This document shows, in pieces, positions 1 through 64,000 of a stretch of 64,000 nucleotides of DNA (the stretch's first letter is position 1; the number at the start of each line of letters is the position of its first letter). Origin of the DNA: Sediminibacterium sp. KACHI17. Its GTDB lineage: Bacteria; Bacteroidota; Bacteroidia; Chitinophagales; Chitinophagaceae. The stretch spans positions 930,001 through 994,000 of the forward strand of contig NZ_AP029612.1 in assembly GCF_040362915.1 (NCBI RefSeq). Reading direction: 5' to 3'. The notes beneath the pieces were generated by a model. That model made no database searches, was not told where the DNA came from, and worked only from the letters and a program-made list of their open reading frames with translations. The position numbers and the translations under genes were made by a program.

Positions 1-148
1 CAAATTACAAATATTCCGGATATAAACAATACAATAATGCCCCACTGTCAGGTTTCCCCTGCCCTTACGTCATTAATAACAACGGTGGAAAAGTCAAAGG
101 GGCAGAGAAAGCGGATTGGGCTTAAATTTGATTCTTGGCTAGTAGGTT

Positions 149-203
149 ATAGCTTATGGTTCATAGCACATGGCTCTACCATTAGCCATGAACTATACGC
201 TAT
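149..203. repeat. Word-type inverted repeat, family B (copy 1)
   Basis: Imperfect hairpin upstream of trxA. The left arm reads ATAGCTTATGGTTCAT and the complement of the right arm reads ATAGCGTATAGTTCAT, with AGCCATG/CATGGCT pairing inside. It shares words (GTTCAT, CATGG) with the elements at 33456-33516 and 18836-18860. I see no gene in bases 1-247; short open frames there lack start context and family resemblance. Confidence 0.55.
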
Positions 204-247
204 CATCAAAGCTTTTCAAACAATAAACATCTAAAAATAAAATCAAA

Positions 248-565
248 ATGGCTTTAGAATTAACAGACGCGAATTTCCAGACGACGGTGCTGGATAGTGA
301 TAAACTGACAGTAGTGGATTTTTGGGCTGAGTGGTGCGGACCTTGTCGCGCTATCGGACCCGTTATTGAAGAACTGGCCAAGGAATACGATGGTAAAGTA
401 AATGTGGGCAAAGTAAATGTTGACCATAATCCAAACCTGAGTGTGAATTATGGTATCACTTCTATCCCTGCGATCCTTTTCATTAAAGGCGGACAAATTG
501 TAGACAAACAAATTGGTGCAGTTCCTAAATCTGTATTGGATAAAAAGATTCAGGCGCATATTTAA
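248..565 (+). CDS. trxA: Thioredoxin
   Basis: Cytoplasmic thiol-disulfide oxidoreductase of 105 residues, the normal size for a single-domain thioredoxin. The redox site WCGPC is at residues 29-33, preceded by the buried Asp24 in VVDFWAEW, and the cis-proline loop is seen as TSIPAILF. There is no signal peptide, so it acts in the cytoplasm, reducing proteins with electrons from thioredoxin reductase (family knowledge). A hairpin terminator follows at 604-637, so it is probably transcribed alone. The next gene is convergent. Confidence 0.97.
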   Translation: MALELTDANFQTTVLDSDKLTVVDFWAEWCGPCRAIGPVIEELAKEYDGKVNVGKVNVDHNPNLSVNYGITSIPAILFIKGGQIVDKQIGAVPKSVLDKKIQAHI

Positions 566-603
566 GCTGCAGCTATAAGCTTCAAGTTGATAGCTTATCA
601 AAT

Positions 604-637
604 AAAAAAGCAACTGATCAAATTCAGTTGCTTTTTT
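604..637 (+). terminator. Rho-independent terminator after trxA
   Basis: A-rich arm AAAAAGCAACTGA pairs with TCAGTTGCTTTTTT around a short loop. A-tracts on one side and T-tracts on the other let it work for both trxA and the convergent transporter gene. Confidence 0.85.
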
Positions 638-667
638 ATTATTCAATATATCTATTAGTTATACCTA

Positions 668-1987
668 TTAGTGTGACATATTCTTGACTTCCGCAGGATT
701 GTGTTTATGTCGGAAGAGTAACCCAAAGAAGATGGCGATGAATAATGCATAGATGGCAAAGACCATCCAGATGCCGGACCAATCTTTGCTACCATCAGGT
801 AGCAGGTAATATCCGTCGATCATCCAGCCGCTCAGTACACTTCCCATGATAGCACCAAAACCATTGGTCATCATCATGAACAATCCTTGAGCTGAAGAAC
901 GTATTTCCGGATCGATCGAAGTTTCTACGAATAAAGAACCAGAAATATTGAAGAAGTCAAATGCCATACCATACACAATATTCGACAGGATGATCATCCA
1001 GAAGAATCCTTCCGGATTACCGAAAGAGAAAAGTCCAAATCTCAATACCCATGCAAACATGGAGATCAACATCACTTTTTTGATCCCGAATCTTTTCATA
1101 AAGAATGGGATCGCCAGAATAAAGAGTGTTTCAGATATCTGAGAGATCGAGATGATGATCGTTGAATATTCCACTACGAAAGAATCTTTATACTGCTCGA
1201 TCTTTTCAAAATCCTTCAAATAAGTATCCCCATACATATTGGTCAGCTGTAAAGCAGCTCCCAGAAACATGGAGAACAAAAAGAAAATGGCCATCTTGTA
1301 ATTACCCAGCAATTTGAAAGCTTTTAGGCCTAAGTTGTCCATCCAAGAACCAGCACCTCTTCCTTTGTTTTCAGGAGGGCATTTTGGCAAGAAGAAAGAA
1401 TAGATACCCAGTACCACAGCGAATACCCCGGCGATATAAAATTGATTCGCATTAATAGCATGACCTGTAAAAGCCGCAATCTGTTCCCCAACAGCTTTAC
1501 CGGCTTCCCATGGCGATTGTGGGTCACTGAGCAGATTGGTGGTCCACATAGCTGCAATAAAACCAATCGTCCCCCACACACGAATGGGAGGGAATACTTT
1601 TACGACATCCATTTGATTATCGATCAAAATTCTGTACGAAAGCGAGTTGGACAGTGAAATGGTTGGCATATAAAAACACATGCTCACCAAGAGTACCCAA
1701 AAGAATGTATTGGGCTCATCAATAAAAGGTAGTACAAACAATGTCAATCCATAAAGAATATGCAACAAAGCGTACAGCTTTTCAGCATTCATCCAACGGT
1801 CAGCTATGATACCAATCAGCGCCGGCATGATCAGGGAACCGAGTCCGAGGGTTGAAAAAACAGCACCAAATTGGGCACCTGTCCAGTTTTTAAACCCGAA
1901 TCCATAAGACCCCAAAGTTGTGAGCCAGGCTCCCCAAACAAAAAACTGAAAAAAACTTAAAAAAGTCAGCCTGAGTTTAATTGACAT
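668..1987 (-). CDS. MFS nucleoside-type permease (NupG/XapB-like)
   Basis: Inner-membrane transporter of 439 residues with about 12 hydrophobic segments. The N-terminus (KLRLTFLSFFQFFVWGAW) and the internal GIIADRWMNAEK loop match the nucleoside:H+ symporter family related to NupG and XapB, so a purine nucleoside is a likely substrate (family inference). The gene is on its own, convergent with trxA and divergent from mqnE. The exact substrate cannot be read from sequence. Confidence 0.85.
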   Translation of the reverse strand: MSIKLRLTFLSFFQFFVWGAWLTTLGSYGFGFKNWTGAQFGAVFSTLGLGSLIMPALIGIIADRWMNAEKLYALLHILYGLTLFVLPFIDEPNTFFWVLLVSMCFYMPTISLSNSLSYRILIDNQMDVVKVFPPIRVWGTIGFIAAMWTTNLLSDPQSPWEAGKAVGEQIAAFTGHAINANQFYIAGVFAVVLGIYSFFLPKCPPENKGRGAGSWMDNLGLKAFKLLGNYKMAIFFLFSMFLGAALQLTNMYGDTYLKDFEKIEQYKDSFVVEYSTIIISISQISETLFILAIPFFMKRFGIKKVMLISMFAWVLRFGLFSFGNPEGFFWMIILSNIVYGMAFDFFNISGSLFVETSIDPEIRSSAQGLFMMMTNGFGAIMGSVLSGWMIDGYYLLPDGSKDWSGIWMVFAIYALFIAIFFGLLFRHKHNPAEVKNMSH

Positions 1988-2122
1988 AGATTATACAATT
2001 AGTGATGAACCATCTATCTGTTATGCTGTTTATTCAACAAGACCAACGAATCTATATAAAATTCATGAACTTTCGCATTTGGTGGTTTTATAGGGATTAT
2101 AATCTTAAAAATTAGAAAGAGA

Positions 2123-2186
2123 TTGCCACTGAGCGCACTGATATACACAGAAACGATTCAGTGATATTCTGTGCTTTCAGTGGCAA
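2123..2186. repeat. Word-type inverted repeat, family D (copy 1)
   Basis: Outer arms TTGCCACTGA and TCAGTGGCAA pair perfectly. Inner words ACACAGAA and TTCTGTG also pair. The same outer arms are at 26781-26844, and the words recur at 41858-41935. It lies in the divergent gap before mqnE, just upstream of its promoter. Confidence 0.75.
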
Positions 2187-2195
2187 CTATAATCG

Positions 2196-2203
2196 TATTT
2201 TTG
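2196..2203 (+). promoter_or_regulatory. Bacteroidota -7 promoter box for mqnE
   Basis: TATTTTTG matches TAnnTTTG and lies 18 bases before the ATG at 2222, predicting a leader of roughly 12-15 bases. No clear -33 TTG is seen at the usual spacing. Confidence 0.6.
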
Positions 2204-2221
2204 CAGTCAAATTAAGTGAAG

Positions 2222-3373
2222 ATGAGCGCACGAATTTCAGACCCCTTTATTTTGGTAGCAACACAGTCAGATTACGACTTAAAAAATATTGGAGAAAAGA
2301 TCCTCAGAAAAGACCGTATCAGTTTTGAAGAGGGTGTTACCCTTTTTGAAAAAGGCTCATTATCCTATTTGGGTGCTTTAGCGAATTGGGTAAGAGAAGA
2401 AAAACATGGGCATAAGACCTATTTTAACCGAAACTTTCATATTGAGCCTACGAATGTTTGTGTGTTCTCTTGTAAGTTCTGCTCCTATTCCCGCTTATAT
2501 GCACACCGTGAAGAAGGATGGGAACTGAGCATTGAACAAATGATGCATATCGTTAAGAGTTATGATGGCAAGCCTGTAACTGAAGTGCACATTGTTGGTG
2601 GCGTTCACCCCAAAATGAATTTGGATTTTTTCCTTGAATTATTGAGAACCATCAAAGCGCATCGTCCGGATCTACATGTCAAAGCCTTTACACCTGTTGA
2701 ACTTGATTATATGTTCCGCAAAGCCAAGGTAAGTGTAGAAGAAGGAATGCGATTGGCGCATGAAGCGGGACTTGATTCTTTACCTGGAGGTGGTGCTGAG
2801 ATCTTCCATCCTGAGATTCGTAAACAGATCTGTGAAGATAAAGTAGATGCTGATGGATGGTTACATATTCATAAAACAGCACACCAACTTGGTATGCATA
2901 GTAATGCCACTTTGCTGTATGGGCATATTGAACAATTCTGGCACCGTATCGATCATATGGAAAGATTACGCCAGTTACAGGATGAGACAGGTGGATTCAA
3001 TACGTTTATCCCACTCAAATTCCGCAATAAGGACAACGACATGAGTCATATTCCTGAATCATCCGTTGTAGAAGATATGCGCATGTATGCTGTATCACGT
3101 TTGTACATGGATAACTTCCCTCATATCAAAGCTTATTGGCCAATGTTGGGCAGACAAAATGCGCAACTGACCTTATCGTTTGGTGTAAATGATATTGATG
3201 GTACCATTGATGATTCAACCAAGATCTACGCAATGGCCGGCAGTGAGGAACAAACCCCTACCATGTCTACTGAAGAATTGGTACGCCTGATCAAACAAGT
3301 GAACAGACAACCGGTGGAGAGAGGAACTTTGTATAATGAGATTAAAGATTATTCTGAATCTTTGATTCTTTGA
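2222..3373 (+). CDS. mqnE: Aminofutalosine synthase MqnE (radical SAM)
   Basis: Radical SAM enzyme of 383 residues that joins SAM's adenosyl group to 3-(1-carboxyvinyl)oxybenzoate to make aminofutalosine in the futalosine route to menaquinone (family knowledge). The 4Fe-4S motif CxxxCxxC is seen as CVFSCKFC, Cys80, Cys84 and Cys87. HIVGGVHP and GAEIFHPEIR are typical of the MqnE/MqnC group, and full-length similarity favours MqnE. A GTG two codons upstream is possible, but the ATG at 2222 fits better. The last codons lie in a hairpin repeat (3361-3426). Confidence 0.9.
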   Translation: MSARISDPFILVATQSDYDLKNIGEKILRKDRISFEEGVTLFEKGSLSYLGALANWVREEKHGHKTYFNRNFHIEPTNVCVFSCKFCSYSRLYAHREEGWELSIEQMMHIVKSYDGKPVTEVHIVGGVHPKMNLDFFLELLRTIKAHRPDLHVKAFTPVELDYMFRKAKVSVEEGMRLAHEAGLDSLPGGGAEIFHPEIRKQICEDKVDADGWLHIHKTAHQLGMHSNATLLYGHIEQFWHRIDHMERLRQLQDETGGFNTFIPLKFRNKDNDMSHIPESSVVEDMRMYAVSRLYMDNFPHIKAYWPMLGRQNAQLTLSFGVNDIDGTIDDSTKIYAMAGSEEQTPTMSTEELVRLIKQVNRQPVERGTLYNEIKDYSESLIL

Positions 3374-3426
3374 TCTGTGATTTCTTGATCTTTTCAAATC
3401 AAAAAATCACAGATCAAGAAATCAAA
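3361..3426. repeat. Word-type inverted repeat, family C (copy 1), overlapping mqnE stop
   Basis: Arms of about 29 bases with a few mismatches, built from the words TTTGAT, TTCTTGAT and CTGTGAT. It sits between convergent mqnE and sdaA and contains the last MqnE codons and stop. A close relative is at 34975-35022. Confidence 0.8.
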
Positions 3427-3427
3427 C

Positions 3428-4855
3428 TTAGCACTCCGGCAAACTGATCGGTATATGAATGGCTAGTCCGCCATCTGCAGTTTCTTTGTATTTGCTGCTC
3501 ATATCCAATGCAGTATCCCACATGGTTTTAATGACTTTATCCAAACTTACTTTTGCGTAATCAGGCGAGCTTTGAAGCGCTAGTTGTGAAGCAGTAATCG
3601 CTTTGATAGCACCCATTGTATTTCTTTCGATGCAGGGCACTTGTACCAATCCGCCGATCGGATCACAAGTCAGTCCAAGATGATGTTCCATTGCAATTTC
3701 AGCAGCCATCAGTGTCTGACGTTGGGTTCCACCCAATGATTCAGTGAGTGCAGCAGCCGCCATTGCAGAAGACACTCCGATCTCAGCCTGACAACCACCC
3801 ATCGCTGCAGATATCGTAGCACCTTTTTTGAAAATACTACCGATCTCGGAAGCTGTGAGTAAGAAACGGATGATCTTTTCATCATCCAATCCATCACAAA
3901 AAGCAATGAAATATTGCAGCACTGCAGGAATTACGCCCGCAGCACCATTCGTAGGTGCTGTAACTACTCTGCCGAATGAGGCATTCTCTTCATTTACTGC
4001 CAACGCAAAGCAGCTGACCCAATCTAAAATATATTTAAAATCATGCCCACCTTTTCTGATCGCTTCAACCCACGATGTGTAGTCTGTGTAAGTATTTTGT
4101 TGGATAAGTTTTTTATTCAGATCAAATGCTCTTCTTCTTACTTGTAATCCACCCGGTAATTCACCTTTGGTATGACAGCCACGATAGATACAATCACGCA
4201 TGGTATGCCAGATATTCAACACACCATTTCGAGTCACTTCTTCGGAGCGCCAGGCCTGCTCATTTTCCATCACAACTTCATGCACCGACATACCCGTTTT
4301 CATGCACCAGTGTAACAGGTCATCTGCTGTGTTAACCGGAAAAGGGAGATCAACAGTTTGTTGTGCATTTTTATCTTCACCCTCCTTCACAACAAATCCA
4401 CCACCGATGGAATAATATGTTTCACTCCAATGTTCACCATTTTTCAATTCGATCAGAAAGGATAGTCCATTCGGATGAAAAGGCAATGTTTCCTGATGCA
4501 GGAATTGAAGATGATCAGGCAGGATAAAAGGGATATTCAAGGTTCCACCCAACAACAATTGCTGTGAGTTTTGTATGTGTTGTATTTTGGGTTGAATGCT
4601 ATTGACATCGATTGTTACAGGATCTTCGCCGCATAACCCCAACATCACAGCAATATCAGTGCCGTGCCCCTTCCCTGTTTTGGCCAAAGAACCATATAAC
4701 AATACCGTTACAGAAAGAACCTGATCCAATCCACCCTTTGCCCGAATGGTATCTACACAACGCATGGCAGCCCTCCATGGACCAAGTGTATGGGAACTGG
4801 AAGGTCCGACACCAATTTTGAACATATCAAATACCGAGATCGCTTCGTGTGGCAT
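3428..4855 (-). CDS. sdaA: L-serine ammonia-lyase (iron-sulfur serine dehydratase)
   Basis: Deaminates L-serine to pyruvate and ammonia in the cytoplasm. At 475 residues it is the single-chain form. The N-terminal half (residues 1-160) carries [16 protein letters not shown], typical of the beta domain. The C-terminal half carries the alpha domain with [15 protein letters not shown] and [16 protein letters not shown], which supplies 4Fe-4S cluster cysteines (family knowledge). Single gene, convergent with mqnE and with a word hairpin between them. Confidence 0.93.
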
Positions 4856-4979
4856 GCAAAAAAATTGTGCTTCAAATGTAAGACTTATAGTGATAGTCTA
4901 TCCCATACAAGTATGCCGGTTGTGGGTAATATCCCAATATGGGCAAGAATCATTTCTATCGCATTCATTACATTTGAGT

Positions 4980-6230
4980 ATGCGTCAATTCTTGTTATTC
5001 GGCCTTTGCATGATTGTATCTGCTACCAATGTGCAGTCCCAAAATTTATCCAATAACAAGATGGCTTTATTAGAACAGTTGATGCAAACAAAACCCGATC
5101 TATTCGGGCAAGTACTGCAGCATTCAAAAGATTGGATCGTACAGATCAGGTATACGCAAATAGATAGGGATCGAAAGAATAGACCTCAATTCAAAGATTA
5201 CGATTTCAATCTTGATCCGGAGCAATATTTTTATCCTGCCAGTACCGTGAAAATGCCACTAGCATTTCTTGCATTTGAAAAGTTAAATGAATTGAATATT
5301 GCAGGAGTCGATCTTCATACAACGATGGTCACTGATAGTAATGATGCATCAAAATATATTGGCAAACAACTATCCGATGAATCTCTAGAACGCCCTTGTA
5401 TTGCATTATTCATCCGAAAAATATTTTTAGTAAGCGACAATGATGCTTACAACAGATTGTACGAGTTTCTCGGACAGGAATACATCCATAAAAAGTTAAC
5501 AGAAAAAGGGTATCCCAATGCAGTGATCAGACATTGGTTAAGTGTAAGCAGAACAGAGCTGCAAAACAGAACGACACATCCTGTATATTTTGTTGATCAA
5601 AATGGCAAAGTGTTACATGAGCAACCCTCCCTGAAGAGCCAAGTTGTTTTTCCTTCTTTTGAAAGCAGGTTGGGGAAAGGGTATATGTCCGGCAATACAT
5701 TAATCCAAGAGCCTTTTAACTTCTCTGAAAAAAATCGCATTTACTTGAGTGATCTACATCGCATATTACAATCCGTGTTGTTTCCGGAGTCTTTTCCAAA
5801 AAGATCCAGATTTAAACTGAAAAAAAGCGACTATGATTTTCTGCATGCTGCTATGAGTTGTTTCCCTCCCGAAAGTAAATATCCTGTATATCCTAAGGAA
5901 GCTGTTTGGGATGCTTCTGTGAAATTTCTGCTTTATGGTGCAGCAAAGGGTGATCGGCCAAAGCATATTCGCATCTTTAATAAAATTGGGGGTGCTTATG
6001 GATTTCTTACAGACATCGCCTATATCGTTGACCAAGAGAATAAAGTTGAATTCATGCTGAGTGCCACCATACATTGCAACAGTGACGGGATTTTTAATGA
6101 TGACCGTTATGAGTATGAGAGTATTGGATATCCTTTTCTCAGAGACCTTGGACAACTGATCTATGAACATGAGCTCAAAAGAAAGAAAAAGCGAATTCCG
6201 GAGCTGAGTAAATTCATTCTGACCTATTGA
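4980..6230 (+). CDS. Exported serine hydrolase, class A beta-lactamase fold
   Basis: Predicted exported protein of 416 residues with signal peptide MRQFLLFGLCMIVSATNVQS. Three motifs match the beta-lactamase2/penicillin-binding fold: Ser88-x-x-Lys91 (STVK), SDN at 152-154, and a KIGG stretch in place of KTG near the C-terminus. The fold is clear. Beta-lactamase activity is not shown, and the unusual length and KIGG suggest another serine hydrolase role. The reading frame stays open upstream to 4746, overlapping sdaA, but the signal peptide fixes the start at 4980. Confidence 0.8.
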   Translation: MRQFLLFGLCMIVSATNVQSQNLSNNKMALLEQLMQTKPDLFGQVLQHSKDWIVQIRYTQIDRDRKNRPQFKDYDFNLDPEQYFYPASTVKMPLAFLAFEKLNELNIAGVDLHTTMVTDSNDASKYIGKQLSDESLERPCIALFIRKIFLVSDNDAYNRLYEFLGQEYIHKKLTEKGYPNAVIRHWLSVSRTELQNRTTHPVYFVDQNGKVLHEQPSLKSQVVFPSFESRLGKGYMSGNTLIQEPFNFSEKNRIYLSDLHRILQSVLFPESFPKRSRFKLKKSDYDFLHAAMSCFPPESKYPVYPKEAVWDASVKFLLYGAAKGDRPKHIRIFNKIGGAYGFLTDIAYIVDQENKVEFMLSATIHCNSDGIFNDDRYEYESIGYPFLRDLGQLIYEHELKRKKKRIPELSKFILTY

Positions 6231-6394
6231 TACAATCATAGTGAAAGCCTGCTAACCTTTATAGATACACAATTACTACACATTTTTTAACCAAAACAGG
6301 GCATTCTAGTTAAAACTTACAGGCGTTTGCATAGTTTTTACGAACTTTCGCTCGCAAAAAATTCATGTACAGATTTTAGTTAATGTAAAGCATC

Positions 6395-7585
6395 ATGGAA
6401 TTATCATCGCTTCTCAATCGTTTTAATGAACCGGAAACCCTTAAGATGGCCAAGCTTGGTCGTGAACTCAGAGCCAAAGGTATTGATGTCATTGATCTGA
6501 GTTTAGGTGAGCCTGATTTTGATACACCACAGCATATCAAAGATGCTGCTATCAAAGCCATCAACGATAACTGGAGTCACTATACTCCTGTTCCCGGTTT
6601 TCTGGATCTGAGAGAAGCAGTTTGCACCAAACTCAAACGTGATAATAATCTTGACTATGCTCCTGAAAATATCGTTACTTCCACAGGTGCGAAACAAAGT
6701 CTGGCCAATGCCATTTTAGCTTTGGTAGATGAAGGTGATGAAGTGATCATCCCCACCCCTTATTGGGTTACGTATTCAGAATTGGTAAAAATAGCCAGGG
6801 GTAAGGTAGTGGAGATCAGAACCAGTGTCGAAAATCATTTCAAAGCAACCGCTGCAGAAGTAGAAGCCGCTATTACTCCGAGAACTAAGGTATTCATGTT
6901 CTCATCACCATGTAATCCATCCGGCGCTGTGTATAACAAAGCAGAATTGGAATCATTGGCTGCAGTATTTCGCAAATATCCAAACATTGCGATCATCTCT
7001 GATGAGATCTATGAATATATCAATTTTGTAGGTAAACATGAGAGCATTGCACAGTTTGAAGATCTGAAAGACCGAGTTGTTTTGATCAATGGACTGAGTA
7101 AAGGTTTCGCAATGACCGGATGGCGTCTTGGATACATTGCTGCGAGTGCTCAGATCGCTAAAGCGTGTGAGAAATTACAAGGACAATTTACCAGTGGCAC
7201 CAACTCAATCACACAGAAAGCAGCTGTAGCCGCATTGACCGGTGATCTTCGTCCATCTATGGAAATGACAGAAGAGTTTACAAGAAGAAGAGCAAGAACA
7301 CTTCAACTCGTGAGTGAAATACCCGGATTCAAATGTTTTGAACCTGAAGGAGCTTTTTATGTGTTTCCGGATGTAAGTGCGTATTATGGTAAATCAGATG
7401 GAACAAATACCATTCAGAATGCGGCTGATTTAAGTATGTATATTCTCAACAACGCACATGTGTCTTCTGTAATGGGTGATGCATTCGGTGAACCAAAATG
7501 TGTGCGATTCTCTTTTGCGAATAGTATGGGGAATATTGAAAAAGCCTGGGGAAGAATCAAAGAAGCATTGGCAAAACTGAAATAA
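6395..7585 (+). CDS. Class I aminotransferase, aspartate aminotransferase-like
   Basis: PLP-dependent aminotransferase of 396 residues. The Schiff-base lysine is Lys236 in NGLSKGFAMTGWRLGY, SSPCNPSGAVY is the substrate/PLP loop and SDEIYEYI holds the PLP-ring Asp. It resembles subgroup I-gamma aspartate aminotransferases (AspC/AatA), which move amino groups between aspartate and 2-oxoglutarate; substrate is inferred. Upstream, GTTTGC at 6323 and GAACTTTCGC at 6344 look like a degenerate promoter. A hairpin follows the stop at once. Confidence 0.9.
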   Translation: MELSSLLNRFNEPETLKMAKLGRELRAKGIDVIDLSLGEPDFDTPQHIKDAAIKAINDNWSHYTPVPGFLDLREAVCTKLKRDNNLDYAPENIVTSTGAKQSLANAILALVDEGDEVIIPTPYWVTYSELVKIARGKVVEIRTSVENHFKATAAEVEAAITPRTKVFMFSSPCNPSGAVYNKAELESLAAVFRKYPNIAIISDEIYEYINFVGKHESIAQFEDLKDRVVLINGLSKGFAMTGWRLGYIAASAQIAKACEKLQGQFTSGTNSITQKAAVAALTGDLRPSMEMTEEFTRRRARTLQLVSEIPGFKCFEPEGAFYVFPDVSAYYGKSDGTNTIQNAADLSMYILNNAHVSSVMGDAFGEPKCVRFSFANSMGNIEKAWGRIKEALAKLK

Positions 7586-7586
7586 A

Positions 7587-7632
7587 AATCTGTGAATCTG
7601 TGGCATTCATAGTAGCCACAGATTCACAGATT
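7587..7632. repeat. Perfect 18-bp word hairpin, family E
   Basis: Arms AATCTGTGAATCTGTGGC and GCCACAGATTCACAGATT are exactly complementary over 18 bases, with a 10-base loop. It starts two bases after the aminotransferase stop and ends before the convergent M14 peptidase stop. It has no T-tract, so it is not a standard terminator. Confidence 0.85.
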
Positions 7633-7639
7633 AGATAAT

Positions 7640-9385
7640 CTATTTTGAGGCGGTAGCAGTACCGCCTTTTTTACTGTCCACATTAACGGTATACTTCCCT
7701 CCTCCTTGTACGATCCACTTCACTGTCACCGTCCCTAAACCGGGAATATTCGATACTTCAATGGTTTGAGGATTGTTCTGTTGTTCTTTACTCAGGTTCA
7801 GATCTCTGTTCTCTACCTGCATACCACTGAGTATTTTACCGGAAGTAGTGAGCGTGATATAATCCGGACGTTCAATTTTATTTTTAGCATCCTGACTGCT
7901 GTGTGTAGGCATCAGCCTGCCATTATAGATCACTGCTGTTACTTCTTTCAATCCATCACCTAGATCTTTTTCGGTGATCTCAGACACTTCCAGTTTAGGC
8001 GTATGGAAGCAATGATAAATACTGAAAGCCATATTACGGTGTGCATCTGATTCCAGTAAAAATCCGGGGTGCGCACGACCAAAATTTTTCTTCATACCAC
8101 CCACTTCAATTTTACCATATTGCGGATGATCATATTCTTTCCAAGAAACAAATGCATCTTGGAATAACAGATAACGATCAAAGCTATAACTGGTATTATC
8201 AAAAGGATCACGAGTAGCATCACGCATATACATCAGATAAGGAGTCCACAATTCATTCGAATACGTATAGATTCCTCTTCCTGCATAAAACCAATCCAAC
8301 TCACCACCATAAGCCGAATACAGATCTTTGTACACAACCAGGTATTTATATCCCGGAATCAACTCCTCTCCTTTTTTTGCGATCGCATCATACACCGCAA
8401 TATCCTGTGCATTGTAAGTACCGATATCTTCTTGTCCACCCGGACCCCGAAGAATCATACCTCCGGCATTATGGAATGATTGTGCTGCAGCGATGTTGGG
8501 ATGTTTCATTACAAACTCCATCACCGCTCTATTCTCCGGCAAAGAGAATGGATATTTGTAAGCACCATTTTGAATATAGTTTGGCTGCCATCCCCAACCC
8601 CAATCACGGTTAGGATCATATTCAAAAGTGTAGCCATCTTCATTCACTCTTCCATCCCCATCATTATCGATACCTTCAATACCCAATAATTCATAATCGC
8701 CCTTTTCATCCGGACCAACCTGAATCATGTTACGAGGATCTTTAGGGTCCAATTTCCAACGACCATTAGGATTCTTTCTGCGCATCATGGTGATGTGCCC
8801 GTCATTATTGATATCATCATAACTGTCTTCATTCACTTGTCCATCCCCATCATTATCAACCGGGATCACACCAGAACGGGGTGAACTGCCGGTATTGGGT
8901 TTGTGCATATAGCTGTCTCTTGCATCCGGGTTGATGGTAGGAACGATATAGAATACTTTATCTTCTAATAATTCCTGAATGAATTTCGTATCGCCGAATG
9001 ATTCAGTTAAGTACCATGCAGTATACAAAGCGAATTCAGCACCTTGAATTTCATTGGAGTGAATATTGCCATCGATATACATACCGGGCTTACGATCCGG
9101 ATTCCCTTTTTTGAAATCAGTGATGGTCAAGCACCAGAGATCTCTGCCCTCGAATGATTTACCGATGGATTGTAGTTTAGCCAGATCCGGATAAGCAGCT
9201 GCGATCTTTTTACAGATCTCACTGATACCTGCATGATCATAATACCGATTCCAGGTAACAGTTACTTTGGGATTTACAGGTGAACCTGCAGCTTTGAATA
9301 CCTGATCAGGCAATTGTGCATGAGCGGTCATACCGGTAATAAGCACCAGCAGACTTGCGAATATTTTTATACTAAAACGTTTCAT
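7640..9385 (-). CDS. Secreted M14 family zinc carboxypeptidase
   Basis: Exported metallopeptidase of 581 residues with a signal peptide (residues 1-24, ending AHAQ). The M14 zinc motif HxxE is His109-Ser-Asn-Glu112 in GNIHSNEIQG. The third ligand is in SFHNAGG and the catalytic Glu is probably in YTYSNELW. Asp-rich insertions such as DNDGDGQVNED look like calcium loops. It is the second gene of a pair, 20 bases after a degenerate M14 homologue, and the two are probably co-transcribed. Start chosen at the ATG giving the signal peptide. Confidence 0.88.
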   Translation of the reverse strand: MKRFSIKIFASLLVLITGMTAHAQLPDQVFKAAGSPVNPKVTVTWNRYYDHAGISEICKKIAAAYPDLAKLQSIGKSFEGRDLWCLTITDFKKGNPDRKPGMYIDGNIHSNEIQGAEFALYTAWYLTESFGDTKFIQELLEDKVFYIVPTINPDARDSYMHKPNTGSSPRSGVIPVDNDGDGQVNEDSYDDINNDGHITMMRRKNPNGRWKLDPKDPRNMIQVGPDEKGDYELLGIEGIDNDGDGRVNEDGYTFEYDPNRDWGWGWQPNYIQNGAYKYPFSLPENRAVMEFVMKHPNIAAAQSFHNAGGMILRGPGGQEDIGTYNAQDIAVYDAIAKKGEELIPGYKYLVVYKDLYSAYGGELDWFYAGRGIYTYSNELWTPYLMYMRDATRDPFDNTSYSFDRYLLFQDAFVSWKEYDHPQYGKIEVGGMKKNFGRAHPGFLLESDAHRNMAFSIYHCFHTPKLEVSEITEKDLGDGLKEVTAVIYNGRLMPTHSSQDAKNKIERPDYITLTTSGKILSGMQVENRDLNLSKEQQNNPQTIEVSNIPGLGTVTVKWIVQGGGKYTVNVDSKKGGTATASK

Positions 9386-9405
9386 AGTTGAATGATTTGT
9401 GATGA

Positions 9406-11037
9406 TCAAAGAGTAACCTCAATAGATTTGCTGCCTGCTGTTGGACAACCGGCTTCAATAACCAACTTACCGGTTCCTTTGATGACCCAACTGAATGATT
9501 CCGACCCATTGGCATCAATACTATTCAGCAAGTGGATTTTTTTACCTCCCACTACTTCTTGTTTTCCTGAAGTTTGAACAGCTACTTTTACTTTCTTAAT
9601 GAAATAACTTCTTTCTCCTAATTTACTATGCGTAGATAATCCACCCTTGTTCACCACATCCAAGCTAACTCTTGTCAATCCGTTTGCAAGTTTTTCTGTT
9701 TTCAAATTCACCACATCAATTTCAGGTTGATGTGAAGCAAGTTTCACCAAAAAGTCTGTATGTTTTTTTACAACAGGTTCCACTATTTTATAAGGTGGAT
9801 TCATCATTGCATAAGGATCCACACCACCTACTTCTACTTTTTGTCCGGGGAAATCAGGGTGCTGGATGGTTTTCCATTCTGTGAATGCATTGGCGATGCC
9901 TTGTTGAGCTGCCCAGCGTAAATAATTAGCGGTTACATCTTCTACAGTGAATGCTTTTTCTTTTTTGGCTGTATCAGGTCTGGTCTTAGGTACCCACCAA
10001 CCCGGTGTGCTAAAGCTGTAACGACCATAATGGAAGTAACCCCAAGAAAGAACATCTCCTCCTGTTGTGTTATTCCTCGGAGCATCTTTGGTTCCAGTAA
10101 CTTTGTTGTACAAGTCACTTACCATACCATTGACTTTCGCATCAGGTTCTAACAAGCCTGCTACGATTCTTTGTGCAGCTGCCTGCGGATTGTATGCAAT
10201 AGGATTTGAAAGATTATTGTTGCTGCCAAAACTTACCACTGCATACACATTGAATGCATCATACAGAAAATCAAGCATGGCTCTGGTTTCTTTTTCTGAT
10301 GCGGGATAATCACCTGCTCCAGGAGCAAAAGTCTTATGATTATAAGTCAGGTTCTTATTAAAAGCAATACCTCCTTCTCCATCTTCATTGAACTGACCAT
10401 CTTTATCATTATCGGTACCTTCTGATACTAATTTGTATTTACCTTTTTCACCTTTGCTAATATCTGCTTTGATCAGTACTCGGGCATCATCAGGATGTAC
10501 TTTATAATCACCCGTTACAGACTCAATGCGTAGGAAAGTGATCTTACCATCACCATCGAGATCTTCCCATCCATCTTCATCGGTCTTACCATCGCGATCA
10601 TCATCGGTAAGCGTAGCATTGCCTGTACGTCCTGTACGCAATTTGGAGAAGTATTGCTCCATCGCATCCGGACTCATATTCGGGAATACATAATAAGTAG
10701 TACGTGCCAATAAATTTTTGATACTGTCTGTTCCGGAAGCTTTCAGCAGTTGTTCTGCAAAGCCAATGGCTAATTCTGTTCCGAGAAGATGATTTCCCTC
10801 GACACCACCGATAACAGCGATCGCCGGTTTATTCTCTATTTTACCCGTGCCAATGGTCAATAGCCAAATGTCTTTCCCACCATTGGTTTTAGCGAGCGAT
10901 CTAAGAGAACTTGTTTGAGGATAGGCTTTCACCAGGGCATTGAGCCTGCCGGCCTGTTCAGTGGCGTTGCTGTAATCCTGGGCAGATATGGTACCTGCTG
11001 CCCAGCACAACATTGCCGTAAGCATAAGTTTTCGCAT
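9406..11037 (-). CDS. Degenerate M14 peptidase homologue (predicted pseudo-peptidase)
   Basis: Exported protein of 543 residues with signal peptide MRKLMLTAMLCWAAGTISAQ. It follows the layout of its neighbour at 7640: N-terminal M14 domain, Asp-rich loops such as DDDRDGKTDEDG, and a C-terminal beta domain. The catalytic residues look lost. The HxxE motif reads Glu80-Gly-Asn-His83, a swap of HGNE to EGNH. The later histidine region reads SFGSNNN instead of SFHNAGG, and the catalytic Glu region has no matching Glu. It probably binds or scaffolds rather than cleaves (inference). Confidence 0.8.
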   Translation of the reverse strand: MRKLMLTAMLCWAAGTISAQDYSNATEQAGRLNALVKAYPQTSSLRSLAKTNGGKDIWLLTIGTGKIENKPAIAVIGGVEGNHLLGTELAIGFAEQLLKASGTDSIKNLLARTTYYVFPNMSPDAMEQYFSKLRTGRTGNATLTDDDRDGKTDEDGWEDLDGDGKITFLRIESVTGDYKVHPDDARVLIKADISKGEKGKYKLVSEGTDNDKDGQFNEDGEGGIAFNKNLTYNHKTFAPGAGDYPASEKETRAMLDFLYDAFNVYAVVSFGSNNNLSNPIAYNPQAAAQRIVAGLLEPDAKVNGMVSDLYNKVTGTKDAPRNNTTGGDVLSWGYFHYGRYSFSTPGWWVPKTRPDTAKKEKAFTVEDVTANYLRWAAQQGIANAFTEWKTIQHPDFPGQKVEVGGVDPYAMMNPPYKIVEPVVKKHTDFLVKLASHQPEIDVVNLKTEKLANGLTRVSLDVVNKGGLSTHSKLGERSYFIKKVKVAVQTSGKQEVVGGKKIHLLNSIDANGSESFSWVIKGTGKLVIEAGCPTAGSKSIEVTL

Positions 11038-11123
11038 GCAATTAAATTTTGGATTCTAAATATAGTGTAAACCCTGATTGATAAAACTCATTTTACTTGA
11101 ATGGACGAAGCTCAACCGAATAG

Positions 11124-11131
11124 TATCTTTG
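11124..11131 (+). promoter_or_regulatory. -7 promoter box giving a near-leaderless rlmK transcript
   Basis: TATCTTTG matches TAnnTTTG exactly and ends only 4 bases before the rlmK ATG at 11136, so transcription would start at or next to the start codon. Confidence 0.65.
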
Positions 11132-11135
11132 CAAT

Positions 11136-12086
11136 ATGTCAGCGAACCCAAAACTGGAGATGTTTCATAATCGTTTATTGAAAGTGTATAAGCACAGACA
11201 TAAGCAGGCAAAGCGCATGAATATCTCCTGCTACCGAGTATATGACCATGATCTTCCAGAATTTCCTTTTGCGATTGAGTTTTATGAAGACAGGATCTAT
11301 CTGGCTGAGTACTTGCGAAGACATGGCATGACCGATGAAGAACATGATGCTTGGTTAGATACCTGTATTGAAGTGATCAGTGAGATCACAGGCATCAAGA
11401 AAGAGCATGTTTTTGTGAGACAACGAAAAAAAATGTCTCACCGAGATGAGCAGTATGAGAAGATCGACAGCAAAAAGGAATTCTTTACCGTTGAAGAGAA
11501 TGGATTGAAGTTTTTGGTGAACCTGACCGACTATCTGGATACCGGCTTATTTCTTGATCACCGTACGACCCGACAAATGGCCAGGGATTTGGCTGCGGGA
11601 AAAAGGGTCTTGAATTTATTTTGTTATACCGGCTCTTTTTCGGTGTATACAGCCGCAGGTGGCGCAGCTACCGTTACTTCTGTTGACTTATCCAAAACCT
11701 ATTTGAATTGGGCTGAAGATCATATGGTCATCAATCGTTTTAAGGATAAGGAGAAATATTTCTTTGTGCATGCAGATGTAAAGCAATATTTGAAAACACT
11801 AAAGCCCGAAAGTTTTGATCTGGTGATCATGGACCCACCCACTTTTAGCAATAGTAAGCGGATGAAGGACTTTCTGGATATTCAAAGAGATCATGTAGAA
11901 CTCATCAATGATGTTTTAGCTGCCATGACCAAAGGAGGAACCCTTTTTTTCAGTACGAATTTTACTAAGTTCATATTGGCCGCCGAAGAGATCAAAGCCA
12001 GTGAGATAAAAGATATTACGAAAGCGACCACTCCTTTCGACTTTGAAGGCAAGCTCAAGCGTTGGTGTTACAGAATCACTAAATAA
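11136..12086 (+). CDS. rlmK: Stand-alone RlmK-type 23S rRNA methyltransferase
   Basis: Class I SAM-dependent methyltransferase of 316 residues. It aligns along its length with the C-terminal half of E. coli RlmKL: ISCYRVYDHDLPEFPFAI, VNLTDYLDTGLFLDHR, LNLFCYTGSFSVYTA (SAM motif I) and MDPPTFSNSKRM (catalytic motif). That half makes m7G2069 in 23S rRNA. The RlmL half (m2G2445) is absent here, so this is the separated RlmK form. The SAM-binding and DPP motifs are intact. It has its own promoter with almost no leader. Confidence 0.85.
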   Translation: MSANPKLEMFHNRLLKVYKHRHKQAKRMNISCYRVYDHDLPEFPFAIEFYEDRIYLAEYLRRHGMTDEEHDAWLDTCIEVISEITGIKKEHVFVRQRKKMSHRDEQYEKIDSKKEFFTVEENGLKFLVNLTDYLDTGLFLDHRTTRQMARDLAAGKRVLNLFCYTGSFSVYTAAGGAATVTSVDLSKTYLNWAEDHMVINRFKDKEKYFFVHADVKQYLKTLKPESFDLVIMDPPTFSNSKRMKDFLDIQRDHVELINDVLAAMTKGGTLFFSTNFTKFILAAEEIKASEIKDITKATTPFDFEGKLKRWCYRITK

Positions 12087-12173
12087 CGAACAAACACGTT
12101 GCTATCTCAAGTATCTCTATCGGTATTTATACCTGTTTTTTAAGGTGCTTCCGGAAGTGATATCGAAAGAAAA

Positions 12174-12181
12174 TAGTTTTG
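12174..12181 (+). promoter_or_regulatory. -7 promoter box for small gene
   Basis: TAGTTTTG matches TAnnTTTG and ends 14 bases before the ATG at 12196. It supports an independent transcript for the small gene. Confidence 0.5.
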
Positions 12182-12195
12182 AGAAAACATGCAAC

Positions 12196-12429
12196 ATGTA
12201 TACATACAGACCCTCCTCTTCATACAAGCCATATCATGAGGCGAGAGTGTTTTCTACCAGTGAATTATTATTTATGGAGATCAAAGCATTGATCTTGTTT
12301 GGTGAAACTGCCAAAGACTGGTGGAAGCGTTTAAGTCCAAATGAGAAGTATCAAATCCTCCATGCCAAAGACCACCTCACTGATGTCATCAAAATACATG
12401 GCAATAGCACAAAGATTCAGCAGGTATAA
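12196..12429 (+). CDS. Small hypothetical protein, 77 residues
   Basis: I do not recognise this protein. It starts MYTYRPSSSYKPYHEARVF and is basic, with a predicted helical middle (TSELLFMEIKALILFG) and no signal peptide or cysteines. The frame is open back into rlmK (12043), but the promoter box at 12174 and the ATG at 12196 favour the short form. It is convergent with dnaK, with a terminator hairpin between them. Confidence 0.5.
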   Translation: MYTYRPSSSYKPYHEARVFSTSELLFMEIKALILFGETAKDWWKRLSPNEKYQILHAKDHLTDVIKIHGNSTKIQQV

Positions 12430-12430
12430 A

Positions 12431-12463
12431 AAAGCCCCGTTCCGAATCATCGGAACAGGGCTT
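12431..12463 (-). terminator. Rho-independent terminator for dnaK
   Basis: Fourteen-base arms with one mismatch (AAGCCCCGTTCCGA and TCGGAACAGGGCTT) around a 4-base loop. On the minus strand the stem is followed by a run of T, so it ends dnaK transcripts. The plus-strand side lacks a T-run. Confidence 0.85.
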
Positions 12464-12482
12464 GTATCGTTTTCAGTTCAGC

Positions 12483-14396
12483 TTATTTCACTTCTTCAAA
12501 CTGTGCGTCTTCTACGGTATCATTTTTAGCATTACCGTTTGACTGATCTGCAGCACCTTGAGCAGCGTCTGCTCCGGGCTGTGCTCCGGCAGCTTGTTGT
12601 GCCTTGTAAATTTCTTCACTGGCAGCTGTCCAAGCAGTATTCATCTCAGCCATAGCAGCATCAATCGCAGGAATATCCTGGTTCTTATGCGCTTCTTTCA
12701 GTTTGGTGAGTGCTGCTTCGATCGGAGCTTTTTTATCTGCAGGGATCTTATCACCAAACTCTTTGAATTGCTTCTCGGTTTGGAAGATCAGACTATCTGC
12801 CTGATTCAGCTTCTCTACTTTTTCACGAGCTTCTTTATCTGCAGCTTCATTGGCTTTTGCTTCTGCTTTCATCTTTTCGATCTCTTCTTTGCTCAAGCCA
12901 CTACCCGCTTCGATACGGATCTTCTGCTCTTTACCTGTTCCTTTATCTTTCGCACTTACATGCAGGATACCATTCGCATCAATATCAAATGTTACTTCGA
13001 TCTGAGGAACACCTCTTGGCGCAGGTGGAATACCATCCAGATTAAAGATACCTAAACTCTTATTCTGATTTGCCATCGGACGCTCACCCTGCAGTACATG
13101 GATCTGTACACCCGGTTGATTATCGCTGGCTGTTGAGAACACTTCTGTTTTCTTGGTAGGAATGGTTGTATTTGAAGGGATCATGGTTGTCATAACACCA
13201 CCCATGGTTTCAATACCCAATCCTAATGGAGTTACATCCAACAACAACACATCTTTTACTTCACCGGTCAATACCGCACCTTGAATTGCAGCACCTACAG
13301 CTACTACCTCATCCGGATTCACGCCACGGTTAGGTTTCTTTCCAAAGAATTTCTCTACGATTTCCTGAACTTTAGGAATACGTGTAGAACCACCTACGAG
13401 GATCACTTCATCAATTTGAGAAGTAGAATAACCGGCATCTTTTAAAGCTGCTTCACAAGGCTTCAAGCAACGTGCAAAAAGATTATCAGCCAAAGCTTCA
13501 AACTTAGCACGGGTAAGTTTCAATACCAGGTGTTTAGGAACACCATCCACCGCTGTGATATAAGGAAGATTGATCTCTGTTTCTGCAGAAGAACTCAATT
13601 CGATTTTTGCTTTTTCAGCAGCTTCTTTCAAACGCTGTAATGCCATCGGATCTTTACGCAGATCGATTGCTTCTTGTGTTTTGAATTCATCCGCTAACCA
13701 GTCCATGATCACTTTATCAAAGTCATCACCACCAAGGTGTGTATCACCGTTGGTAGATTTTACTTCAAAAACGCCATCACCCAATTCAAGAATAGAAATA
13801 TCAAAAGTACCACCACCCAAGTCAAACACTGCGATCTTCTGATCCGCATTTTTCTTATCCAATCCATAAGCCAGTGCCGCAGCAGTAGGCTCATTCACAA
13901 TTCGGCGCACATTCAATCCGGCGATCTCACCGGCTTCTTTGGTAGCCTGACGCTGTGCATCATTGAAATATGCAGGTACAGTGATCACTGCATCTGTCAC
14001 TTCCTGTCCAAGATAATCTTCAGCGGTTTTCTTCATTTTCTGAAGCACCATCGCTGAGATTTCCTGAGGGGTATATAAACGATCATCGATCGCAACACGA
14101 ACGGTATTATTGTCACCTTTCGCTACTTTATAACTCCAATGACTGATCTCTTCGGTCACTTCGTCGTGACGACGACCCATAAAACGCTTCACACTGGTAA
14201 TGGTGTTCTGCGGATTGGTAATGGCCTGACGTTTGGCAGGATCCCCTACTTTACGCTCTCCGTTTTTCAGGAAAGCCACTACGGAAGGAGTTGTTCTACG
14301 ACCTTCATCGTTTGCAATCACTACCGGCTCGTTACCTTCCATAACGGCCACACAACTATTCGTTGTTCCAAGGTCAATGCCTATTATTTTGCCCAT
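12483..14396 (-). CDS. dnaK: Chaperone DnaK (Hsp70)
   Basis: ATP-dependent Hsp70 chaperone of 637 residues. The nucleotide-binding domain (about 1-380) has [34 protein letters not shown] and [13 protein letters not shown]. The peptide-binding domain holds [17 protein letters not shown], and a helical lid ends in a Gly/Ala/Gln-rich tail and a charged EDAQFEEVK end. Start taken at [10 protein letters not shown]; 15 upstream in-frame residues are not conserved. DnaJ/GrpE partners are not adjacent, though a J-domain gene lies at 45789. A -24/-12-like promoter lies upstream. Confidence 0.98.
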
Positions 14397-14432
14397 AACT
14401 ATTGATTTCAGGTGAATAATCGGCTTTCTATT

Positions 14433-14448
14433 GTCAATCATTATGCCA
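14433..14448 (-). promoter_or_regulatory. Possible sigma-54-like promoter of dnaK
   Basis: On the minus strand TGGCA, six bases, then TTGAC: the spacing of a -24/-12 promoter, with A in place of the usual C at -12. It would start transcription about 25 bases before the dnaK ATG. The inverted pair TGTCAGAA (14470-14477) and TTCTGACA (14529-14536) lies upstream and could be an activator site. Speculative. Confidence 0.35.
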
Positions 14449-14596
14449 CGACAGGAATAAGTGAAAAAATGTCAGAATATGGCATTCCCCCCTGTTGTCA
14501 TTACCGAAATCCCTACAAATCAATGCGTTTCTGACAGTAACATATGTAAAAATGAGCGTCAGGCATCTCAAATGAGAGAAAACCTTAGTTTTAAGT

Positions 14597-16810
14597 ATGC
14601 GAATCAAATGGACGGCTTTTTTATCCTTGGTGATATCCTTTTTTTCAGTCTCGGCTCAGGATCTCCCTTTGATCACACCGAAAAAAGGGCTCTTGATCAA
14701 TAGCTCAGCTCGAATAAGCCCCGGATTGTACCAATTGAGTACCTCAGAAGATCAGGCGCTGATCGAAATTACCGGGAATGACATTCAACTAGACTTTACA
14801 GGTGTTGTGCTAAAAGGAAATACAGACGAGCAGCGACCGGATGAATTTACAGGAATCGCCATCAAGATCATGCCGGGCTCCAGGAATATACAGATCCGAA
14901 ACGCTCGTATCAATGGATATAAAATCGCCATATTGGCCGATAGTGTTACAGGTCTTTCCATTCAGCAATGCGATCTGAGCTTTAATTACAGACAACAGTT
15001 AAAAAGCAATCTTGACAGAGAAGATATCAGTGACTGGATGAGTTATCACAAAAATGATCATAATGAATGGATCCGTTATGGCGCAGGTATTTACTTACGC
15101 AAATGCAATAATGCAAAGATCATTGGCAATACGGTCACGAACGGACAATGCGGATTCATGATGACGTTATCGGATAGTGTAACAGTTGCTGACAACAATT
15201 TCTCGTTCAATTCAGGGGTTGGTATTGGTTTATACAGAAGTAGTCATAATCTGATCTATCATAACCGGGTAGATTGGAATGTGAGGGGGTATAGCCATGG
15301 TAAATACAAAAGAGGGCAAGACAGTGCCGGCTTTTTGGTTTTTGAACAATGTAACCACAACATATTCGCCTTTAACAGCGCTACACATAGTGGCGATGGT
15401 TTTTTTCTTTGGGCCGGACAGCATACTATGGACACGGGTGAAGGCGGCTGCAATGACAATTTTGTATACGGCAATGATTTTTCTTATGCGCCCACAAACG
15501 GTGTGGAAGTTACTTTCAGTCGCAACTTGATCATGAAAAATGTGATACGTGATTGCGACCATGGTATTTGGGGTGGCTATAGCTACGAAAGTGATTTTAC
15601 AGATAATGATTTTGCCTTCAATAGAATCGGCATTGCAATTGAGCATGGCCAAAACAACAACATTGCACTCAACCGTTTTTTATATGACAAAACGGCCATC
15701 AAACTATGGTCGAGGGAAAAACAGCCATCCGACTGGAAATATGCACAGGTAAGAGATACAAGAAGTATGAACTATTGGATCGCAGTGAATCAGTTTACGG
15801 CAACTGAGACCGTATATGATATTATGGGAACCGATACCGTAGCATTCAGTGGTAATTTGAAAATGGCACATACCAACGGTCTGAAGCTGGGCGACAGAAC
15901 CCATGATATTGATACTTCCAGAGAGGATGATCCACTTGATATGGATTATGTTCCGGATGAAAGACTCAAAAAAGTTCCTGCAACCAAAAGACCGGAGAGT
16001 GAGTTCCCCAAAGGAAAAGACAATATCCGTATCACACAATGGGGGCCTTATAATTTTGAATATCCTTTATTATGGCTGAAGAAAATTGATAGTGCAGGAC
16101 GCTATCATTTTGAAGTACTGGCTCCATCAGGCAACTGGAAAGTGAATGGATCATTAGGATTTGAGATCACAGATAAAGGTGTGGACAGTTTCCCATCATA
16201 TCTGATTGCAAAACCAAGCGCTGACGCTGCTTTCAAAGAGATCAGACTTGAATACATGGGAGATGTATTTATTGATCAGTTTGGGAAAGCAGGTGGTAAT
16301 GGCAGTTCATTTGGATACGAGCTATACCAGCCCAAACAAAATTGGGATATACAATGGTTTTCATGGAATGAAGCGACCGATCCGTTAACAAAAGAAGATG
16401 CATTTATGCAACTGCTTAGCTCCACTCCCATTCATCAAAGTACTTATGATCAATTAGACTTTACCTGGTGGGGAACCATCGGAAAAAATTTACCTGCAGA
16501 TTCATTTGCAACCGTAGCAACTACCCATATTGAAACAGAAGCAGGTTTTTATGATATCGGTATCACAGCTGATGATTATGTAAAAGTGTATGTAGATGGA
16601 AAACTATTCATCGATGCATGGGACCCCAAATACACAACATTGGATGAACTGACCCATCAAAGAAAATTATTGGAATTGAGCAAGGGGATACACGAATTCA
16701 AAGTGATACATGCAGAAAGAACAGGCATTGCTACATTGATGTTTTATATCCACCCTATAAAAAAACAAGAAAATAAAATCATGTTTCAGCAAAAGATCAC
16801 TAGCTACTAG
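14597..16810 (+). CDS. Exported right-handed beta-helix protein with C-terminal PA14-like domain
   Basis: Secreted or surface protein of 737 residues with signal peptide MRIKWTAFLSLVISFFSVSA. Residues about 50-400 hold repeated NNxF/NxxxxN steps (for example GNTVTNGQCGFMM, NRVDWNVRG) typical of pectate-lyase-like parallel beta-helix domains that bind or cut polysaccharides. Residues about 630-725 (GFYDIGITADDYVKVYVDGK) look like a PA14-type carbohydrate-binding domain. Substrate unknown. Its end overlaps the convergent gtrA-like gene by 11 bases. Confidence 0.8.
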   Translation: MRIKWTAFLSLVISFFSVSAQDLPLITPKKGLLINSSARISPGLYQLSTSEDQALIEITGNDIQLDFTGVVLKGNTDEQRPDEFTGIAIKIMPGSRNIQIRNARINGYKIAILADSVTGLSIQQCDLSFNYRQQLKSNLDREDISDWMSYHKNDHNEWIRYGAGIYLRKCNNAKIIGNTVTNGQCGFMMTLSDSVTVADNNFSFNSGVGIGLYRSSHNLIYHNRVDWNVRGYSHGKYKRGQDSAGFLVFEQCNHNIFAFNSATHSGDGFFLWAGQHTMDTGEGGCNDNFVYGNDFSYAPTNGVEVTFSRNLIMKNVIRDCDHGIWGGYSYESDFTDNDFAFNRIGIAIEHGQNNNIALNRFLYDKTAIKLWSREKQPSDWKYAQVRDTRSMNYWIAVNQFTATETVYDIMGTDTVAFSGNLKMAHTNGLKLGDRTHDIDTSREDDPLDMDYVPDERLKKVPATKRPESEFPKGKDNIRITQWGPYNFEYPLLWLKKIDSAGRYHFEVLAPSGNWKVNGSLGFEITDKGVDSFPSYLIAKPSADAAFKEIRLEYMGDVFIDQFGKAGGNGSSFGYELYQPKQNWDIQWFSWNEATDPLTKEDAFMQLLSSTPIHQSTYDQLDFTWWGTIGKNLPADSFATVATTHIETEAGFYDIGITADDYVKVYVDGKLFIDAWDPKYTTLDELTHQRKLLELSKGIHEFKVIHAERTGIATLMFYIHPIKKQENKIMFQQKITSY

Positions 16811-17294
16811 CTTTGAACGTAAAGTTCTTTTGAGAGAAATAGCTAAAAGCCACCACAAAAAAAGTAGTGATGATCTTGGAAATCGTGGGATACCATCCGA
16901 AGACTTCTACAAACAGTTTCAAAAAAACATAGTTCAGTAGTAGACATCCAAGTACTACCAGGAAATATTTACTGATCTGCTTTCTTTTAGCAACTGATGT
17001 TTCCTGAAATACCACATAACGGCTCAGGTAAAATCCTACCGGAAATGTGATCATAAAAGCTGCCAAAAAAGCGGCGATATGCGCACTTACTGATATAAAA
17101 GACAGATGAATGATCTGTTTATCAAATACATAATTGTATGCCAGAAAGAAAAGTGTGATATCCAAAGAGGTATTGAACCCGCCACAGGCTGCATAACGAT
17201 AGGTCTGCAATGGCATGAACCTTCGAAAAAGCGGATAGAAAAAATCAACCACGGAAAGGATCAGCGTCCGGATATGTTCGTGCAAGTTTCGCAT
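16800..17294 (-). CDS. GtrA family membrane protein
   Basis: Inner-membrane protein of 164 residues with four hydrophobic segments, starting near YAACGGFNTSLDITLFFLAY, the usual GtrA opening. A charged cytoplasmic end and the C-terminal FSYFSQKNFTFK are also typical. GtrA proteins often help move lipid-linked sugars across the membrane (family knowledge). No glycosyltransferase partner is adjacent here. Confidence 0.85.
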   Translation of the reverse strand: MRNLHEHIRTLILSVVDFFYPLFRRFMPLQTYRYAACGGFNTSLDITLFFLAYNYVFDKQIIHLSFISVSAHIAAFLAAFMITFPVGFYLSRYVVFQETSVAKRKQISKYFLVVLGCLLLNYVFLKLFVEVFGWYPTISKIITTFFVVAFSYFSQKNFTFKASS

Positions 17295-17322
17295 GAAGCC
17301 GCTAAGGTAGGCCTTAATTAAT

Positions 17323-17330
17323 TACTTTTG
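17323..17330 (+). promoter_or_regulatory. -7 promoter box for argS
   Basis: TACTTTTG matches TAnnTTTG and lies 14 bases before the argS start at 17345. Confidence 0.6.
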
Positions 17331-17344
17331 CGCCCGAAACCATT

Positions 17345-19129
17345 ATGAATATGAGTGTTGTAGAACAGATCAAATCAGCAGCAGCTACCACGATCACAGA
17401 GTTGTATCAAATACAGATACAACCTGCCGATATACTGGTGAATGCTACCAAACCGGAATTTGAAGGTGATTATACGGTCGTACTTTTTGCATTGGTCAAA
17501 CAACTTAAAAAGTCACCCGATGCTTTAGGTGAAGAGATTGGCAAAGCAATGCTCGAAAAATTTCCCCTGTTATTCAGCAACTATAATATCATCAAAGGTT
17601 TTTTGAATCTTTCAGTTACAGACGCTTATTGGTTTCAGTTCTTATCAGAGCAGCATACGAATCCAACATTTGGTTTCAACACTGTTAAGCATGAAAAGGT
17701 AATGGTTGAGTATTCTTCACCCAACACCAATAAACCCCTGCATTTAGGTCATTTACGTAACAATTTTTTAGGATGGAGTATTGCTGAGATATTAAAGGCC
17801 ACCGGTCATGATGTTGTTAAAACCTGTATCGTAAACGACCGTGGTGTGCATATATGTAAAAGCATGATTGCTTGGCAACGATTTGCCAATGGTGCAACTC
17901 CTGCCAGTACCGGTATGAAAGGTGATCATTTTGTGGGTGATTATTATGTAAAATTCAATGACGCCTATAAAAAAGAAATGGATGAACTGGTTGCTTCAGG
18001 TATGACGAAAGAACAGGCTGAAAAAGAAGCACCCATCATGAAAGATACCCAACAAATGCTGATCGATTGGGAAGCAGGCAAGCCTGAAGTGATGGAATTG
18101 TGGCGCACCATGAATGGCTGGGTATATGAGGGTTTCAACCAAACCTATCAACGAATCGGAAGTGATTTTGACAAGACCTATTATGAAAGCAATACCTACC
18201 TGCTTGGAAAAGATCTGGTAGAAACGGGATTGACCAAAGACGTGTTTTTTCAAAAAGAAGATGGCAGTGTATGGATCGATCTGACAGCTGATGGACTCGA
18301 TGAAAAACTGGTTCGAAGAAAAGATGGCACATCGGTATATATCACACAGGATATTGGATTGGCTGAGCAAAAACAAAAGGAGTTCAATGCACAGCAAAGT
18401 ATCTATGTGGTGGGTGATGAACAGAATTATCATTTTAAGGTATTGAAACTGATCTGTCAGAAATTACAGCTGCCTTCTGCAGATGGTATTTATCATTTGA
18501 GTTATGGAATGGTAGAATTACCATCAGGTAAAATGAAAAGTCGTGAAGGAACGGTTGTGGATGCTGATGATCTGGTGGAGGAAATGGTAAATATTGCGCG
18601 ACAAAAAACGGAAGAACTCGGGAAGGTAAAAGATTTCACAGCGGAAGAATTGAAAGAACTCTATGATATCATTGGACTGGGGGCGCTTAAATTTTTCCTC
18701 CTGCGTGTAGACCCCAAAAAGAAAATGATCTTTAATCCGGAAGAAAGCATCGATTTCCATGGATTTACGGGTCCGTTTATTCAATACACCCATGCGCGTA
18801 TCAAGAGCATCCTGAGAAAAAATACTGCAGCCCATGATTCATGGTCCATGGTCCATGGACTACTTCCTCTGGAAAAAGAACTCCTCCTCACCCTCGAGCA
18901 GTTCCCAACCGTACTGAATGAAGCTGCCTCTGAACATGATCCTTCAAAAGTGGCGATCTATGTATTCAATTTGGCGAAAACCTTCAATTCATTTTATACG
19001 GAACATTCGATTGCCAATGCGGAGAATGAGGAGAAAAAAAGATTGAGACTGGCTTTATCGCAACTAACAGCACTGACCTTGAAAAATGGAATGTCTGTAC
19101 TGGGTATCAGAGTACCGGAGCGGATGTAA
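17345..19129 (+). CDS. argS: Arginine--tRNA ligase
   Basis: Class I aminoacyl-tRNA synthetase of 594 residues that charges tRNA-Arg in the cytoplasm. The N-terminal Add-1 domain recognises the tRNA elbow. The HIGH motif is HLGH in NKPLHLGHLRNN, and the KMSKS-equivalent is KMKSREG. The C-terminal helical domain (about 480-594) binds the anticodon. A stretch near residues 496-505 (HDSWSMVHG) is encoded by a family B word repeat and looks like an in-frame insertion in a variable linker. A tRNA-Leu gene follows, separately promoted. Confidence 0.96.
   Translation: MNMSVVEQIKSAAATTITELYQIQIQPADILVNATKPEFEGDYTVVLFALVKQLKKSPDALGEEIGKAMLEKFPLLFSNYNIIKGFLNLSVTDAYWFQFLSEQHTNPTFGFNTVKHEKVMVEYSSPNTNKPLHLGHLRNNFLGWSIAEILKATGHDVVKTCIVNDRGVHICKSMIAWQRFANGATPASTGMKGDHFVGDYYVKFNDAYKKEMDELVASGMTKEQAEKEAPIMKDTQQMLIDWEAGKPEVMELWRTMNGWVYEGFNQTYQRIGSDFDKTYYESNTYLLGKDLVETGLTKDVFFQKEDGSVWIDLTADGLDEKLVRRKDGTSVYITQDIGLAEQKQKEFNAQQSIYVVGDEQNYHFKVLKLICQKLQLPSADGIYHLSYGMVELPSGKMKSREGTVVDADDLVEEMVNIARQKTEELGKVKDFTAEELKELYDIIGLGALKFFLLRVDPKKKMIFNPEESIDFHGFTGPFIQYTHARIKSILRKNTAAHDSWSMVHGLLPLEKELLLTLEQFPTVLNEAASEHDPSKVAIYVFNLAKTFNSFYTEHSIANAENEEKKRLRLALSQLTALTLKNGMSVLGIRVPERM
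18836..18860. repeat. Family B word repeat inside argS
   Basis: TTCATGGTCCATGG and the perfect palindrome GTCCATGGAC share 12 bases with the hairpin at 33456-33516 (TTCATGGTCCAT). It keeps the argS frame and encodes roughly HDSWSMVHGL. Confidence 0.6.
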
Positions 19130-19181
19130 TTAGGACTTTAAAAATCTTGAGTTCTAAGCCATATCATTTCCTGAATCACTG

Positions 19182-19189
19182 TATATTTG
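19182..19189 (+). promoter_or_regulatory. -7 promoter box for tRNA-Leu
   Basis: TATATTTG matches TAnnTTTG, 14 bases before the mature tRNA 5' end. Confidence 0.6.
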
Positions 19190-19203
19190 CCGTCCCAAAG
19201 AAT

Positions 19204-19289
19204 GCGGAGGTGGCGAAATTGGTAGACGCACTACTTTGAGGTGGTAGCGCCTTTTACCGGGCGTGGGAGTTCGAATCTCCTCTTCCGCA
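19204..19289 (+). tRNA. tRNA-Leu (anticodon GAG)
   Basis: A full tRNA: acceptor GCGGAGG pairs with CTTCCGC plus discriminator A. The anticodon loop TTGAGGT gives GAG. A long class II variable arm and the T-loop TTCGAAT are present. CCA is not encoded. Its last 26 bases plus three more are repeated at 19428-19456. Confidence 0.95.
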
Positions 19290-19371
19290 CTAAACCCAGA
19301 TATAATTTCTGGGTTTTTTATTGTTCTTACATTATTCTTTCGGAAGAGTATGGGATTATTGTGCTTCTCTT

Positions 19372-19453
19372 AGCTGAATGGTTGTATGCTTTACTTTGAG
19401 CTGATAGTCCCCACGGTACCGTGGGGATGGGAGTTCGAATCTCCTCTTCCGCA
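19372..19453 (+). pseudogene. Degenerate tRNA-Leu copy (3' half intact)
   Basis: The T-arm and 3' acceptor are identical to the upstream tRNA-Leu over 29 bases (19264-19292 and 19428-19456). The anticodon region TACTTTGAGCTGATAG is close to TACTTTGAGGTGGTAG. The 5' acceptor strand is not recognisable, so it should not fold as a tRNA. The variable-arm position holds a perfect 20-base palindrome (19408-19427) with CGGTACCG at its centre. No other gene is visible in the 259 bases between the tRNA and the next gene. Confidence 0.75.
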
Positions 19454-19548
19454 CTATCCCATTTAAGATGTCAGGAATTAAAACTCAAAGCAGCTTAAAT
19501 GGAATTTTTATTTTGTAGCTTCATTTAAAACTTGAAAAAAGTATCATA

Positions 19549-20802
19549 ATGGCTGACTTTATCATACACTGTCCTAATTGTAACCACCAATTCGATCCCG
19601 GAGATTCTATGCGAGATGAGATCGAAAAAGAGCTACGTGCCAAAGTGATCGATTGGCAGAAGAAAAAAGACGAGGAATTCAAACAGAAAGAGTTGGTCTT
19701 TCAGCAACAGCTTCAACAAAAAGAAGAAGAAGCCAATAAAAAATTGGCCGCAGAAAAAAAGAAACTCGAAGAAGAATTACGTGAATCGCTTCGAAAGAAC
19801 ATTGTTGCTGATTTTGAGAACCAGTTAAAAATGCTTCAGGAAGCAGATAAAGAAAAGGAAGAAAAGCTCAAAGAAGCCCGTAAAAAGGAACTGGAATTCT
19901 TACAAAAAGAGCAAGCACTCAAAACCAAAGAAGAAGAATTAGAACTTTCATTACAAAGACAACTCATAGAAGAAAGAGAAAAACTCAAAGAGCAATTAGC
20001 GAAAGAGGAAGCTGAGAAACTTAGCATCAAAGAACAGGAATACCAGCTTCGCATGAAAGAAATGGAGAAGCAGATCGAAGACCAGAAAAAACTGGTGGAA
20101 GAAATGCGCCGTAAGTCAGAGCAAGGAAGTATGCAACTCCAGGGTGAAGTGCAGGAACTGATGTTGGAATCCTTATTACAAACCACTTTCCCTTTTGATA
20201 AAATTGAAGAAGTAGGAAAAGGCGTTCGCGGAGCTGATTGTATTCAAACTGTCAGAAATCAATTTGGCAATGAGGCAGGAAAGATCATCTATGAAAGTAA
20301 ACGTACCAAAGATTTTGCAATCGACTGGATCGAAAAATTAAAAACAGATATGCGTAATCTGGGTGCAGATGTAGCCGTGATCGTTACACAAACCCTTCCC
20401 AAAGATATGGATCGCTTTGGTGAAAAAGATGGTGTATATATCTGCACATTCAACGAAGTAAGAAGTGTAGCCTTGTTGTTGAGAAATGCATTGCTAAAAA
20501 TTGCAGATGCTAAAAAAAGTCAGGAAAACAAAGGCGATAAAATGGTGATGTTATACGACTATCTGATCGGTTCAGAATTCAGTGAACAATGGAAAGCCAT
20601 CAGAGAAGGTTTTATGACCATGAAACTGAGCATTCAGAAAGAAAGAGATGCCATGGAAAAACTTTGGAAAGCCAGAGAAAAACAATTGGAAAAAGTACTA
20701 CTGAATGCTGCACATATCAAAGGTTCTATTGAAGGAATCGCAGGAGCGGATGCTGTGAACCTTAATTTATTGGAAGACAATGACCCCTTGATTCTTGAAT
20801 AA
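19549..20802 (+). CDS. DUF2130 protein with long coiled coil
   Basis: Protein of 417 residues of the DUF2130 family. The N-terminus has a CPNC motif (HCPNCNHQFDPG). Residues about 25-200 form a very charged Lys/Glu coiled coil. The C-terminal domain has the family's conserved GVRGADCIQTV and IIYESKRTKDF, resembling a PD-(D/E)xK nuclease core with a DC...YESK pattern (inference). Cytoplasmic, function unknown. The next gene starts inside its end (8-base overlap), suggesting translational coupling. Confidence 0.85.
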   Translation: MADFIIHCPNCNHQFDPGDSMRDEIEKELRAKVIDWQKKKDEEFKQKELVFQQQLQQKEEEANKKLAAEKKKLEEELRESLRKNIVADFENQLKMLQEADKEKEEKLKEARKKELEFLQKEQALKTKEEELELSLQRQLIEEREKLKEQLAKEEAEKLSIKEQEYQLRMKEMEKQIEDQKKLVEEMRRKSEQGSMQLQGEVQELMLESLLQTTFPFDKIEEVGKGVRGADCIQTVRNQFGNEAGKIIYESKRTKDFAIDWIEKLKTDMRNLGADVAVIVTQTLPKDMDRFGEKDGVYICTFNEVRSVALLLRNALLKIADAKKSQENKGDKMVMLYDYLIGSEFSEQWKAIREGFMTMKLSIQKERDAMEKLWKAREKQLEKVLLNAAHIKGSIEGIAGADAVNLNLLEDNDPLILE

Positions 20803-21901
20803 CTTATTCGGACATATCAGTAAGACCGGAGAAGCAGAAAAACCTTCTAAAAAGAAACCCATCTTTCCGGTCAATGATGAGTTGAGAAAATACCTTACCC
20901 AGTACAGTCGTGAAGTAAAATTGCCTGTGAGTTATAAAGATTTACAGCGGTATACCTATTCTGTTCCGTTGAAAGACAGACAAGGGAACGACACATCATG
21001 GGAGAAGGTTTCTTATGATATGCATGAATGGAATTACCTCCGTGAAAATCTGGTACGTATCTATGCCATTCTGAAAACGGAAGGTGACATGAGCTATATC
21101 AATCACCTGGATGTGGCAAGAATTGATTTTTGTTATTTCGGGAATAGTCAGCCATTTCGTATTCGCATTGTAAATAAGTTCAATGATAATTACGATCATT
21201 ATTATATTAAACAAGCAGATGCGAGCAGGGTTTATGGATTAGAATTGGAACACCTCCTCTCTCCTAACCGCATGACCTATTTTACAGATCGAGATACTTT
21301 AATTGAAGAACATATCCCGGGCATACCTGGAGATATTTTCATCACTGATCATCTACACAGCAACAATACGAATCTCATTCGACTTGCAAAAGAGTTTGTA
21401 AAATTCAATGAGCGATGTTTTGTGCAATTACTGGGAGATATGCGTTCTTACAATTTCGTAGTGAACATCATTCCGGACATTGAAGATTTTCAATACCGTA
21501 TTCGTGCTATTGACTTTGATCAACAATCTTATGAAGGCAGAAAAAATTTATACTTGCCGCAATTTTTCAAAGAGAATCGTGCATTAGTGGATATAGTCTT
21601 AAAACACCTTAATACTGATTCTATTGCACAGTATCAAGCAGAAGAAAGGACCATGATGACATATCGATTGGTGTCTTCAAGATATCGCATCAAAGAACTA
21701 CTGGACATCATGAGTAAGGATACTATATCAACACCAGAAAAATTATTGCAGTTAAAGACGGAATTATCTTTTCACTTCAAAGCGGGTGCTTCATTTTCGA
21801 AAGCCCGCACGATGGGGCAATTGGTCAAAAGACAATTGAAACAGACATTACAGAATAACTTATTACTGATTCCCAAAACGAAAAGCAGATTTGATGATTA
21901 A
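20795..21901 (+). CDS. Unrecognised protein with kinase-like (APH-type) motifs
   Basis: Cytoplasmic protein of 368 residues, no family recognised by name. Motifs come in kinase order: a candidate ATP lysine (Lys139, HYYIKQ), Glu150/Glu152 as helix C candidates, a hinge-like LIEEHIPGIPGD (169-180), GDMRSYN (214-220) matching the HxDxxxxN catalytic loop with Gly for His, and IDFD (239-242) matching the metal-binding Asp. I infer a kinase-like fold. The TTG start overlaps the DUF2130 stop; the next Met is about 75 residues in. Confidence 0.6.
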   Translation: MNNLFGHISKTGEAEKPSKKKPIFPVNDELRKYLTQYSREVKLPVSYKDLQRYTYSVPLKDRQGNDTSWEKVSYDMHEWNYLRENLVRIYAILKTEGDMSYINHLDVARIDFCYFGNSQPFRIRIVNKFNDNYDHYYIKQADASRVYGLELEHLLSPNRMTYFTDRDTLIEEHIPGIPGDIFITDHLHSNNTNLIRLAKEFVKFNERCFVQLLGDMRSYNFVVNIIPDIEDFQYRIRAIDFDQQSYEGRKNLYLPQFFKENRALVDIVLKHLNTDSIAQYQAEERTMMTYRLVSSRYRIKELLDIMSKDTISTPEKLLQLKTELSFHFKAGASFSKARTMGQLVKRQLKQTLQNNLLLIPKTKSRFDD

Positions 21902-21951
21902 AGGAACGGAGATCATCAAGAAAAACCTGTCCCATCATTCAATTTCAACAT

Positions 21952-22575
21952 TTAAGAATTGATCCAAAACAAAGTCAAGTCATTGATCAAACGATATTCT
22001 AGTTGCAATCCTATATCCACTTCATTTTTTTGAAAAGAGGCATTGATCTTTCCTTCCAAAGCATTTGGCATTTGCCAAATTCTTAATACCTCACTAAAAT
22101 CCACATCTCCATTCCCCCACCATTTGAACATGGCTTCTTTCGCACTCCACAATAAAGTGAGTAATTGAATTCTATCAACACTCGCATGATCAACCATCTG
22201 CAATTCTTCAAGGTGTAGAAATTTATGTTTGATCTTTTCAACACGCGGCGTTAAAAGTTCAATATCGACTCCTACCCTTTCTGTTTTGCTGACAATAGCA
22301 GCTGCAAAATTTCCACAGTGCGAAATAGAAAAATGATATTGTTCATCTGGAAGAAACGGTTTTCGCGTATCTGCGATCTCAATGAGTTCAGCAGGAAAAT
22401 CCGGAAACAAATACCCTAACAAATAGCGACCCGCCAGATGTTGTAAGCGTTTAAGGGGATGAGCGATTTCTTTTTTCAATGAAACCTTCTCCAAAAAAAA
22501 TGATTCGGTCTCAGTGATCTCCCATACTGCTAAACGAGTATCGTGGTTGATATCTTGTTGATAAAACAGAGGCAC
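21952..22575 (-). CDS. 4'-phosphopantetheinyl transferase
   Basis: Moves the phosphopantetheine arm of CoA onto carrier proteins. It is 207 residues, the Sfp-type two-lobe length. Family motifs: VGVDIELL with the metal Asp, and WSAKEAMFKWWG matching (W/F)xxKExxxK. Which carrier it serves is not shown. Starts with GTG at 22575, and no in-frame ATG lies near. Divergent from dcd. Confidence 0.9.
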   Translation of the reverse strand: MPLFYQQDINHDTRLAVWEITETESFFLEKVSLKKEIAHPLKRLQHLAGRYLLGYLFPDFPAELIEIADTRKPFLPDEQYHFSISHCGNFAAAIVSKTERVGVDIELLTPRVEKIKHKFLHLEELQMVDHASVDRIQLLTLLWSAKEAMFKWWGNGDVDFSEVLRIWQMPNALEGKINASFQKNEVDIGLQLEYRLINDLTLFWINS

Positions 22576-22645
22576 TTGGAATGATTGCGTTTTAGATTGC
22601 AGATTTAAGATTTATTTGCATCCCAACCCAAAAAACTAACGAATA

Positions 22646-23182
22646 ATGATCCTGACAGATAAGCGCATACTTGAGGAAATGGATAAAGGCACCATTAAAA
22701 TTGAACCTTACAATCGTGCCGATCTGGGCAGTAACAGCTATGATGTTCATCTGGGAAAGACTTTGGCAGTATATGTCGATGAAGTATTGGATGCCAAAAA
22801 ACACAATAAGATCGAATATTTTGATATTCCGGATGAAGGATATGTGCTTGAGCCGCACAAGTTTTACCTCGGCGTTACACTTGAGTACACGGAAACACAT
22901 GCCCACGTACCTTTTCTGGAAGGAAAATCCTCAACAGGTAGACTTGGTATCGATATTCACGCAACTGCAGGTAAAGGTGATGTAGGATTTTGTGGTAACT
23001 GGACACTCGAGATCTCTTGCAAACAACCTGTACGGGTATATCATGGAATGCCGATCGGACAGCTGATCTACTTCCCTGTTGAAGGAGAGATCGAAGTAAA
23101 ATACAATCAGAAATCCAACGCCAAATACAGCGGTCAACCCAATAAGCCGGTGGAGAGTATGATGTGGAAGAATAAATTTTAG
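22646..23182 (+). CDS. dcd: dCTP deaminase
   Basis: Converts dCTP to dUTP for thymidylate synthesis. It is 178 residues with the dUTPase-like trimeric fold. GKSSTGRLGIDIHATAG and the later FCGNWTLEISC give the conserved nucleotide site, with the Glu of the WTLEI segment as the probable catalytic residue. GMPIGQLIYF is typical of the family. Single gene; a large word hairpin fills the gap to the convergent tspO. Confidence 0.95.
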   Translation: MILTDKRILEEMDKGTIKIEPYNRADLGSNSYDVHLGKTLAVYVDEVLDAKKHNKIEYFDIPDEGYVLEPHKFYLGVTLEYTETHAHVPFLEGKSSTGRLGIDIHATAGKGDVGFCGNWTLEISCKQPVRVYHGMPIGQLIYFPVEGEIEVKYNQKSNAKYSGQPNKPVESMMWKNKF

Positions 23183-23315
23183 TTGTGAATGGTCAATTAT
23201 GAGTAGTGAATAGTCAGTAGTGAGTATATGTTTTAGATGTAGAACATACTCATTGATCATTGACAATTCACCATTCACAATGCCTAACTCACTACTGACT
23301 ATTCACTACTCACTC
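23183..23315. repeat. Word-type inverted repeat, family A (copy 1), double arms
   Basis: About 130 bases built from GTGAATGGTCAATT, AGTAGTGAATAGTCAGTAGTGAG and their complements. Two right arms pair with parts of the left arm. It fills the dcd-tspO gap and overlaps the tspO stop codon at 23314. Relatives are at 32289, 42526 and 53302. Confidence 0.85.
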
Positions 23316-23787
23316 AATTCAGCCTCCAAATCGCTGCATTGAGCAAGAGTGCAAAGCTTACCCAGGAGATGTAGGGCACCAAAAGCCATGCTGCTAACTT
23401 CGAGTGTTTCGCGAAATGCAAAATGGTCATTAGTATTAAGATCCAAAGTGCGATCATTTCAATCAATGCCCATCCGGTGGCGTGCAATCCGAAAAAAATA
23501 AATGACCAGCAGAAGTTGAATAGGAATTGTAAAATAAACAATTGTAATGCCTGATTTCTTGCTTTTGATACAGGTTGTTTCCATATCAGGTATGCGCTGA
23601 CACCCATTAAGAAATAAAGGGTTGTCCATACCGGACCAAATAACCAATTGGGTGGATTGAATGAAGGTTTATTGAGAGATGCATACCAAGTAGGTATTTC
23701 ATTCACTGTTACCAATCCACCTACTGCACCTAACGAAACACAAAGTACAATGGAGGTAATTAATTTTATGAGATCAGATTTTTTCAT
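23314..23787 (-). CDS. tspO: TspO/MBR family tryptophan-rich sensory protein
   Basis: Integral membrane protein of 157 residues with five hydrophobic segments and the family motif WYASLNKPSFNPPNW near the N-terminus, then GPVWTTLYFLMG. TspO proteins bind porphyrins and act in tetrapyrrole and stress responses (family knowledge). Its start overlaps the end of the DUF3810 gene by 14 bases, so the two are probably co-translated. Confidence 0.93.
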   Translation of the reverse strand: MKKSDLIKLITSIVLCVSLGAVGGLVTVNEIPTWYASLNKPSFNPPNWLFGPVWTTLYFLMGVSAYLIWKQPVSKARNQALQLFILQFLFNFCWSFIFFGLHATGWALIEMIALWILILMTILHFAKHSKLAAWLLVPYISWVSFALLLNAAIWRLN

Positions 23788-24895
23788 GTTTCTTGATATA
23801 AGCTATTAATAATCCAACCACCTCATCATAACTACGTAAACCTTCGGCCTGATCGTTGGCTTTCAGATATCTTTCATAAAGATCATTGAATGCAGGTGAT
23901 ATCTTGTTACTACGTTGCTGAAAAAAGGTCCTTATTTCTTTTCGATCTTTTCGCACCAATGTATCCAATCGCTCGCGATTCTGCTGAATAACGGATTCGA
24001 ATCGAACAGAGTCTTTTGCCAATGCCAGCATAAATAACTCCTCTCGTTGGGCATAGGTAAACAACTCATTCAATGCTGAATAACGGAAATAAGGATCATT
24101 GGTTGATAAAGCTGCGAGAAATCCCACAAAATTGGCTTCACTCTCACTGGCATATCCAAGTTGATGTCCGATCTCATGACAAGACACAAAAGGAATCAAT
24201 ACACGAGGAATATCCTTCCGAACCTGTCCTTCCCCGGAAAATGGATTGTAGTAGCCGGTAAAAGACAACCAGTCAGCGATAGGGGTAAATAGACTCGGCT
24301 TCAGCGAACGTTGTGTATAATTCAGAAAAAAGTATTGATCCGACAATCGGCTATACCCGATTCCAGCCATCCGAAAAATACTGTCTACCGGTGGTTCTGG
24401 CAGTACGGTATCCGATAATCGCAGACGGCAGGCATTCAAACTATCGATCAGGCGATTGGTCAATTGAATCACTTCCTCTGTTTCATATTCTTTGGTAGAT
24501 AATTTCAATTGATGAGCGATCCCCAACCGATCATAGTTCAAGCCCCATAACAGTCTGAAAATGATATAGATATACAATATTTTGCCAAATAATTTCAATG
24601 CTATGGGAATCACAGAATGTCGATTGAGCTTCCCCCCGACCAATCGTATAATAAAACGGATAAGTCCGACTATTAGACTGATAATGAATAGAATATAAAG
24701 AACATCCCCCACACTGAACGGTACCCATTTGGTCACGGCTCTTAGAAGATAGGATATACCTTTGTAGATTCCGGTACTGTACCAATTTTCAATAATTGAA
24801 GGAAAATAACCCAGCAAATGCAATAGCAAGGCTATAAAAAGGAGCGATCCTGTTTTTATCCAGATCAAAGGGGATGGTTTCTGACCTTCATTCAT
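23774..24895 (-). CDS. DUF3810 membrane metalloprotease-like protein
   Basis: Protein of 373 residues with three predicted N-terminal membrane segments, then a soluble region carrying HExxH as SCHEIGHQLG and a later ASESEANFVGFLA helix whose Glu could be the third zinc ligand. This is the zincin pattern, so protease activity is inferred. First gene of a pair with tspO. Confidence 0.85.
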   Translation of the reverse strand: MNEGQKPSPLIWIKTGSLLFIALLLHLLGYFPSIIENWYSTGIYKGISYLLRAVTKWVPFSVGDVLYILFIISLIVGLIRFIIRLVGGKLNRHSVIPIALKLFGKILYIYIIFRLLWGLNYDRLGIAHQLKLSTKEYETEEVIQLTNRLIDSLNACRLRLSDTVLPEPPVDSIFRMAGIGYSRLSDQYFFLNYTQRSLKPSLFTPIADWLSFTGYYNPFSGEGQVRKDIPRVLIPFVSCHEIGHQLGYASESEANFVGFLAALSTNDPYFRYSALNELFTYAQREELFMLALAKDSVRFESVIQQNRERLDTLVRKDRKEIRTFFQQRSNKISPAFNDLYERYLKANDQAEGLRSYDEVVGLLIAYIKKHEKI

Positions 24896-24967
24896 GGTTA
24901 CAAATATGGGATTTCCTCTTGATTCAGGTCTGTTGATAAGTAGAAAGCCTTGAAAGGCAATTTTCTC

Positions 24968-24998
24968 TTGGCATTTCCGCCATTATGGACTACCTTTG
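24968..24998 (+). promoter_or_regulatory. Promoter of the yceD-rpmF-plsX operon
   Basis: TTG at 24968-24970 and TACCTTTG at 24991-24998, spaced 20 bases: both parts of the Bacteroidota -33/-7 promoter. The first gene starts at 25019. Confidence 0.75.
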
Positions 24999-25018
24999 CA
25001 AGCCCTTAAAAATCGGTT

Positions 25019-25564
25019 ATGAGTCATCGGCGGGAATATGAGATAGCTTTTGTGGGTTTAAAGCCGGGGACTCATGTATACGAATACCGTATTGAGGACA
25101 AGTTCTTTACGAGTTATGGAGAGCAGGATTTCAACAACTGCATCGCCAATATAAAATTGAGTTTGGAGAAGAATAACAACTTCATGCAACTCAAGTTTGA
25201 TATTGACGGTACATTGGAGACTCCTTGCGACAGATGTGGAAACCAATTGCCGTTACAACTCTGGGATGAGTTCAACATCATTGTAAAAATGGTGGACGAC
25301 CCTGAAATCATGAATGAGCAAGAAGAAGATCCTGATGTGTATTATATCAGTCGAGGAGAAAGCCATCTGTACCTGAGCGATTGGATCTATGAATTCATCA
25401 ACCTCAGTATTCCGCTCCAGAAAATGTGTAAGGAAAGTGAAGTGGGTGGTCCACTGTGTAATAAAGAAGTGTTGGAGAAATTGAAGAAGATGGAAGAAGA
25501 AGCACAAAAAGACCAACACAAAACGGTTTGGAAGGGACTAGAAAAATTTAAAGATTTAGAATAA
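25019..25564 (+). CDS. yceD: DUF177 (YceD) family protein
   Basis: Cytoplasmic protein of 181 residues. The conserved metal-like pair is in TPCDRCGNQLPLQLWD, with a second pair near MCKESEVGGPLC. YceD is usually beside rpmF, as here, and has been linked to 23S rRNA levels in plants and bacteria (family knowledge). First gene of the yceD-rpmF-plsX operon. Confidence 0.88.
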   Translation: MSHRREYEIAFVGLKPGTHVYEYRIEDKFFTSYGEQDFNNCIANIKLSLEKNNNFMQLKFDIDGTLETPCDRCGNQLPLQLWDEFNIIVKMVDDPEIMNEQEEDPDVYYISRGESHLYLSDWIYEFINLSIPLQKMCKESEVGGPLCNKEVLEKLKKMEEEAQKDQHKTVWKGLEKFKDLE

Positions 25565-25592
25565 ACATTATTGATACTCTAAAATTCGAGAT

Positions 25593-25787
25593 ATGCCGAA
25601 TCCTAAACGCAGACATTCACAGCAGCGCAGTGCAAAAAGAAGAACGCACTACGTAGCACAGGAAGTTACATTGAGCAAAGACAGCACCACAGGTGAAACA
25701 CACGTACGCCATCGTGCACACGTGAGCGAAGGTAAATTGTTCTATAAAGGGAAACTGGTAGCTGAGAAAGCACCATTGAAAGCTTAA
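25593..25787 (+). CDS. rpmF: 50S ribosomal protein L32
   Basis: Ribosomal protein of 64 residues: MPNPKRRHSQQRSAKRRTH is the standard L32 opening. It lacks the zinc cysteines of some L32 forms. It sits 28 bases after yceD and 34 before plsX, the common operon order. Confidence 0.97.
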   Translation: MPNPKRRHSQQRSAKRRTHYVAQEVTLSKDSTTGETHVRHRAHVSEGKLFYKGKLVAEKAPLKA

Positions 25788-25821
25788 TCCTTTTAGTACA
25801 GTTTAACCAAGCTTACCGCGC

Positions 25822-26766
25822 ATGAATATTGGCATAGACATGATGGGTGGAGATTTTGCACCGCTGGAAGCGGTGAAGGGACTGAAACTTTATCTGTCTA
25901 CCAGTACACCTGTTGCCTCACTATATTTAATAGGTGATGAAACACTGATCAACCCTCTGTTGGAGGAGCATCAGGTTACATCACCTAATTTGCATTTGGT
26001 ACATGCCCCGGAAGTGATCGGTTATCATGAACACCCTACCAAGGCATTAAAAGAAAAGCAACGTTCTTCGATCGCTATCGGATTTCACTTGCTTGCTACC
26101 GGTAAAATTGATGCATTCATCAGTGCAGGAAATACCGGAGCTATGTTGGTGGGTGCGATGTACAGCATCAAACCTATTGCAGGCGTTGCACGTCCCACGA
26201 TTTCAACCATCATCCCTAAATTGAAAGGCGGAACCGGTTTATTGGTGGATGTTGGATTGAATGCAGATTGCAAACCAGAGCAACTAAATCAGTTTGCATT
26301 ATTGGGAAGTTTATATGCTCAGCATATTCTCAATATCACCAATCCTTCTGTAGGATTAGTGAATGTTGGAGAAGAAGAAGGCAAGGGCAATATTCTTGCA
26401 CAAGCCACCTACCCTCTTTTAAAAGAAAATACACAAATCAATTTCATCGGAAACATAGAAGGTCGCGATATCTTTCAGGATAAGGCCGATGTAATGGTGT
26501 GTGATGGCTTTACCGGTAATATCATTCTGAAACTAGCAGAATCTATTTACGATATCGCGGTAGAAAGAAATCTCTCCTCAGATAGCTACTTTAATCGCTT
26601 CCACTATGAGAACTATGGCGGCACCCCTGTATTGGGAGTCGCTAAGCCTGTTATTATTGGTCATGGTATCAGTAATGATATCGCTTTCAAGAACATGATC
26701 GCATTGGCTGAAAAAATGATCGAGACCGATCTCTGCGGTAAGATCACCAGCAGTTTTAGCGCTTAA
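25822..26766 (+). CDS. plsX: Phosphate acyltransferase PlsX
   Basis: Makes acyl-phosphate from acyl-ACP for phospholipid synthesis with PlsY. It is 314 residues and begins IGIDMMGGDFAPLEAVKG, followed by AFISAGNTGAML and CDGFTGNIILKLAES, all PlsX signatures. Peripheral membrane or cytoplasmic. The usual neighbour FabH is not next to it; the downstream gap holds a word hairpin and the promoter of a peptide gene. Confidence 0.95.
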   Translation: MNIGIDMMGGDFAPLEAVKGLKLYLSTSTPVASLYLIGDETLINPLLEEHQVTSPNLHLVHAPEVIGYHEHPTKALKEKQRSSIAIGFHLLATGKIDAFISAGNTGAMLVGAMYSIKPIAGVARPTISTIIPKLKGGTGLLVDVGLNADCKPEQLNQFALLGSLYAQHILNITNPSVGLVNVGEEEGKGNILAQATYPLLKENTQINFIGNIEGRDIFQDKADVMVCDGFTGNIILKLAESIYDIAVERNLSSDSYFNRFHYENYGGTPVLGVAKPVIIGHGISNDIAFKNMIALAEKMIETDLCGKITSSFSA

Positions 26767-26780
26767 TTCCTAGTTATTTA

Positions 26781-26844
26781 TTGCCACTGAAGACTCAGAA
26801 GATCACAGAAACGCTTCAGTGCCCCTCTGTGCCCTCAGTGGCAA
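26781..26844. repeat. Word-type inverted repeat, family D (copy 2)
   Basis: Outer arms TTGCCACTGA and TCAGTGGCAA, inner CACAGA and CTGTG, in the same layout and almost the same length (64 bases) as 2123-2186. Confidence 0.8.
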
Positions 26845-26986
26845 ACCATTTTCCATCACGAATTACAACCGCTCATCATTTTCAAAGAATCGCTGAAAAT
26901 AGACTATAAATAATCTATTCAACTGATTATCAATATGTAATAAGCTTACTAAGCTATTTTGCAACAGATATTACTTTCCTTAAGAT

Positions 26987-27028
26987 GGTACTATGTGTTG
27001 CATAGTACCAAAAGTTGACATATCTTTG
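26987..27028 (+). promoter_or_regulatory. Palindromic operator over the promoter of a peptide gene
   Basis: GGTACTATG and CATAGTACC are perfect 9-base inverted arms around TGTTG (26987-27009). The TTG at 26998-27000 sits in the centre, 20 bases before the -7 box TATCTTTG (27021-27028), so a protein on the palindrome would cover the -33 element. Start codon at 27063. Confidence 0.7.
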
Positions 27029-27062
27029 TTCTATCAAATTAAAAAACACAAAAACAACCGTT

Positions 27063-27248
27063 ATGAAAAAGTTAGTCAACAACCTCCAGATTTTCGCGAT
27101 GATCGCTTTGATCCCTGCTATTACTATTGCTTATTTGCACACGGATAAAGCAACTACTGAAGATGAATCAGAAAAAACAGAAATCGTACGCAAAGGAATC
27201 AATATCCAAGATGCTGGAAGCATGATCCATTTAGTGAAAAGCTTCTAA
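27063..27248 (+). CDS. Small exported or membrane peptide, 61 residues
   Basis: Not recognised. MKKLVNNLQIFAMIALIPA gives a short basic start and a hydrophobic stretch (residues 8-24), like a signal peptide or membrane anchor without a lipobox. An acidic middle follows (TTEDESEKTE), then a tail ending MIHLVKSF. It has its own promoter with a palindromic operator and its own terminator, which argues that it is real. The open frame continues 16 codons upstream, but the promoter lies within that region. Confidence 0.6.
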   Translation: MKKLVNNLQIFAMIALIPAITIAYLHTDKATTEDESEKTEIVRKGINIQDAGSMIHLVKSF

Positions 27249-27293
27249 TTCAAAAGATATGATGCAACAACGTACATCGCTGCAGATCAGTAA

Positions 27294-27339
27294 GGGCAGT
27301 GGTGCTACATGGTACTCTTAGGTACATCACTACCCTTTT
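27294..27339 (+). terminator. Probable terminator of the peptide gene
   Basis: GGGCAGTG pairs with CACTACCC (one mismatch), with ATGGTAC/GGTACAT pairing inside, followed by TTTT. Confidence 0.5.
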
Positions 27340-27405
27340 CTCTATCGTTTATTCACATATTCGCATTAAAAACGGCCGAACTGTTCAACAGCCGTAGCAA
27401 AACTT

Positions 27406-27413
27406 TACCTTTG
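27406..27413 (+). promoter_or_regulatory. -7 promoter box for cystathionine beta-synthase
   Basis: TACCTTTG matches TAnnTTTG, 23 bases before the ATG at 27437. Confidence 0.65.
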
Positions 27414-27436
27414 CACAAACAAACGTTAGTTTTAGC

Positions 27437-28792
27437 ATGTGGCTGAATAATATCCTCGAAACGATAGGTAATACCCCCCTGATCAAACTCAATAAAGTAG
27501 CAAAAGACATTCCTGCCACCGTGCTGGCCAAGGTTGATTATTTCAATCCCGGTAACTCTATCAAAGACCGTATGGCTTTGAAAATGGTGGAAGTGGCCGA
27601 ACAAGAAGGCAAACTCAAACCTGGCGGAACCATCATCGAAGGTACCAGTGGAAATACGGGTATGGGATTGGCATTAGCAGCCTGTGTAAAGGGTTACAAA
27701 TGCATATTTGTTACCACCGATAAACAATCCAAGGAAAAAGTTGACATCCTCAAAGCAGTCGGTGCAGAAGTGATTGTTTGTCCCACCAACGTTCTCCCCG
27801 AAGATCCTCGCAGTTATTATAGTGTCGCCAAAAGACTGGGACAAGAGATTCCCAATTCCATGTACATGAACCAATATGATAATTTGGCGAATCGTCAGGC
27901 TCATTACGAAACCACCGGACCGGAAATCTGGGAACAAACAGAAGGTAAGATCACACATTTTGTGTGTACCGCTGGAACTGGCGGCACGATCACCGGTACA
28001 GCTATGTACTTGAAAGAAAAAAATCCCAATATCAAAGTATGGGCAGTTGATGTATACGGCTCATTGCTGACAAAATATTTCAAGACAGGTGAGATCGATA
28101 TGAATGAAGTACATCCTTATATCTCCGAAGGTTTTGGTGAAGATTTTGTTCCCGGAAACTACGATATGAGTGTGATCGATGAGTTTGTGCAGGTTACTGA
28201 TAAAGATGGAGCAGTAATGGCCCGTCGCATCGCTAAAGAAGAAGGATTGTTTTGTGGATATAGCGCAGGTAGTTGCTTACAAGGCTTGATGCAATTAAAA
28301 GCAAGTTTGACAAAAGATGATGTAGTAGTTTGTGTGTTCCATGATCATGGCAGCCGTTATGTTGGTAAAGTCTACAATGACCAGTGGATGATGGAACGTG
28401 GTTTCCTGGATGTAAAAACTTTCAAAGACATTGTGAACGGAAGAGGCGGACAAAAACTCATCACGGTATCACCGGAACATACGGTTGCAGATGCAGTGGA
28501 GTTGATGAAGAAATATGATATCGAACAGATCCCGGTATTGAAAGATGGTGAGATCAAAGGTTCTTTGAGTGAAGGAGGACTGTTTCAAAAAATATTCAGT
28601 AACCCTGAATTAAAAGATGCTACAGTTGCAAGTGTGATAGAACATCCCTACCCTGTTGTTGATTTTCTTACGCCGGTTGAAAAGATCGGTACACTGATCA
28701 ATAAAGAAAATGGTGCAGTATTAGCGAAAGATGAGAAAGGAGATTTCCATATCATCACGAAGTATGATGTGATTCAAAGTTTGGCGAAGTAA
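27437..28792 (+). CDS. Cystathionine beta-synthase
   Basis: PLP enzyme of 451 residues joining serine and homocysteine to cystathionine, or acting as a cysteine synthase (family inference). The PLP lysine is in NPGNSIKDRMALKM, and EGTSGNTGMGLA is the phosphate/substrate loop. Residues about 335-450 form a CBS-domain pair (ITVSPEHTVADAVELMKK), which in this family binds adenosyl ligands for control. Own promoter and a strong terminator: single-gene unit. Confidence 0.9.
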   Translation: MWLNNILETIGNTPLIKLNKVAKDIPATVLAKVDYFNPGNSIKDRMALKMVEVAEQEGKLKPGGTIIEGTSGNTGMGLALAACVKGYKCIFVTTDKQSKEKVDILKAVGAEVIVCPTNVLPEDPRSYYSVAKRLGQEIPNSMYMNQYDNLANRQAHYETTGPEIWEQTEGKITHFVCTAGTGGTITGTAMYLKEKNPNIKVWAVDVYGSLLTKYFKTGEIDMNEVHPYISEGFGEDFVPGNYDMSVIDEFVQVTDKDGAVMARRIAKEEGLFCGYSAGSCLQGLMQLKASLTKDDVVVCVFHDHGSRYVGKVYNDQWMMERGFLDVKTFKDIVNGRGGQKLITVSPEHTVADAVELMKKYDIEQIPVLKDGEIKGSLSEGGLFQKIFSNPELKDATVASVIEHPYPVVDFLTPVEKIGTLINKENGAVLAKDEKGDFHIITKYDVIQSLAK

Positions 28793-28796
28793 ATAA

Positions 28797-28834
28797 TAAA
28801 AAGTCTAGGGTATCTAAAACCCTAGACTTTTTTT
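28797..28834. terminator. Bidirectional rho-independent terminator
   Basis: AAAAAGTCTAGGGT pairs perfectly with ACCCTAGACTTTTT, A-run on one side and T-run on the other, between convergent genes. Confidence 0.9.
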
Positions 28835-28859
28835 AATGCTGCTAACGCTGTTTCCAATT

Positions 28860-31286
28860 CTACAACAGATCTGTATTACTAATCCCTTTCTTCTTTGAAA
28901 CGCTTTGATCAAGCTTTCCAAAACTCCATGTCAAAGACATTGTCACACCTCTGAATCGATTAAACGTTTTAACTTCTGAGGCAAAATTTGCATCGGCAAA
29001 TTCTCTGATCCTCAAAAACTCTCCTCGTTTATTGAACAGATTATTGATACTTACACTCGCAAATAATTTTCCTTTGGAAATAATATACCGACTACCGAAT
29101 CCATAGGCATAGTAGGCATTGACATTTCCTTGAAGCAATAAAACCGGAAAATAATAATTAGCAAACCAGGTTGCTATAAGCTTACTTCCGATTTCATAAG
29201 ATCCATTAGTACCTGTCTGGCCCGAGAAGCCTTGATTGGTTTGTTGTCCTAAACTTGGGCTTGCGATCCTGAGATATGAGATATTACCATTGAAATTTAA
29301 TCTGACAGATTTCGATGGCGTTGCATTAAGGCCAATATTCAAAAAAGCAATGCGGCTTGTTCCTCCGTTTTGAGGCTGAAACGTAGTAACACCAGTGCTC
29401 TTGTTAAAGAAATACCCATAGATGATGTAACTGTTACTAAAGTTGTATCCCAAGCTAAATGTGGTAAATATTTTCTTTCCACTTAATCTGTACTGAAAAT
29501 TCATTACATGAGATAATTGAGGTCCTAAATTTGGATTGCCTGTTGATACATTCAGGGAATCGATGTTATTTACAAACGGATTCAGCGCGTTCACATAAGG
29601 TCGGTTAAGTCTTTGACTATAACTAAAAGAAAAATAAGATCCGTTTTTTGTCCTAGCACCTACTAAGAAATTAGGCAACCATCTTGTATAAGATTGTTGC
29701 ACTGCAGTACCTGTAGAAATAAAATTACCGTTAATAACTGTATGTTCCATCCGTAATCCGATGCGAAAATTTAGCCTCCCGGATGTGAAACTCTTACTTG
29801 CATAAGTACTATACACATTTTGATGATAATTAAAATTATCAGAGTTCAAAGGATTAGGCTGATAAGTACCACTAGCAGTGCTTTTGATATAACTCTGGTA
29901 ATCTGAAATAGCCCGACGTAAAATAGCTTTAGCTCCTATTTCCAAGATCCGTTTATTTTTTCCGGGAAGGATGTAATCGGTTTGTATGGTGTATTGTTTA
30001 TCACTGGAAATATTATCATTCAAAATAAATCGGTCACTACCTGTGCTATTATACTGAGCGCTTGTATTTCTAAGATCATTATCTCCAAATACACCATAAA
30101 GCTTGATCGTAAATTCTTTGGCAGGGTTACTCTTGAACTTCTTTATATAATCTATTCCTGAACTTAGATCAATGGATTTTTGATTCTGAACACTCAAAAA
30201 ATCACTTTGGATTGTAGTTGTACTTGGATTTCCTTCCAATGTAAACAATCTGCTTTTATCACTTTCATTTCTGGTTCGATCAAATGTCCCATAAATACTT
30301 ATGGCGTTCATAGAGTCGATCTCATATGTCAACTCCCAATTGCCTTCAGGTGAATACGTGCTACTCTGGGAAATACCAGTACTCGTTCTTTTTGAAAAAG
30401 CAGCACTGGATAATGAGCGGATAGTTTCATTCTCACGGTAAATAAAATTCTGGTTACCGTCATAAAGCAAACCCACGACAAGACCTACTTTATCTTTTTT
30501 CATATTGAATGTCATATTCCCACCACGCGCCACATTTGAACTCCAATCAAAAGGATTAAAGTAGTTGTTCCAAATATCCACGGAAGCATTGTATCCTATG
30601 ACATTTTTCTTAGTAATAATATTAATGAGTCCTCCTACGCCTTCTGCATCATATTTTGCAGAAGGATTCGTGATGATATCTATCCGCTTAATAATACTAC
30701 CCGGGTAGTTTTTTAGTGCCTCACTGGCATCTCTTGCAAATTGTGCTGTTTCTCTCCCATTTACCAAAACCCTGAAACTAGTTTGTCCATTGATCATCAC
30801 TTTCCCATTTCCATCTACACTAACCATGGGTGTTTTTTTCAATAGATCCAATGCTTTTTCCGAGTTAGCCATCGGATCGTTTTCAGCATTATAACTAATC
30901 CCGTCTTCGCGCATGGAAACCAATCTCTTTGTATTCGTAACCGTTACTCCCTGTAATTCTTTGATTGAAGTTTTTAAAATAATACTCCCAACATCCATAT
31001 CCTCTTTATTCAGCATAACACGATTCCAGCTTACTTCATATCCTTCCAGACTTACCTGCAGCCAATGCTCTCCTGTATTGGAATGAGTAATTAAAAATTT
31101 ACCTTTTGAATCTGTATATGTCATGGATATTACCTTTTCTTTTTTTTCCTTGAATAAAGCAATAGTGGCATATTGAAGCGGATGTCCGATAGAGTCTATA
31201 ACTGTTCCCGTCATTTTTGTAGCTAACTGCGCAAACGACCAATCAAAACAATAACAGAAAAGCGTAAACAGTAAGATCTTTTTCAT
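28860..31286 (-). CDS. TonB-dependent-receptor-like outer membrane barrel (OMP_b-brl_3)
   Basis: Outer membrane protein of 808 residues. It has a signal peptide (1-19, ending SFAQ), a CarboxypepD_reg-like beta-sandwich (about 22-110), a plug-like region (VGGLINIITKKNV near 215) and a large C-terminal beta-barrel rich in Tyr, Asn and Ser strands. It is not a SusC: no SusD gene follows. Ligand unknown. Divergent from the substrate-binding gene at 31444 with 157 bases between them. Confidence 0.85.
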   Translation of the reverse strand: MKKILLFTLFCYCFDWSFAQLATKMTGTVIDSIGHPLQYATIALFKEKKEKVISMTYTDSKGKFLITHSNTGEHWLQVSLEGYEVSWNRVMLNKEDMDVGSIILKTSIKELQGVTVTNTKRLVSMREDGISYNAENDPMANSEKALDLLKKTPMVSVDGNGKVMINGQTSFRVLVNGRETAQFARDASEALKNYPGSIIKRIDIITNPSAKYDAEGVGGLINIITKKNVIGYNASVDIWNNYFNPFDWSSNVARGGNMTFNMKKDKVGLVVGLLYDGNQNFIYRENETIRSLSSAAFSKRTSTGISQSSTYSPEGNWELTYEIDSMNAISIYGTFDRTRNESDKSRLFTLEGNPSTTTIQSDFLSVQNQKSIDLSSGIDYIKKFKSNPAKEFTIKLYGVFGDNDLRNTSAQYNSTGSDRFILNDNISSDKQYTIQTDYILPGKNKRILEIGAKAILRRAISDYQSYIKSTASGTYQPNPLNSDNFNYHQNVYSTYASKSFTSGRLNFRIGLRMEHTVINGNFISTGTAVQQSYTRWLPNFLVGARTKNGSYFSFSYSQRLNRPYVNALNPFVNNIDSLNVSTGNPNLGPQLSHVMNFQYRLSGKKIFTTFSLGYNFSNSYIIYGYFFNKSTGVTTFQPQNGGTSRIAFLNIGLNATPSKSVRLNFNGNISYLRIASPSLGQQTNQGFSGQTGTNGSYEIGSKLIATWFANYYFPVLLLQGNVNAYYAYGFGSRYIISKGKLFASVSINNLFNKRGEFLRIREFADANFASEVKTFNRFRGVTMSLTWSFGKLDQSVSKKKGISNTDLL

Positions 31287-31443
31287 CGTGGCGTTTTTTA
31301 ACCTTAATGCCGAGAATTTTTCATTTTGAAAAAAAGCAGCTTTGGCGGTAATTTTACAATATTGATATACTACTATCGTGCTATCTCAGTCAACGTTACT
31401 GACATTATCACCATCTTCGAGTTAAAGTCAACGTATAGCGACT

Positions 31444-32241
31444 ATGAGTCTACAGAAAACCTTTTCCGATAAGATCAATCGAATCGTTTCATTGGTGCCT
31501 TCTCAAACAGAATTATTGTTTGACCTAGGGTTGGAAGAAGAGGTGGTAGGAATCACCAAATTCTGTATTCATCCAGATCATTGGTTCAGGAATAAAGCCA
31601 GGATCGGAGGTACAAAAGATGTAAAATTTGATCGCGTCAAATCTTTATCACCAACACTTATCATCGCTAACAAAGAAGAAAATGTAAAGGAACAAGTGGA
31701 AGCATTAGCTGCGCTTGCACCTGTTCATACCACAGATATCAGTACATTAGAAGATGCGTGTAATATGATACAAGAAATAGGTAAACTCACAAATACCTTA
31801 TCAAAAGCAAAAGAGATCATTACACATATTCAAACAGGTTTTATAAAACTTTCAGCACAACTGCAGCAACAAAGCACCAAAACTTGTTTATACCTGATCT
31901 GGAAAGATCCTTACATGTCTGTTGGAAGCGACACATTCATCCATGATATGATGTTACGTTGTAAACTTGAGAACGTTATTGCAAACCAAACACGCTACCC
32001 TTCTATCACCATTGAGCAAATACAAGTATTGGCACCGGAGATCATCTTACTATCTTCTGAACCTTATCCTTTTAAAGAAAAACATATCGCTGAATTACAA
32101 ACACATGTTCCCGGTGCAACGATCCTACTCGCCGATGGAGAAATGTTCAGTTGGTATGGGAGCAGATTACAGCATTCTCCTGCCTATTTTTGCGGTTTAT
32201 GGAACACAATCAACAGTTCATCCACAACCCTAAAAAGCTAA
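31444..32241 (+). CDS. Helical-backbone metal-receptor protein, BtuF-like, no signal peptide
   Basis: Protein of 265 residues in the periplasmic-binding-protein III group used for cobalamin and iron-siderophore ABC uptake: RIVSLVPSQTELLFDLGL near the start and LSPTLIIANKEENVKEQVEAL next. No signal peptide or lipobox is present, odd for a periplasmic receptor, so it may be cytoplasmic. No permease or ATPase gene is adjacent, and no cobalamin riboswitch is seen. The promoter region holds AGTCAACGT twice, at 31388 and 31426. Confidence 0.75.
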   Translation: MSLQKTFSDKINRIVSLVPSQTELLFDLGLEEEVVGITKFCIHPDHWFRNKARIGGTKDVKFDRVKSLSPTLIIANKEENVKEQVEALAALAPVHTTDISTLEDACNMIQEIGKLTNTLSKAKEIITHIQTGFIKLSAQLQQQSTKTCLYLIWKDPYMSVGSDTFIHDMMLRCKLENVIANQTRYPSITIEQIQVLAPEIILLSSEPYPFKEKHIAELQTHVPGATILLADGEMFSWYGSRLQHSPAYFCGLWNTINSSSTTLKS

Positions 32242-32288
32242 CAATCGTTTGCGGATTGTAAAGTATCTTGCCGCCGATTTAAGACCAT

Positions 32289-32365
32289 AGATGTGAATGG
32301 TGAATGGTCAATTGTAAATATCTTACTATTTATTATTGACCATTCACTATTCACAATTCACATCT
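32289..32365. repeat. Word-type inverted repeat, family A (copy 2)
   Basis: Left arm AGATGTGAAT-GGTGAATGGTCAAT; the complement of the right arm reads AGATGTGAAT-TGTGAATAGTGAATGGTCAAT. The arms differ by a gain or loss of one GTGAAT word. It lies just upstream of the aldolase start. Confidence 0.85.
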
Positions 32366-32379
32366 AAAATAAACCAACC

Positions 32380-33447
32380 ATGAAAAAGTACAGAGCCGGG
32401 GTATTATTCGGTGAAGAATTAGAAGCATTGTATAATGATGCAAAAGACAATCAATTTGCATTGCCTGCTGTAAATACGATTGGTACCAATACCATCAACG
32501 CAACATTGGAAACAGCTGCTAAAGTAAATTCTCCGGTGATCATACAATTTTCAAATGGCGGCGCTCAGTTTGTTGCCGGAAAAGGTATGCCCAATGATGC
32601 ATTACAAGGTAATATTTCCGGTGGTATTTCTGGAGCCTTACATATTCACAATGTTGCAAAACACTACGGTGTTCCTGTAGTGTTACATACAGACCACGCT
32701 GCTAAAAAATGGTTACCATGGGTGAGTGGATTGATCGATGCGGGTGAACAGTTTTATAAAGAAAAAGGCCAGCCTTTGTTTAGTTCACATATGCTTGATC
32801 TATCAGAAGAACCCATCGAAGAAAATATCCATACTTCAGTTGAGTTTTACAAACGCATGGCTCCGCTTGGAATGAGCATTGAGATCGAATTAGGCGTTAC
32901 CGGTGGTGAAGAAGATGGTGTTGATAATAGTGGTATCGAAAATGATAAATTATATACACAACCACAGCATGTGGCATACGCATATACAGAACTGAGTAAA
33001 GTGGGCAAGCTCTTTACCGTAGCTGCTGCTTTTGGTAATGTACACGGTGTATACAGTCCTGGTAACGTAGAACTTCGCCCTGAAATTCTGAATAACAGTC
33101 AGCTCTTTATTGAGCAGGAACTGAAAACAGGACCTAAACCAGTGTATTTCGTTTTCCATGGAGGTAGTGGTTCACCGCAACACCAGATTCGTGAAGCGAT
33201 CAGCTACGGTGCAATCAAAATGAATATCGATACGGATCTTCAGTGGGCTTTCTGGGAAGGCATCAGAGACTTCTACAAGAAGAATGAAGCTTACCTGCAA
33301 GGACAACTCGGTAATCCTGAAGGTGCTGATAAACCTAATAAAAAGTTCTATGATCCCCGCGTATGGCTCCGCAAAGCCGAAGAAAACTTCGCTAAGCGCC
33401 TGGAAGTCGCTTTTGAGGATCTGAATTGTATCAATAGAAACGCTTAG
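32380..33447 (+). CDS. fbaA: Class II fructose-bisphosphate aldolase
   Basis: Zinc enzyme of glycolysis and gluconeogenesis, 355 residues, the size of class IIA aldolases such as E. coli FbaA. Zinc histidines lie in PVVLHTDHAAKKW and VFHGGSGSPQHQI, and IEIELGVTGGEEDGVDN is the conserved segment that includes the metal-site Glu. Cytoplasmic. Word hairpins lie on both sides; no clear promoter box is seen. Confidence 0.96.
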   Translation: MKKYRAGVLFGEELEALYNDAKDNQFALPAVNTIGTNTINATLETAAKVNSPVIIQFSNGGAQFVAGKGMPNDALQGNISGGISGALHIHNVAKHYGVPVVLHTDHAAKKWLPWVSGLIDAGEQFYKEKGQPLFSSHMLDLSEEPIEENIHTSVEFYKRMAPLGMSIEIELGVTGGEEDGVDNSGIENDKLYTQPQHVAYAYTELSKVGKLFTVAAAFGNVHGVYSPGNVELRPEILNNSQLFIEQELKTGPKPVYFVFHGGSGSPQHQIREAISYGAIKMNIDTDLQWAFWEGIRDFYKKNEAYLQGQLGNPEGADKPNKKFYDPRVWLRKAEENFAKRLEVAFEDLNCINRNA

Positions 33448-33455
33448 TAGTTAAT

Positions 33456-33516
33456 AGTTCATGGTCCATAGACCATAGTAGGAAATTTTTTTACTATGGA
33501 CTATGGACCATGAACT
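33456..33516. repeat. Word-type inverted repeat, family B (copy 2), 25-bp stem
   Basis: The arms at 33456-33480 and 33492-33516 pair over 25 bases with one mismatch: AGTTCATGGTCCATAG followed by nCCATAGTA. The loop is 11 bases and T-rich. Located in the fbaA-accD gap. Confidence 0.9.
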
Positions 33517-33576
33517 TTGGACTATCCCCCATTACTCACTTTTCCCTATCTTAGCCGCCCAATCTATTGCCTCGTT

Positions 33577-34494
33577 ATGAAAAAAGAACGTGAAGAAGAT
33601 TTTGAAGCAAATTTAACCGGAGAAGGCCCTCAGGGTGAAGATACCAAGCCTCGTTGGTTCAAGCGCATACGTAAGGGTATCTTGACTTCGACTGCGGATA
33701 AAAAAGAAACACCGGAAGGACTTTGGAATAAATGTCCGGAATGTAATTATATATGTACTACAACAGAACTTTCTGAAAATCTGTATGTGTGTCCAAAATG
33801 TAATCACCACCACAGAATTGGAAGTGCTGATTATTACGACTTCTTATTTGACAACAGTGAATACACAGAGTTGTTTGACCAGATCAAGAGTAAGGATGCA
33901 CTCGGATTTACCGATCTGAAACCTTATCAGAAACGACTGGATGAAATTCATGCCAAGACCGATCTGAAAGATTCAATGCGTGTTGCCACCGGAAAAGTGG
34001 ATGGAGAAGGTTTTGTGATCGCATGTATGGATTTTGAATTCATTGGTGGTTCATTGGGAAGTGTGATGGGCGAAAAATTCAGTCGCGCTGTAGACTATTG
34101 TATCGAGCACAAACTACCTTATTTGGTCATCAGCAAGAGTGGTGGTGCACGTATGATGGAAAGTGCTTTCAGTCTGATGCAGTTGGCCAAGACCAGCGGA
34201 AAACTCTCTCAATTGAGTGACGCGGGTCTCCCCTATATTTCATTACTCACCGATCCTACATTTGGTGGTATCTCTGCCAGCTTTGGTATGCTGGGTGATC
34301 TTAATATTGCCGAACCCGGTGCCCTCATTGGCTTTGCCGGTCCTCGTGTGATCAAAGAAACCATCAAAAGAGATCTTCCCGAAGGCTTCCAAAGAAGTGA
34401 GTTCTTATTGGAACATGGATTCCTCGACTTTATTGTTGAGAGAAAACAACTGAAACAGAAACTGGCTCAACTGGCCATGCATTTCAGAAAATAA
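33577..34494 (+). CDS. accD: Acetyl-CoA carboxylase carboxyltransferase subunit beta
   Basis: Part of the carboxyltransferase that makes malonyl-CoA for fatty acid synthesis, 305 residues. The N-terminal zinc ribbon has CPEC and CPKC pairs (about 48-70). The crotonase-fold part carries [15 protein letters not shown] and [13 protein letters not shown]. Start taken at [10 protein letters not shown]; an upstream in-frame ATG lies in the word repeat and is not conserved. The alpha subunit gene is not here. smpB follows 26 bases later. Confidence 0.95.
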
Positions 34495-34520
34495 GAACAG
34501 AATGTTACCCACACACTGCC

Positions 34521-34961
34521 ATGGCAAAAGAAATGAACAACAGGCAGGCTTATTACAATTACCACATTGAAGATAAATATGTGGCCGGTATTGTATTGCT
34601 AGGAACTGAAGTGAAATCCATACGCGATGGCAAAGTAAGCTTCAATGACGCTTTTTGTTTGTTTGATGATGGTGAACTCTGGGTACGAGGATTATATATC
34701 GCAGAATACTCTCATGGCACTGCCAATAATCATATTGCCGTTCACGACAGAAAACTACTCTTACAAAAAAGAGAATTAAAAAAGATACAAGCCAAATTAA
34801 AAGAGAAAGGATACACAGTGATTCCCCTACGTGTTTTCCTGAATGATAAAAACCTGGTGAAAGTAGAGATCGGACTAGGAAAAGGTAAAAAACTCCACGA
34901 TAAGCGAGAGACTATAAAAGACAGGGATGTTCAAAAAGAAATCAAGCGATTTTTAAAATAA
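34521..34961 (+). CDS. smpB: SsrA-binding protein SmpB
   Basis: Partner of tmRNA in rescue of stalled ribosomes, 146 residues, normal for the family. NRQAYYNYHIEDKYVAGI and GTEVKSIRDGKVSFNDAF are the RNA-binding core. The basic C-terminal tail (LHDKRETIKDRDVQKEIKRF) enters the mRNA channel. It may share a transcript with accD. The tmRNA gene itself begins at the right edge of this window. Confidence 0.97.
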   Translation: MAKEMNNRQAYYNYHIEDKYVAGIVLLGTEVKSIRDGKVSFNDAFCLFDDGELWVRGLYIAEYSHGTANNHIAVHDRKLLLQKRELKKIQAKLKEKGYTVIPLRVFLNDKNLVKVEIGLGKGKKLHDKRETIKDRDVQKEIKRFLK

Positions 34962-34974
34962 AGTTTGATTCGAT

Positions 34975-35022
34975 GATCTTTGATTTCTTGATTTGAATAA
35001 ATAAATCAAGAAATCAAAGATC
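34975..35022. repeat. Perfect 20-bp word hairpin, family C (copy 2)
   Basis: GATCTTTGATTTCTTGATTT pairs exactly with its complement at 35003-35022 around an 8-base loop. Further words (ATCAAAGATC) run to the icd stop. Lies between convergent smpB and icd. Confidence 0.9.
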
Positions 35023-35036
35023 AAAAAATCAAAGAT

Positions 35037-36269
35037 CTATTTAGCGAGTTTCACTTTCAAGTTCTGATCCAACGCTTCCAGAAACTCTTCTGTATACAGA
35101 TAGTGCTCACCATGGTTAACTTTATTTCCATGGATACATACTGCCAGGTCTTTTGTCATCTTTCCGCTCTCAACAGTTTCAATACACACTTGCTCTAGTG
35201 CCTGACAGAAATTGATCAGCTCCTGATTACCATCCAGTTTTCCACGGAACTCTAAACCTCTGGTCCATGCAAAGATCGATGCGATCGGATTGGTAGATGT
35301 AGGTTTACCTTTCTGGTGTTCACGGTAGTGACGTGTTACAGTTCCATGTGCAGCTTCTGCTTCCATCACTTTTCCGTCAGGAGTAACAAGTGTAGAAGTC
35401 ATCAGACCCAAAGAACCAAAACCTTGTGCTACGGTATCACTTTGTACATCACCATCGTAGTTCTTACAAGCCCATACGAAATTGCCATTCCACTTCAGTG
35501 CACTGGCTACCATGTCATCAATAAGACGGTGCTCATAAGTAATGCCTGCTTCAGTGAATGCAGTTTTAAATTCATTCTGATAGATCTCTTCAAAAATGTC
35601 TTTGAAACGACCATCATATTTTTTCAAAATGGTATTCTTCGTCGACAGATACAAAGGCCATTTCTTACTCAATGCCTGATTAAAACAAGCGCGAGCAAAA
35701 CCTTTGATACTCTCATCAGTATTGTACATCGCTAAAGCAACCCCATCACCTTTGAAATTGAAGACTTCAAATTCTTGAACCGTTCCATCTTCTCCTTCAA
35801 ACTTAATGGTCAGCTTTCCTTTTCCTTTGGTTACAAAATCTGTAGCACGATATTGATCCCCAAAAGCGTGACGACCGATACAAATCGGAGCAGTCCAGTT
35901 AGGCACCAATCTTGGTACATTCGAACAAACGATCGGCTCACGGAAAACAGTACCATCCAAAATATTTCTGATCGTACCATTAGGGCTCTTCCACATTTGT
36001 TTGAGCTTGAATTCTTTCACACGCTCTTCATCGGGAGTGATCGTAGCACATTTGATACCAACACCATACTGCTTGATTGCATTGGCTGCATCAATAGTTA
36101 CCTGGTCATTGGTCTCATCACGATACTCCATTCCCAGGTCATAATATTTAATATCCAATTCCAAATATGGAAGGATCAATTTCTCTTTAATGAATTTCCA
36201 GATGATCCTTGTCATCTCATCACCATCCAGTTCTACTACGGGATTTGCTACTTTGATTTTTTGCGTCAT
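35037..36269 (-). CDS. icd: NADP-dependent isocitrate dehydrogenase
   Basis: TCA-cycle enzyme of 410 residues making 2-oxoglutarate. The sequence opens [20 protein letters not shown], the mark of the eukaryote-like (type II, homodimeric) form rather than E. coli Icd. Substrate Ser/Arg loop [18 protein letters not shown] and [16 protein letters not shown] are present. Own promoter (36299-36306). Convergent with smpB. Confidence 0.93.
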
Positions 36270-36298
36270 TACGGTTTATTTTAATGATAAAACGGGCA

Positions 36299-36306
36299 CA
36301 AATGTA
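36299..36306 (-). promoter_or_regulatory. -7 promoter box for icd
   Basis: Minus-strand TACATTTG matches TAnnTTTG, about 30 bases before the icd ATG. Confidence 0.55.
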
Positions 36307-36361
36307 ACGATTTCAAGCTATTTCAGCATAAATCTACCCTTTGGTTATCCACGATGCAGAA

Positions 36362-38242
36362 TCAGACATTTACGATCAAAACCGGTATTTGCAACGCATG
36401 CCGAACATCTTCAATGGTTTCTCCAAAAAGATAATCCTTCCACCCACTATGTCTGTGAGCCCCCATCACCACCATGTCCGCTCCAGAATCTTTTACTATT
36501 CGTATGATCTCTGTGACGCGGTTCTTATATCCTAAAATCGCTTCTGCCTGATACCCTTGCATTTTTAATTGTTCGCAATAATGATCGAGTCGTTTTTTAT
36601 CTAAACGTGTTTCATCATCATCACTGGCATCTCCCAAATACTTTGCTGATACACTTTCTACCACATGTAACAGCAGGAAAGACACATTTTTATTACCCTG
36701 CGCCAAAGCATGTGCGATCAGTTTTTGATCTGCTTTGGTGAAATCCAATGCTATGGCGATTTTTTTAGTGGCTTTCACAGAAAGATTACTTAACTCCGCC
36801 CATTCACCATGCATAGCAGCATCTCTTTGCGCCCTGCGTTTTTTGAAGAAGGGAAGAAAGGTCATGGTGAGAAACAGCCAGAGAAAAATCAAGATCAATA
36901 CACTTACCAATAATTTCAGGCCCCACTCCCCTTGTGCATCATAAACAGACAATGCCTCTTCTGCTACCAGTTTTACATTCAGGAATACCAATACACATGC
37001 TACTGTCCATGCTGCAACTTTCACCCATGGTTTGATCACAAAATCACCCATGGTTTCTTTATCACTTACAAAATGTATCAAGGGTATCACAGCAAATCCC
37101 AACTGTAAACTCAATATCACCTGACTAAAAACCAACAGATCATCTACTTTCCCATCACCATAGATACCGATCACCAATACAGCGGGTACAATCGCTATTA
37201 ACCTTGTGATCAGTCTACGCAACCATGGGTTCAAACGCAGGCGTAGATAGCCTTCCATCACGATCTGCCCGGCAAGTGTTCCCGTGATTGTAGAACTTTG
37301 TCCTGCAGCGATCAATGCGACTGCAAAAAGAATAGGCGCCAGATGCGTTCCCAGAAGTGGTTGTAATAACTGATGTGCATCTTCAATTCTTGCTACTTCA
37401 GTATTTCCTGTTTTAAAAAAAACAGTTGCGGCTAAAACAAGAATCGCAGCATTCACAAAAAATGCAGCATTCAATGCAATAGCGCTATCAATAAAATTAT
37501 ATTTTAATGCGCGTTTGATACTTTTCGAATCGGCACCTATTTTTCGTGTTTGTACCAATGCTGAATGCAGGTACAGATTATGTGGCATTACTGTTGCACC
37601 AATGATGCCCACTGCGATGTACAAAGATTCATCACTCAGCATGGATGGAATAAAACCTGTTGCTACTTCACTTAAATCCGGTTTAGCCAAAAGAATTTCG
37701 ATCAGAAATGAGACGCCGATGGTTGCTACCAAGGCCAGGATAAAGGCTTCCATTTTACGGATACCATAGCGCTGCAACAATAAAAACAAAAAAGTATCCA
37801 ATACAGTAATGGCCACACCCCACATCAAGGGCAGTCCGGTCAACAAATGCAGACCAATGGCCATCCCTACAACCTCGGCCAGGTCTGTTGCTGCAATCGC
37901 TAGTTCTGCTAAGATGTACAAACAAAAATTAACAAGCGGAGGATATGTTTCACGATTGGCTTGTGCAAGATCTCTTCTTCTCACAATACCCAATCGGGCA
38001 CTTAAACTTTGTAGTAACAATGCCATGAGATTACTCATCAATAGCACCCAGATCAGCTGGTAGCCAAACTTCGCACCACCCTGTAGATCTGTAGCCCAGT
38101 TACCAGGATCCATATATCCTACACTCACTAAATAGGCAGGTCCTAAATAGGCCAATATGCGTCTCCATCCTTTACGGGGTATTGTTGTGTCTACCGTTTC
38201 GTGTACCTCACTTAAAGAAATCGATTCATTACTTTGTTTCAT
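36362..38242 (-). CDS. mntH: Nramp divalent metal transporter fused to a UspA domain
   Basis: Membrane transporter of 626 residues. Residues 1-460 are an Nramp core with 11-12 hydrophobic segments; the metal-site residues are intact: Asp45-Pro-Gly-Asn48 in TM1 and Ala216-x-x-Met219-Pro-His in TM6. Residues about 488-626 form a universal stress domain with the nucleotide loop MGAHRHSGWKDYLFGETIEDV. Mn2+ uptake is inferred from the family and from the upstream metal regulator gene, which ends one base before this start. Confidence 0.92.
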   Translation of the reverse strand: MKQSNESISLSEVHETVDTTIPRKGWRRILAYLGPAYLVSVGYMDPGNWATDLQGGAKFGYQLIWVLLMSNLMALLLQSLSARLGIVRRRDLAQANRETYPPLVNFCLYILAELAIAATDLAEVVGMAIGLHLLTGLPLMWGVAITVLDTFLFLLLQRYGIRKMEAFILALVATIGVSFLIEILLAKPDLSEVATGFIPSMLSDESLYIAVGIIGATVMPHNLYLHSALVQTRKIGADSKSIKRALKYNFIDSAIALNAAFFVNAAILVLAATVFFKTGNTEVARIEDAHQLLQPLLGTHLAPILFAVALIAAGQSSTITGTLAGQIVMEGYLRLRLNPWLRRLITRLIAIVPAVLVIGIYGDGKVDDLLVFSQVILSLQLGFAVIPLIHFVSDKETMGDFVIKPWVKVAAWTVACVLVFLNVKLVAEEALSVYDAQGEWGLKLLVSVLILIFLWLFLTMTFLPFFKKRRAQRDAAMHGEWAELSNLSVKATKKIAIALDFTKADQKLIAHALAQGNKNVSFLLLHVVESVSAKYLGDASDDDETRLDKKRLDHYCEQLKMQGYQAEAILGYKNRVTEIIRIVKDSGADMVVMGAHRHSGWKDYLFGETIEDVRHALQIPVLIVNV

Positions 38243-38243
38243 C

Positions 38244-38903
38244 TCACACCGTTTTTACAAATAATACAGATGATAATTCCCGACTCACTGTAATGGTTTG
38301 TTGATTTTTGATTCTCAATTCCATGGATCCATCGAATTCAAACAATCTTTTGACCTCCAAGCGGGTTCCCATTTGTAGTCCTTTATGTTTGAGTAATTCC
38401 AATAACTCGGTAGATTGACTACCTACTGCCGTGATTTCTACCAATGTATTTACAGGCATGGTGGCTAATGGCTCCTGAGGTTGGGCGGTTATTTTTCCTT
38501 TACTATCCGGAATCGGATCGCCATGCGGATCGAATTTTGGGTGACCGAGGAATTCATCCAATTTATCGATGAGTTTCAGGCTACTGATATGTTCCAGTTC
38601 TTCCGCCACTTCATGTACCTCATCCCAGCCAAAATGCAATTTATCAACCAAGAAATATTCCCATAAACGGTGCTTCCGGATGATCCCCAATGCCACTTTC
38701 TTCCCTTCTGCACTCAGTTTTACACCGCGATAAGGCTCATAACTGATGATCCTTTTAGCCTTCAGTTTTTTCAACATATCGGTAACGGATGCAGGTCTGG
38801 TCTGCAACTCAGCAGACAATGCATTGGTAGTCACCACATCCTGCCCATGTTGCAAGTGATAGACAGCTTTGATATAGTTCTCTTCCGCCATGGTAAACTT
38901 CAT
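38244..38903 (-). CDS. mntR: DtxR/MntR family metal-dependent repressor
   Basis: Protein of 219 residues. The N-terminal winged helix (about 1-65: MAEENYIKAVYHLQ, TRPASVTDMLKKLKA) is the DNA-binding part, followed by a dimerisation/metal region (HRLWEYFLVDKLHFGWDEVHEVAEELEH) and a C-terminal FeoA/SH3-like domain. With bound metal it should repress uptake genes. Start is ATG 38903; an upstream TTG in frame would fall inside the operator. It forms an operon with mntH, one base apart. Confidence 0.92.
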   Translation of the reverse strand: MKFTMAEENYIKAVYHLQHGQDVVTTNALSAELQTRPASVTDMLKKLKAKRIISYEPYRGVKLSAEGKKVALGIIRKHRLWEYFLVDKLHFGWDEVHEVAEELEHISSLKLIDKLDEFLGHPKFDPHGDPIPDSKGKITAQPQEPLATMPVNTLVEITAVGSQSTELLELLKHKGLQMGTRLEVKRLFEFDGSMELRIKNQQTITVSRELSSVLFVKTV

Positions 38904-38918
38904 CACCCTAAATTTATT

Positions 38919-38934
38919 TTTAGACAAATCTAAA
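38919..38934. promoter_or_regulatory. MntR/DtxR-type operator covering the mntRH promoter
   Basis: Perfect inverted arms TTTAGA and TCTAAA around CAAA. On the minus strand the same bases hold TAGATTTG, an exact TAnnTTTG -7 box. A repressor bound here would block the polymerase, which points to metal-dependent autoregulation. Confidence 0.8.
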
Positions 38935-39006
38935 TTTTAATCTGCTAATTTGCAACAGATAGTTATACTTCCATTGAAAACCCTATTTTTAAGTCAAATT
39001 ATGTTC

Positions 39007-39957
39007 ATGAAACGCTGGGTACTGCTCTCTTTATTGATCATTTGCTTTGCCTGCAAAGACAAGAAAATTGATTTTTCCGGAGAAGTGCCTTTAAAAGCTG
39101 AAGATTTTATCACTGTATTCCCTAAGATCACGGGCTCCTTTTTGATCGCGGATTCCAACCTTGTCCGCAAAGCTGACACAACCAGAATTGGATACAAAGC
39201 ACTGGTACAATTCATTCCGGATTCGGCTTTGAAACCATTTGTGGGGAAAGATAAAAAGACATTGATCCGTCCGGTAGGTATCATTGAAAAGGAAAATGAA
39301 AATTATCTGATACTCAACTTTACCAAACAGAAAAAAACAACAGCCGTTGTTTTTGTAACGGATAAAAAGCTTTCTTATCTCGCATCCAAAGAGTTGATCA
39401 CAGATCAAAAAACGGATCAGTACTATCGATTTGTTTCCATCAATAAGGAACCCACATTCATGATCAATCGTGAAAAGATGTCATCGGATAATACTGCAAA
39501 GTTTACGCGTGCAGGATGGGTGTATAACAATGAAGGATTTTTTATGTTGGTGATCAACGATAGCAATGAAGATCCGGAAAAAACAGCGGTGATCAATCCG
39601 ATAGATACATTACCCAGAAAGAATAAATGGAGTGGCGATTATGTAAAGAATGATAAAAATTACATATCCATCCGTGATGGAAAAGACCTGAACACTTACC
39701 TATTCTTTATTCATTTTGAAAAAGACAAAGGGTCATGTGTTGGAGAATTGAAAGGTGAATTCAAATTAAAGACAGGAACAACAGCCATCTATCTTCAAAA
39801 TGGTGATCCCTGTGTGATCGATTTTAATTTTTCGGGTAACTATGTAAATGTGAAAGAGCAAGGCAGTTGTGGCAATCATCGAGGGATCAAATGTTTTTTT
39901 GATGATGCTTATCGTAAAAAGAGAGAACCGAAAACAAAAAAGAAAAAATCATCCTAA
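39007..39957 (+). CDS. Hypothetical lipoprotein, 316 residues
   Basis: Not recognised. MKRWVLLSLLIICFAC is a lipoprotein signal with the lipobox Cys near residue 16, followed by KDKK. The rest is soluble, Lys-rich, with beta-strand-like stretches and a Lys-rich tail (KTKKKKSS). It is divergent from mntR, so the operator could affect it too, but nothing in the protein suggests metal handling. Start chosen for the signal peptide; the frame is open further upstream. Confidence 0.75.
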   Translation: MKRWVLLSLLIICFACKDKKIDFSGEVPLKAEDFITVFPKITGSFLIADSNLVRKADTTRIGYKALVQFIPDSALKPFVGKDKKTLIRPVGIIEKENENYLILNFTKQKKTTAVVFVTDKKLSYLASKELITDQKTDQYYRFVSINKEPTFMINREKMSSDNTAKFTRAGWVYNNEGFFMLVINDSNEDPEKTAVINPIDTLPRKNKWSGDYVKNDKNYISIRDGKDLNTYLFFIHFEKDKGSCVGELKGEFKLKTGTTAIYLQNGDPCVIDFNFSGNYVNVKEQGSCGNHRGIKCFFDDAYRKKREPKTKKKKSS

Positions 39958-40151
39958 TAAATCTCTTTGATTGTAATGGCATGAATGATCCGAAAACGTT
40001 TGCAAATGCCATTCTGCATTGAATCCTAACGTTTGTTTGTACAAAGCACACTATCTTCCCACTGATTACCCACAGTTCTAATGTGTATAAAGTACATTTT
40101 ATTGAAATACCCCTATATTGCAAGCGCTAATCGATCACCAAACGAGCATTT

Positions 40152-41804
40152 ATGAATTTTAGAAATTATCATGTCCCTTATCAGATCAATGAGCAGTACA
40201 GCAAGAAAGCTGCTTATTTTTCAATGGAATTTGCAATTCACCAACCTTTAAAAATATATAGCGGAGGCTTAGGATTTCTGGCCGGATCTCATTTAAGAAG
40301 TGCCTATGAACTTAGGCAGAATATGATTGGTATTGGTATCCTGTGGAAATATGGTTACTATGATCAAGCGAGAAACCAGGATCAGACTTTACAGGTAACT
40401 TTCATGGAGAAGATCTACAGCTTTTTGGAAGATACCGGTATTAAGTTTCAAATTCTGATCCATGAACATCCGGTTTGGGTAAAAGCTTACTACTTGAATC
40501 CTGAAACATTTAACAGTGCTCCCCTCTTTTTATTGAGTACAGATTTACCAGAGAATGATTATGTTTCTCAAACCATTACGCACCGTTTATATGATGCAAA
40601 TGTGGCAACAAAAGTTGCGCAGTTTATTCTACTAGGTGTGGGTGGTGCTAAACTTATTGATGAACTTGGTTTTAATCCTGATGTTTATCATTTAAATGAA
40701 GCACATGGAATTTCTTCTGCATTCTATTTGTTGAATAAATTCAAGAGCGCAGAAAAAGTAAAAGAACATTTGGTATTTACAACCCATACTCCTGAAGAAG
40801 CAGGTAACGAAAAACATGATATTTATTTATGTCATAAAATGAGTTACTTCTGTGGATTGAGTATTGATGAAGTCCGTAAACTTACCGGCATCAAAGATGA
40901 TCAGTTCAACCATTCATTAGCGGCATTACGCTTTGCACGCAAAGCCAATGGTGTATCTGCGCTGCATGGTCATGTAAGCCGTGAAATGTGGAAGAATCAT
41001 GAAGGAATTTGTCCGATCACCTCTATCACCAATGCCCAGAACTGGCGATATTGGGCTGATAAACAGATGTATCGTGCCATGGAAGAAGGCAATGATTTTG
41101 CATTTGATGACAGGAAGAAATATTTGAAGAAAAGAGCGTTTGAAATAGTTGCGGATCAAACAGGTAAAGTTTTCGATCCAAACGTATTAACCATTGTATG
41201 GGCCAGAAGATTTGCAGGTTATAAACGTGCAGACATGCTGACCTATGATATGGAGCGTTTTGAAAAAATGCTCAATAATATCAAGCGTCCGGTACAGATC
41301 ATTTGGGCAGGGAAACCTTATCCTGTAGATTATCCAGCCATTTCACAATTCAATAACCTCGTTCATTTAAGTAAGAACTATAAGAACGTAGCTGTATTGA
41401 TTGGGTATGAATTAGGATTGAGCAAACGTTTAAAGCAAGCTGCAGATGTCTGGCTGAATAATCCACGTGTGCCCAGAGAAGCATCCGGAACCAGTGGTAT
41501 GACCGCAGCGATGAATGGCGCAGTGAATTTTTCAACTGATGATGGATGGATTCCAGAGTTCATCAATCATGGCAACAATGGCTTTGTAGTGCCAAAAGCT
41601 GACTATGAAAACATGACCGTACATGATCAGGATGAATATGACTTGAACAAGGCTTATGAGATCCTGGAACAACAGATCATTCCAATGTATTATGACAATT
41701 TTGATACCTGGAGACAGATCACCAAGAATGGCATGAGAGATGTACGATTCCAGTTCGATAGTAACAGAATGGCTCATGAATACTATGAGATCATGTACAA
41801 GTAG
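40152..41804 (+). CDS. Alpha-glucan phosphorylase-like protein (GT35) lacking the PLP lysine
   Basis: Cytoplasmic protein of 550 residues, the short form of the glycogen/alpha-glucan phosphorylase family. Present are KIYSGGLGFLAGSHL near the start, HLNEAHGISSAF, and WARRFAGYKRADML. The motif that normally reads EASGTSGMK is EASGTSGMT here: Thr451 stands where the PLP-binding lysine belongs (ACC codon at 41502). If so, it cannot form the usual PLP Schiff base. It may use another mechanism or have another role. Followed by a terminator. Confidence 0.85.
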   Translation: MNFRNYHVPYQINEQYSKKAAYFSMEFAIHQPLKIYSGGLGFLAGSHLRSAYELRQNMIGIGILWKYGYYDQARNQDQTLQVTFMEKIYSFLEDTGIKFQILIHEHPVWVKAYYLNPETFNSAPLFLLSTDLPENDYVSQTITHRLYDANVATKVAQFILLGVGGAKLIDELGFNPDVYHLNEAHGISSAFYLLNKFKSAEKVKEHLVFTTHTPEEAGNEKHDIYLCHKMSYFCGLSIDEVRKLTGIKDDQFNHSLAALRFARKANGVSALHGHVSREMWKNHEGICPITSITNAQNWRYWADKQMYRAMEEGNDFAFDDRKKYLKKRAFEIVADQTGKVFDPNVLTIVWARRFAGYKRADMLTYDMERFEKMLNNIKRPVQIIWAGKPYPVDYPAISQFNNLVHLSKNYKNVAVLIGYELGLSKRLKQAADVWLNNPRVPREASGTSGMTAAMNGAVNFSTDDGWIPEFINHGNNGFVVPKADYENMTVHDQDEYDLNKAYEILEQQIIPMYYDNFDTWRQITKNGMRDVRFQFDSNRMAHEYYEIMYK

Positions 41805-41820
41805 AAGATAAAAGAATTAA

Positions 41821-41852
41821 AAAAAGGCACAAGACGATTCTTGTGCCTTTTT
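41821..41852 (+). terminator. Rho-independent terminator after the glucan phosphorylase-like gene
   Basis: AAAAAGGCACAAGA pairs with TCTTGTGCCTTTTT over a 4-base loop, then more T. Confidence 0.92.
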
Positions 41853-41857
41853 TGTGT

Positions 41858-41910
41858 CTTTCTGTGTATTCAGTGGCAACAAATAAATTAGCCTCTGAAT
41901 ACACAGAAAG
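41858..41910. repeat. Word-type inverted repeat, family D (copy 3)
   Basis: Perfect 16-base arms CTTTCTGTGTATTCAG and CTGAATACACAGAAAG around a 21-base loop containing CAGTGGCAA's end. Uses the same words as 2123-2186 and 26781-26844 in a new order; GGCACTGAAAGG follows. Confidence 0.85.
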
Positions 41911-41948
41911 GCACTGAAAGGAGTATCATCTGCAGAACTATTTCAGTG

Positions 41949-41956
41949 TACCTTTG
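41949..41956 (+). promoter_or_regulatory. -7 promoter box for ubiX, very short leader
   Basis: TACCTTTG matches TAnnTTTG and ends 10 bases before the ATG, predicting a leader of only a few bases. Confidence 0.65.
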
Positions 41957-41966
41957 TTTTTTAAGT

Positions 41967-42533
41967 ATGGAAAACAAAATAGCCATAGCCATTACAGGAG
42001 CCAGTGGTTCCGTTTATGCCAAATTGCTGCTTGATAAACTACAGGCTATGCCTGAACAGTATCAGGAAGTAGGTATTGTAATGAGCAAGAATGCCAAAGA
42101 GGTTTGGAAGACCGAACTTGGTAATGAAGACTATAACCACTACCCTTTTCGCTATTTTGATAAATATGACTTCAATGCTCCTTTTGCTTCCGGGTCTGCA
42201 AAATACAATGTAATGATTGTTGCACCTTGCAGTATGGGTACACTTGGACGTATCGCAGCGGGCGTCAGTGATGACTTGGTTACAAGAGCTGCAGATGTAA
42301 TCTTAAAAGAAAGGAGAAAGCTGATCTTAATGGTACGTGAAACACCTTATAACCTGATCCATATCAAAAACATGGAAACAGTGACACTAGCAGGAGGTAT
42401 TATTTGCCCTGCCACACCTTCTTTTTACAGCAAGCCAAAAACCATCGAAGAAGTTGCCGCCACAGTAGTTGATCGTGTTCTTGATCTTGCTGGCTTAGAG
42501 CAGCATTCTTTCAGATGGGGCAGAAGTGAATAG
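41967..42533 (+). CDS. ubiX: Flavin prenyltransferase UbiX
   Basis: Prenylates FMN to make the cofactor of UbiD-type decarboxylases. It is 188 residues with AITGASGSVYAKLLLDKL (FMN loop), APCSMGTLGRIAAGVSDDLVTRAADV and MVRETPYNLIHIKNM, all typical. In a menaquinone-making cell with mqnE it could serve a UbiD-type step of the futalosine route (inference). Start at MENKIAIAIT. Its stop lies within a word hairpin. Confidence 0.95.
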   Translation: MENKIAIAITGASGSVYAKLLLDKLQAMPEQYQEVGIVMSKNAKEVWKTELGNEDYNHYPFRYFDKYDFNAPFASGSAKYNVMIVAPCSMGTLGRIAAGVSDDLVTRAADVILKERRKLILMVRETPYNLIHIKNMETVTLAGGIICPATPSFYSKPKTIEEVAATVVDRVLDLAGLEQHSFRWGRSE

Positions 42534-42610
42534 GAGTAGTGAATAGTGAGTATGAATAAACTCTGGATATCTCACTATTGACAATTGACTACTCACTACT
42601 CACCATTCAC
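42526..42610. repeat. Word-type inverted repeat, family A (copy 3), overlapping ubiX stop
   Basis: Left arm GTGAATAGGAGTAGTGAATAGTGAG; the complement of the right arm reads GTGAATGGTGAGTAGTGAGTAGTCAATTGTC, related by word gains and losses. Contains the ubiX TAG at 42531. Confidence 0.8.
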
Positions 42611-42637
42611 AAAAAAGCTCCGCTTTTCAGCAGAGCC
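42611..42637 (-). terminator. Rho-independent terminator for clpC
   Basis: On the minus strand GCTCTGC and GCGGAGC form a stem (one G-U pair) with an AAAA loop part and a run of six T. Confidence 0.75.
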
Positions 42638-42661
42638 TTTATATTGAGTACTTACCTTCTC

Positions 42662-45214
42662 TTATACTTGTGCATTCTCCCCTTCTTCTACTCTTTTCTG
42701 AAAATCAAATTTGAGTTTTCCTGATTCTTTATCCAGGTCAGCGATCAGTACATCTCCTTGTTTGATATTCATATTGAGTATCTCTTCTGCTAAAGGATCT
42801 TCCAGATATTTCTGGATCGCACGATGTAACGGACGGGCGCCGAACTGTGAATCATAGCCTTTCTCAGCAATGAATTCCTTAGCAGCTGTTGTCAGCTCCA
42901 GTGAAAATCCTAAGTTCTGCAAGCGTTTAGAAACACCTTTCATCAGGATATCGATGATGTTAAAGATGTTTTCCTGGCTCAATGAGTTGAAGACGATCAC
43001 ATCATCAATACGATTCAAGAATTCAGGAGAGAAGGTTCTTTTCAGTGCTTTTTCGATTACTGCTTTATTATTTTCTTCTGCATTCTGGATACGTGTTGCG
43101 GTAGCAAATCCTACACCATCACCAAACTCTTTCAATTGGCGTACACCAATGTTAGAAGTCATGATGATCATGGTATTTTTAAAATCTACTTTTCTACCCA
43201 AACCATCTGTTAACTGACCATCATCCAATACTTGCAATAAGATATTGTAGATATCCGGATGTGCTTTTTCTATCTCATCCAACAGGATCACACAATAAGG
43301 TTTTCTTCTTACTTTCTCAGTCAGTTGTCCACCTTCTTCATATCCTACATAACCCGGAGGTGCACCGATCAATCTGCTCACCGTGAATTTTTCCATGTAT
43401 TCACTCATATCAATACGAATCAGTGAATCTTCGGAATCAAACATGTATCGAGCCAATGCACGCGCCAATTCTGTTTTACCTACACCTGTAGGACCTAAGA
43501 AGATAAATGTTCCAATCGGTTTTTTGGGATCTTTTAATCCAACGCGGTTACGCTGAATGGCTTTTACCACTTTCTGAATGGCTTCATCTTGTCCTACCAC
43601 CATTCCCATCATATCATCGCTCATTCTGCGCAGCTTCTCTGTTTCCGCTTGAACCATTCTCTTGACAGGTATACCTGTCATCATGCTTACCACTTCAGCG
43701 ATATGTTCTTCAGAGATCGGATAGCGTTTGTGTTTACTTTCTTCTTCCCAGAGATTTTTAGCTTTCTCCAGTTCTTCCCCCAATCTTTTTTCAGTATCAC
43801 GTAATGCAGCCGCTTCTTCAAAGCGCTGGCTTTTGACTACTTTATTTTTTTCGTTTTTAATATCCTCGATCTTCTTCTCTAGCTCAACGATCTCTTGTGG
43901 AACATTGATATTCTTCAAGTGCACACGAGCTCCCACTTCATCCAATACATCGATCGCCTTATCGGGCAATAATCTGTCGGTCATGTAGCGATCACTCAAC
44001 TTCACACAAGCATCGATCGCTTCATCACCATAGGTTACATTATGGAAGTCCTCGTATTTTGATTTGATATTATTGAGAATGGTAATAGTATCTTCTACAC
44101 TAGGTGGTTCAACAATCACTTTTTGGAAACGTCTATCTAATGCACCATCTTTCTCAATGTACATACGGTATTCATCCAATGTAGAAGCACCGATGCATTG
44201 TAACTCGCCTCTGGCTAAAGCGGGTTTGAAAATATTGGAGGCATCCAAAGAACCACTGGCTCCTCCTGCTCCAACAATGGTATGTATTTCATCAATGAAA
44301 AGGATGACATCTCTGTTTTTTTCCAGTTCATTCATGATGGCTTTCATTCTCTCTTCAAACTGACCGCGATACTTCGTACCTGCTACCAATGCTGCAAGGT
44401 CTAAGGAGATCACACGTTTATCAAATAAGACCCTGCTCACTTTACGCTGAACAATGCGTAATGCCAATCCTTCAACAATGGCAGTCTTACCCACCCCAGG
44501 TTCTCCAATCAAAATAGGGTTGTTCTTTTTACGACGACTTAATATCTGGCTAACTCTCTCGATTTCTTCTTCCCGGCCAACAATAGGATCTAAAGAACCA
44601 GACTCTGCCAATTTGGTGATATCCCTGCCAAAATTGTCGAGTACAGGGGTTTTACTTTTTGCATTTCCACCAGCCTTGGCGCCTGATTTTTGTTGCTGGT
44701 ATCCGGAGCCTCTTTTCTCTTCATCAAATTCATCTTCTCCTTCATCGCTGAACTCTGCTCTGGGATTGGGGTTCGTAGATCCAACCATTCCTAGTTCATT
44801 TCGGAAAAGATCATAATCGACATCGAATTGATTCAATATCTGTGTAGCGATGTTTTCTTTATTCTTGAGGATACTGAGCATCAGGTGCTCTGTTTCTACC
44901 AAGGGACTCTTTAAAGCTTTCGCTTCCAATACTGTAACACGAATGACTTTCTCTGCCTGTTTGGTAAGAGGCAGGCTGTTGATATTGGCAATATTCTTAC
45001 CGGTCTTATCTTTTACAGCCAATTCTACTTCCTTCCTTAGTTCATAAAGATCGACATTCAATTGCTTCAATACTTTGATGGCGGTATTATCGCCATCTCT
45101 GATCAAACCCAATAACAGGTGTTCCGTGCCAATGAAGTCGTTTCCGAGCCGCAAAGCCTCTTCCCTGCTGAAAGAGATGATCTCTTTTACCTGTGCTGAA
45201 AAATTATTATCCAT
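42662..45214 (-). CDS. clpC: ATP-dependent Clp protease ATP-binding subunit ClpC
   Basis: AAA+ unfoldase of 850 residues feeding ClpP. Two Clp_N repeats (about 1-145), AAA module 1 with Walker A GEPGVGKT and Walker B LFIDEIH, a UVR-type middle segment ([17 protein letters not shown]), and AAA module 2 with [11 protein letters not shown] and LLDEIEKAH. The middle segment separates ClpC from ClpA. Cytoplasmic stress protein. Divergent from the STAS gene, with a small palindrome between. Confidence 0.96.
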
Positions 45215-45222
45215 AACCTAAA

Positions 45223-45281
45223 TTGGATTTATACAATTATAACGAATATTTTTGAGCGAAGTTGTGTAACACTTATACACA
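45223..45281 (+). promoter_or_regulatory. Promoter and palindrome in the clpC-STAS gap
   Basis: TTG near 45224 and TATTTTTG at 45247-45254 form a -33/-7 promoter toward the STAS gene. TGTGTA (45263-45268) and TACACA (45276-45281) are a perfect inverted pair with 7 bases between, just downstream, a possible operator for either gene. Confidence 0.5.
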
Positions 45282-45305
45282 GCTGTTAACGTAACATACG
45301 TAAAA

Positions 45306-45704
45306 ATGGAAGTCAAAATTGATACCAAAGAGAAATTCACCGTTGTAACACCGGTCACGCCTGTACTTTCTGCCAATATAGCAGCAAACCTGGCCGAAAC
45401 ATGCTCCGAATTCTTGTCTAAAACTGTAAAAAATATTGTTTTAAACCTGGAGCCCGTTACTGAAATTGAACCTAAAGCCGCCACAACACTGGCCATGCTT
45501 CAACAAAACTTCTATGAGAATAGTGCCTCCTTTGTTTTGTGCAACCTTAAAGAACCTTTGGAGGCCGTTTTCGAACAAGAAGAACTTCTGGACTTCATGA
45601 ATATTACCCCAACGGAAAGCGAGGCATGGGACATTGTACAAATGGAAGAAATCGAAAGAGAGCTGATGGATGGTGATGATATGGAGTTTGAGAAACCTGA
45701 GTAA
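45306..45704 (+). CDS. STAS-domain protein (anti-sigma-antagonist-like)
   Basis: Cytoplasmic protein of 132 residues. Residues 1-100 follow the STAS pattern: a short beta strand (KFTVVTPVTPVLS), a helix, and VKNIVLNLEPVTEIEPKAATTLAML, where the loop after the central strand usually holds the regulatory Ser/Thr. A clear DSSG-type Ser is not seen, so phosphoregulation is uncertain. The C-terminus is very acidic (MDGDDMEFEKPE). No partner kinase is adjacent. Confidence 0.65.
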   Translation: MEVKIDTKEKFTVVTPVTPVLSANIAANLAETCSEFLSKTVKNIVLNLEPVTEIEPKAATTLAMLQQNFYENSASFVLCNLKEPLEAVFEQEELLDFMNITPTESEAWDIVQMEEIERELMDGDDMEFEKPE

Positions 45705-45714
45705 AATATCTATG

Positions 45715-45778
45715 ATGTCAGATCGTAGGTATCAGATTTAAACAACAACAAATATATCTGCGATCTGACATCTGACAT
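45715..45778. repeat. Word-type inverted repeat, family F
   Basis: Left arm ATGTCAGATCGTAGGTATCAGAT; the complement of the right arm reads ATGTCAGATGTCAGATCGCAGATAT, one extra GTCAGAT word. Lies between the STAS gene and the J-domain gene. Confidence 0.75.
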
Positions 45779-45788
45779 GCCCTCTCTT

Positions 45789-46421
45789 ATGCCGAATAAA
45801 GACTACTATCAAATACTCAGGGTACCACCTACGGCCAGCATGGCTGAGATCAAGAAATCTTATCGGCTATTGGCTATGGAATTTCATCCGGATAAAAACC
45901 CCAGCATACTTGCTGCAGAGCAGTTCTCATTGATCAAAGAAGCTTATGCGATTTTGAGTAATACAGCCGAAAGAAAAAAGTATGATCGTATCCGTTTTTC
46001 CGACAACCGTGTAACTGCTCGTATTGCTACTACTCCAGAAGAGGTCAGAGATATGAGCAAGGAATTGGTTAGAAGAATTAAACTGTTGAACCCGGATAGA
46101 ATCAATCGAGACAAGTTGGTAAGTGATATAGAAGCGGTTCTATCTGTATACCATATTCAATTATTGGAGCAATGGAAAGACAAACAGCAAACCTTGCTAC
46201 TGATACAGGATATACTGTATTGTCTGCAGTATGTAGACAGATCTGATTGTCTACAACTCACAAATACCCTGTATGCAATATATGGCTTAGATGATGAAGC
46301 TAAAAAACAAATCACGCAGTTTTTACGATCGTATCAACGCAATCATTATTGGGAGAAGTACAAGATGATACTGGCATTGATCATGGCCATCCTGGTCTGT
46401 TATTTCATTTATCGCTCATAA
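45789..46421 (+). CDS. J-domain protein with C-terminal membrane anchor
   Basis: Protein of 210 residues. Residues 1-65 are a J domain (KDYYQILRVPPTASMAEIKK) with the HPD tripeptide in MEFHPDKNPS, the site that stimulates DnaK. The middle is helical with no Gly/Phe or zinc region. The C-terminal 20 residues (MILALIMAILVCYFIY) form a membrane anchor, so it may recruit DnaK to the membrane. ATG 45789 chosen over 45777, which lies at the end of a repeat. Confidence 0.85.
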   Translation: MPNKDYYQILRVPPTASMAEIKKSYRLLAMEFHPDKNPSILAAEQFSLIKEAYAILSNTAERKKYDRIRFSDNRVTARIATTPEEVRDMSKELVRRIKLLNPDRINRDKLVSDIEAVLSVYHIQLLEQWKDKQQTLLLIQDILYCLQYVDRSDCLQLTNTLYAIYGLDDEAKKQITQFLRSYQRNHYWEKYKMILALIMAILVCYFIYRS

Positions 46422-46451
46422 AAAAAGCGCACCTTAAAGGGTGCGCTTTTT
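46421..46451. terminator. Bidirectional rho-independent terminator
   Basis: AAAAAGCGCACC and GGTGCGCTTTTT pair perfectly over a 5-base loop, between convergent genes. Confidence 0.92.
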
Positions 46452-46471
46452 GATTGACTATTTTACAAAAA

Positions 46472-47260
46472 TCACTCATCTAAATATGTCACCAATGTTC
46501 TTCCTTTGGTTCCTGTTGTAACAGTACCACCATAACCACGATAAACCATGGTATAAGAACGTTGGTTACCAAATGATGCACCATTGATCACGGCTAGATT
46601 AAATGTGCTACCGGGTCTACGCACGTAGAGGGTATCACTTAACTGACTGTTGAATGGCAGGGTTTGAAAATCAACCACCTGTCCGGGTGCTACACTGTTA
46701 AAAATATTTCCGTTTCTTCTTGCAGAGAAGATACTTACTGTAGTACCTGCTGTATCTGCAGCAATTGCATTCACAAAACGAAGGCGATAATTTCCGTTAT
46801 TAGGTTGTGTGATATTATCTGGAAGCACCATCTTAGAAGAGTCTCTAGCAGAACGAACATCATCTGTAAGAATAACAGAGTAACGCTGTCCTTTCAAAGC
46901 CAGATTGGTAAACAATGCCAGTTGAATAGAATCAGGATTGACTCTACCTGCCACCGTAACTTTTAAAGTTTGGAGTCCGGCAGGAACTGCAAAATAACCA
47001 AACCCGGTCGTTGCAGCAGCAGGAAACAATCCACCATAAGTGATCAATGGGCCATTGACTTTGGCATTGTTCACGTACAGGTTAATTGAATCGGGAGCAT
47101 TAAAGATTTGTCTGAAAGAAGGTGATGCATGTATCACACGGATAAATGCTTTGTCTTCCAGCGTAGTATATTCAGCGGTACGATCAGCCTGTTTTTCGCA
47201 GGATGCAAACACCATCATTCCCGCTGCGAGTATAGCTGTATAGGATAATAATTTTTTCAT
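46472..47260 (-). CDS. DUF4397 lipoprotein
   Basis: Lipoprotein of 262 residues with signal and lipobox (MVFASCEKQ). The repeated beta region opens FIRVIHASPSFRQ and INLYVNNAKVNG, matching DUF4397. It is the third gene after susC and susD with a 22-base gap, so it probably belongs to the same outer-membrane uptake unit, perhaps as a surface accessory protein. Confidence 0.85.
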   Translation of the reverse strand: MKKLLSYTAILAAGMMVFASCEKQADRTAEYTTLEDKAFIRVIHASPSFRQIFNAPDSINLYVNNAKVNGPLITYGGLFPAAATTGFGYFAVPAGLQTLKVTVAGRVNPDSIQLALFTNLALKGQRYSVILTDDVRSARDSSKMVLPDNITQPNNGNYRLRFVNAIAADTAGTTVSIFSARRNGNIFNSVAPGQVVDFQTLPFNSQLSDTLYVRRPGSTFNLAVINGASFGNQRSYTMVYRGYGGTVTTGTKGRTLVTYLDE

Positions 47261-47282
47261 CGGTTAAGTTTTGAGGGTGTAA

Positions 47283-48926
47283 TTATTTCTGTGAAAACCA
47301 GGTTTCTTTGGTATGATAATCTAATTTATCGGCACCGATTCTAACCAGTTCATTGAAATTCCACACATACTCGGAATTGTAACGAGGTCTCACACGGTAA
47401 ACAAATTTGCCGGCATTATCTACATACATGTTAATACCACTTGGAGGAGTGAATCCGGTATACACCTGTAAAGTAGTAGCTGGATCGATATCAGTATAAT
47501 GATAACGACGCATGTCTACCCAGCTTTCCAATGTATTATAACCCCATAATGCGATGTATTTCTGCAACATAATATGGCTTAAGGTCAAAGTAAGCGGATC
47601 TGATGGAACAGCTGTACTTGCCATATATGCAGCTTTCATAGCCGGTGTGATTTGATTAGCCACTGGAACATTCGTATTGTATTTATCCGTCAGCATATCA
47701 AAGTGTAGGCTAACACCCAGACGAAATGCAGCGAGTGCTGTTACTCTATCATTCTTTTTAAATGCCGCTTCCGCTTTCATGAATTGGATTTCGCTGGCAG
47801 TCATAACAGGAAACTCAGCACCACTAGTGAAGATGAATCTACCGGTAGTCTCATTTGCAGTGGTTCCGGTCGTGATAGCACTTCCACCACCCCAGAAATT
47901 TTCGGGACGATCGTTCACGTTACTGATTCCTGCATTGCCTCTGTTTGGTTCTAGACCCACAAAAGTACCGTTGAGGTTCGGTCTCAAAAGATACCATCTA
48001 CGAGGATCAACTACACCAGTAAATGAAGGATGCGGATTGGTTCCACTCAGCAGGTTCGCAGAAAATGCACCTTGACGCAATGTGCCCACATTACCTCTTA
48101 ACGGACCAAAGAAATTGGCGTTAGCAGAGATACCGGTATTGGCATATTTCAGGGTAGCATTATCGGCATTGGTTGCAAGCGACAGATTTGAATAAACGAT
48201 TACTGAATCAGGATTGTACGAAGCTTTGTTACTCAGGTGATTGAAGCTACGGGCAAGAACACCGTAAACAAACTTCTTCCACTTATTCACATCACCACCA
48301 TAAAAATACTGATCGCCTTTAGCAAGATTTGCCTGGCTTACACCATCACCTGTTTTATTCAGGTTGGCAAGTGCGGTATGACAAAGTTGTCTAACATATG
48401 TGTACACTTCCTGTGGTTCATCATATTTGAAAGTGATCAAATTGGTATTGAATGCTTCTTTTAAGATCACTTCACCATGATAATCAACCAATGTCAACCA
48501 ACTCCATGCGAAAATGGCTTGTCCAACACCTACATAATCCCATTTCTTCTCTTCTGCTGCCCAATCGATCATGCGCAATAAATTTTGTCCATGATCATAA
48601 TAATGGGTTCTCCATACAGATGCAGCATTATCGCTTGCACCAGTTGTTCCACCCATCATATCATAAGCATCTGCTGCTGATCCGGCATTAATTGAGTGCC
48701 AGTTTTGAATGTATCGTCCTGCAAAACGAGCGTCATTGGCAGTACCATGTCCGGCACCATTACCAACCATACTGGCCAACAGACCCGGCAGTAATTGTTC
48801 AGGTGGCACTTTAACATCCGCATTGGGATTCTGATACGCTTCATCTATTTTCTTACTACAAGAAACGGCTACTACACTGGTGAGTGTAATTCCGACTAGC
48901 AGTTTTTTAAAGAATGTATATTTCAT
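47283..48926 (-). CDS. SusD/RagB family nutrient-binding lipoprotein
   Basis: Outer-membrane lipoprotein of 547 residues, SusD-like_2 type, lipobox near residue 23 (VAVSCSKK). NPNADVKVPPEQLLPGLLASM is the usual N-terminal region. Helical TPR-like segments follow, and YNTLESWVDMRRYHY near the C-terminus is typical of this subgroup, which often goes with peptides or non-starch ligands. Partner of the SusC at 48965, 38 bases upstream. Confidence 0.92.
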   Translation of the reverse strand: MKYTFFKKLLVGITLTSVVAVSCSKKIDEAYQNPNADVKVPPEQLLPGLLASMVGNGAGHGTANDARFAGRYIQNWHSINAGSAADAYDMMGGTTGASDNAASVWRTHYYDHGQNLLRMIDWAAEEKKWDYVGVGQAIFAWSWLTLVDYHGEVILKEAFNTNLITFKYDEPQEVYTYVRQLCHTALANLNKTGDGVSQANLAKGDQYFYGGDVNKWKKFVYGVLARSFNHLSNKASYNPDSVIVYSNLSLATNADNATLKYANTGISANANFFGPLRGNVGTLRQGAFSANLLSGTNPHPSFTGVVDPRRWYLLRPNLNGTFVGLEPNRGNAGISNVNDRPENFWGGGSAITTGTTANETTGRFIFTSGAEFPVMTASEIQFMKAEAAFKKNDRVTALAAFRLGVSLHFDMLTDKYNTNVPVANQITPAMKAAYMASTAVPSDPLTLTLSHIMLQKYIALWGYNTLESWVDMRRYHYTDIDPATTLQVYTGFTPPSGINMYVDNAGKFVYRVRPRYNSEYVWNFNELVRIGADKLDYHTKETWFSQK

Positions 48927-48964
48927 AAAAATTGACTTTGTGGTTATACGATTTTATTAGCTCC

Positions 48965-51900
48965 TTAGAAAGCGGCTCTTAAGCCAAAGTTTACACTTAT
49001 TGGAGTTGCAATGTTTCCATAATCAAATCCAAAACCACCTACCCCTCTTGTTGCAGAAGTATTTGCACTCGTTGCAGGATCTGCTCCGGTGTAATTGGTG
49101 ATCAGAATCAAATCGTTTCCGGTTGCAAACAGGCTCAAGCCTTTCAGGAACTGCATTTTGCGTATAGCTTTTGCAGGGAACATGTAACTGATCGTGATAT
49201 CTCTCAAACGTACCCAGTTAACATCTTTCTCAATGAATTCTTCCTCCGGCATTCTCGCAGTATAATAGGTCTGCAGATTGTATGGAGTGATTGCAATAGT
49301 ATTCTTTGTAGGATTAGCGGTATTCTGTAATCCATCATTCAATACACCCTCAACAACTCTTGGTGTTTTTCTATCTTCTGTTCTTAAACTCTTACCTCTA
49401 CCGGTCAGGAACATTTCGTTGGCATTGAAAATGTCTCCACCAACTTTAACATCCCACAGGAAGCTTAAAGTAAAGTTCTTGTAACGGAAGTTGTTATTGA
49501 AACCGATACTGAAATCAGGATTTCTATCTCCACGTACCAAGAATCTCTGATCGATCAATGGAAGACCAGTTGTTGGTTCGATCAGGATCTGTCCAGCATT
49601 GTTACGCTGATAACCAAAACCTGTGATAGAAGTACTTGGACCACCTGTGATCAAACCACCACGAGCATTACCAAATACCCAAGTATCAGAGATATAAAAC
49701 TCCGGAACGTTTGCAGGTAAACTCAACACTTTATTACGCATTCTGTTGAAGTTTACGCGTGTGCTCCAGCTGAAGTTTTTGGTCTGTACTGGTGTCGCAT
49801 CCAAGGCGATTTCAATACCTGTATTACGCGTAGAACCTACGTTCAACGTATTCAGTACGAAACCTGTTCCATAACTAGCTCTGAAGTTTTCAGCGATCTG
49901 CTTTTCATTCAGTGTGTTATAATAAGTCACATCTAAGTTGATCTTATTATTCAAGAACTTGAATTCAGCACCCACTTCATAGGTCTTTTGAATTTCAGGC
50001 TCTAGGAAGAAGTTGTTGTTTGAGAAACCATACGCATATCCACCACCGCTAGACTGTACGAAATTAAATACAGACTGGTTGGCATAAGGCGCGCTGGATC
50101 TTGCAGTTTGTGCCAATGAACCTCTCAGTTTAAAGTAATTCAGCACATTACCGCGTTTGATGAATGGAAGGATATCAGACATGATGAAACTGATACTTCC
50201 TGCAGGGTAATTGTAACTTCTAAATTGCTTAGGGAAAATAGAAGACTCTTCAAAACGATGAGAGTAGGTCAGGAATGCAAGGTTCTTGTAGTTCAAAGCA
50301 AATTCACCAAAGAATGCAACCTGACGACTCAATACATAGTTTGGTCCGCCATTACGGATCGCATTGTTCAAACGGATACGGGTAGCAGGATTGGTATTGT
50401 TACTATCCATACCATTCAGGTAGTTCCCTTTCAACTGTGATCCGGAAACTGCATACATTTCTGTACGATAGTCCTGCCACATAGTACCTACCATCAAACG
50501 GCCATTGAAATTACCCAAACTTTTACGTGCGGTAGCAGTAATAGTATGGTTGTATCCTTTGTATTTACGATAGAAATTATCCTGGAAACCTCTGGAAGTT
50601 CTTACGATACCACCACCAAATGTAGTGGGGAGTCTCGCTGATGAAGCTGAGTCCATCACAGAGTAACCATCATTGGAATAAGTATCATATCCGAAACGAC
50701 CCGCAACACTCAACCATGGGAAAGGATTCAGATTCACTCCCAATGTCATCAAGAAACGATCATTCACATCGTAACCTCTGTTATAGTTAGCATTGAAATA
50801 AGGGTTATCGAACTCATCATTACCCAAACGTAATTTTCTGGAATCTTCTGTCAGGTACTGACTTGCATCATTATTAGATGGCCATGTTAATAAATTCAAC
50901 AGGTAAGATCCTGCACCACGCTGTGGTTTAAAGTTGGTAGTTCTGATATAACTGATAGATGGAGCTACATCGATCCATTTATTGATCTTAGTGCTGTTAG
51001 ATATACGAAGGTTATATCTTGAGAACTTGTTACTTGGTACAACACCTTTCTGATCAAATGCAGATCCAGAGAATCTCCATGATGCATTTTTTGTACCATA
51101 GTCTGCACTGATATTATGTGTTTGTGCAAAACCAGTTTCGAAGAAATCTTTTACGTTATCATACAACTGTACATCCGTTCCATATGCCGGACCGAAATAA
51201 GAGTATACCAGGTTATCCGATATACCGTTGTTACCCTGGCTGTATTTGTTAGAAACATCCGGAGTACGTGTTAGTTTCTGGATACGGAAACTGTTATCGT
51301 AGTTCACGCTGATCTTACCGATCGCTTTCGCTTTCTTTGTCGTGATCACGATGGCACCGGAACTTGCCTGGCTACCATAAAGTGCCGTTGCTTCCGGACC
51401 TTTCAGGATCGTTACTGATTCAATATCATTTGGGTTGATATCAGAGATACGGTTTGTATAGTCTTGTCCACGATTGGGTTGATCAGAAGCCAGACCAATC
51501 GTAGCACCACCACCACTCTCGTTTACTGAACCATTATCAACGATCACACCATCCACCACAAAAAGCGGTTGGTTGCTCAGCGCCATTGAGTTAAATCCTC
51601 TCAAAACAATAGATGAAGAAGAACCTGCTTGTCCACCAGTAGGTGTAATTGACAAACCAGCTACCCTTCCTTGTAAGCTGTTGACGAAGTTCTCGCGTTG
51701 CGCTTCCGCAATTTCTTTACCTGTAACTTTTTGAACGGAATAACCCAATTCGCGAGGTTTACGTTTGATGTCCATGGCTACTACCACTTCTTCCAATTCA
51801 GAAACCTCAGCAGATAAGGTAATGTTCAGCTGCGCTCCTGTTACGGGAACACGCTTACCCTCATAACCTACATAAGAAATCTGAAGCGATTGTCCATTGT

Positions 51901-52105
51901 TGGCTCGAATGGTGAAAACACCTCGCTCATTGGTTTGCGCAGTAGCAGAACCGCCTACAACTTTTACGGTAACACCGGCTAAAGGCAATTTAGATGCAGC
52001 ATCCGTAATCGTTCCGGATACTGTCTGACTCTGGGCAATGGCCGGTAGTGAAAAAAGCAAAAGCAGCATCAATGCTACTTTCATGATTGAGACGAAATTT
52101 CTCAT
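48965..52105 (-). CDS. SusC/RagA family TonB-linked outer membrane protein
   Basis: TonB-dependent transporter of 1046 residues. Signal peptide ends near AIAQSQ. A CarboxypepD_reg-like domain follows (VSGTITDAASKLPLAGVTV), then the SusC plug (VQKVTGKEIAEAQ, LRGFNSMALSNQPLFVVDGV, GSQASSGAIVITTKKAK) and a barrel. It imports a ligand captured by SusD. First gene of the susC-susD-DUF4397 unit. Three related boxes lie in its upstream region. Substrate cannot be read; no glycan enzymes adjoin it. Confidence 0.95.
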   Translation of the reverse strand: MRNFVSIMKVALMLLLLFSLPAIAQSQTVSGTITDAASKLPLAGVTVKVVGGSATAQTNERGVFTIRANNGQSLQISYVGYEGKRVPVTGAQLNITLSAEVSELEEVVVAMDIKRKPRELGYSVQKVTGKEIAEAQRENFVNSLQGRVAGLSITPTGGQAGSSSSIVLRGFNSMALSNQPLFVVDGVIVDNGSVNESGGGATIGLASDQPNRGQDYTNRISDINPNDIESVTILKGPEATALYGSQASSGAIVITTKKAKAIGKISVNYDNSFRIQKLTRTPDVSNKYSQGNNGISDNLVYSYFGPAYGTDVQLYDNVKDFFETGFAQTHNISADYGTKNASWRFSGSAFDQKGVVPSNKFSRYNLRISNSTKINKWIDVAPSISYIRTTNFKPQRGAGSYLLNLLTWPSNNDASQYLTEDSRKLRLGNDEFDNPYFNANYNRGYDVNDRFLMTLGVNLNPFPWLSVAGRFGYDTYSNDGYSVMDSASSARLPTTFGGGIVRTSRGFQDNFYRKYKGYNHTITATARKSLGNFNGRLMVGTMWQDYRTEMYAVSGSQLKGNYLNGMDSNNTNPATRIRLNNAIRNGGPNYVLSRQVAFFGEFALNYKNLAFLTYSHRFEESSIFPKQFRSYNYPAGSISFIMSDILPFIKRGNVLNYFKLRGSLAQTARSSAPYANQSVFNFVQSSGGGYAYGFSNNNFFLEPEIQKTYEVGAEFKFLNNKINLDVTYYNTLNEKQIAENFRASYGTGFVLNTLNVGSTRNTGIEIALDATPVQTKNFSWSTRVNFNRMRNKVLSLPANVPEFYISDTWVFGNARGGLITGGPSTSITGFGYQRNNAGQILIEPTTGLPLIDQRFLVRGDRNPDFSIGFNNNFRYKNFTLSFLWDVKVGGDIFNANEMFLTGRGKSLRTEDRKTPRVVEGVLNDGLQNTANPTKNTIAITPYNLQTYYTARMPEEEFIEKDVNWVRLRDITISYMFPAKAIRKMQFLKGLSLFATGNDLILITNYTGADPATSANTSATRGVGGFGFDYGNIATPISVNFGLRAAF

Positions 52106-52188
52106 AACAGTTTTTTTGGTTTCGTTAACAGAGAATAATTAGGGAATCCTCGTATGGCAACCCCATTTCCTCCTTATGACAATAAATT

Positions 52189-52373
52189 CCCGCAAAACAA
52201 TGCATCAAGTATGAATTTTAATGCCGCAGAAAACTGCAAAAAATCAAATGATTTATCGAAAAGCGGAATAATAAAGCAATGTTAAAGTTCTTATGTGATA
52301 TTTTCGAATATATTTAATCATAATTTTTTTCACATCTAACCGTAATAGATGTGTATTTCCGCAAAAAACTGCA
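52189..52373 (-). promoter_or_regulatory. Three related boxes upstream of susC
   Basis: On the plus strand: CCGCAGAAAACTGCA (52224-52238), CCGCAAAAAACTGCA (52359-52373) and a weaker CCCGCAAAACAATGCA (52189-52204). On the susC strand each reads TGCAG-N5-TGCGG, two half-sites one helical turn apart. The whole 371-base gap between deoR and susC holds no gene. Confidence 0.55.
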
Positions 52374-52476
52374 TTACTGGCAAAAACAAAGACTTTACGC
52401 TCCATTTGGGGTAAAAAAACGCTAAAAAACGAACTAAGAGGAAGCGTTCGTTGATCGTAATATCAAAAAAGCACGT

Positions 52477-53223
52477 TTATAATACCATAATCCCCTTCTG
52501 AACGTAGGGATTCAATTTGGGATCAGAGGGATCTAATTCTGTAATCAGGATATCTATTTCTTCCGGCTTGCAGACCTGCAACTTCTGAGTTGTATTCAAT
52601 TTTTCAGATATCGCCAGTGAAACTGTTTTTTGCGCACCACGAATCATTGCTCTTTTTACTTCAATGATCTCCCACTCCAGATCTGTGATACCTTCTGTGG
52701 CATCCATACTATTGGTGCCTAAAAAACAATAATCTGCTTTGATCCCTGCCAGTCGCTGAATCACTTCAGCACCTACTGAGATCTGTGCTGTTTTCGATAA
52801 TTTATTCCCTAAAAAAATTACTTCACTGGTCGGATGTTCCAATAACTCCAATGCGATCGGCACACTCACTGTAATGAATGTGACACTTAAATCAGGGGGT
52901 AATGCTTTCACCAATTCCCGAATGGTAGTACCACCCGATAATAGTATAAACATGCCGTCTTTAATGAGTTCTACGGCTTTATACGCAATCCTTTTTTTCT
53001 CCGGTAATGAATAGATGCTGCTCGTTTCTAAAGTAAAGTGAAACGATTTGGACAATGCTCCACCATGTACCTTAATGAGTTTACCTTCTTCCGCCAATTC
53101 CTGAAGATCACGTCTTACGGTATCTTCTGAAACATCCAGTTGCACACTCAAATCAGAGGACAATACCTTATTATGGATATTGATTTGCTGTATGATATAA
53201 GCTTGTCGTTCTTTCTTAAGCAT
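52477..53223 (-). CDS. DeoR/GlpR family transcriptional regulator
   Basis: Regulator of 248 residues. The N-terminal helix-turn-helix (LKKERQAYIIQQINIHNKVLSS, DVSEDTVRRDLQELAEEGKL) is the DeoR type. The C-terminal part (GMFILLSGGTTIRELVKAL, LGTNSMDATEGITD) is a sugar-phosphate sensor related to phosphosugar isomerases. The ligand is probably a phosphorylated sugar. It precedes susC on the same strand and is a candidate regulator of it. Start at MLKKERQAY. Confidence 0.9.
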   Translation of the reverse strand: MLKKERQAYIIQQINIHNKVLSSDLSVQLDVSEDTVRRDLQELAEEGKLIKVHGGALSKSFHFTLETSSIYSLPEKKRIAYKAVELIKDGMFILLSGGTTIRELVKALPPDLSVTFITVSVPIALELLEHPTSEVIFLGNKLSKTAQISVGAEVIQRLAGIKADYCFLGTNSMDATEGITDLEWEIIEVKRAMIRGAQKTVSLAISEKLNTTQKLQVCKPEEIDILITELDPSDPKLNPYVQKGIMVL

Positions 53224-53301
53224 GGTTAAAAATAAGGAAATGCCTGAATTACCAAATTGCATGGTCGCAAAATTGTATTTTCGTCATTCTGAATCAGATT
53301 T

Positions 53302-53377
53302 CGTGAATGGTGAATGATCAATGGTGAATAATGATCAAATTAACGCATTGACGATTCACGATTCACAATTCACATCC
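53302..53377. repeat. Word-type inverted repeat, family A (copy 4)
   Basis: Left arm GTGAATGGTGAATGATCAATG; the complement of the right arm reads GTGAATTGTGAATCGTGAATCGTCAATG. It fills the gap before dnaG and ends just at its ATG (53378). Confidence 0.8.
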
Positions 53378-55312
53378 ATGATCTCCCAAAACACCATACA
53401 ACAGATCTTCAACCGCGTCGATATCATTGATATTGTAGGGGAATTCGTGAAACTCAAAAAAAGAGGTACGAACTATATTGGTAATTGCCCTTTTCACAAT
53501 GAAAAGACCCCTTCTTTTACGGTCTCTCCTACCAAAGAAATTTATAAATGTTTTGGCTGTGGCAAAAGTGGTCGCGCGATCGATTTTGTCATGGAGCATG
53601 AAAAATACAGCTACCCTGAAGCTTTGCGATGGTTAGCCGCCCGTTATAATATTGAGATCGAAGAAACAGAAACCAGTCCTGAAGTAAAGCAACTACAACT
53701 CACTTCTGAAAGTCTCTATGCCATCAATAATTTTGCACAGAAATTTTTTACCCGTCAATTATTTGAGACCGAGGAAGGGAAGATGATCGCACTCAGCTAC
53801 TTGAAAGAGCGTGGTTTCAGAGAAGACATCCTGCATAAATTTCAAATAGGCTATAATCCTGATCACCGCGACGGACTGACGCAAGAATTATTGTCGAATC
53901 AATTCAATCGTGAGTTGTTACCGAAAAGTGGACTTAGTGCAGTTAGGAATAATGAAGAGCTGGTAGACAACTATCGCAATCGTATCATCTTTCCAATACA
54001 TGGCAATACCGGTAAGATCATTGGCTTTGGTGCCCGTGTTATTGGCAAGAGTGATCGTGGCCCCAAATACATCAATACGCCAGAGAATGAGATCTATGTA
54101 AAAAGCAGGATTCTCTATGGCCTTTATCAGGCAAGAATGGCCATTGATAAAGCCCAGGAATGTTTACTGGTAGAAGGTTATACAGATGTTGTTAGTCTGC
54201 ACCAGGCCGGTATTGAAAACGTAGTAGCCAGTGGCGGTACTTCTTTAACCACAGATCAGATCAGACTGATCAAAAAATACACCGACAACCTGACCATTAT
54301 TTATGATGGCGACAGTGCGGGTGTTAAAGCTGCTTTACGAGGCCTGGATATGGCGTTGGAAGAAGGACTGAACGTCCGCCTTGTGTTGATTCCTGATAAT
54401 GAAGATCCGGATAGTTATGTTCATAAAGTAGGCGTAACTGCTTTCAATGATTTTGTTGCGAAATCAAAAAAAGACTTCATCATCTTTCAACTTGAAGTGA
54501 TGTTGAAAGAAGCCGGATCAGATGTAAGTAGGAAAAGTGCAGTGGTGAATCAAGTGGCAGAAACATTGAGTAAGATCAATAAGGCTGAAGATTTTACCCG
54601 GCAACAGGATTATATCCGCCAATGTTCCTCACTTTTAAAGATCGATGAAGCCGGACTTACCAATCTTGTCAATAAGTACAAGCGAGATAAAATTTCTAAA
54701 GAAGAAAAGAAAGGACTTGCACAGGAAGAATTCAATCAACAACTCAAACAGGCTGAACAACCGGAAGACGTACTGGATGATACAAGCCGTCTTCTCATTC
54801 AGGATGAAGCACATGAGCGAAATATTCTCCGCGTATTACTTGAGTATGGTCTTCGTTCTTGGGATGAAACAACTAATGTAGCTGATTATATTTTTTCGGA
54901 GTTAGAGCACTTCCATTTTGAAACATCCATTTTAGAAAAGGCATTTGAAGCATATAAAGATGCCTATCACAAAGGTCTTGAGCCTACTACTAAATCTATG
55001 CTCTACCATGATGATGAAAATATCCGAAATCTGATCATAAGTATCTCAGTAACGCCTTTTGAATTGAGTCAAAAATGGGATGAGGTATTGGAGGGAATGA
55101 ATATCGTGAATCGTGATACCAGCAGGCAAGATGTGATCATGAGTATTTATTTCTACAAACTAAGAAGGATCAAAAAAATGATCGAGGAAAATCAACGAGA
55201 TATTGAAAACGCCTCAATGGATGACTTCAAAAAATTATTGGAAATTCATAAAGAACTAAAGGAAGCAGAAAAAGCCATCACAGATCAATTGGGAACAGTC
55301 ATTGTTAAGTAA
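53378..55312 (+). CDS. dnaG: DNA primase
   Basis: Makes RNA primers at the replication fork, 644 residues. The N-terminal CHC2 zinc domain (CPFHNEKTPSF ... CFGCGKSG, about 40-65), RNA polymerase core (about 115-320) with TOPRIM EGYTDVVSL, and DGDSAGVKAALRG are intact. The C-terminal helical part binds DnaB helicase. Start at MISQNTIQQIFNRV; upstream codons lie in a word repeat. No rpsU or rpoD neighbours. Confidence 0.96.
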   Translation: MISQNTIQQIFNRVDIIDIVGEFVKLKKRGTNYIGNCPFHNEKTPSFTVSPTKEIYKCFGCGKSGRAIDFVMEHEKYSYPEALRWLAARYNIEIEETETSPEVKQLQLTSESLYAINNFAQKFFTRQLFETEEGKMIALSYLKERGFREDILHKFQIGYNPDHRDGLTQELLSNQFNRELLPKSGLSAVRNNEELVDNYRNRIIFPIHGNTGKIIGFGARVIGKSDRGPKYINTPENEIYVKSRILYGLYQARMAIDKAQECLLVEGYTDVVSLHQAGIENVVASGGTSLTTDQIRLIKKYTDNLTIIYDGDSAGVKAALRGLDMALEEGLNVRLVLIPDNEDPDSYVHKVGVTAFNDFVAKSKKDFIIFQLEVMLKEAGSDVSRKSAVVNQVAETLSKINKAEDFTRQQDYIRQCSSLLKIDEAGLTNLVNKYKRDKISKEEKKGLAQEEFNQQLKQAEQPEDVLDDTSRLLIQDEAHERNILRVLLEYGLRSWDETTNVADYIFSELEHFHFETSILEKAFEAYKDAYHKGLEPTTKSMLYHDDENIRNLIISISVTPFELSQKWDEVLEGMNIVNRDTSRQDVIMSIYFYKLRRIKKMIEENQRDIENASMDDFKKLLEIHKELKEAEKAITDQLGTVIVK

Positions 55313-55330
55313 AAGATCAAATACTCCCCC

Positions 55331-55780
55331 CTACTTCTTTAGCATTGTTACCTGTCCTAAATGATATGCATCATGTTGCATGCATCCAATCAGAAGGTCA
55401 TGAAAAGTTTGTCCTTTCATAGGTGAAGGTTGATCAAGGCGATCATCAGAAAATATTACAATAGCTTGTATCAATGCTTCATTGACTTCTTTAAAATGTT
55501 CAAGTGTTGCTTCCCATGCTTTCTGAGACGGTTCCTTAGGTTGATAAAAATCATTCATTGGTGGATTGCCTAGTACGCCTTGCAAACGTATGATGACCGT
55601 TTTACGCCAATAGATAAGATGATTGACCAATTGCCAGATGGAGTTATTGAAAGGTTCCTTCTTTTGAGCAGCTTGCATGAAATCGACATCTTTAAGGGCG
55701 TGTTTAAAATTTAACCCGATCCAACAGTCGCCTTCATAAAAAGCTTTCAGTAAATCAGCTATTCTTTCTGTTTCACGCAT
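55331..55780 (-). CDS. DinB family protein
   Basis: Four-helix-bundle protein of 149 residues of the DinB/YfiT type. The metal triad candidates are a His in VNHLIYWRK and the pair in HDAYHLGQVTMLKK. Such proteins are often thiol transferases or of unknown function (family knowledge). Single gene, convergent with dnaG. Confidence 0.85.
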   Translation of the reverse strand: MRETERIADLLKAFYEGDCWIGLNFKHALKDVDFMQAAQKKEPFNNSIWQLVNHLIYWRKTVIIRLQGVLGNPPMNDFYQPKEPSQKAWEATLEHFKEVNEALIQAIVIFSDDRLDQPSPMKGQTFHDLLIGCMQHDAYHLGQVTMLKK

Positions 55781-55833
55781 ACATTTGTTTTATAATTCTA
55801 ACCTACCAATAATTCTTCTAAATACCATACACC

Positions 55834-56280
55834 ATGTCTGCCGTTTATACCAAAAAAGTAGAAGTAAGATGGAGCGACTTAGATCCGAATTTTCATTTGC
55901 GTCATTCAGTTTATTATGATTGGGGCGCTTATGTACGTATGTCATTCATGACAGAAAACGGTATTACGCCTTCTCTTTTACAACAATATCAGATTGGCCC
56001 GATTTTGTTTAGAGAAGAATGTGTTTTTAAAAGAGAGATCAGTTTCAATGATCAAGTTGAACTCACATTACACATATGTAAGTCTACACGTGATATGAGT
56101 CGCTGGACCATGAAACACGAGATTTGGAAAAACAAAGACACCCTCAGTGCCATCTTACATATCGACGGTGCATGGCTGGATACGCATAAACGAAAACTTG
56201 CTGTACCGCCTGATTCTTTCAGAGAAATATTTGATAGCATTCCCAAGAGCGACGATTTTGTTTGGATAGAAAACAAGTAA
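55834..56280 (+). CDS. Acyl-CoA thioesterase (hotdog fold, 4HBT)
   Basis: Hotdog-fold thioesterase of 148 residues: VEVRWSDLDPNFHLRHSVYYDWG is the 4HBT signature with the catalytic Asp. Likely hydrolyses acyl-CoA; substrate unknown. Its stop directly abuts the convergent tlpA-like gene, which ends at 56281. Confidence 0.85.
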   Translation: MSAVYTKKVEVRWSDLDPNFHLRHSVYYDWGAYVRMSFMTENGITPSLLQQYQIGPILFREECVFKREISFNDQVELTLHICKSTRDMSRWTMKHEIWKNKDTLSAILHIDGAWLDTHKRKLAVPPDSFREIFDSIPKSDDFVWIENK

Positions 56281-56994
56281 TCAGATCTTTGGTATCAATG
56301 CCTCATTGATGGCTTTCTTTAGCCAAGGAACTGTGCCCATACCATAACCGGATGTATGGAATATGACTTTACCTTCTTTATCTATGACAACATGCGTTGG
56401 AAACAAATTGATACCGTACCGAGATGCTACGTAAGAACCCGCATCCACAATACCATATTGAAATGGCATTTCCTTTAAAAACTCTTTGAGTTCATAGGAT
56501 TGATCCAATGCTACGGCCAGAAAAACAACATCCTCTCTTTCTTTATAAGCTTCCACCATATTATTTAGATGTGGGATTTCCATTCGGCATGGCGGGCAAT
56601 TGATAAACCAGAAATTGAGTACTACCACCTTCCCTTTCATATCTTTCAACACATATTTCTTTCCATCCATAGTCACCAACTTCACATTGGAAATAGTATT
56701 ACCCGTTCTGAAAAATCTACTTTCGTTGGGTTTGGGCATTTTCTCATCACGCGTATATTTTTCTGCCTCACTCAATCTCACCAACAAAAATTCGAGGGGA
56801 TTTGCGTTTATATCGATGATACGGATACTATACTCTCCAGATTGTATCAGTTTTTGCCAAATTGCATATGGATACACTAACCCTGAAGAATCTTTTACAA
56901 TAGAGCTTGCATTCAATCTTATATTAGACGTCGGAATCTGAGCAGAGAGTACTAGGGTACTCAAGAAGAATAAAATACTGCAAAGGATTTTCAT
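56281..56994 (-). CDS. TlpA-like thiol-disulfide oxidoreductase
   Basis: Exported thioredoxin-fold protein of 237 residues with signal peptide (MKILCSILFFLSTLVLSAQ). The redox site is CPPC in WFINCPPCRMEIPH, followed by the cis-Pro loop (LFPTHVVIDKEGKVIF). Probably in the periplasm, reducing disulfides of c-type cytochrome or outer proteins. The N-terminal 85 residues are not recognised. Confidence 0.9.
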   Translation of the reverse strand: MKILCSILFFLSTLVLSAQIPTSNIRLNASSIVKDSSGLVYPYAIWQKLIQSGEYSIRIIDINANPLEFLLVRLSEAEKYTRDEKMPKPNESRFFRTGNTISNVKLVTMDGKKYVLKDMKGKVVVLNFWFINCPPCRMEIPHLNNMVEAYKEREDVVFLAVALDQSYELKEFLKEMPFQYGIVDAGSYVASRYGINLFPTHVVIDKEGKVIFHTSGYGMGTVPWLKKAINEALIPKI

Positions 56995-57035
56995 AGATAC
57001 ATTTTTCTAATACAATGTACCTTGTTTTTGAAAAT

Positions 57036-57067
57036 AAAAAAAGTCCTTACGCAATTTGTAAGGACTT
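57036..57067 (-). terminator. Rho-independent terminator for the 67-residue gene
   Basis: Perfect 10-base stem AAGTCCTTAC/GTAAGGACTT with a 7-base loop; on the minus strand a T-run follows. Confidence 0.88.
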
Positions 57068-57090
57068 AATAGAATGAATTTGCTAAGAGA

Positions 57091-57294
57091 TTAATACTCC
57101 CAATGGAAAGAAGCACGTGCAGTTTTTACATTTCTGCGCACTTTCCAGAGGTCAATCGCTCCGAAGGGAGCACTTTCAATTGCTTTTTTTGTGTTGATCA
57201 CATCAACAGCTACCGTTTCTTTTACCTCTCTTACCAATTCTTTCAGTTCTTCTGCTTCTAATTGGATAATAGAAGGCATAACATTACTCTTCAT
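57091..57294 (-). CDS. Small hypothetical protein, 67 residues
   Basis: Not recognised. It has a helix-forming start (IIQLEAEELKELVREVKETVA) and a basic end (LWKVRRNVKTARASFHWEY). No signal peptide or cysteine. A promoter box lies about 130 bases upstream, giving a long leader, and a strong terminator follows the stop, so it is a real unit. The basic tail may bind nucleic acid (guess). Confidence 0.65.
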   Translation of the reverse strand: MKSNVMPSIIQLEAEELKELVREVKETVAVDVINTKKAIESAPFGAIDLWKVRRNVKTARASFHWEY

Positions 57295-57314
57295 AATATT
57301 TCGTTTTATTCTTT

Positions 57315-57427
57315 ACAATAAAATTTAGCTGAGCAGAATCAGGGGGAAATGTAGTCAATCGTTGGTGCAGTAATCAAAGCAAACCCGCGAGATGTTATTA
57401 CCTGCTCATTTTCAGGGTGCAAAAGTA
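57315..57427 (-). promoter_or_regulatory. Promoter and long, possibly structured leader of the 67-residue gene
   Basis: Minus-strand TACTTTTG at 57420-57427 matches TAnnTTTG. The leader is about 120 bases. GAGCAG near its start can pair with CTGCTC near its end, and GCAGGTAAT with ATTACTGC inside. I do not recognise a known riboswitch. Structure is inferred. Confidence 0.45.
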
Positions 57428-57482
57428 CAGCGTTTTATTTTCATAGAAAAATAAAACTGTCAATTAGTTGTTAATTCGGTCT

Positions 57483-58487
57483 TTACACGTGCTGAGTGGC
57501 GATATCTGGTGTTGATTGGTCAGTAAGTGGTACTGCACCTCTGTTTTTGCGCACGATCCTTGAATACAAGCTAATCTCCTTATCAAATAGAAATCGAAAG
57601 AATAGTTTGGTCCATGAAGTATGGTATGCCAATGAATTATAAAACCCCGGGGCTGTTTCTCTGATATCTGGCAAGCGGTTCCAGGGAATAGAAGGAAAAT
57701 CATGGTGTTCATTATGGTATCCCACATTAAACGCTACATGATTCAATACGCCATAATAACTATAGGTCTCTTGCTCTCCATGTGTTAAATAATGCTCCTG
57801 GATCCATCTTGCTCCTAAAGGATGCAGCCCTACTGAAAAGAAAAAACTGAATACCAGAAACAACAACGCTTTTGGTCCCCATAAAAAAGTTATACCGCCA
57901 ACAAAAATGATCTGAACCAGCCAGTTCAATGCAATCCATCCATCAAATGGCTTGATCTCTTTTAATCTGGATATCCGGAACAGTTGAAAAAAAGGATAGA
58001 ATAACAACCAGATCACTTTACCAATAAAATAATGATTGATGAGTTTGGCTTCCCAATGATTGGGCAGATCTCCATCCAACTCATGCACTCCTTGAAACGA
58101 ATGATGTTTGATATGATAACGTTCAAATGATACTGAACTAGGGAAGATCAAGGGAATATTGGCAAATATGCCGGATAGTCTATTGGCAACCGGCGATTTA
58201 AAAATCAATCGATGTGAGCATTCATGGATCATCACGAACAACGCATGATCTGCAAAAGCACCCAGTAAATACGCTGCAACAATCACTGCCCACCAAGGTT
58301 GATCAGACAGCAGAAAAGCTCCGGAAAGTTGAAATACTACCAACCCTATGATCGGCAAGATCGTGTAAGGATTTTTTCCGATCAGATTTCTGATGTGGGG
58401 GAATTCTTTCAGGATGGCTTTTGTTCGGCAACGATGAGGCTCAGATGTCTGTGAATAGACAAAGTCGGTTTTGGTAGCAGTCATCAT
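57483..58487 (-). CDS. Sphingolipid delta-4 desaturase-like fatty acid desaturase
   Basis: Membrane di-iron desaturase of 334 residues. The three His boxes are HECSH (88-92), HIKHH (125-129) and HNEHH (258-262). The order and context (NVGYHNEHHDFPSIPWN, ETYSYYGVLN, LDGDLP, ISLYSRIVR at the end) match animal dihydroceramide desaturase DEGS1 much more than bacterial acyl desaturases. Likely acts on a sphinganine or ceramide-type lipid. The frame extends 10 codons upstream; ATG 58487 chosen. Confidence 0.88.
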   Translation of the reverse strand: MMTATKTDFVYSQTSEPHRCRTKAILKEFPHIRNLIGKNPYTILPIIGLVVFQLSGAFLLSDQPWWAVIVAAYLLGAFADHALFVMIHECSHRLIFKSPVANRLSGIFANIPLIFPSSVSFERYHIKHHSFQGVHELDGDLPNHWEAKLINHYFIGKVIWLLFYPFFQLFRISRLKEIKPFDGWIALNWLVQIIFVGGITFLWGPKALLFLVFSFFFSVGLHPLGARWIQEHYLTHGEQETYSYYGVLNHVAFNVGYHNEHHDFPSIPWNRLPDIRETAPGFYNSLAYHTSWTKLFFRFLFDKEISLYSRIVRKNRGAVPLTDQSTPDIATQHV

Positions 58488-58615
58488 CCAATATAGGCCT
58501 AAATCATTATAAACCAATAAATTGTTGAGATAATGGAGAAAGTACCCCCATCCAGGTTCTACATGAATTATATACCTGATTCAAGTCGCGGACTTACCTT
58601 TACACAAAAAAGAAA

Positions 58616-59017
58616 TTGAAATACCTGTTTTTGATCGCTGTCATGTGGCTGAGTGCCTGTGCTTCCAAACAACAAACTTATATACCTGCAGAAAACGCCC
58701 TTGATGCAGGCAGAGAGTTCATAGACGCTTGTTTAAAAGGTGATTTTTCTAAAGCAAAATTTTATATGCTGGATGATAGCACCAATCTGGGACATTTGAA
58801 CCGTGCAGAAACAAAATTCAGAGGCTTAGACAAAGAAGGCAGACAACAACTTAGAACTGCTTCGATCAATATCAGTGAGGTAAGTGATATTGATACGGTT
58901 CAAACCATCATCTATTACAGTAATTCTTTTGACCAACAGCCATTAAAGATCAAAGTGATCAAACAAAAAGAGGAATGGCTGGTTGATTTTAAGTATACCT
59001 TCAATCCAAATCTTTGA
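58616..59017 (+). CDS. Small lipoprotein, NTF2/DUF4878-like
   Basis: Lipoprotein of 133 residues: KYLFLIAVMWLSACASK with lipobox LSAC. The mature part (AGREFIDACLKGDFSKAKFYM, then strands to WLVDFKYTF) looks like the small NTF2-like fold of DUF4878. Starts with TTG; no ATG fits. Function unknown. The pyrophosphatase gene follows 29 bases later and may be co-transcribed. Confidence 0.7.
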   Translation: MKYLFLIAVMWLSACASKQQTYIPAENALDAGREFIDACLKGDFSKAKFYMLDDSTNLGHLNRAETKFRGLDKEGRQQLRTASINISEVSDIDTVQTIIYYSNSFDQQPLKIKVIKQKEEWLVDFKYTFNPNL

Positions 59018-59046
59018 TATAAGACGCAACAATAAAGCAATCAATC

Positions 59047-59595
59047 ATGCAACAAAATGTTCTTCACCCCTGGCATGGTGTTCACTACGGTGAAAATGCC
59101 CCAAGAGTCGTAAATGCAGTCATAGAGATCCCGCAAGGATCACGTTGTAAATATGAAATCGATAAAGAAACTGGATTGTTGAAACTTGACCGGGTAATTT
59201 TTTCATCTTTCTACTACCCTATCAATTATGGCTTTATCCCTCAATCTTATGGAGGCGATAAAGATCCTTTGGACATTCTTGTGATCACTTCATTATCGGT
59301 ACAACCTTTGACACTGATGGATGCCAAAGTGATCGGTGTGATGCAAATGATTGATGGCGGAGATCCGGACGATAAGATCATTGCTGTAGCCGCTACCGAT
59401 CCCGGTGTAAACCATTACAATAATATCGAAGAACTACCCAAGCACTTCTTTGATGAGCTGCGACATTTTTTTGAAGAATATAAAAAACTCGAAAATAAAT
59501 CTGTTGTGGTAGAAGATTTTGGAGACAAAGCAAAAGCCCTGAGCATCGTAGATGAAGCCATTGAATTTTATAAAAAGAACTTTGGTTCTAAATAA
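59047..59595 (+). CDS. ppa: Inorganic pyrophosphatase (family I)
   Basis: Hydrolyses pyrophosphate, 182 residues, cytoplasmic. [45 protein letters not shown] (Asp-rich metal site) and [21 protein letters not shown] are the family I signature segments with the metal Asp residues intact. Confidence 0.95.
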
Positions 59596-59601
59596 AACAC
59601 T

Positions 59602-60042
59602 ATGAACACAACCACCATTATTCTGCTGATCATCATTGGACTTGCTGCCGGATTTTTAAGCGGGCTGGTGGGTATCGGCGGAGGTATCATCATTGTTCCG
59701 GCCCTTGTTCTGTTATTAGGTTTTACACAGAAGCAGGCGCAGGGCACTTCCTTGGGTATCATGCTTCTTCCTATCGGTATCTTAGCTGTTATTCAGTATT
59801 ACAAACAAGGCTACTTAAATGTGAACTATGTTTTGATCGTAGCAGCCGCTTTTGTAGTGGGTGGTTTTCTGGGTAGTAAGCTGGCATTATCGCTGAGCGA
59901 TGAGAAAATGAAAAAAGTGTTTGCCGTCTTGCTCTTTCTGATCTCATTAAAAATGCTCTTTTTTGATAAAGCACCGGATAAAAAAACAGGCTTATCGGGA
60001 CATCAAACAACGGTTACTGAAAAAAACAATCATAAAGGCTGA
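59602..60042 (+). CDS. Short TauE/SafE family membrane protein
   Basis: Membrane protein of 146 residues with four predicted hydrophobic segments. GLVGIGGGIIIVPALVLLLGF is the TauE/SafE repeat motif, then QAQGTSLGIMLLPIG. Full proteins have two such halves (about 250 residues). This one has a single half, so it would need to dimerise. Often linked to sulfur anions, but substrate unknown. Six bases after ppa. Confidence 0.8.
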   Translation: MNTTTIILLIIIGLAAGFLSGLVGIGGGIIIVPALVLLLGFTQKQAQGTSLGIMLLPIGILAVIQYYKQGYLNVNYVLIVAAAFVVGGFLGSKLALSLSDEKMKKVFAVLLFLISLKMLFFDKAPDKKTGLSGHQTTVTEKNNHKG

Positions 60043-60043
60043 A

Positions 60044-60069
60044 TTGGAATGATCCAGCCCTTATCTTTG
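60044..60069 (+). promoter_or_regulatory. Promoter of a 50-residue membrane protein gene
   Basis: TTG at 60044-60046 and TATCTTTG at 60062-60069: -33/-7 pair, with the start codon 16 bases after the -7 box. Confidence 0.65.
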
Positions 60070-60085
60070 CCAAAATTTATAACAA

Positions 60086-60238
60086 ATGGAAGCAAAAAAA
60101 TCCACTGCTAAATACTGGGCTCTCTGCTTTTTCTGGTTAGCCGCTATGATCACTTTGTTATTTGTGTATCGTGAATTTTTCTGGCTGGCTCTTCCGGGCA
60201 CAGTGACTTATTTCGCAAAAGCAATGGATATCATGTAA
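60086..60238 (+). CDS. Small membrane protein, 50 residues
   Basis: Starts MEAKKSTAKYWALCFFWLAA and ends YFAKAMDIM. One hydrophobic segment (about 10-28) and a second amphipathic stretch rich in Phe/Trp. Own promoter (60044-60069) and a 20-base terminator hairpin frame the gene, so it is likely real. Family not recognised. Confidence 0.6.
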   Translation: MEAKKSTAKYWALCFFWLAAMITLLFVYREFFWLALPGTVTYFAKAMDIM

Positions 60239-60249
60239 TCCATCCCAAT

Positions 60250-60294
60250 ACACATAAAAAAATGCAACCCAAAAGGTTGCATTTTTTTATGTGT
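60250..60294. terminator. Bidirectional terminator, perfect 20-bp stem
   Basis: Arms at 60250-60269 and 60275-60294 pair perfectly: ACACAT, A-run, ATGCAACC with GGTTGCAT, T-run, ATGTGT. Holds the stop codon of the NlpC gene in its right arm. Confidence 0.9.
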
Positions 60295-61048
60295 ATCGTT
60301 TAATGATCCTCAACTGATGAGTGCGCATGCCTGTTTTACTATGAATGATTCCCATATTATCAATGGCATCAACACGCACTTGTCCGGATGCATGAATGAT
60401 CTTATCGGGAGCAAGTAAAATACCTACATGCGTGATCTTTCCTTCGGCGTTATCAAAAAAAGCGAGATCACCACATCGTGTTTCTTGTAAAAATCCAACC
60501 GACTCCCCTAATGCTGCTTGCTGATATGCGTCTCTGGGTAATGATTTCCCAAAAAAGTGATAGACCTGTTGTGAGAAGCCACTACAATCTATCCCTGTGA
60601 CCGATCTGCCACCCCATAGATAAGGTGAATGGAGGTATAATGCAGTGAGTTCAAGAATCGTCTTTTCATCAAACACTGCATTGGCAACTTCCCATACCTC
60701 ACCTTCATAACGGAATTTGTATCCACCCCATTCATGATCTAAAAGAAAATGTAAAGGGGTACCTGCACCAATATGAACCGATATGTCATCCACCATCACA
60801 ACACTACTGTATCCTTTACTCAACAATGATCTTTGCTCACGCGAAGGCAATGCTTCAAGTATTGCTAGTTGACTTCTCTGACACCATCCTTCATACTCGT
60901 CATACATTGATCGTACTTTGATAAAATCTGTTTCCATTTCAAGGATCTGAGCGGCTTCACCCATTAATAGCTGACTCACCATTTCACTGCGGTGTGAGGA
61001 CTGGAGACGCATTGGACAAACTGCTACGATCGGAATAACATAACCCAT
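60287..61048 (-). CDS. C40 NlpC/P60 peptidase with SH3 domains
   Basis: Cell-wall peptidase of 253 residues. Two SH3-like regions (about 1-120) precede the NlpC/P60 domain: catalytic Cys in GIDCSGFSQQVYHFFG and His in HVGILLAPDKIIHASG. It likely cuts the D-Glu-diaminopimelate bond of peptidoglycan peptides (family knowledge). No clear signal peptide, so the place of action is uncertain. Confidence 0.9.
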   Translation of the reverse strand: MGYVIPIVAVCPMRLQSSHRSEMVSQLLMGEAAQILEMETDFIKVRSMYDEYEGWCQRSQLAILEALPSREQRSLLSKGYSSVVMVDDISVHIGAGTPLHFLLDHEWGGYKFRYEGEVWEVANAVFDEKTILELTALYLHSPYLWGGRSVTGIDCSGFSQQVYHFFGKSLPRDAYQQAALGESVGFLQETRCGDLAFFDNAEGKITHVGILLAPDKIIHASGQVRVDAIDNMGIIHSKTGMRTHQLRIIKRYT

Positions 61049-61119
61049 GCAATGAATTTATGATCAAGATATGGAAATTTACAGGTTGGGCATCTAATAA
61101 TAAATACCTATTTTGAATT

Positions 61120-61683
61120 GTGCATTTTGAGAAGTATTCCCATATCAACGATACAGAATTATTGGAACGTTTTTACACGGACGGGAATAATGAGTGGCTG
61201 GGAATTCTACTTGAACGATACACATTTCTTCTCTTGGGTGTATGTATGAAATACCTCAAGAATGAAGAAGAAGCAAAAGATGCAGTACAACAAATATTTC
61301 TGAAAGCCATCACTGAACTGGCGAAATATAAAGTAGCCTACATCAAAAGTTGGCTCTACATGGTAGCCAAGAATCACTGCCTGATGAAATTGCGCGATAA
61401 GCATGTTTTTGTATCTGCTGATGCGCATGAAGAACTCACATCCACTGAAACCGACAAGCAGAGCCTGCTAGATAAAGAGCATAGTCTCGGCTTATTAGAG
61501 CAAGCTTTACAGGAATTGAACGAAGAGCAGAAAACATGCGTAACTTTATTCTATCTCCAAAAAATGAGCTATCAGGAAATTGTGGACCAGACAGGATATA
61601 CATTACTGCAAGTAAAAAGTCATATCCAAAACGGGAAAAGAAATCTTAGAATATCCGTTGAAAAGAAAATGAAACAACACTAA
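61120..61683 (+). CDS. ECF-type RNA polymerase sigma factor
   Basis: Sigma factor of 187 residues with sigma-2 (EEEAKDAVQQIFLKAITEL, SWLYMVAKNHCLM) and sigma-4 (QEIVDQTGYTLLQVKSHIQNGKRNL) regions. Begins with GTG. The stop overlaps the next gene's ATG (TAATG), a sign of translational coupling to the anti-sigma-like protein. No cognate promoter can be named here. Confidence 0.92.
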   Translation: MHFEKYSHINDTELLERFYTDGNNEWLGILLERYTFLLLGVCMKYLKNEEEAKDAVQQIFLKAITELAKYKVAYIKSWLYMVAKNHCLMKLRDKHVFVSADAHEELTSTETDKQSLLDKEHSLGLLEQALQELNEEQKTCVTLFYLQKMSYQEIVDQTGYTLLQVKSHIQNGKRNLRISVEKKMKQH

Positions 61684-62042
61684 TGACCGATCTGAAAGAT
61701 ATATTACATCACGACGAAGAGATGAATCAGGAAGAACTGCTTCGCTATCTGGAGGGTAATGCCACACCGGAAGAACGGTTCGCTATTGAAAAACAAATGG
61801 CAGATTCAGATTTTGTAAATGATGCGGTAGAAGGTCTTCAGCATTTTCAGGACAAAAAGAAACTACAACAATATGCTGCGCAGCTGAACATTCAGTTAAG
61901 AAAACAAACGGTAAAAGAAAAAAAGCGCAAACTCAAAAGGGCCATTAAAGATCAAAACTGGGTATTGATCAGCATTGTTACGATCCTTCTGCTTTGTGTT
62001 CTAGCCTATCAGATCATTCGGATGTTTTATAGCGAACGATAA
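61683..62042 (+). CDS. Putative membrane anti-sigma factor
   Basis: Protein of 119 residues. Residues 1-80 are helical and acidic (NQEELLRYLEGNATPEERFAI), like the sigma-binding region of anti-sigma factors, without the zinc HxxxCxxC motif. One membrane helix near the C-terminus (WVLISIVTILLLCVLAY). Position after and overlapping the sigma gene supports the role (inference). Confidence 0.7.
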   Translation: MTDLKDILHHDEEMNQEELLRYLEGNATPEERFAIEKQMADSDFVNDAVEGLQHFQDKKKLQQYAAQLNIQLRKQTVKEKKRKLKRAIKDQNWVLISIVTILLLCVLAYQIIRMFYSER

Positions 62043-62046
62043 ATTG

Positions 62047-62547
62047 TCATGATCTGCACAGACGTTGAATCAAATCCTTGTGATTTGGAAAATCATGAAT
62101 GAGTTCCTCCGCATTTGCCAATTCAAAATCAGCAAAATCAAATGCAGGAGCTACTGTACACCCGACCAATGAAAAATTACCACCCGGGGCTGTTTCAGAT
62201 GCAAACCAACAGCCCGCAGGTACTATGAATTGGAATACGGCTTCTTCGGTATTGCCGAGGGTAATGGTCTTACAAGTGCCGTCAGGATAAAGTACATGTA
62301 TCCATAAGGGATCCCCACTATAAAAATGCCAGCACTCATCACTTTTGATTCGATGAAAGGCTGAGAAATTTCCTTTTTCCAACAAAAAGTAAATAGCAGA
62401 TGAATAATACCTGTCGCCGGTAAAACGATCAGGCAATCCCTTGTGAGGTATGGTTTCTGCACTTCGATAACTTTCACTATAAAAACCGCCTTCAGGATGC
62501 GGCTTCAGATCAAAACGTTTAACAAGTGTGCTAACTGTCGGATGCAT
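62047..62547 (-). CDS. Cupin protein, DUF985 family
   Basis: Cytoplasmic cupin of 166 residues. FDLKPHPEGGFYSESYRS opens the DUF985 domain. Metal residues are likely in HRIKSDECWHFYSGDP and near the end. Function unknown in this family. ATG at 62547 chosen over an upstream TTG. It follows the bactofilin gene (9-base gap), so they may form an operon. Confidence 0.85.
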   Translation of the reverse strand: MHPTVSTLVKRFDLKPHPEGGFYSESYRSAETIPHKGLPDRFTGDRYYSSAIYFLLEKGNFSAFHRIKSDECWHFYSGDPLWIHVLYPDGTCKTITLGNTEEAVFQFIVPAGCWFASETAPGGNFSLVGCTVAPAFDFADFELANAEELIHDFPNHKDLIQRLCRS

Positions 62548-62556
62548 GTACAAATA

Positions 62557-63021
62557 TCAGGTGATCAGGATCAACTTTTGAGGTAATGAAAAATATTCTG
62601 CTTTGATTTTTTCAAGGTTCTCTTTTTTATTGAAAAGATCATAATACTCATCAATATCGATGTGCTTGTTTTCTTTATTGACATACACCGGCCCGGATAC
62701 AGAACTATCCATTTCATTTTCAAATTGAGCCGTACGTACAACACCGCTTACAACTGCATTTTCCTTTAGCAGACATTTGTTTTTGCAGATCACATTCCCT
62801 TCTACCAGTCCTCCAATGACGATTTCGTGGCAAAGAATATCCCCATTAACAGTGGCTTTGCTATCGATGATGACCTTGTTATTGCAAAAGATAATCCCCT
62901 TAAAATCGCCTTCGATACGAATGGGTGATATGGTACGTATAATACCAAAATAGAAACCTCCGGAAACTACCTGAACGGCCGGAAGCATAGGCTCGGTTTT
63001 ACTTTTTTTCAGAGAAAACAT
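62557..63021 (-). CDS. Bactofilin-like polymer-forming protein
   Basis: Protein of 154 residues with the bactofilin beta-helix pattern of short strand repeats (GDFKGIIFCNNKVIIDSKATVNGDILC, GGLVEGNVICKNKCLL). Bactofilins polymerise at the inner membrane and help shape or place cell-wall machinery (family knowledge). Flanked by charged tails. Divergent from a second bactofilin at 63205. Confidence 0.85.
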   Translation of the reverse strand: MFSLKKSKTEPMLPAVQVVSGGFYFGIIRTISPIRIEGDFKGIIFCNNKVIIDSKATVNGDILCHEIVIGGLVEGNVICKNKCLLKENAVVSGVVRTAQFENEMDSSVSGPVYVNKENKHIDIDEYYDLFNKKENLEKIKAEYFSLPQKLILIT

Positions 63022-63091
63022 AGGATGTCCGCTATTTGATGAAAGCGGGAAGAGTAAGTTAGCCCATTTTTTTGGATAGTTTGATCGGAAA

Positions 63092-63113
63092 CAGGCTTTA
63101 TTGTCAGGCTTTA
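63092..63113. repeat. Short direct repeat in the bactofilin promoter gap
   Basis: CAGGCTTTA occurs at 63092-63100 and 63105-63113, 13 bases apart, in the 183-base gap between two divergent bactofilin genes. Possible protein binding site. Confidence 0.4.
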
Positions 63114-63204
63114 CACAAAAATATTATTGACTCAGAATGGAATAATGTTGTAATATTATCTTCATTTTAAGTCATAAATTCAACATTTTTAAGCCGTTTT
63201 TACT

Positions 63205-63807
63205 ATGAACAAGTTCAGAGAGCAGCTATTGCATGACCCCAATACCAATTTTGGCAATCAGTCTTTTTCTGAAGAAAAACTGGTGATCACCAAGTCTACC
63301 AATGTATCAGGTGTGCTGGATTCAGAGAATGATATTGTATTGGATGGCAATTTCACCGGAGTGTTGTACAGCAAGAAAACAGTACACATCACTCCTTCAG
63401 GTGTGATGAATGGGGTGATTATCTGTAATGATATCAAAGTAGAAGGTGAATTCGAAGGCTCTGTATTTGGTCTCAGAGTCAATCTTTGTAAAGACTCTGT
63501 GTTAAAAGGAAATATCCATTGTACCATCATCAATACTGAAATGAACCAGTATGTGGATGCCAATATCAAATTGATCAGTCTGGAGACCAGTGCATTTGAA
63601 TCCAGCTCAATGGATCTGTATACCCATCTGAAAGAAATATTTGGCAAGAACAATAAGGACAATAACTACCTGAATATTTTCCAGGAGAAAATGTCACAGG
63701 TAAAACCTTCGAATAAGTTTTATCATCAAACGATTTATGTAGCTCCGAATCCTCCTTCTACCGAAAGTCAGGAGGATAATAACCTGACCGAAACGGATCC
63801 ATCATAA
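63205..63807 (+). CDS. Bactofilin-like polymer-forming protein
   Basis: Protein of 200 residues. Central region (about 25-110) is the bactofilin beta-helix (GVLDSENDIVLDGNFTGVLYS, GVMNGVIICNDIKVEGEFEGSVFG). A long C-terminal tail (about 110-200) is unique to this copy and is rich in Asn, Gln and Ser. Terminator follows. Pairs with the divergent copy at 62557. Confidence 0.88.
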   Translation: MNKFREQLLHDPNTNFGNQSFSEEKLVITKSTNVSGVLDSENDIVLDGNFTGVLYSKKTVHITPSGVMNGVIICNDIKVEGEFEGSVFGLRVNLCKDSVLKGNIHCTIINTEMNQYVDANIKLISLETSAFESSSMDLYTHLKEIFGKNNKDNNYLNIFQEKMSQVKPSNKFYHQTIYVAPNPPSTESQEDNNLTETDPS

Positions 63808-63825
63808 ACACAAAATCTTATTGAG

Positions 63826-63859
63826 AAAAGCCATCCGCCTAAAGCAGATGGCTTTTTTT
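63826..63859 (+). terminator. Rho-independent terminator after bactofilin
   Basis: AAAAGCCATC and GATGGCTTTT pair perfectly around an 11-base loop, then more T. Confidence 0.9.
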
Positions 63860-63909
63860 ATCCGCTGATCTTTAACAACAGCAAAGAACGAGTTCACAGT
63901 GAATAATCG

Positions 63910-63917
63910 TAACTTTG
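63910..63917 (+). promoter_or_regulatory. -7 promoter box for tmRNA
   Basis: TAACTTTG matches TAnnTTTG, 9 bases before the first G of the tmRNA. Confidence 0.65.
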
Positions 63918-63926
63918 CAGACGCAC

Positions 63927-64000
63927 GGGGTCGTACTGGTTTTGACAGCATATGGTACGGTTGGTGTAAGCATGCAGTGCGTTGGATAATTAGCACTTTA
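63927..64000 (+). ncRNA. ssrA: tmRNA (SsrA RNA), 5' part only
   Basis: GGGGTCGTACTGGTTTTGAC is the conserved tmRNA 5' end: the acceptor-like GGGG start and the TTGAC/T-arm-like region, continuing to the window edge. The tag-coding and 3' tRNA parts lie outside. Works with SmpB (34521). Confidence 0.88.

Follow-up and report, generated by a model that had tools for sequence, protein, structure and literature searches.

Why should a bacterium keep, immediately in front of the gene for an intact M14 metallopeptidase, a second gene for a protein of the same family in which the zinc motif can no longer be read? The question is raised by two genes of Sediminibacterium sp. KACHI17, here called P1 and P2, on the reverse strand of the 64,000-nucleotide stretch of contig NZ_AP029612.1 that we analysed (the window). 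The initial annotation took them for an active peptidase with a pseudo-peptidase maintained beside it, a reading that is strongly supported by the orthologues, linkage, co-occurrence and selection described below.

Two neighbouring M14 genes

9406..11037, minus strand: P1, pseudo-M14 peptidase gene, 543 aa (open reading frame and translation)
P1 protein regions: signal-like N-terminus (read by eye); M14 domain, residues about 25-435; C-terminal beta domain, residues about 440-543
9386..9405, minus strand: intergenic gap of 20 bases, P1 to P2
7640..9385, minus strand: P2, intact M14 metallopeptidase, 581 aa, with a signal-like N-terminus

The window ORF and its translation bear out the extent, strand and length first given for P1, with its ATG at 11037 and a stop codon that ends at 9406; and with the ATG of P2 at 9385, the intact M14 gene does stand 20 bases downstream, as had been said. 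Both proteins match PF00246 in Pfam (P1 with E 1.3e-20, P2 with E 1.5e-40), and they are identical in 148 of 563 aligned columns (26%). The nearest named relatives of P1, at 83-91% identity, come from Sediminibacterium and from bins of unclassified Chitinophagaceae or Sphingobacteriales. The signal-like N-termini of both proteins were read by eye; both are probably exported, and the two genes are presumably carried on one transcript.

For the two families we took ORFs of at least 520 aa which scored more than 300 bits (P1) or more than 500 bits (P2), assigned by the better of two profiles, giving 97 distinct P1 and 98 distinct P2 rows; counts over 98 P1 or 99 P2 rows include the window proteins twice. 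Shorter, contig-cut and split copies were left out (for example L090, G023, G897 P1 and G052 P1). An earlier, smaller set, for which the minimum length was 480 aa, had 73 P1 and 77 P2 rows, one of the latter a distant M14 (L012); 54 of its P1 rows make up alignment A1 and 52 of its P2 rows alignment A2. All 54 members of A1 match PF00246, the only family that Pfam gives in P1, P2 or A1. A type IX secretion tail was considered and rejected: NCBIfam includes a model of it, but this model was not matched by either window protein or by any member of the two alignments, and of the NCBIfam matches listed for these proteins none came near the curated cut-off where one is given.

An N-terminal segment of P2, residues 32-46, is strongly conserved (A32, G34, P36, P39, V41, W45, N46) and is represented by a gap or by no conserved residue in nearly all P1 rows; it is a possible propeptide or partner contact.

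Loss of the catalytic centre in P1

10789..10800, minus strand: encodes E80-G81-N82-H83, which takes the place of the HxxE zinc motif (alignment to P2, to carboxypeptidase D domain II and in both families)
10225..10227, minus strand: G271, opposite His196 of carboxypeptidase A, the third zinc ligand (family alignments)
10003..10005, minus strand: P345, at the position of the catalytic Glu270 (family alignments)
9994..10017, minus strand: SFSTPGWW (residues 341-348), a conserved motif specific to P1, on the strand of the former catalytic Glu (family alignments)
9050..9061, minus strand: HSNE (H109-E112) of P2, zinc ligands (family alignments)
8471..8473, minus strand: H305 of P2, third zinc ligand (family alignments)
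8252..8254, minus strand: E378 of P2, catalytic Glu (family alignments)

Alignment places the EGNH of P1 at the zinc motif, where the initial annotation had put it, opposite the HSNE of P2 and, by HMMER, the HGNE of carboxypeptidase D domain II; HGNE had itself been given as the motif of the neighbouring protein, which in fact reads HSNE. The replacement of the third zinc His by Gly also holds, with G271 standing opposite it. The region of the catalytic Glu had been thought to be without an equivalent in P1, but SFSTPGWW aligns with TYSNELWT of P2, Pro replacing Glu.

This loss extends to the whole family: not one of the four catalytic residues (the equivalents of H69, E72, H196 and E270) is kept in any of the 97 distinct full-length P1 proteins, and a homologue with HxxE, which had been named as evidence against a pseudo-peptidase, was looked for in these rows and not found. 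P2 keeps all four in 98 of 98 distinct rows, the zinc ligands (HxxE and His196) among them, and the earlier set divides in the same way, with 73 P1 rows lacking every catalytic residue and 77 of 77 P2-type rows having all four. P1 is, in other words, a homologue of a peptidase family without its catalytic residues, which is what marks a pseudopeptidase in sequence, and we call it one, predicted to be catalytically dead.

What has replaced the catalytic residues is variable. Position 80 holds Glu in 66 rows, Asp in 13, Lys in nine, Ser in five, Met in three, and Leu and Arg in one each, and position 83 holds His in 76, Tyr in seven, Ala in four, Asn in three and others in the rest (98 rows, window counted twice), while at the Glu270 position Pro is found in 86 of the same 98 rows and Gln, Asn, His, Arg or Asp in the remainder. 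Exact EGNH occurs in 21 of the 97 P1 proteins, and Glu or Asp at 80 together with H83 in 58 of them. A conserved swapped zinc motif, the feature that had first drawn attention to the gene, is thus ruled out, and the conserved trait is the absence of a catalytic centre; by the same counts, a zinc site re-arranged on E80 and H83 would be unlikely for the family as a whole.

For the residues that bind the substrate carboxylate, P1 gives a mixed picture. N144 is tied to substrate binding in M14 enzymes, and its equivalent in P1 is Asn in 91 of 98 rows (window counted twice). R127 and R145 have been tied to the same function (PMC11266112, in excerpt); the R145 equivalent is Lys or Arg in 88 of 98 P1 rows, and Arg survives at the R127 equivalent in 8 of 98 (window again counted twice).

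Conserved residues, Asp-rich loops and the structure model

10573..10605, minus strand: Asp-rich loop 1 (D145-D155); D145, D147, D149, G150, E154 and D155 at least 90% conserved in the P1 and P2 families
10540..10563, minus strand: Asp-rich loop 2 (D159-I166); D159 and I166 at least 90% conserved in both families
10381..10422, minus strand: Asp-rich loop 3 (E206-D219); E206, G207, D209, D211, D213, N217, E218 and D219 at least 90% conserved in both families

The M14 layout and the Asp-rich loops are, as had been described, common to P1 and its neighbour. The near-invariant loops of both families sit in an inserted segment, with the R127 equivalent on one side of it and the N144 equivalent on the other; there is a median of three DxDxDG-type motifs per protein in each family (range 1-4 in P1, 2-4 in P2), and loops 1-3 are likely calcium sites. 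The earlier suggestion of calcium dependence is therefore plausible, because the loops are nearly invariant; since they are common to P2, however, they do not explain what sets P1 apart.

A match of the BamM model to one of the 54 A1 members (E 0.0059) was taken as an effect of composition; BamM has a peptidyl-prolyl isomerase fold with seven bound calcium ions (PMC12611786, in excerpt). An acidic repeat model gave weak matches in 7 of the 52 A2 members (best E 0.0093), and a phmmer match to SAKe6BC was rejected as repeat noise, no stretch passing on its own.

Conservation that is specific to P1 falls on N229, N274-N275-L276, Y334, H336, R339, S341-F342, T344, G346-W347, W375, D395 and H426, many of them near columns that hold catalytic residues in P2. 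Within four residues of the seven former active-site positions, conservation is 3.13 bits against 2.60 elsewhere (P1 residues 25-400), a contrast reached by 4 of 374 circular shifts. The former pocket of P1 thus seems, as far as alignment can tell, to be rebuilt and still in use; but P2 is equally enriched near the site that still works in it (3.49 bits there, 2.95 elsewhere; 1 of 369 circular shifts), and a constraint of the fold may account for part of what is seen in P1.

Could P1 then still be an enzyme, its site rebuilt with or without a metal and using, for example, H336 and neighbouring residues? The near-invariance of H336 (His in 96 of 97), Y334 (Tyr in 96), D395 (Asp in 93), N274 (Asn in 92) and N275 (Asn in 95) would suit such a site, as would the joint presence of an acidic residue at 80 and of H83 in 58 of the 97, but the many different residues that replace E80 and H83 speak against it. 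So does the distribution of the 18 acidic or His columns conserved in at least 95% of P1, most of which lie inside the Asp-rich loops (those outside are H336, H393, D395, E402, D124, E250, D299 and the like), and we regard this reading as very improbable.

The AlphaFold (AF2) model of P1, built from the 54-row alignment, has a mean pLDDT of 89 and a pTM of 0.89, and it is an M14 fold, with a VIA Z of 29.2 and an rmsd of 2.9 over 290 residues to carboxypeptidase T (6f79); the P2 model is weaker (pLDDT 76). The best Foldseek matches to the P1 model are carboxypeptidase T and other M14 carboxypeptidases. Carboxypeptidase T binds calcium. The Thermoactinomyces vulgaris enzyme (PDB 1obr, 6f79) is, as a bacterial M14 and the best structural match, akin to P1, but differs in being active, in its 323 residues, and in having neither the Asp-rich insertion nor the C-terminal beta domain.

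The gene pair across Bacteroidota

A scan of named genomes using P1 gave 57 loci, in Chitinophagaceae, Pedobacter, Sphingobacterium, Cytophagales, Saprospiraceae and Bacteroidales (Lacibacter and Sediminibacterium are also among the cultured genera with P1 loci), and genome searches found further P1 genomes, some of them outside the class but inside the phylum Bacteroidota. In every one of the 57 loci P1 directly precedes P2 and has the same orientation, with P1 split into two frames at L090; gaps were measured in 53, antisense frames overlapping four of the P1 frames, and adjacency was then retested on all 57. The outer neighbours vary by genus: the two commonest outer families, which from our reading of the sequences look like a methyltransferase and an aminotransferase, are each found in 17 of the 57 loci (some flanks being short), against 57 of 57 for the pair, and on this ground we rejected hitch-hiking with neighbours.

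That the pair is kept together, which the initial annotation had proposed to test across Chitinophagaceae, is borne out in genome samples as well as in these loci. The order, class, relatives and phylum samples overlap and their genomes are related, and they are not independent draws. In the order sample P1 is present in 26 of 396 genomes and P2 in the identical 26, neither being found alone (E up to 1e-60), with the pair in 12 of 165 genera; it is absent from 370 of the 396 genomes and is therefore accessory. The class sample has P1 in 13 of 395 genomes and P2 in 14, which are those 13 and G436 (E up to 1e-50), where the match is a divergent M14, 38% identical and with a different motif. Among the 60 genomes of the relatives sample, P1 is present in six, all with a P2 match, and a seventh (G054) has a weak match only (E 3.9e-7), to another M14. 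The P2 profile matches 24 of 168 genomes in the phylum sample (E up to 1e-60), four of them (G844, G905, G914, G931) through a separate, single M14 clade; 19 of the remaining 20 have P1, broken in one of them (G897), and in the twentieth, G911, P2 starts at base 23 of its contig, so that the P1 side is missing. G879 has two pairs, in each of which a P1 adjoins a P2. Active and inactive paralogues thus co-occur in the genome samples, as they do in pairs of the TldD/TldE or M16B type.

Gain or loss of the gene pair as a block would give the same profile. Co-occurrence without linkage is tested in just two genomes, G603 and G704, where P1 and P2 are both present but on different contigs (C55 and C11; C93 and C92), away from the contig ends expected for a partner and with other genes downstream of P1; the P1 proteins there sit on very long branches.

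A few loci depart from the simple arrangement. In G897 (L202:1716-6864) P1 is broken into overlapping frames of 192 and 365 aa, which are followed by two intact tandem P2 genes; the break is either an assembly error or an early loss of P1 after duplication of P2, and, unless it is the former, P2 may at times persist without an intact P1. P1 is also split into two frames in the metagenome-type assemblies L090:2003-3686 and L011/L013:1-1219, possibly through assembly errors, and in two bins titled Bacteroidales (L080:7435-11040 and L088:6520-10494) P1 has two successive P2-type genes behind it.

The fixed order of P1 before P2 would be expected of a helper that is made first, and one explanation is that P1 is an inhibitor, chaperone or guard that caps the active site of P2 or aids its folding or its crossing of the envelope. 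The 57 loci in which P1 precedes P2 and the order sample of 396 genomes in which neither gene is found alone agree with this, but in P1 conservation is higher in the Asp-rich loops and near the former cleft, which a ligand bound in the cleft fits somewhat better than the use of another surface, and we think a helper role unlikely.

A ligand in the cleft could also be held independently: P1 might be a peptide-binding or surface scaffold in the pathway of P2, for example one holding peptides for P2 to trim, the two forming no stable complex. The conserved cleft, the retention of the N144 and R145 equivalents at the counts given above and the unlinked co-occurrence in G603 and G704 are all consistent with such a scaffold, to which we give rather little weight since strict adjacency at nearly every locus favours a closer link and the R127 equivalent is Arg in so few P1 rows.

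Common history and selection

In a maximum-likelihood tree of 70 rows, 36 P1 rows fall on one side of a branch (value 97) and 30 P2 rows likewise on another (value 99), the other four rows belonging to neither; the method was a quick one, branches are long, and the root is unsure. Two long P1 branches, L136 and L137, are joined in this tree. The divergent pairs L100, L201, L174/L194 and L171/L207 lie near the base of both clades, and the simplest reading would be one old duplication followed by joint inheritance. The most divergent pairs, L100:4399-8226 and L201:2411-6357, have long P1 frames of 692 and 734 aa that adjoin P2, and in both P1 has none of the catalytic residues and P2 all four.

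A third M14 clade, of about 650-690 aa (L196, L197, L198, L199, L205, L206, L210), has no P1 or P2 frame adjoining within the stretches fetched. It has an HSGE zinc motif, an Asp aligned to the third zinc His, and the Glu kept; it may represent a further variant of the site, or the alignment may have shifted.

The distance matrices of P1 and P2 correlate with an r of 0.963 over 45 matched pairs, which none of 999 permutations reaches, and with 0.90 for pairs whose P2 distance exceeds 0.3. These correlated distances reflect a common history, and joint inheritance alone would give them. P1 changes at about 1.43 times the rate of P2.

P1 is under purifying selection. The comparison of dN/dS that had been proposed gave values far below 1: 0.051-0.053 for the window P1 against the three close loci L044, L045 and L046. 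For the window P2 the values are 0.013 (L044), 0.015 (L045), 0.027 (L047) and 0.025 (L090); for P1 the comparison with L047 yielded none, being saturated. The medians are 0.0685 for P1 (44 comparisons) and 0.043 for P2 (37 comparisons), with synonymous sites partly saturated; pairs had an identity of at least 80% and a synonymous difference of 0.05-0.65. That 0 of 97 proteins keep any catalytic residue, with dN/dS low and the model an M14 fold, makes the loss of the P1 site more than chance.

These values bear on whether P1 is simply a pseudogene decaying beside an active paralogue. Split or broken copies do occur in a few assemblies (L090, G023, G897), but dN/dS is about 0.05-0.07, 97 distinct intact proteins are spread over at least two classes of the phylum, and P1 forms one clade with conserved motifs of its own; we take dN/dS and the intact frames to rule this reading out, leaving it next to no probability.

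Known pairs and pseudopeptidases

TldD and TldE (PmbA), a bacterial heterodimeric metalloprotease, are cytosolic and belong to peptidase family M103. Like P2 and P1, they are paralogues of which one has a metal site and the other does not: TldE is without the metal ligands that TldD has, and only the two subunits together show protease activity (PMC5810440, in excerpt). They differ from our pair in having another fold with no homology to M14, and the complex has been shown there whereas we infer it for P1 and P2. A second parallel is found in M16, where alpha-MPP, of the mitochondrial processing peptidase, is inactive alone and yet takes part in the activity of beta-MPP (excerpt of PMC11266112), and where the bacterial M16B pairs SPH2681/SPH2682 and TTHA1264/TTHA1265 are known (PMC11266112 and PMC12731061, both in excerpt). 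As described there, these too combine an active metallopeptidase with a motif-less paralogue, encoded in the Thermus pair by a neighbouring gene, but they are of the M16 family, with an HxxEH motif and two halves that form a clamshell. Pfam, which finds PF00246 alone, places neither P1 nor P2 nor any A1 member in the TldD/TldE or M16B families.

Within M14, pseudopeptidases include carboxypeptidase D domain III, AEBP1/ACLP, CPXM1, CPXM2 and Ecm14, and for several of these animal and yeast proteins the function is unclear (PMC11266112, in excerpt). All five have the M14 fold and have lost catalytic or substrate residues, carboxypeptidase D domain III being in one chain with the active domains I and II. 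According to the same excerpt (PMC11266112), they keep H69 and come from animals or yeast; P1, in contrast, is without all four residues and is the product of a separate bacterial gene, paired with P2.

By title and the start of the abstract, among the matches listed, the open-access literature (subscription papers and preprints aside) gave no bacterial M14 pseudoenzyme pair. To our knowledge, no M14 enzyme has a separate, dead subunit of M14 fold. Pseudopeptidases, and pairs of active with inactive peptidases, are in themselves known kinds.

A proposed role for the dead partner

The recurrence of the pair in scattered Bacteroidota suggests that the dead twin works for or with the active P2. 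The reading we favour, at somewhat better than even chances, is that P1 is a dead M14 paralogue kept as a dedicated partner of P2, the two most likely being a two-protein carboxypeptidase. The line of P1 would have split from that of its active partner long ago within Bacteroidota. P2 would supply the zinc centre and P1 would be the non-catalytic subunit, its former cleft rebuilt around N227-K-N, N274-N-L, Y334-x-H336 and SFSTPGWW so as to hold a peptide or carboxylate end or to contact P2, which P1 might stabilise, activate or target; TldD/TldE and alpha/beta MPP are the closest functional parallels. Formation of a P1-P2 complex and binding of peptide by P1 would both be expected from such a partnership. 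Counting against it are the faster change and the higher dN/dS of P1 relative to P2, the accessory nature of the pair, the broken P1 that G897 has next to two intact P2 genes, and the enrichment of conservation that P2 shows near its own site.

More tentatively, we suggest as a possibility that the pair is a two-subunit M14 carboxypeptidase in which the erased site of P1 acts as a dedicated peptide or carboxylate exosite that sets the substrate choice of P2. Such a design would parallel, for M14, that of MPP for M16 and of TldD/E for its own family.

Annotation by Pfam would call both genes zinc carboxypeptidase, and P1 should not count as one. The pair gives a bacterial M14 pseudoenzyme whose active partner is fixed; it occurs in several orders of Bacteroidota and is not confined to a single class, and its carriers include cultured genera such as Pedobacter, Sphingobacterium, Lacibacter and Sediminibacterium. 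The role of a dead peptidase is thereby made directly testable.
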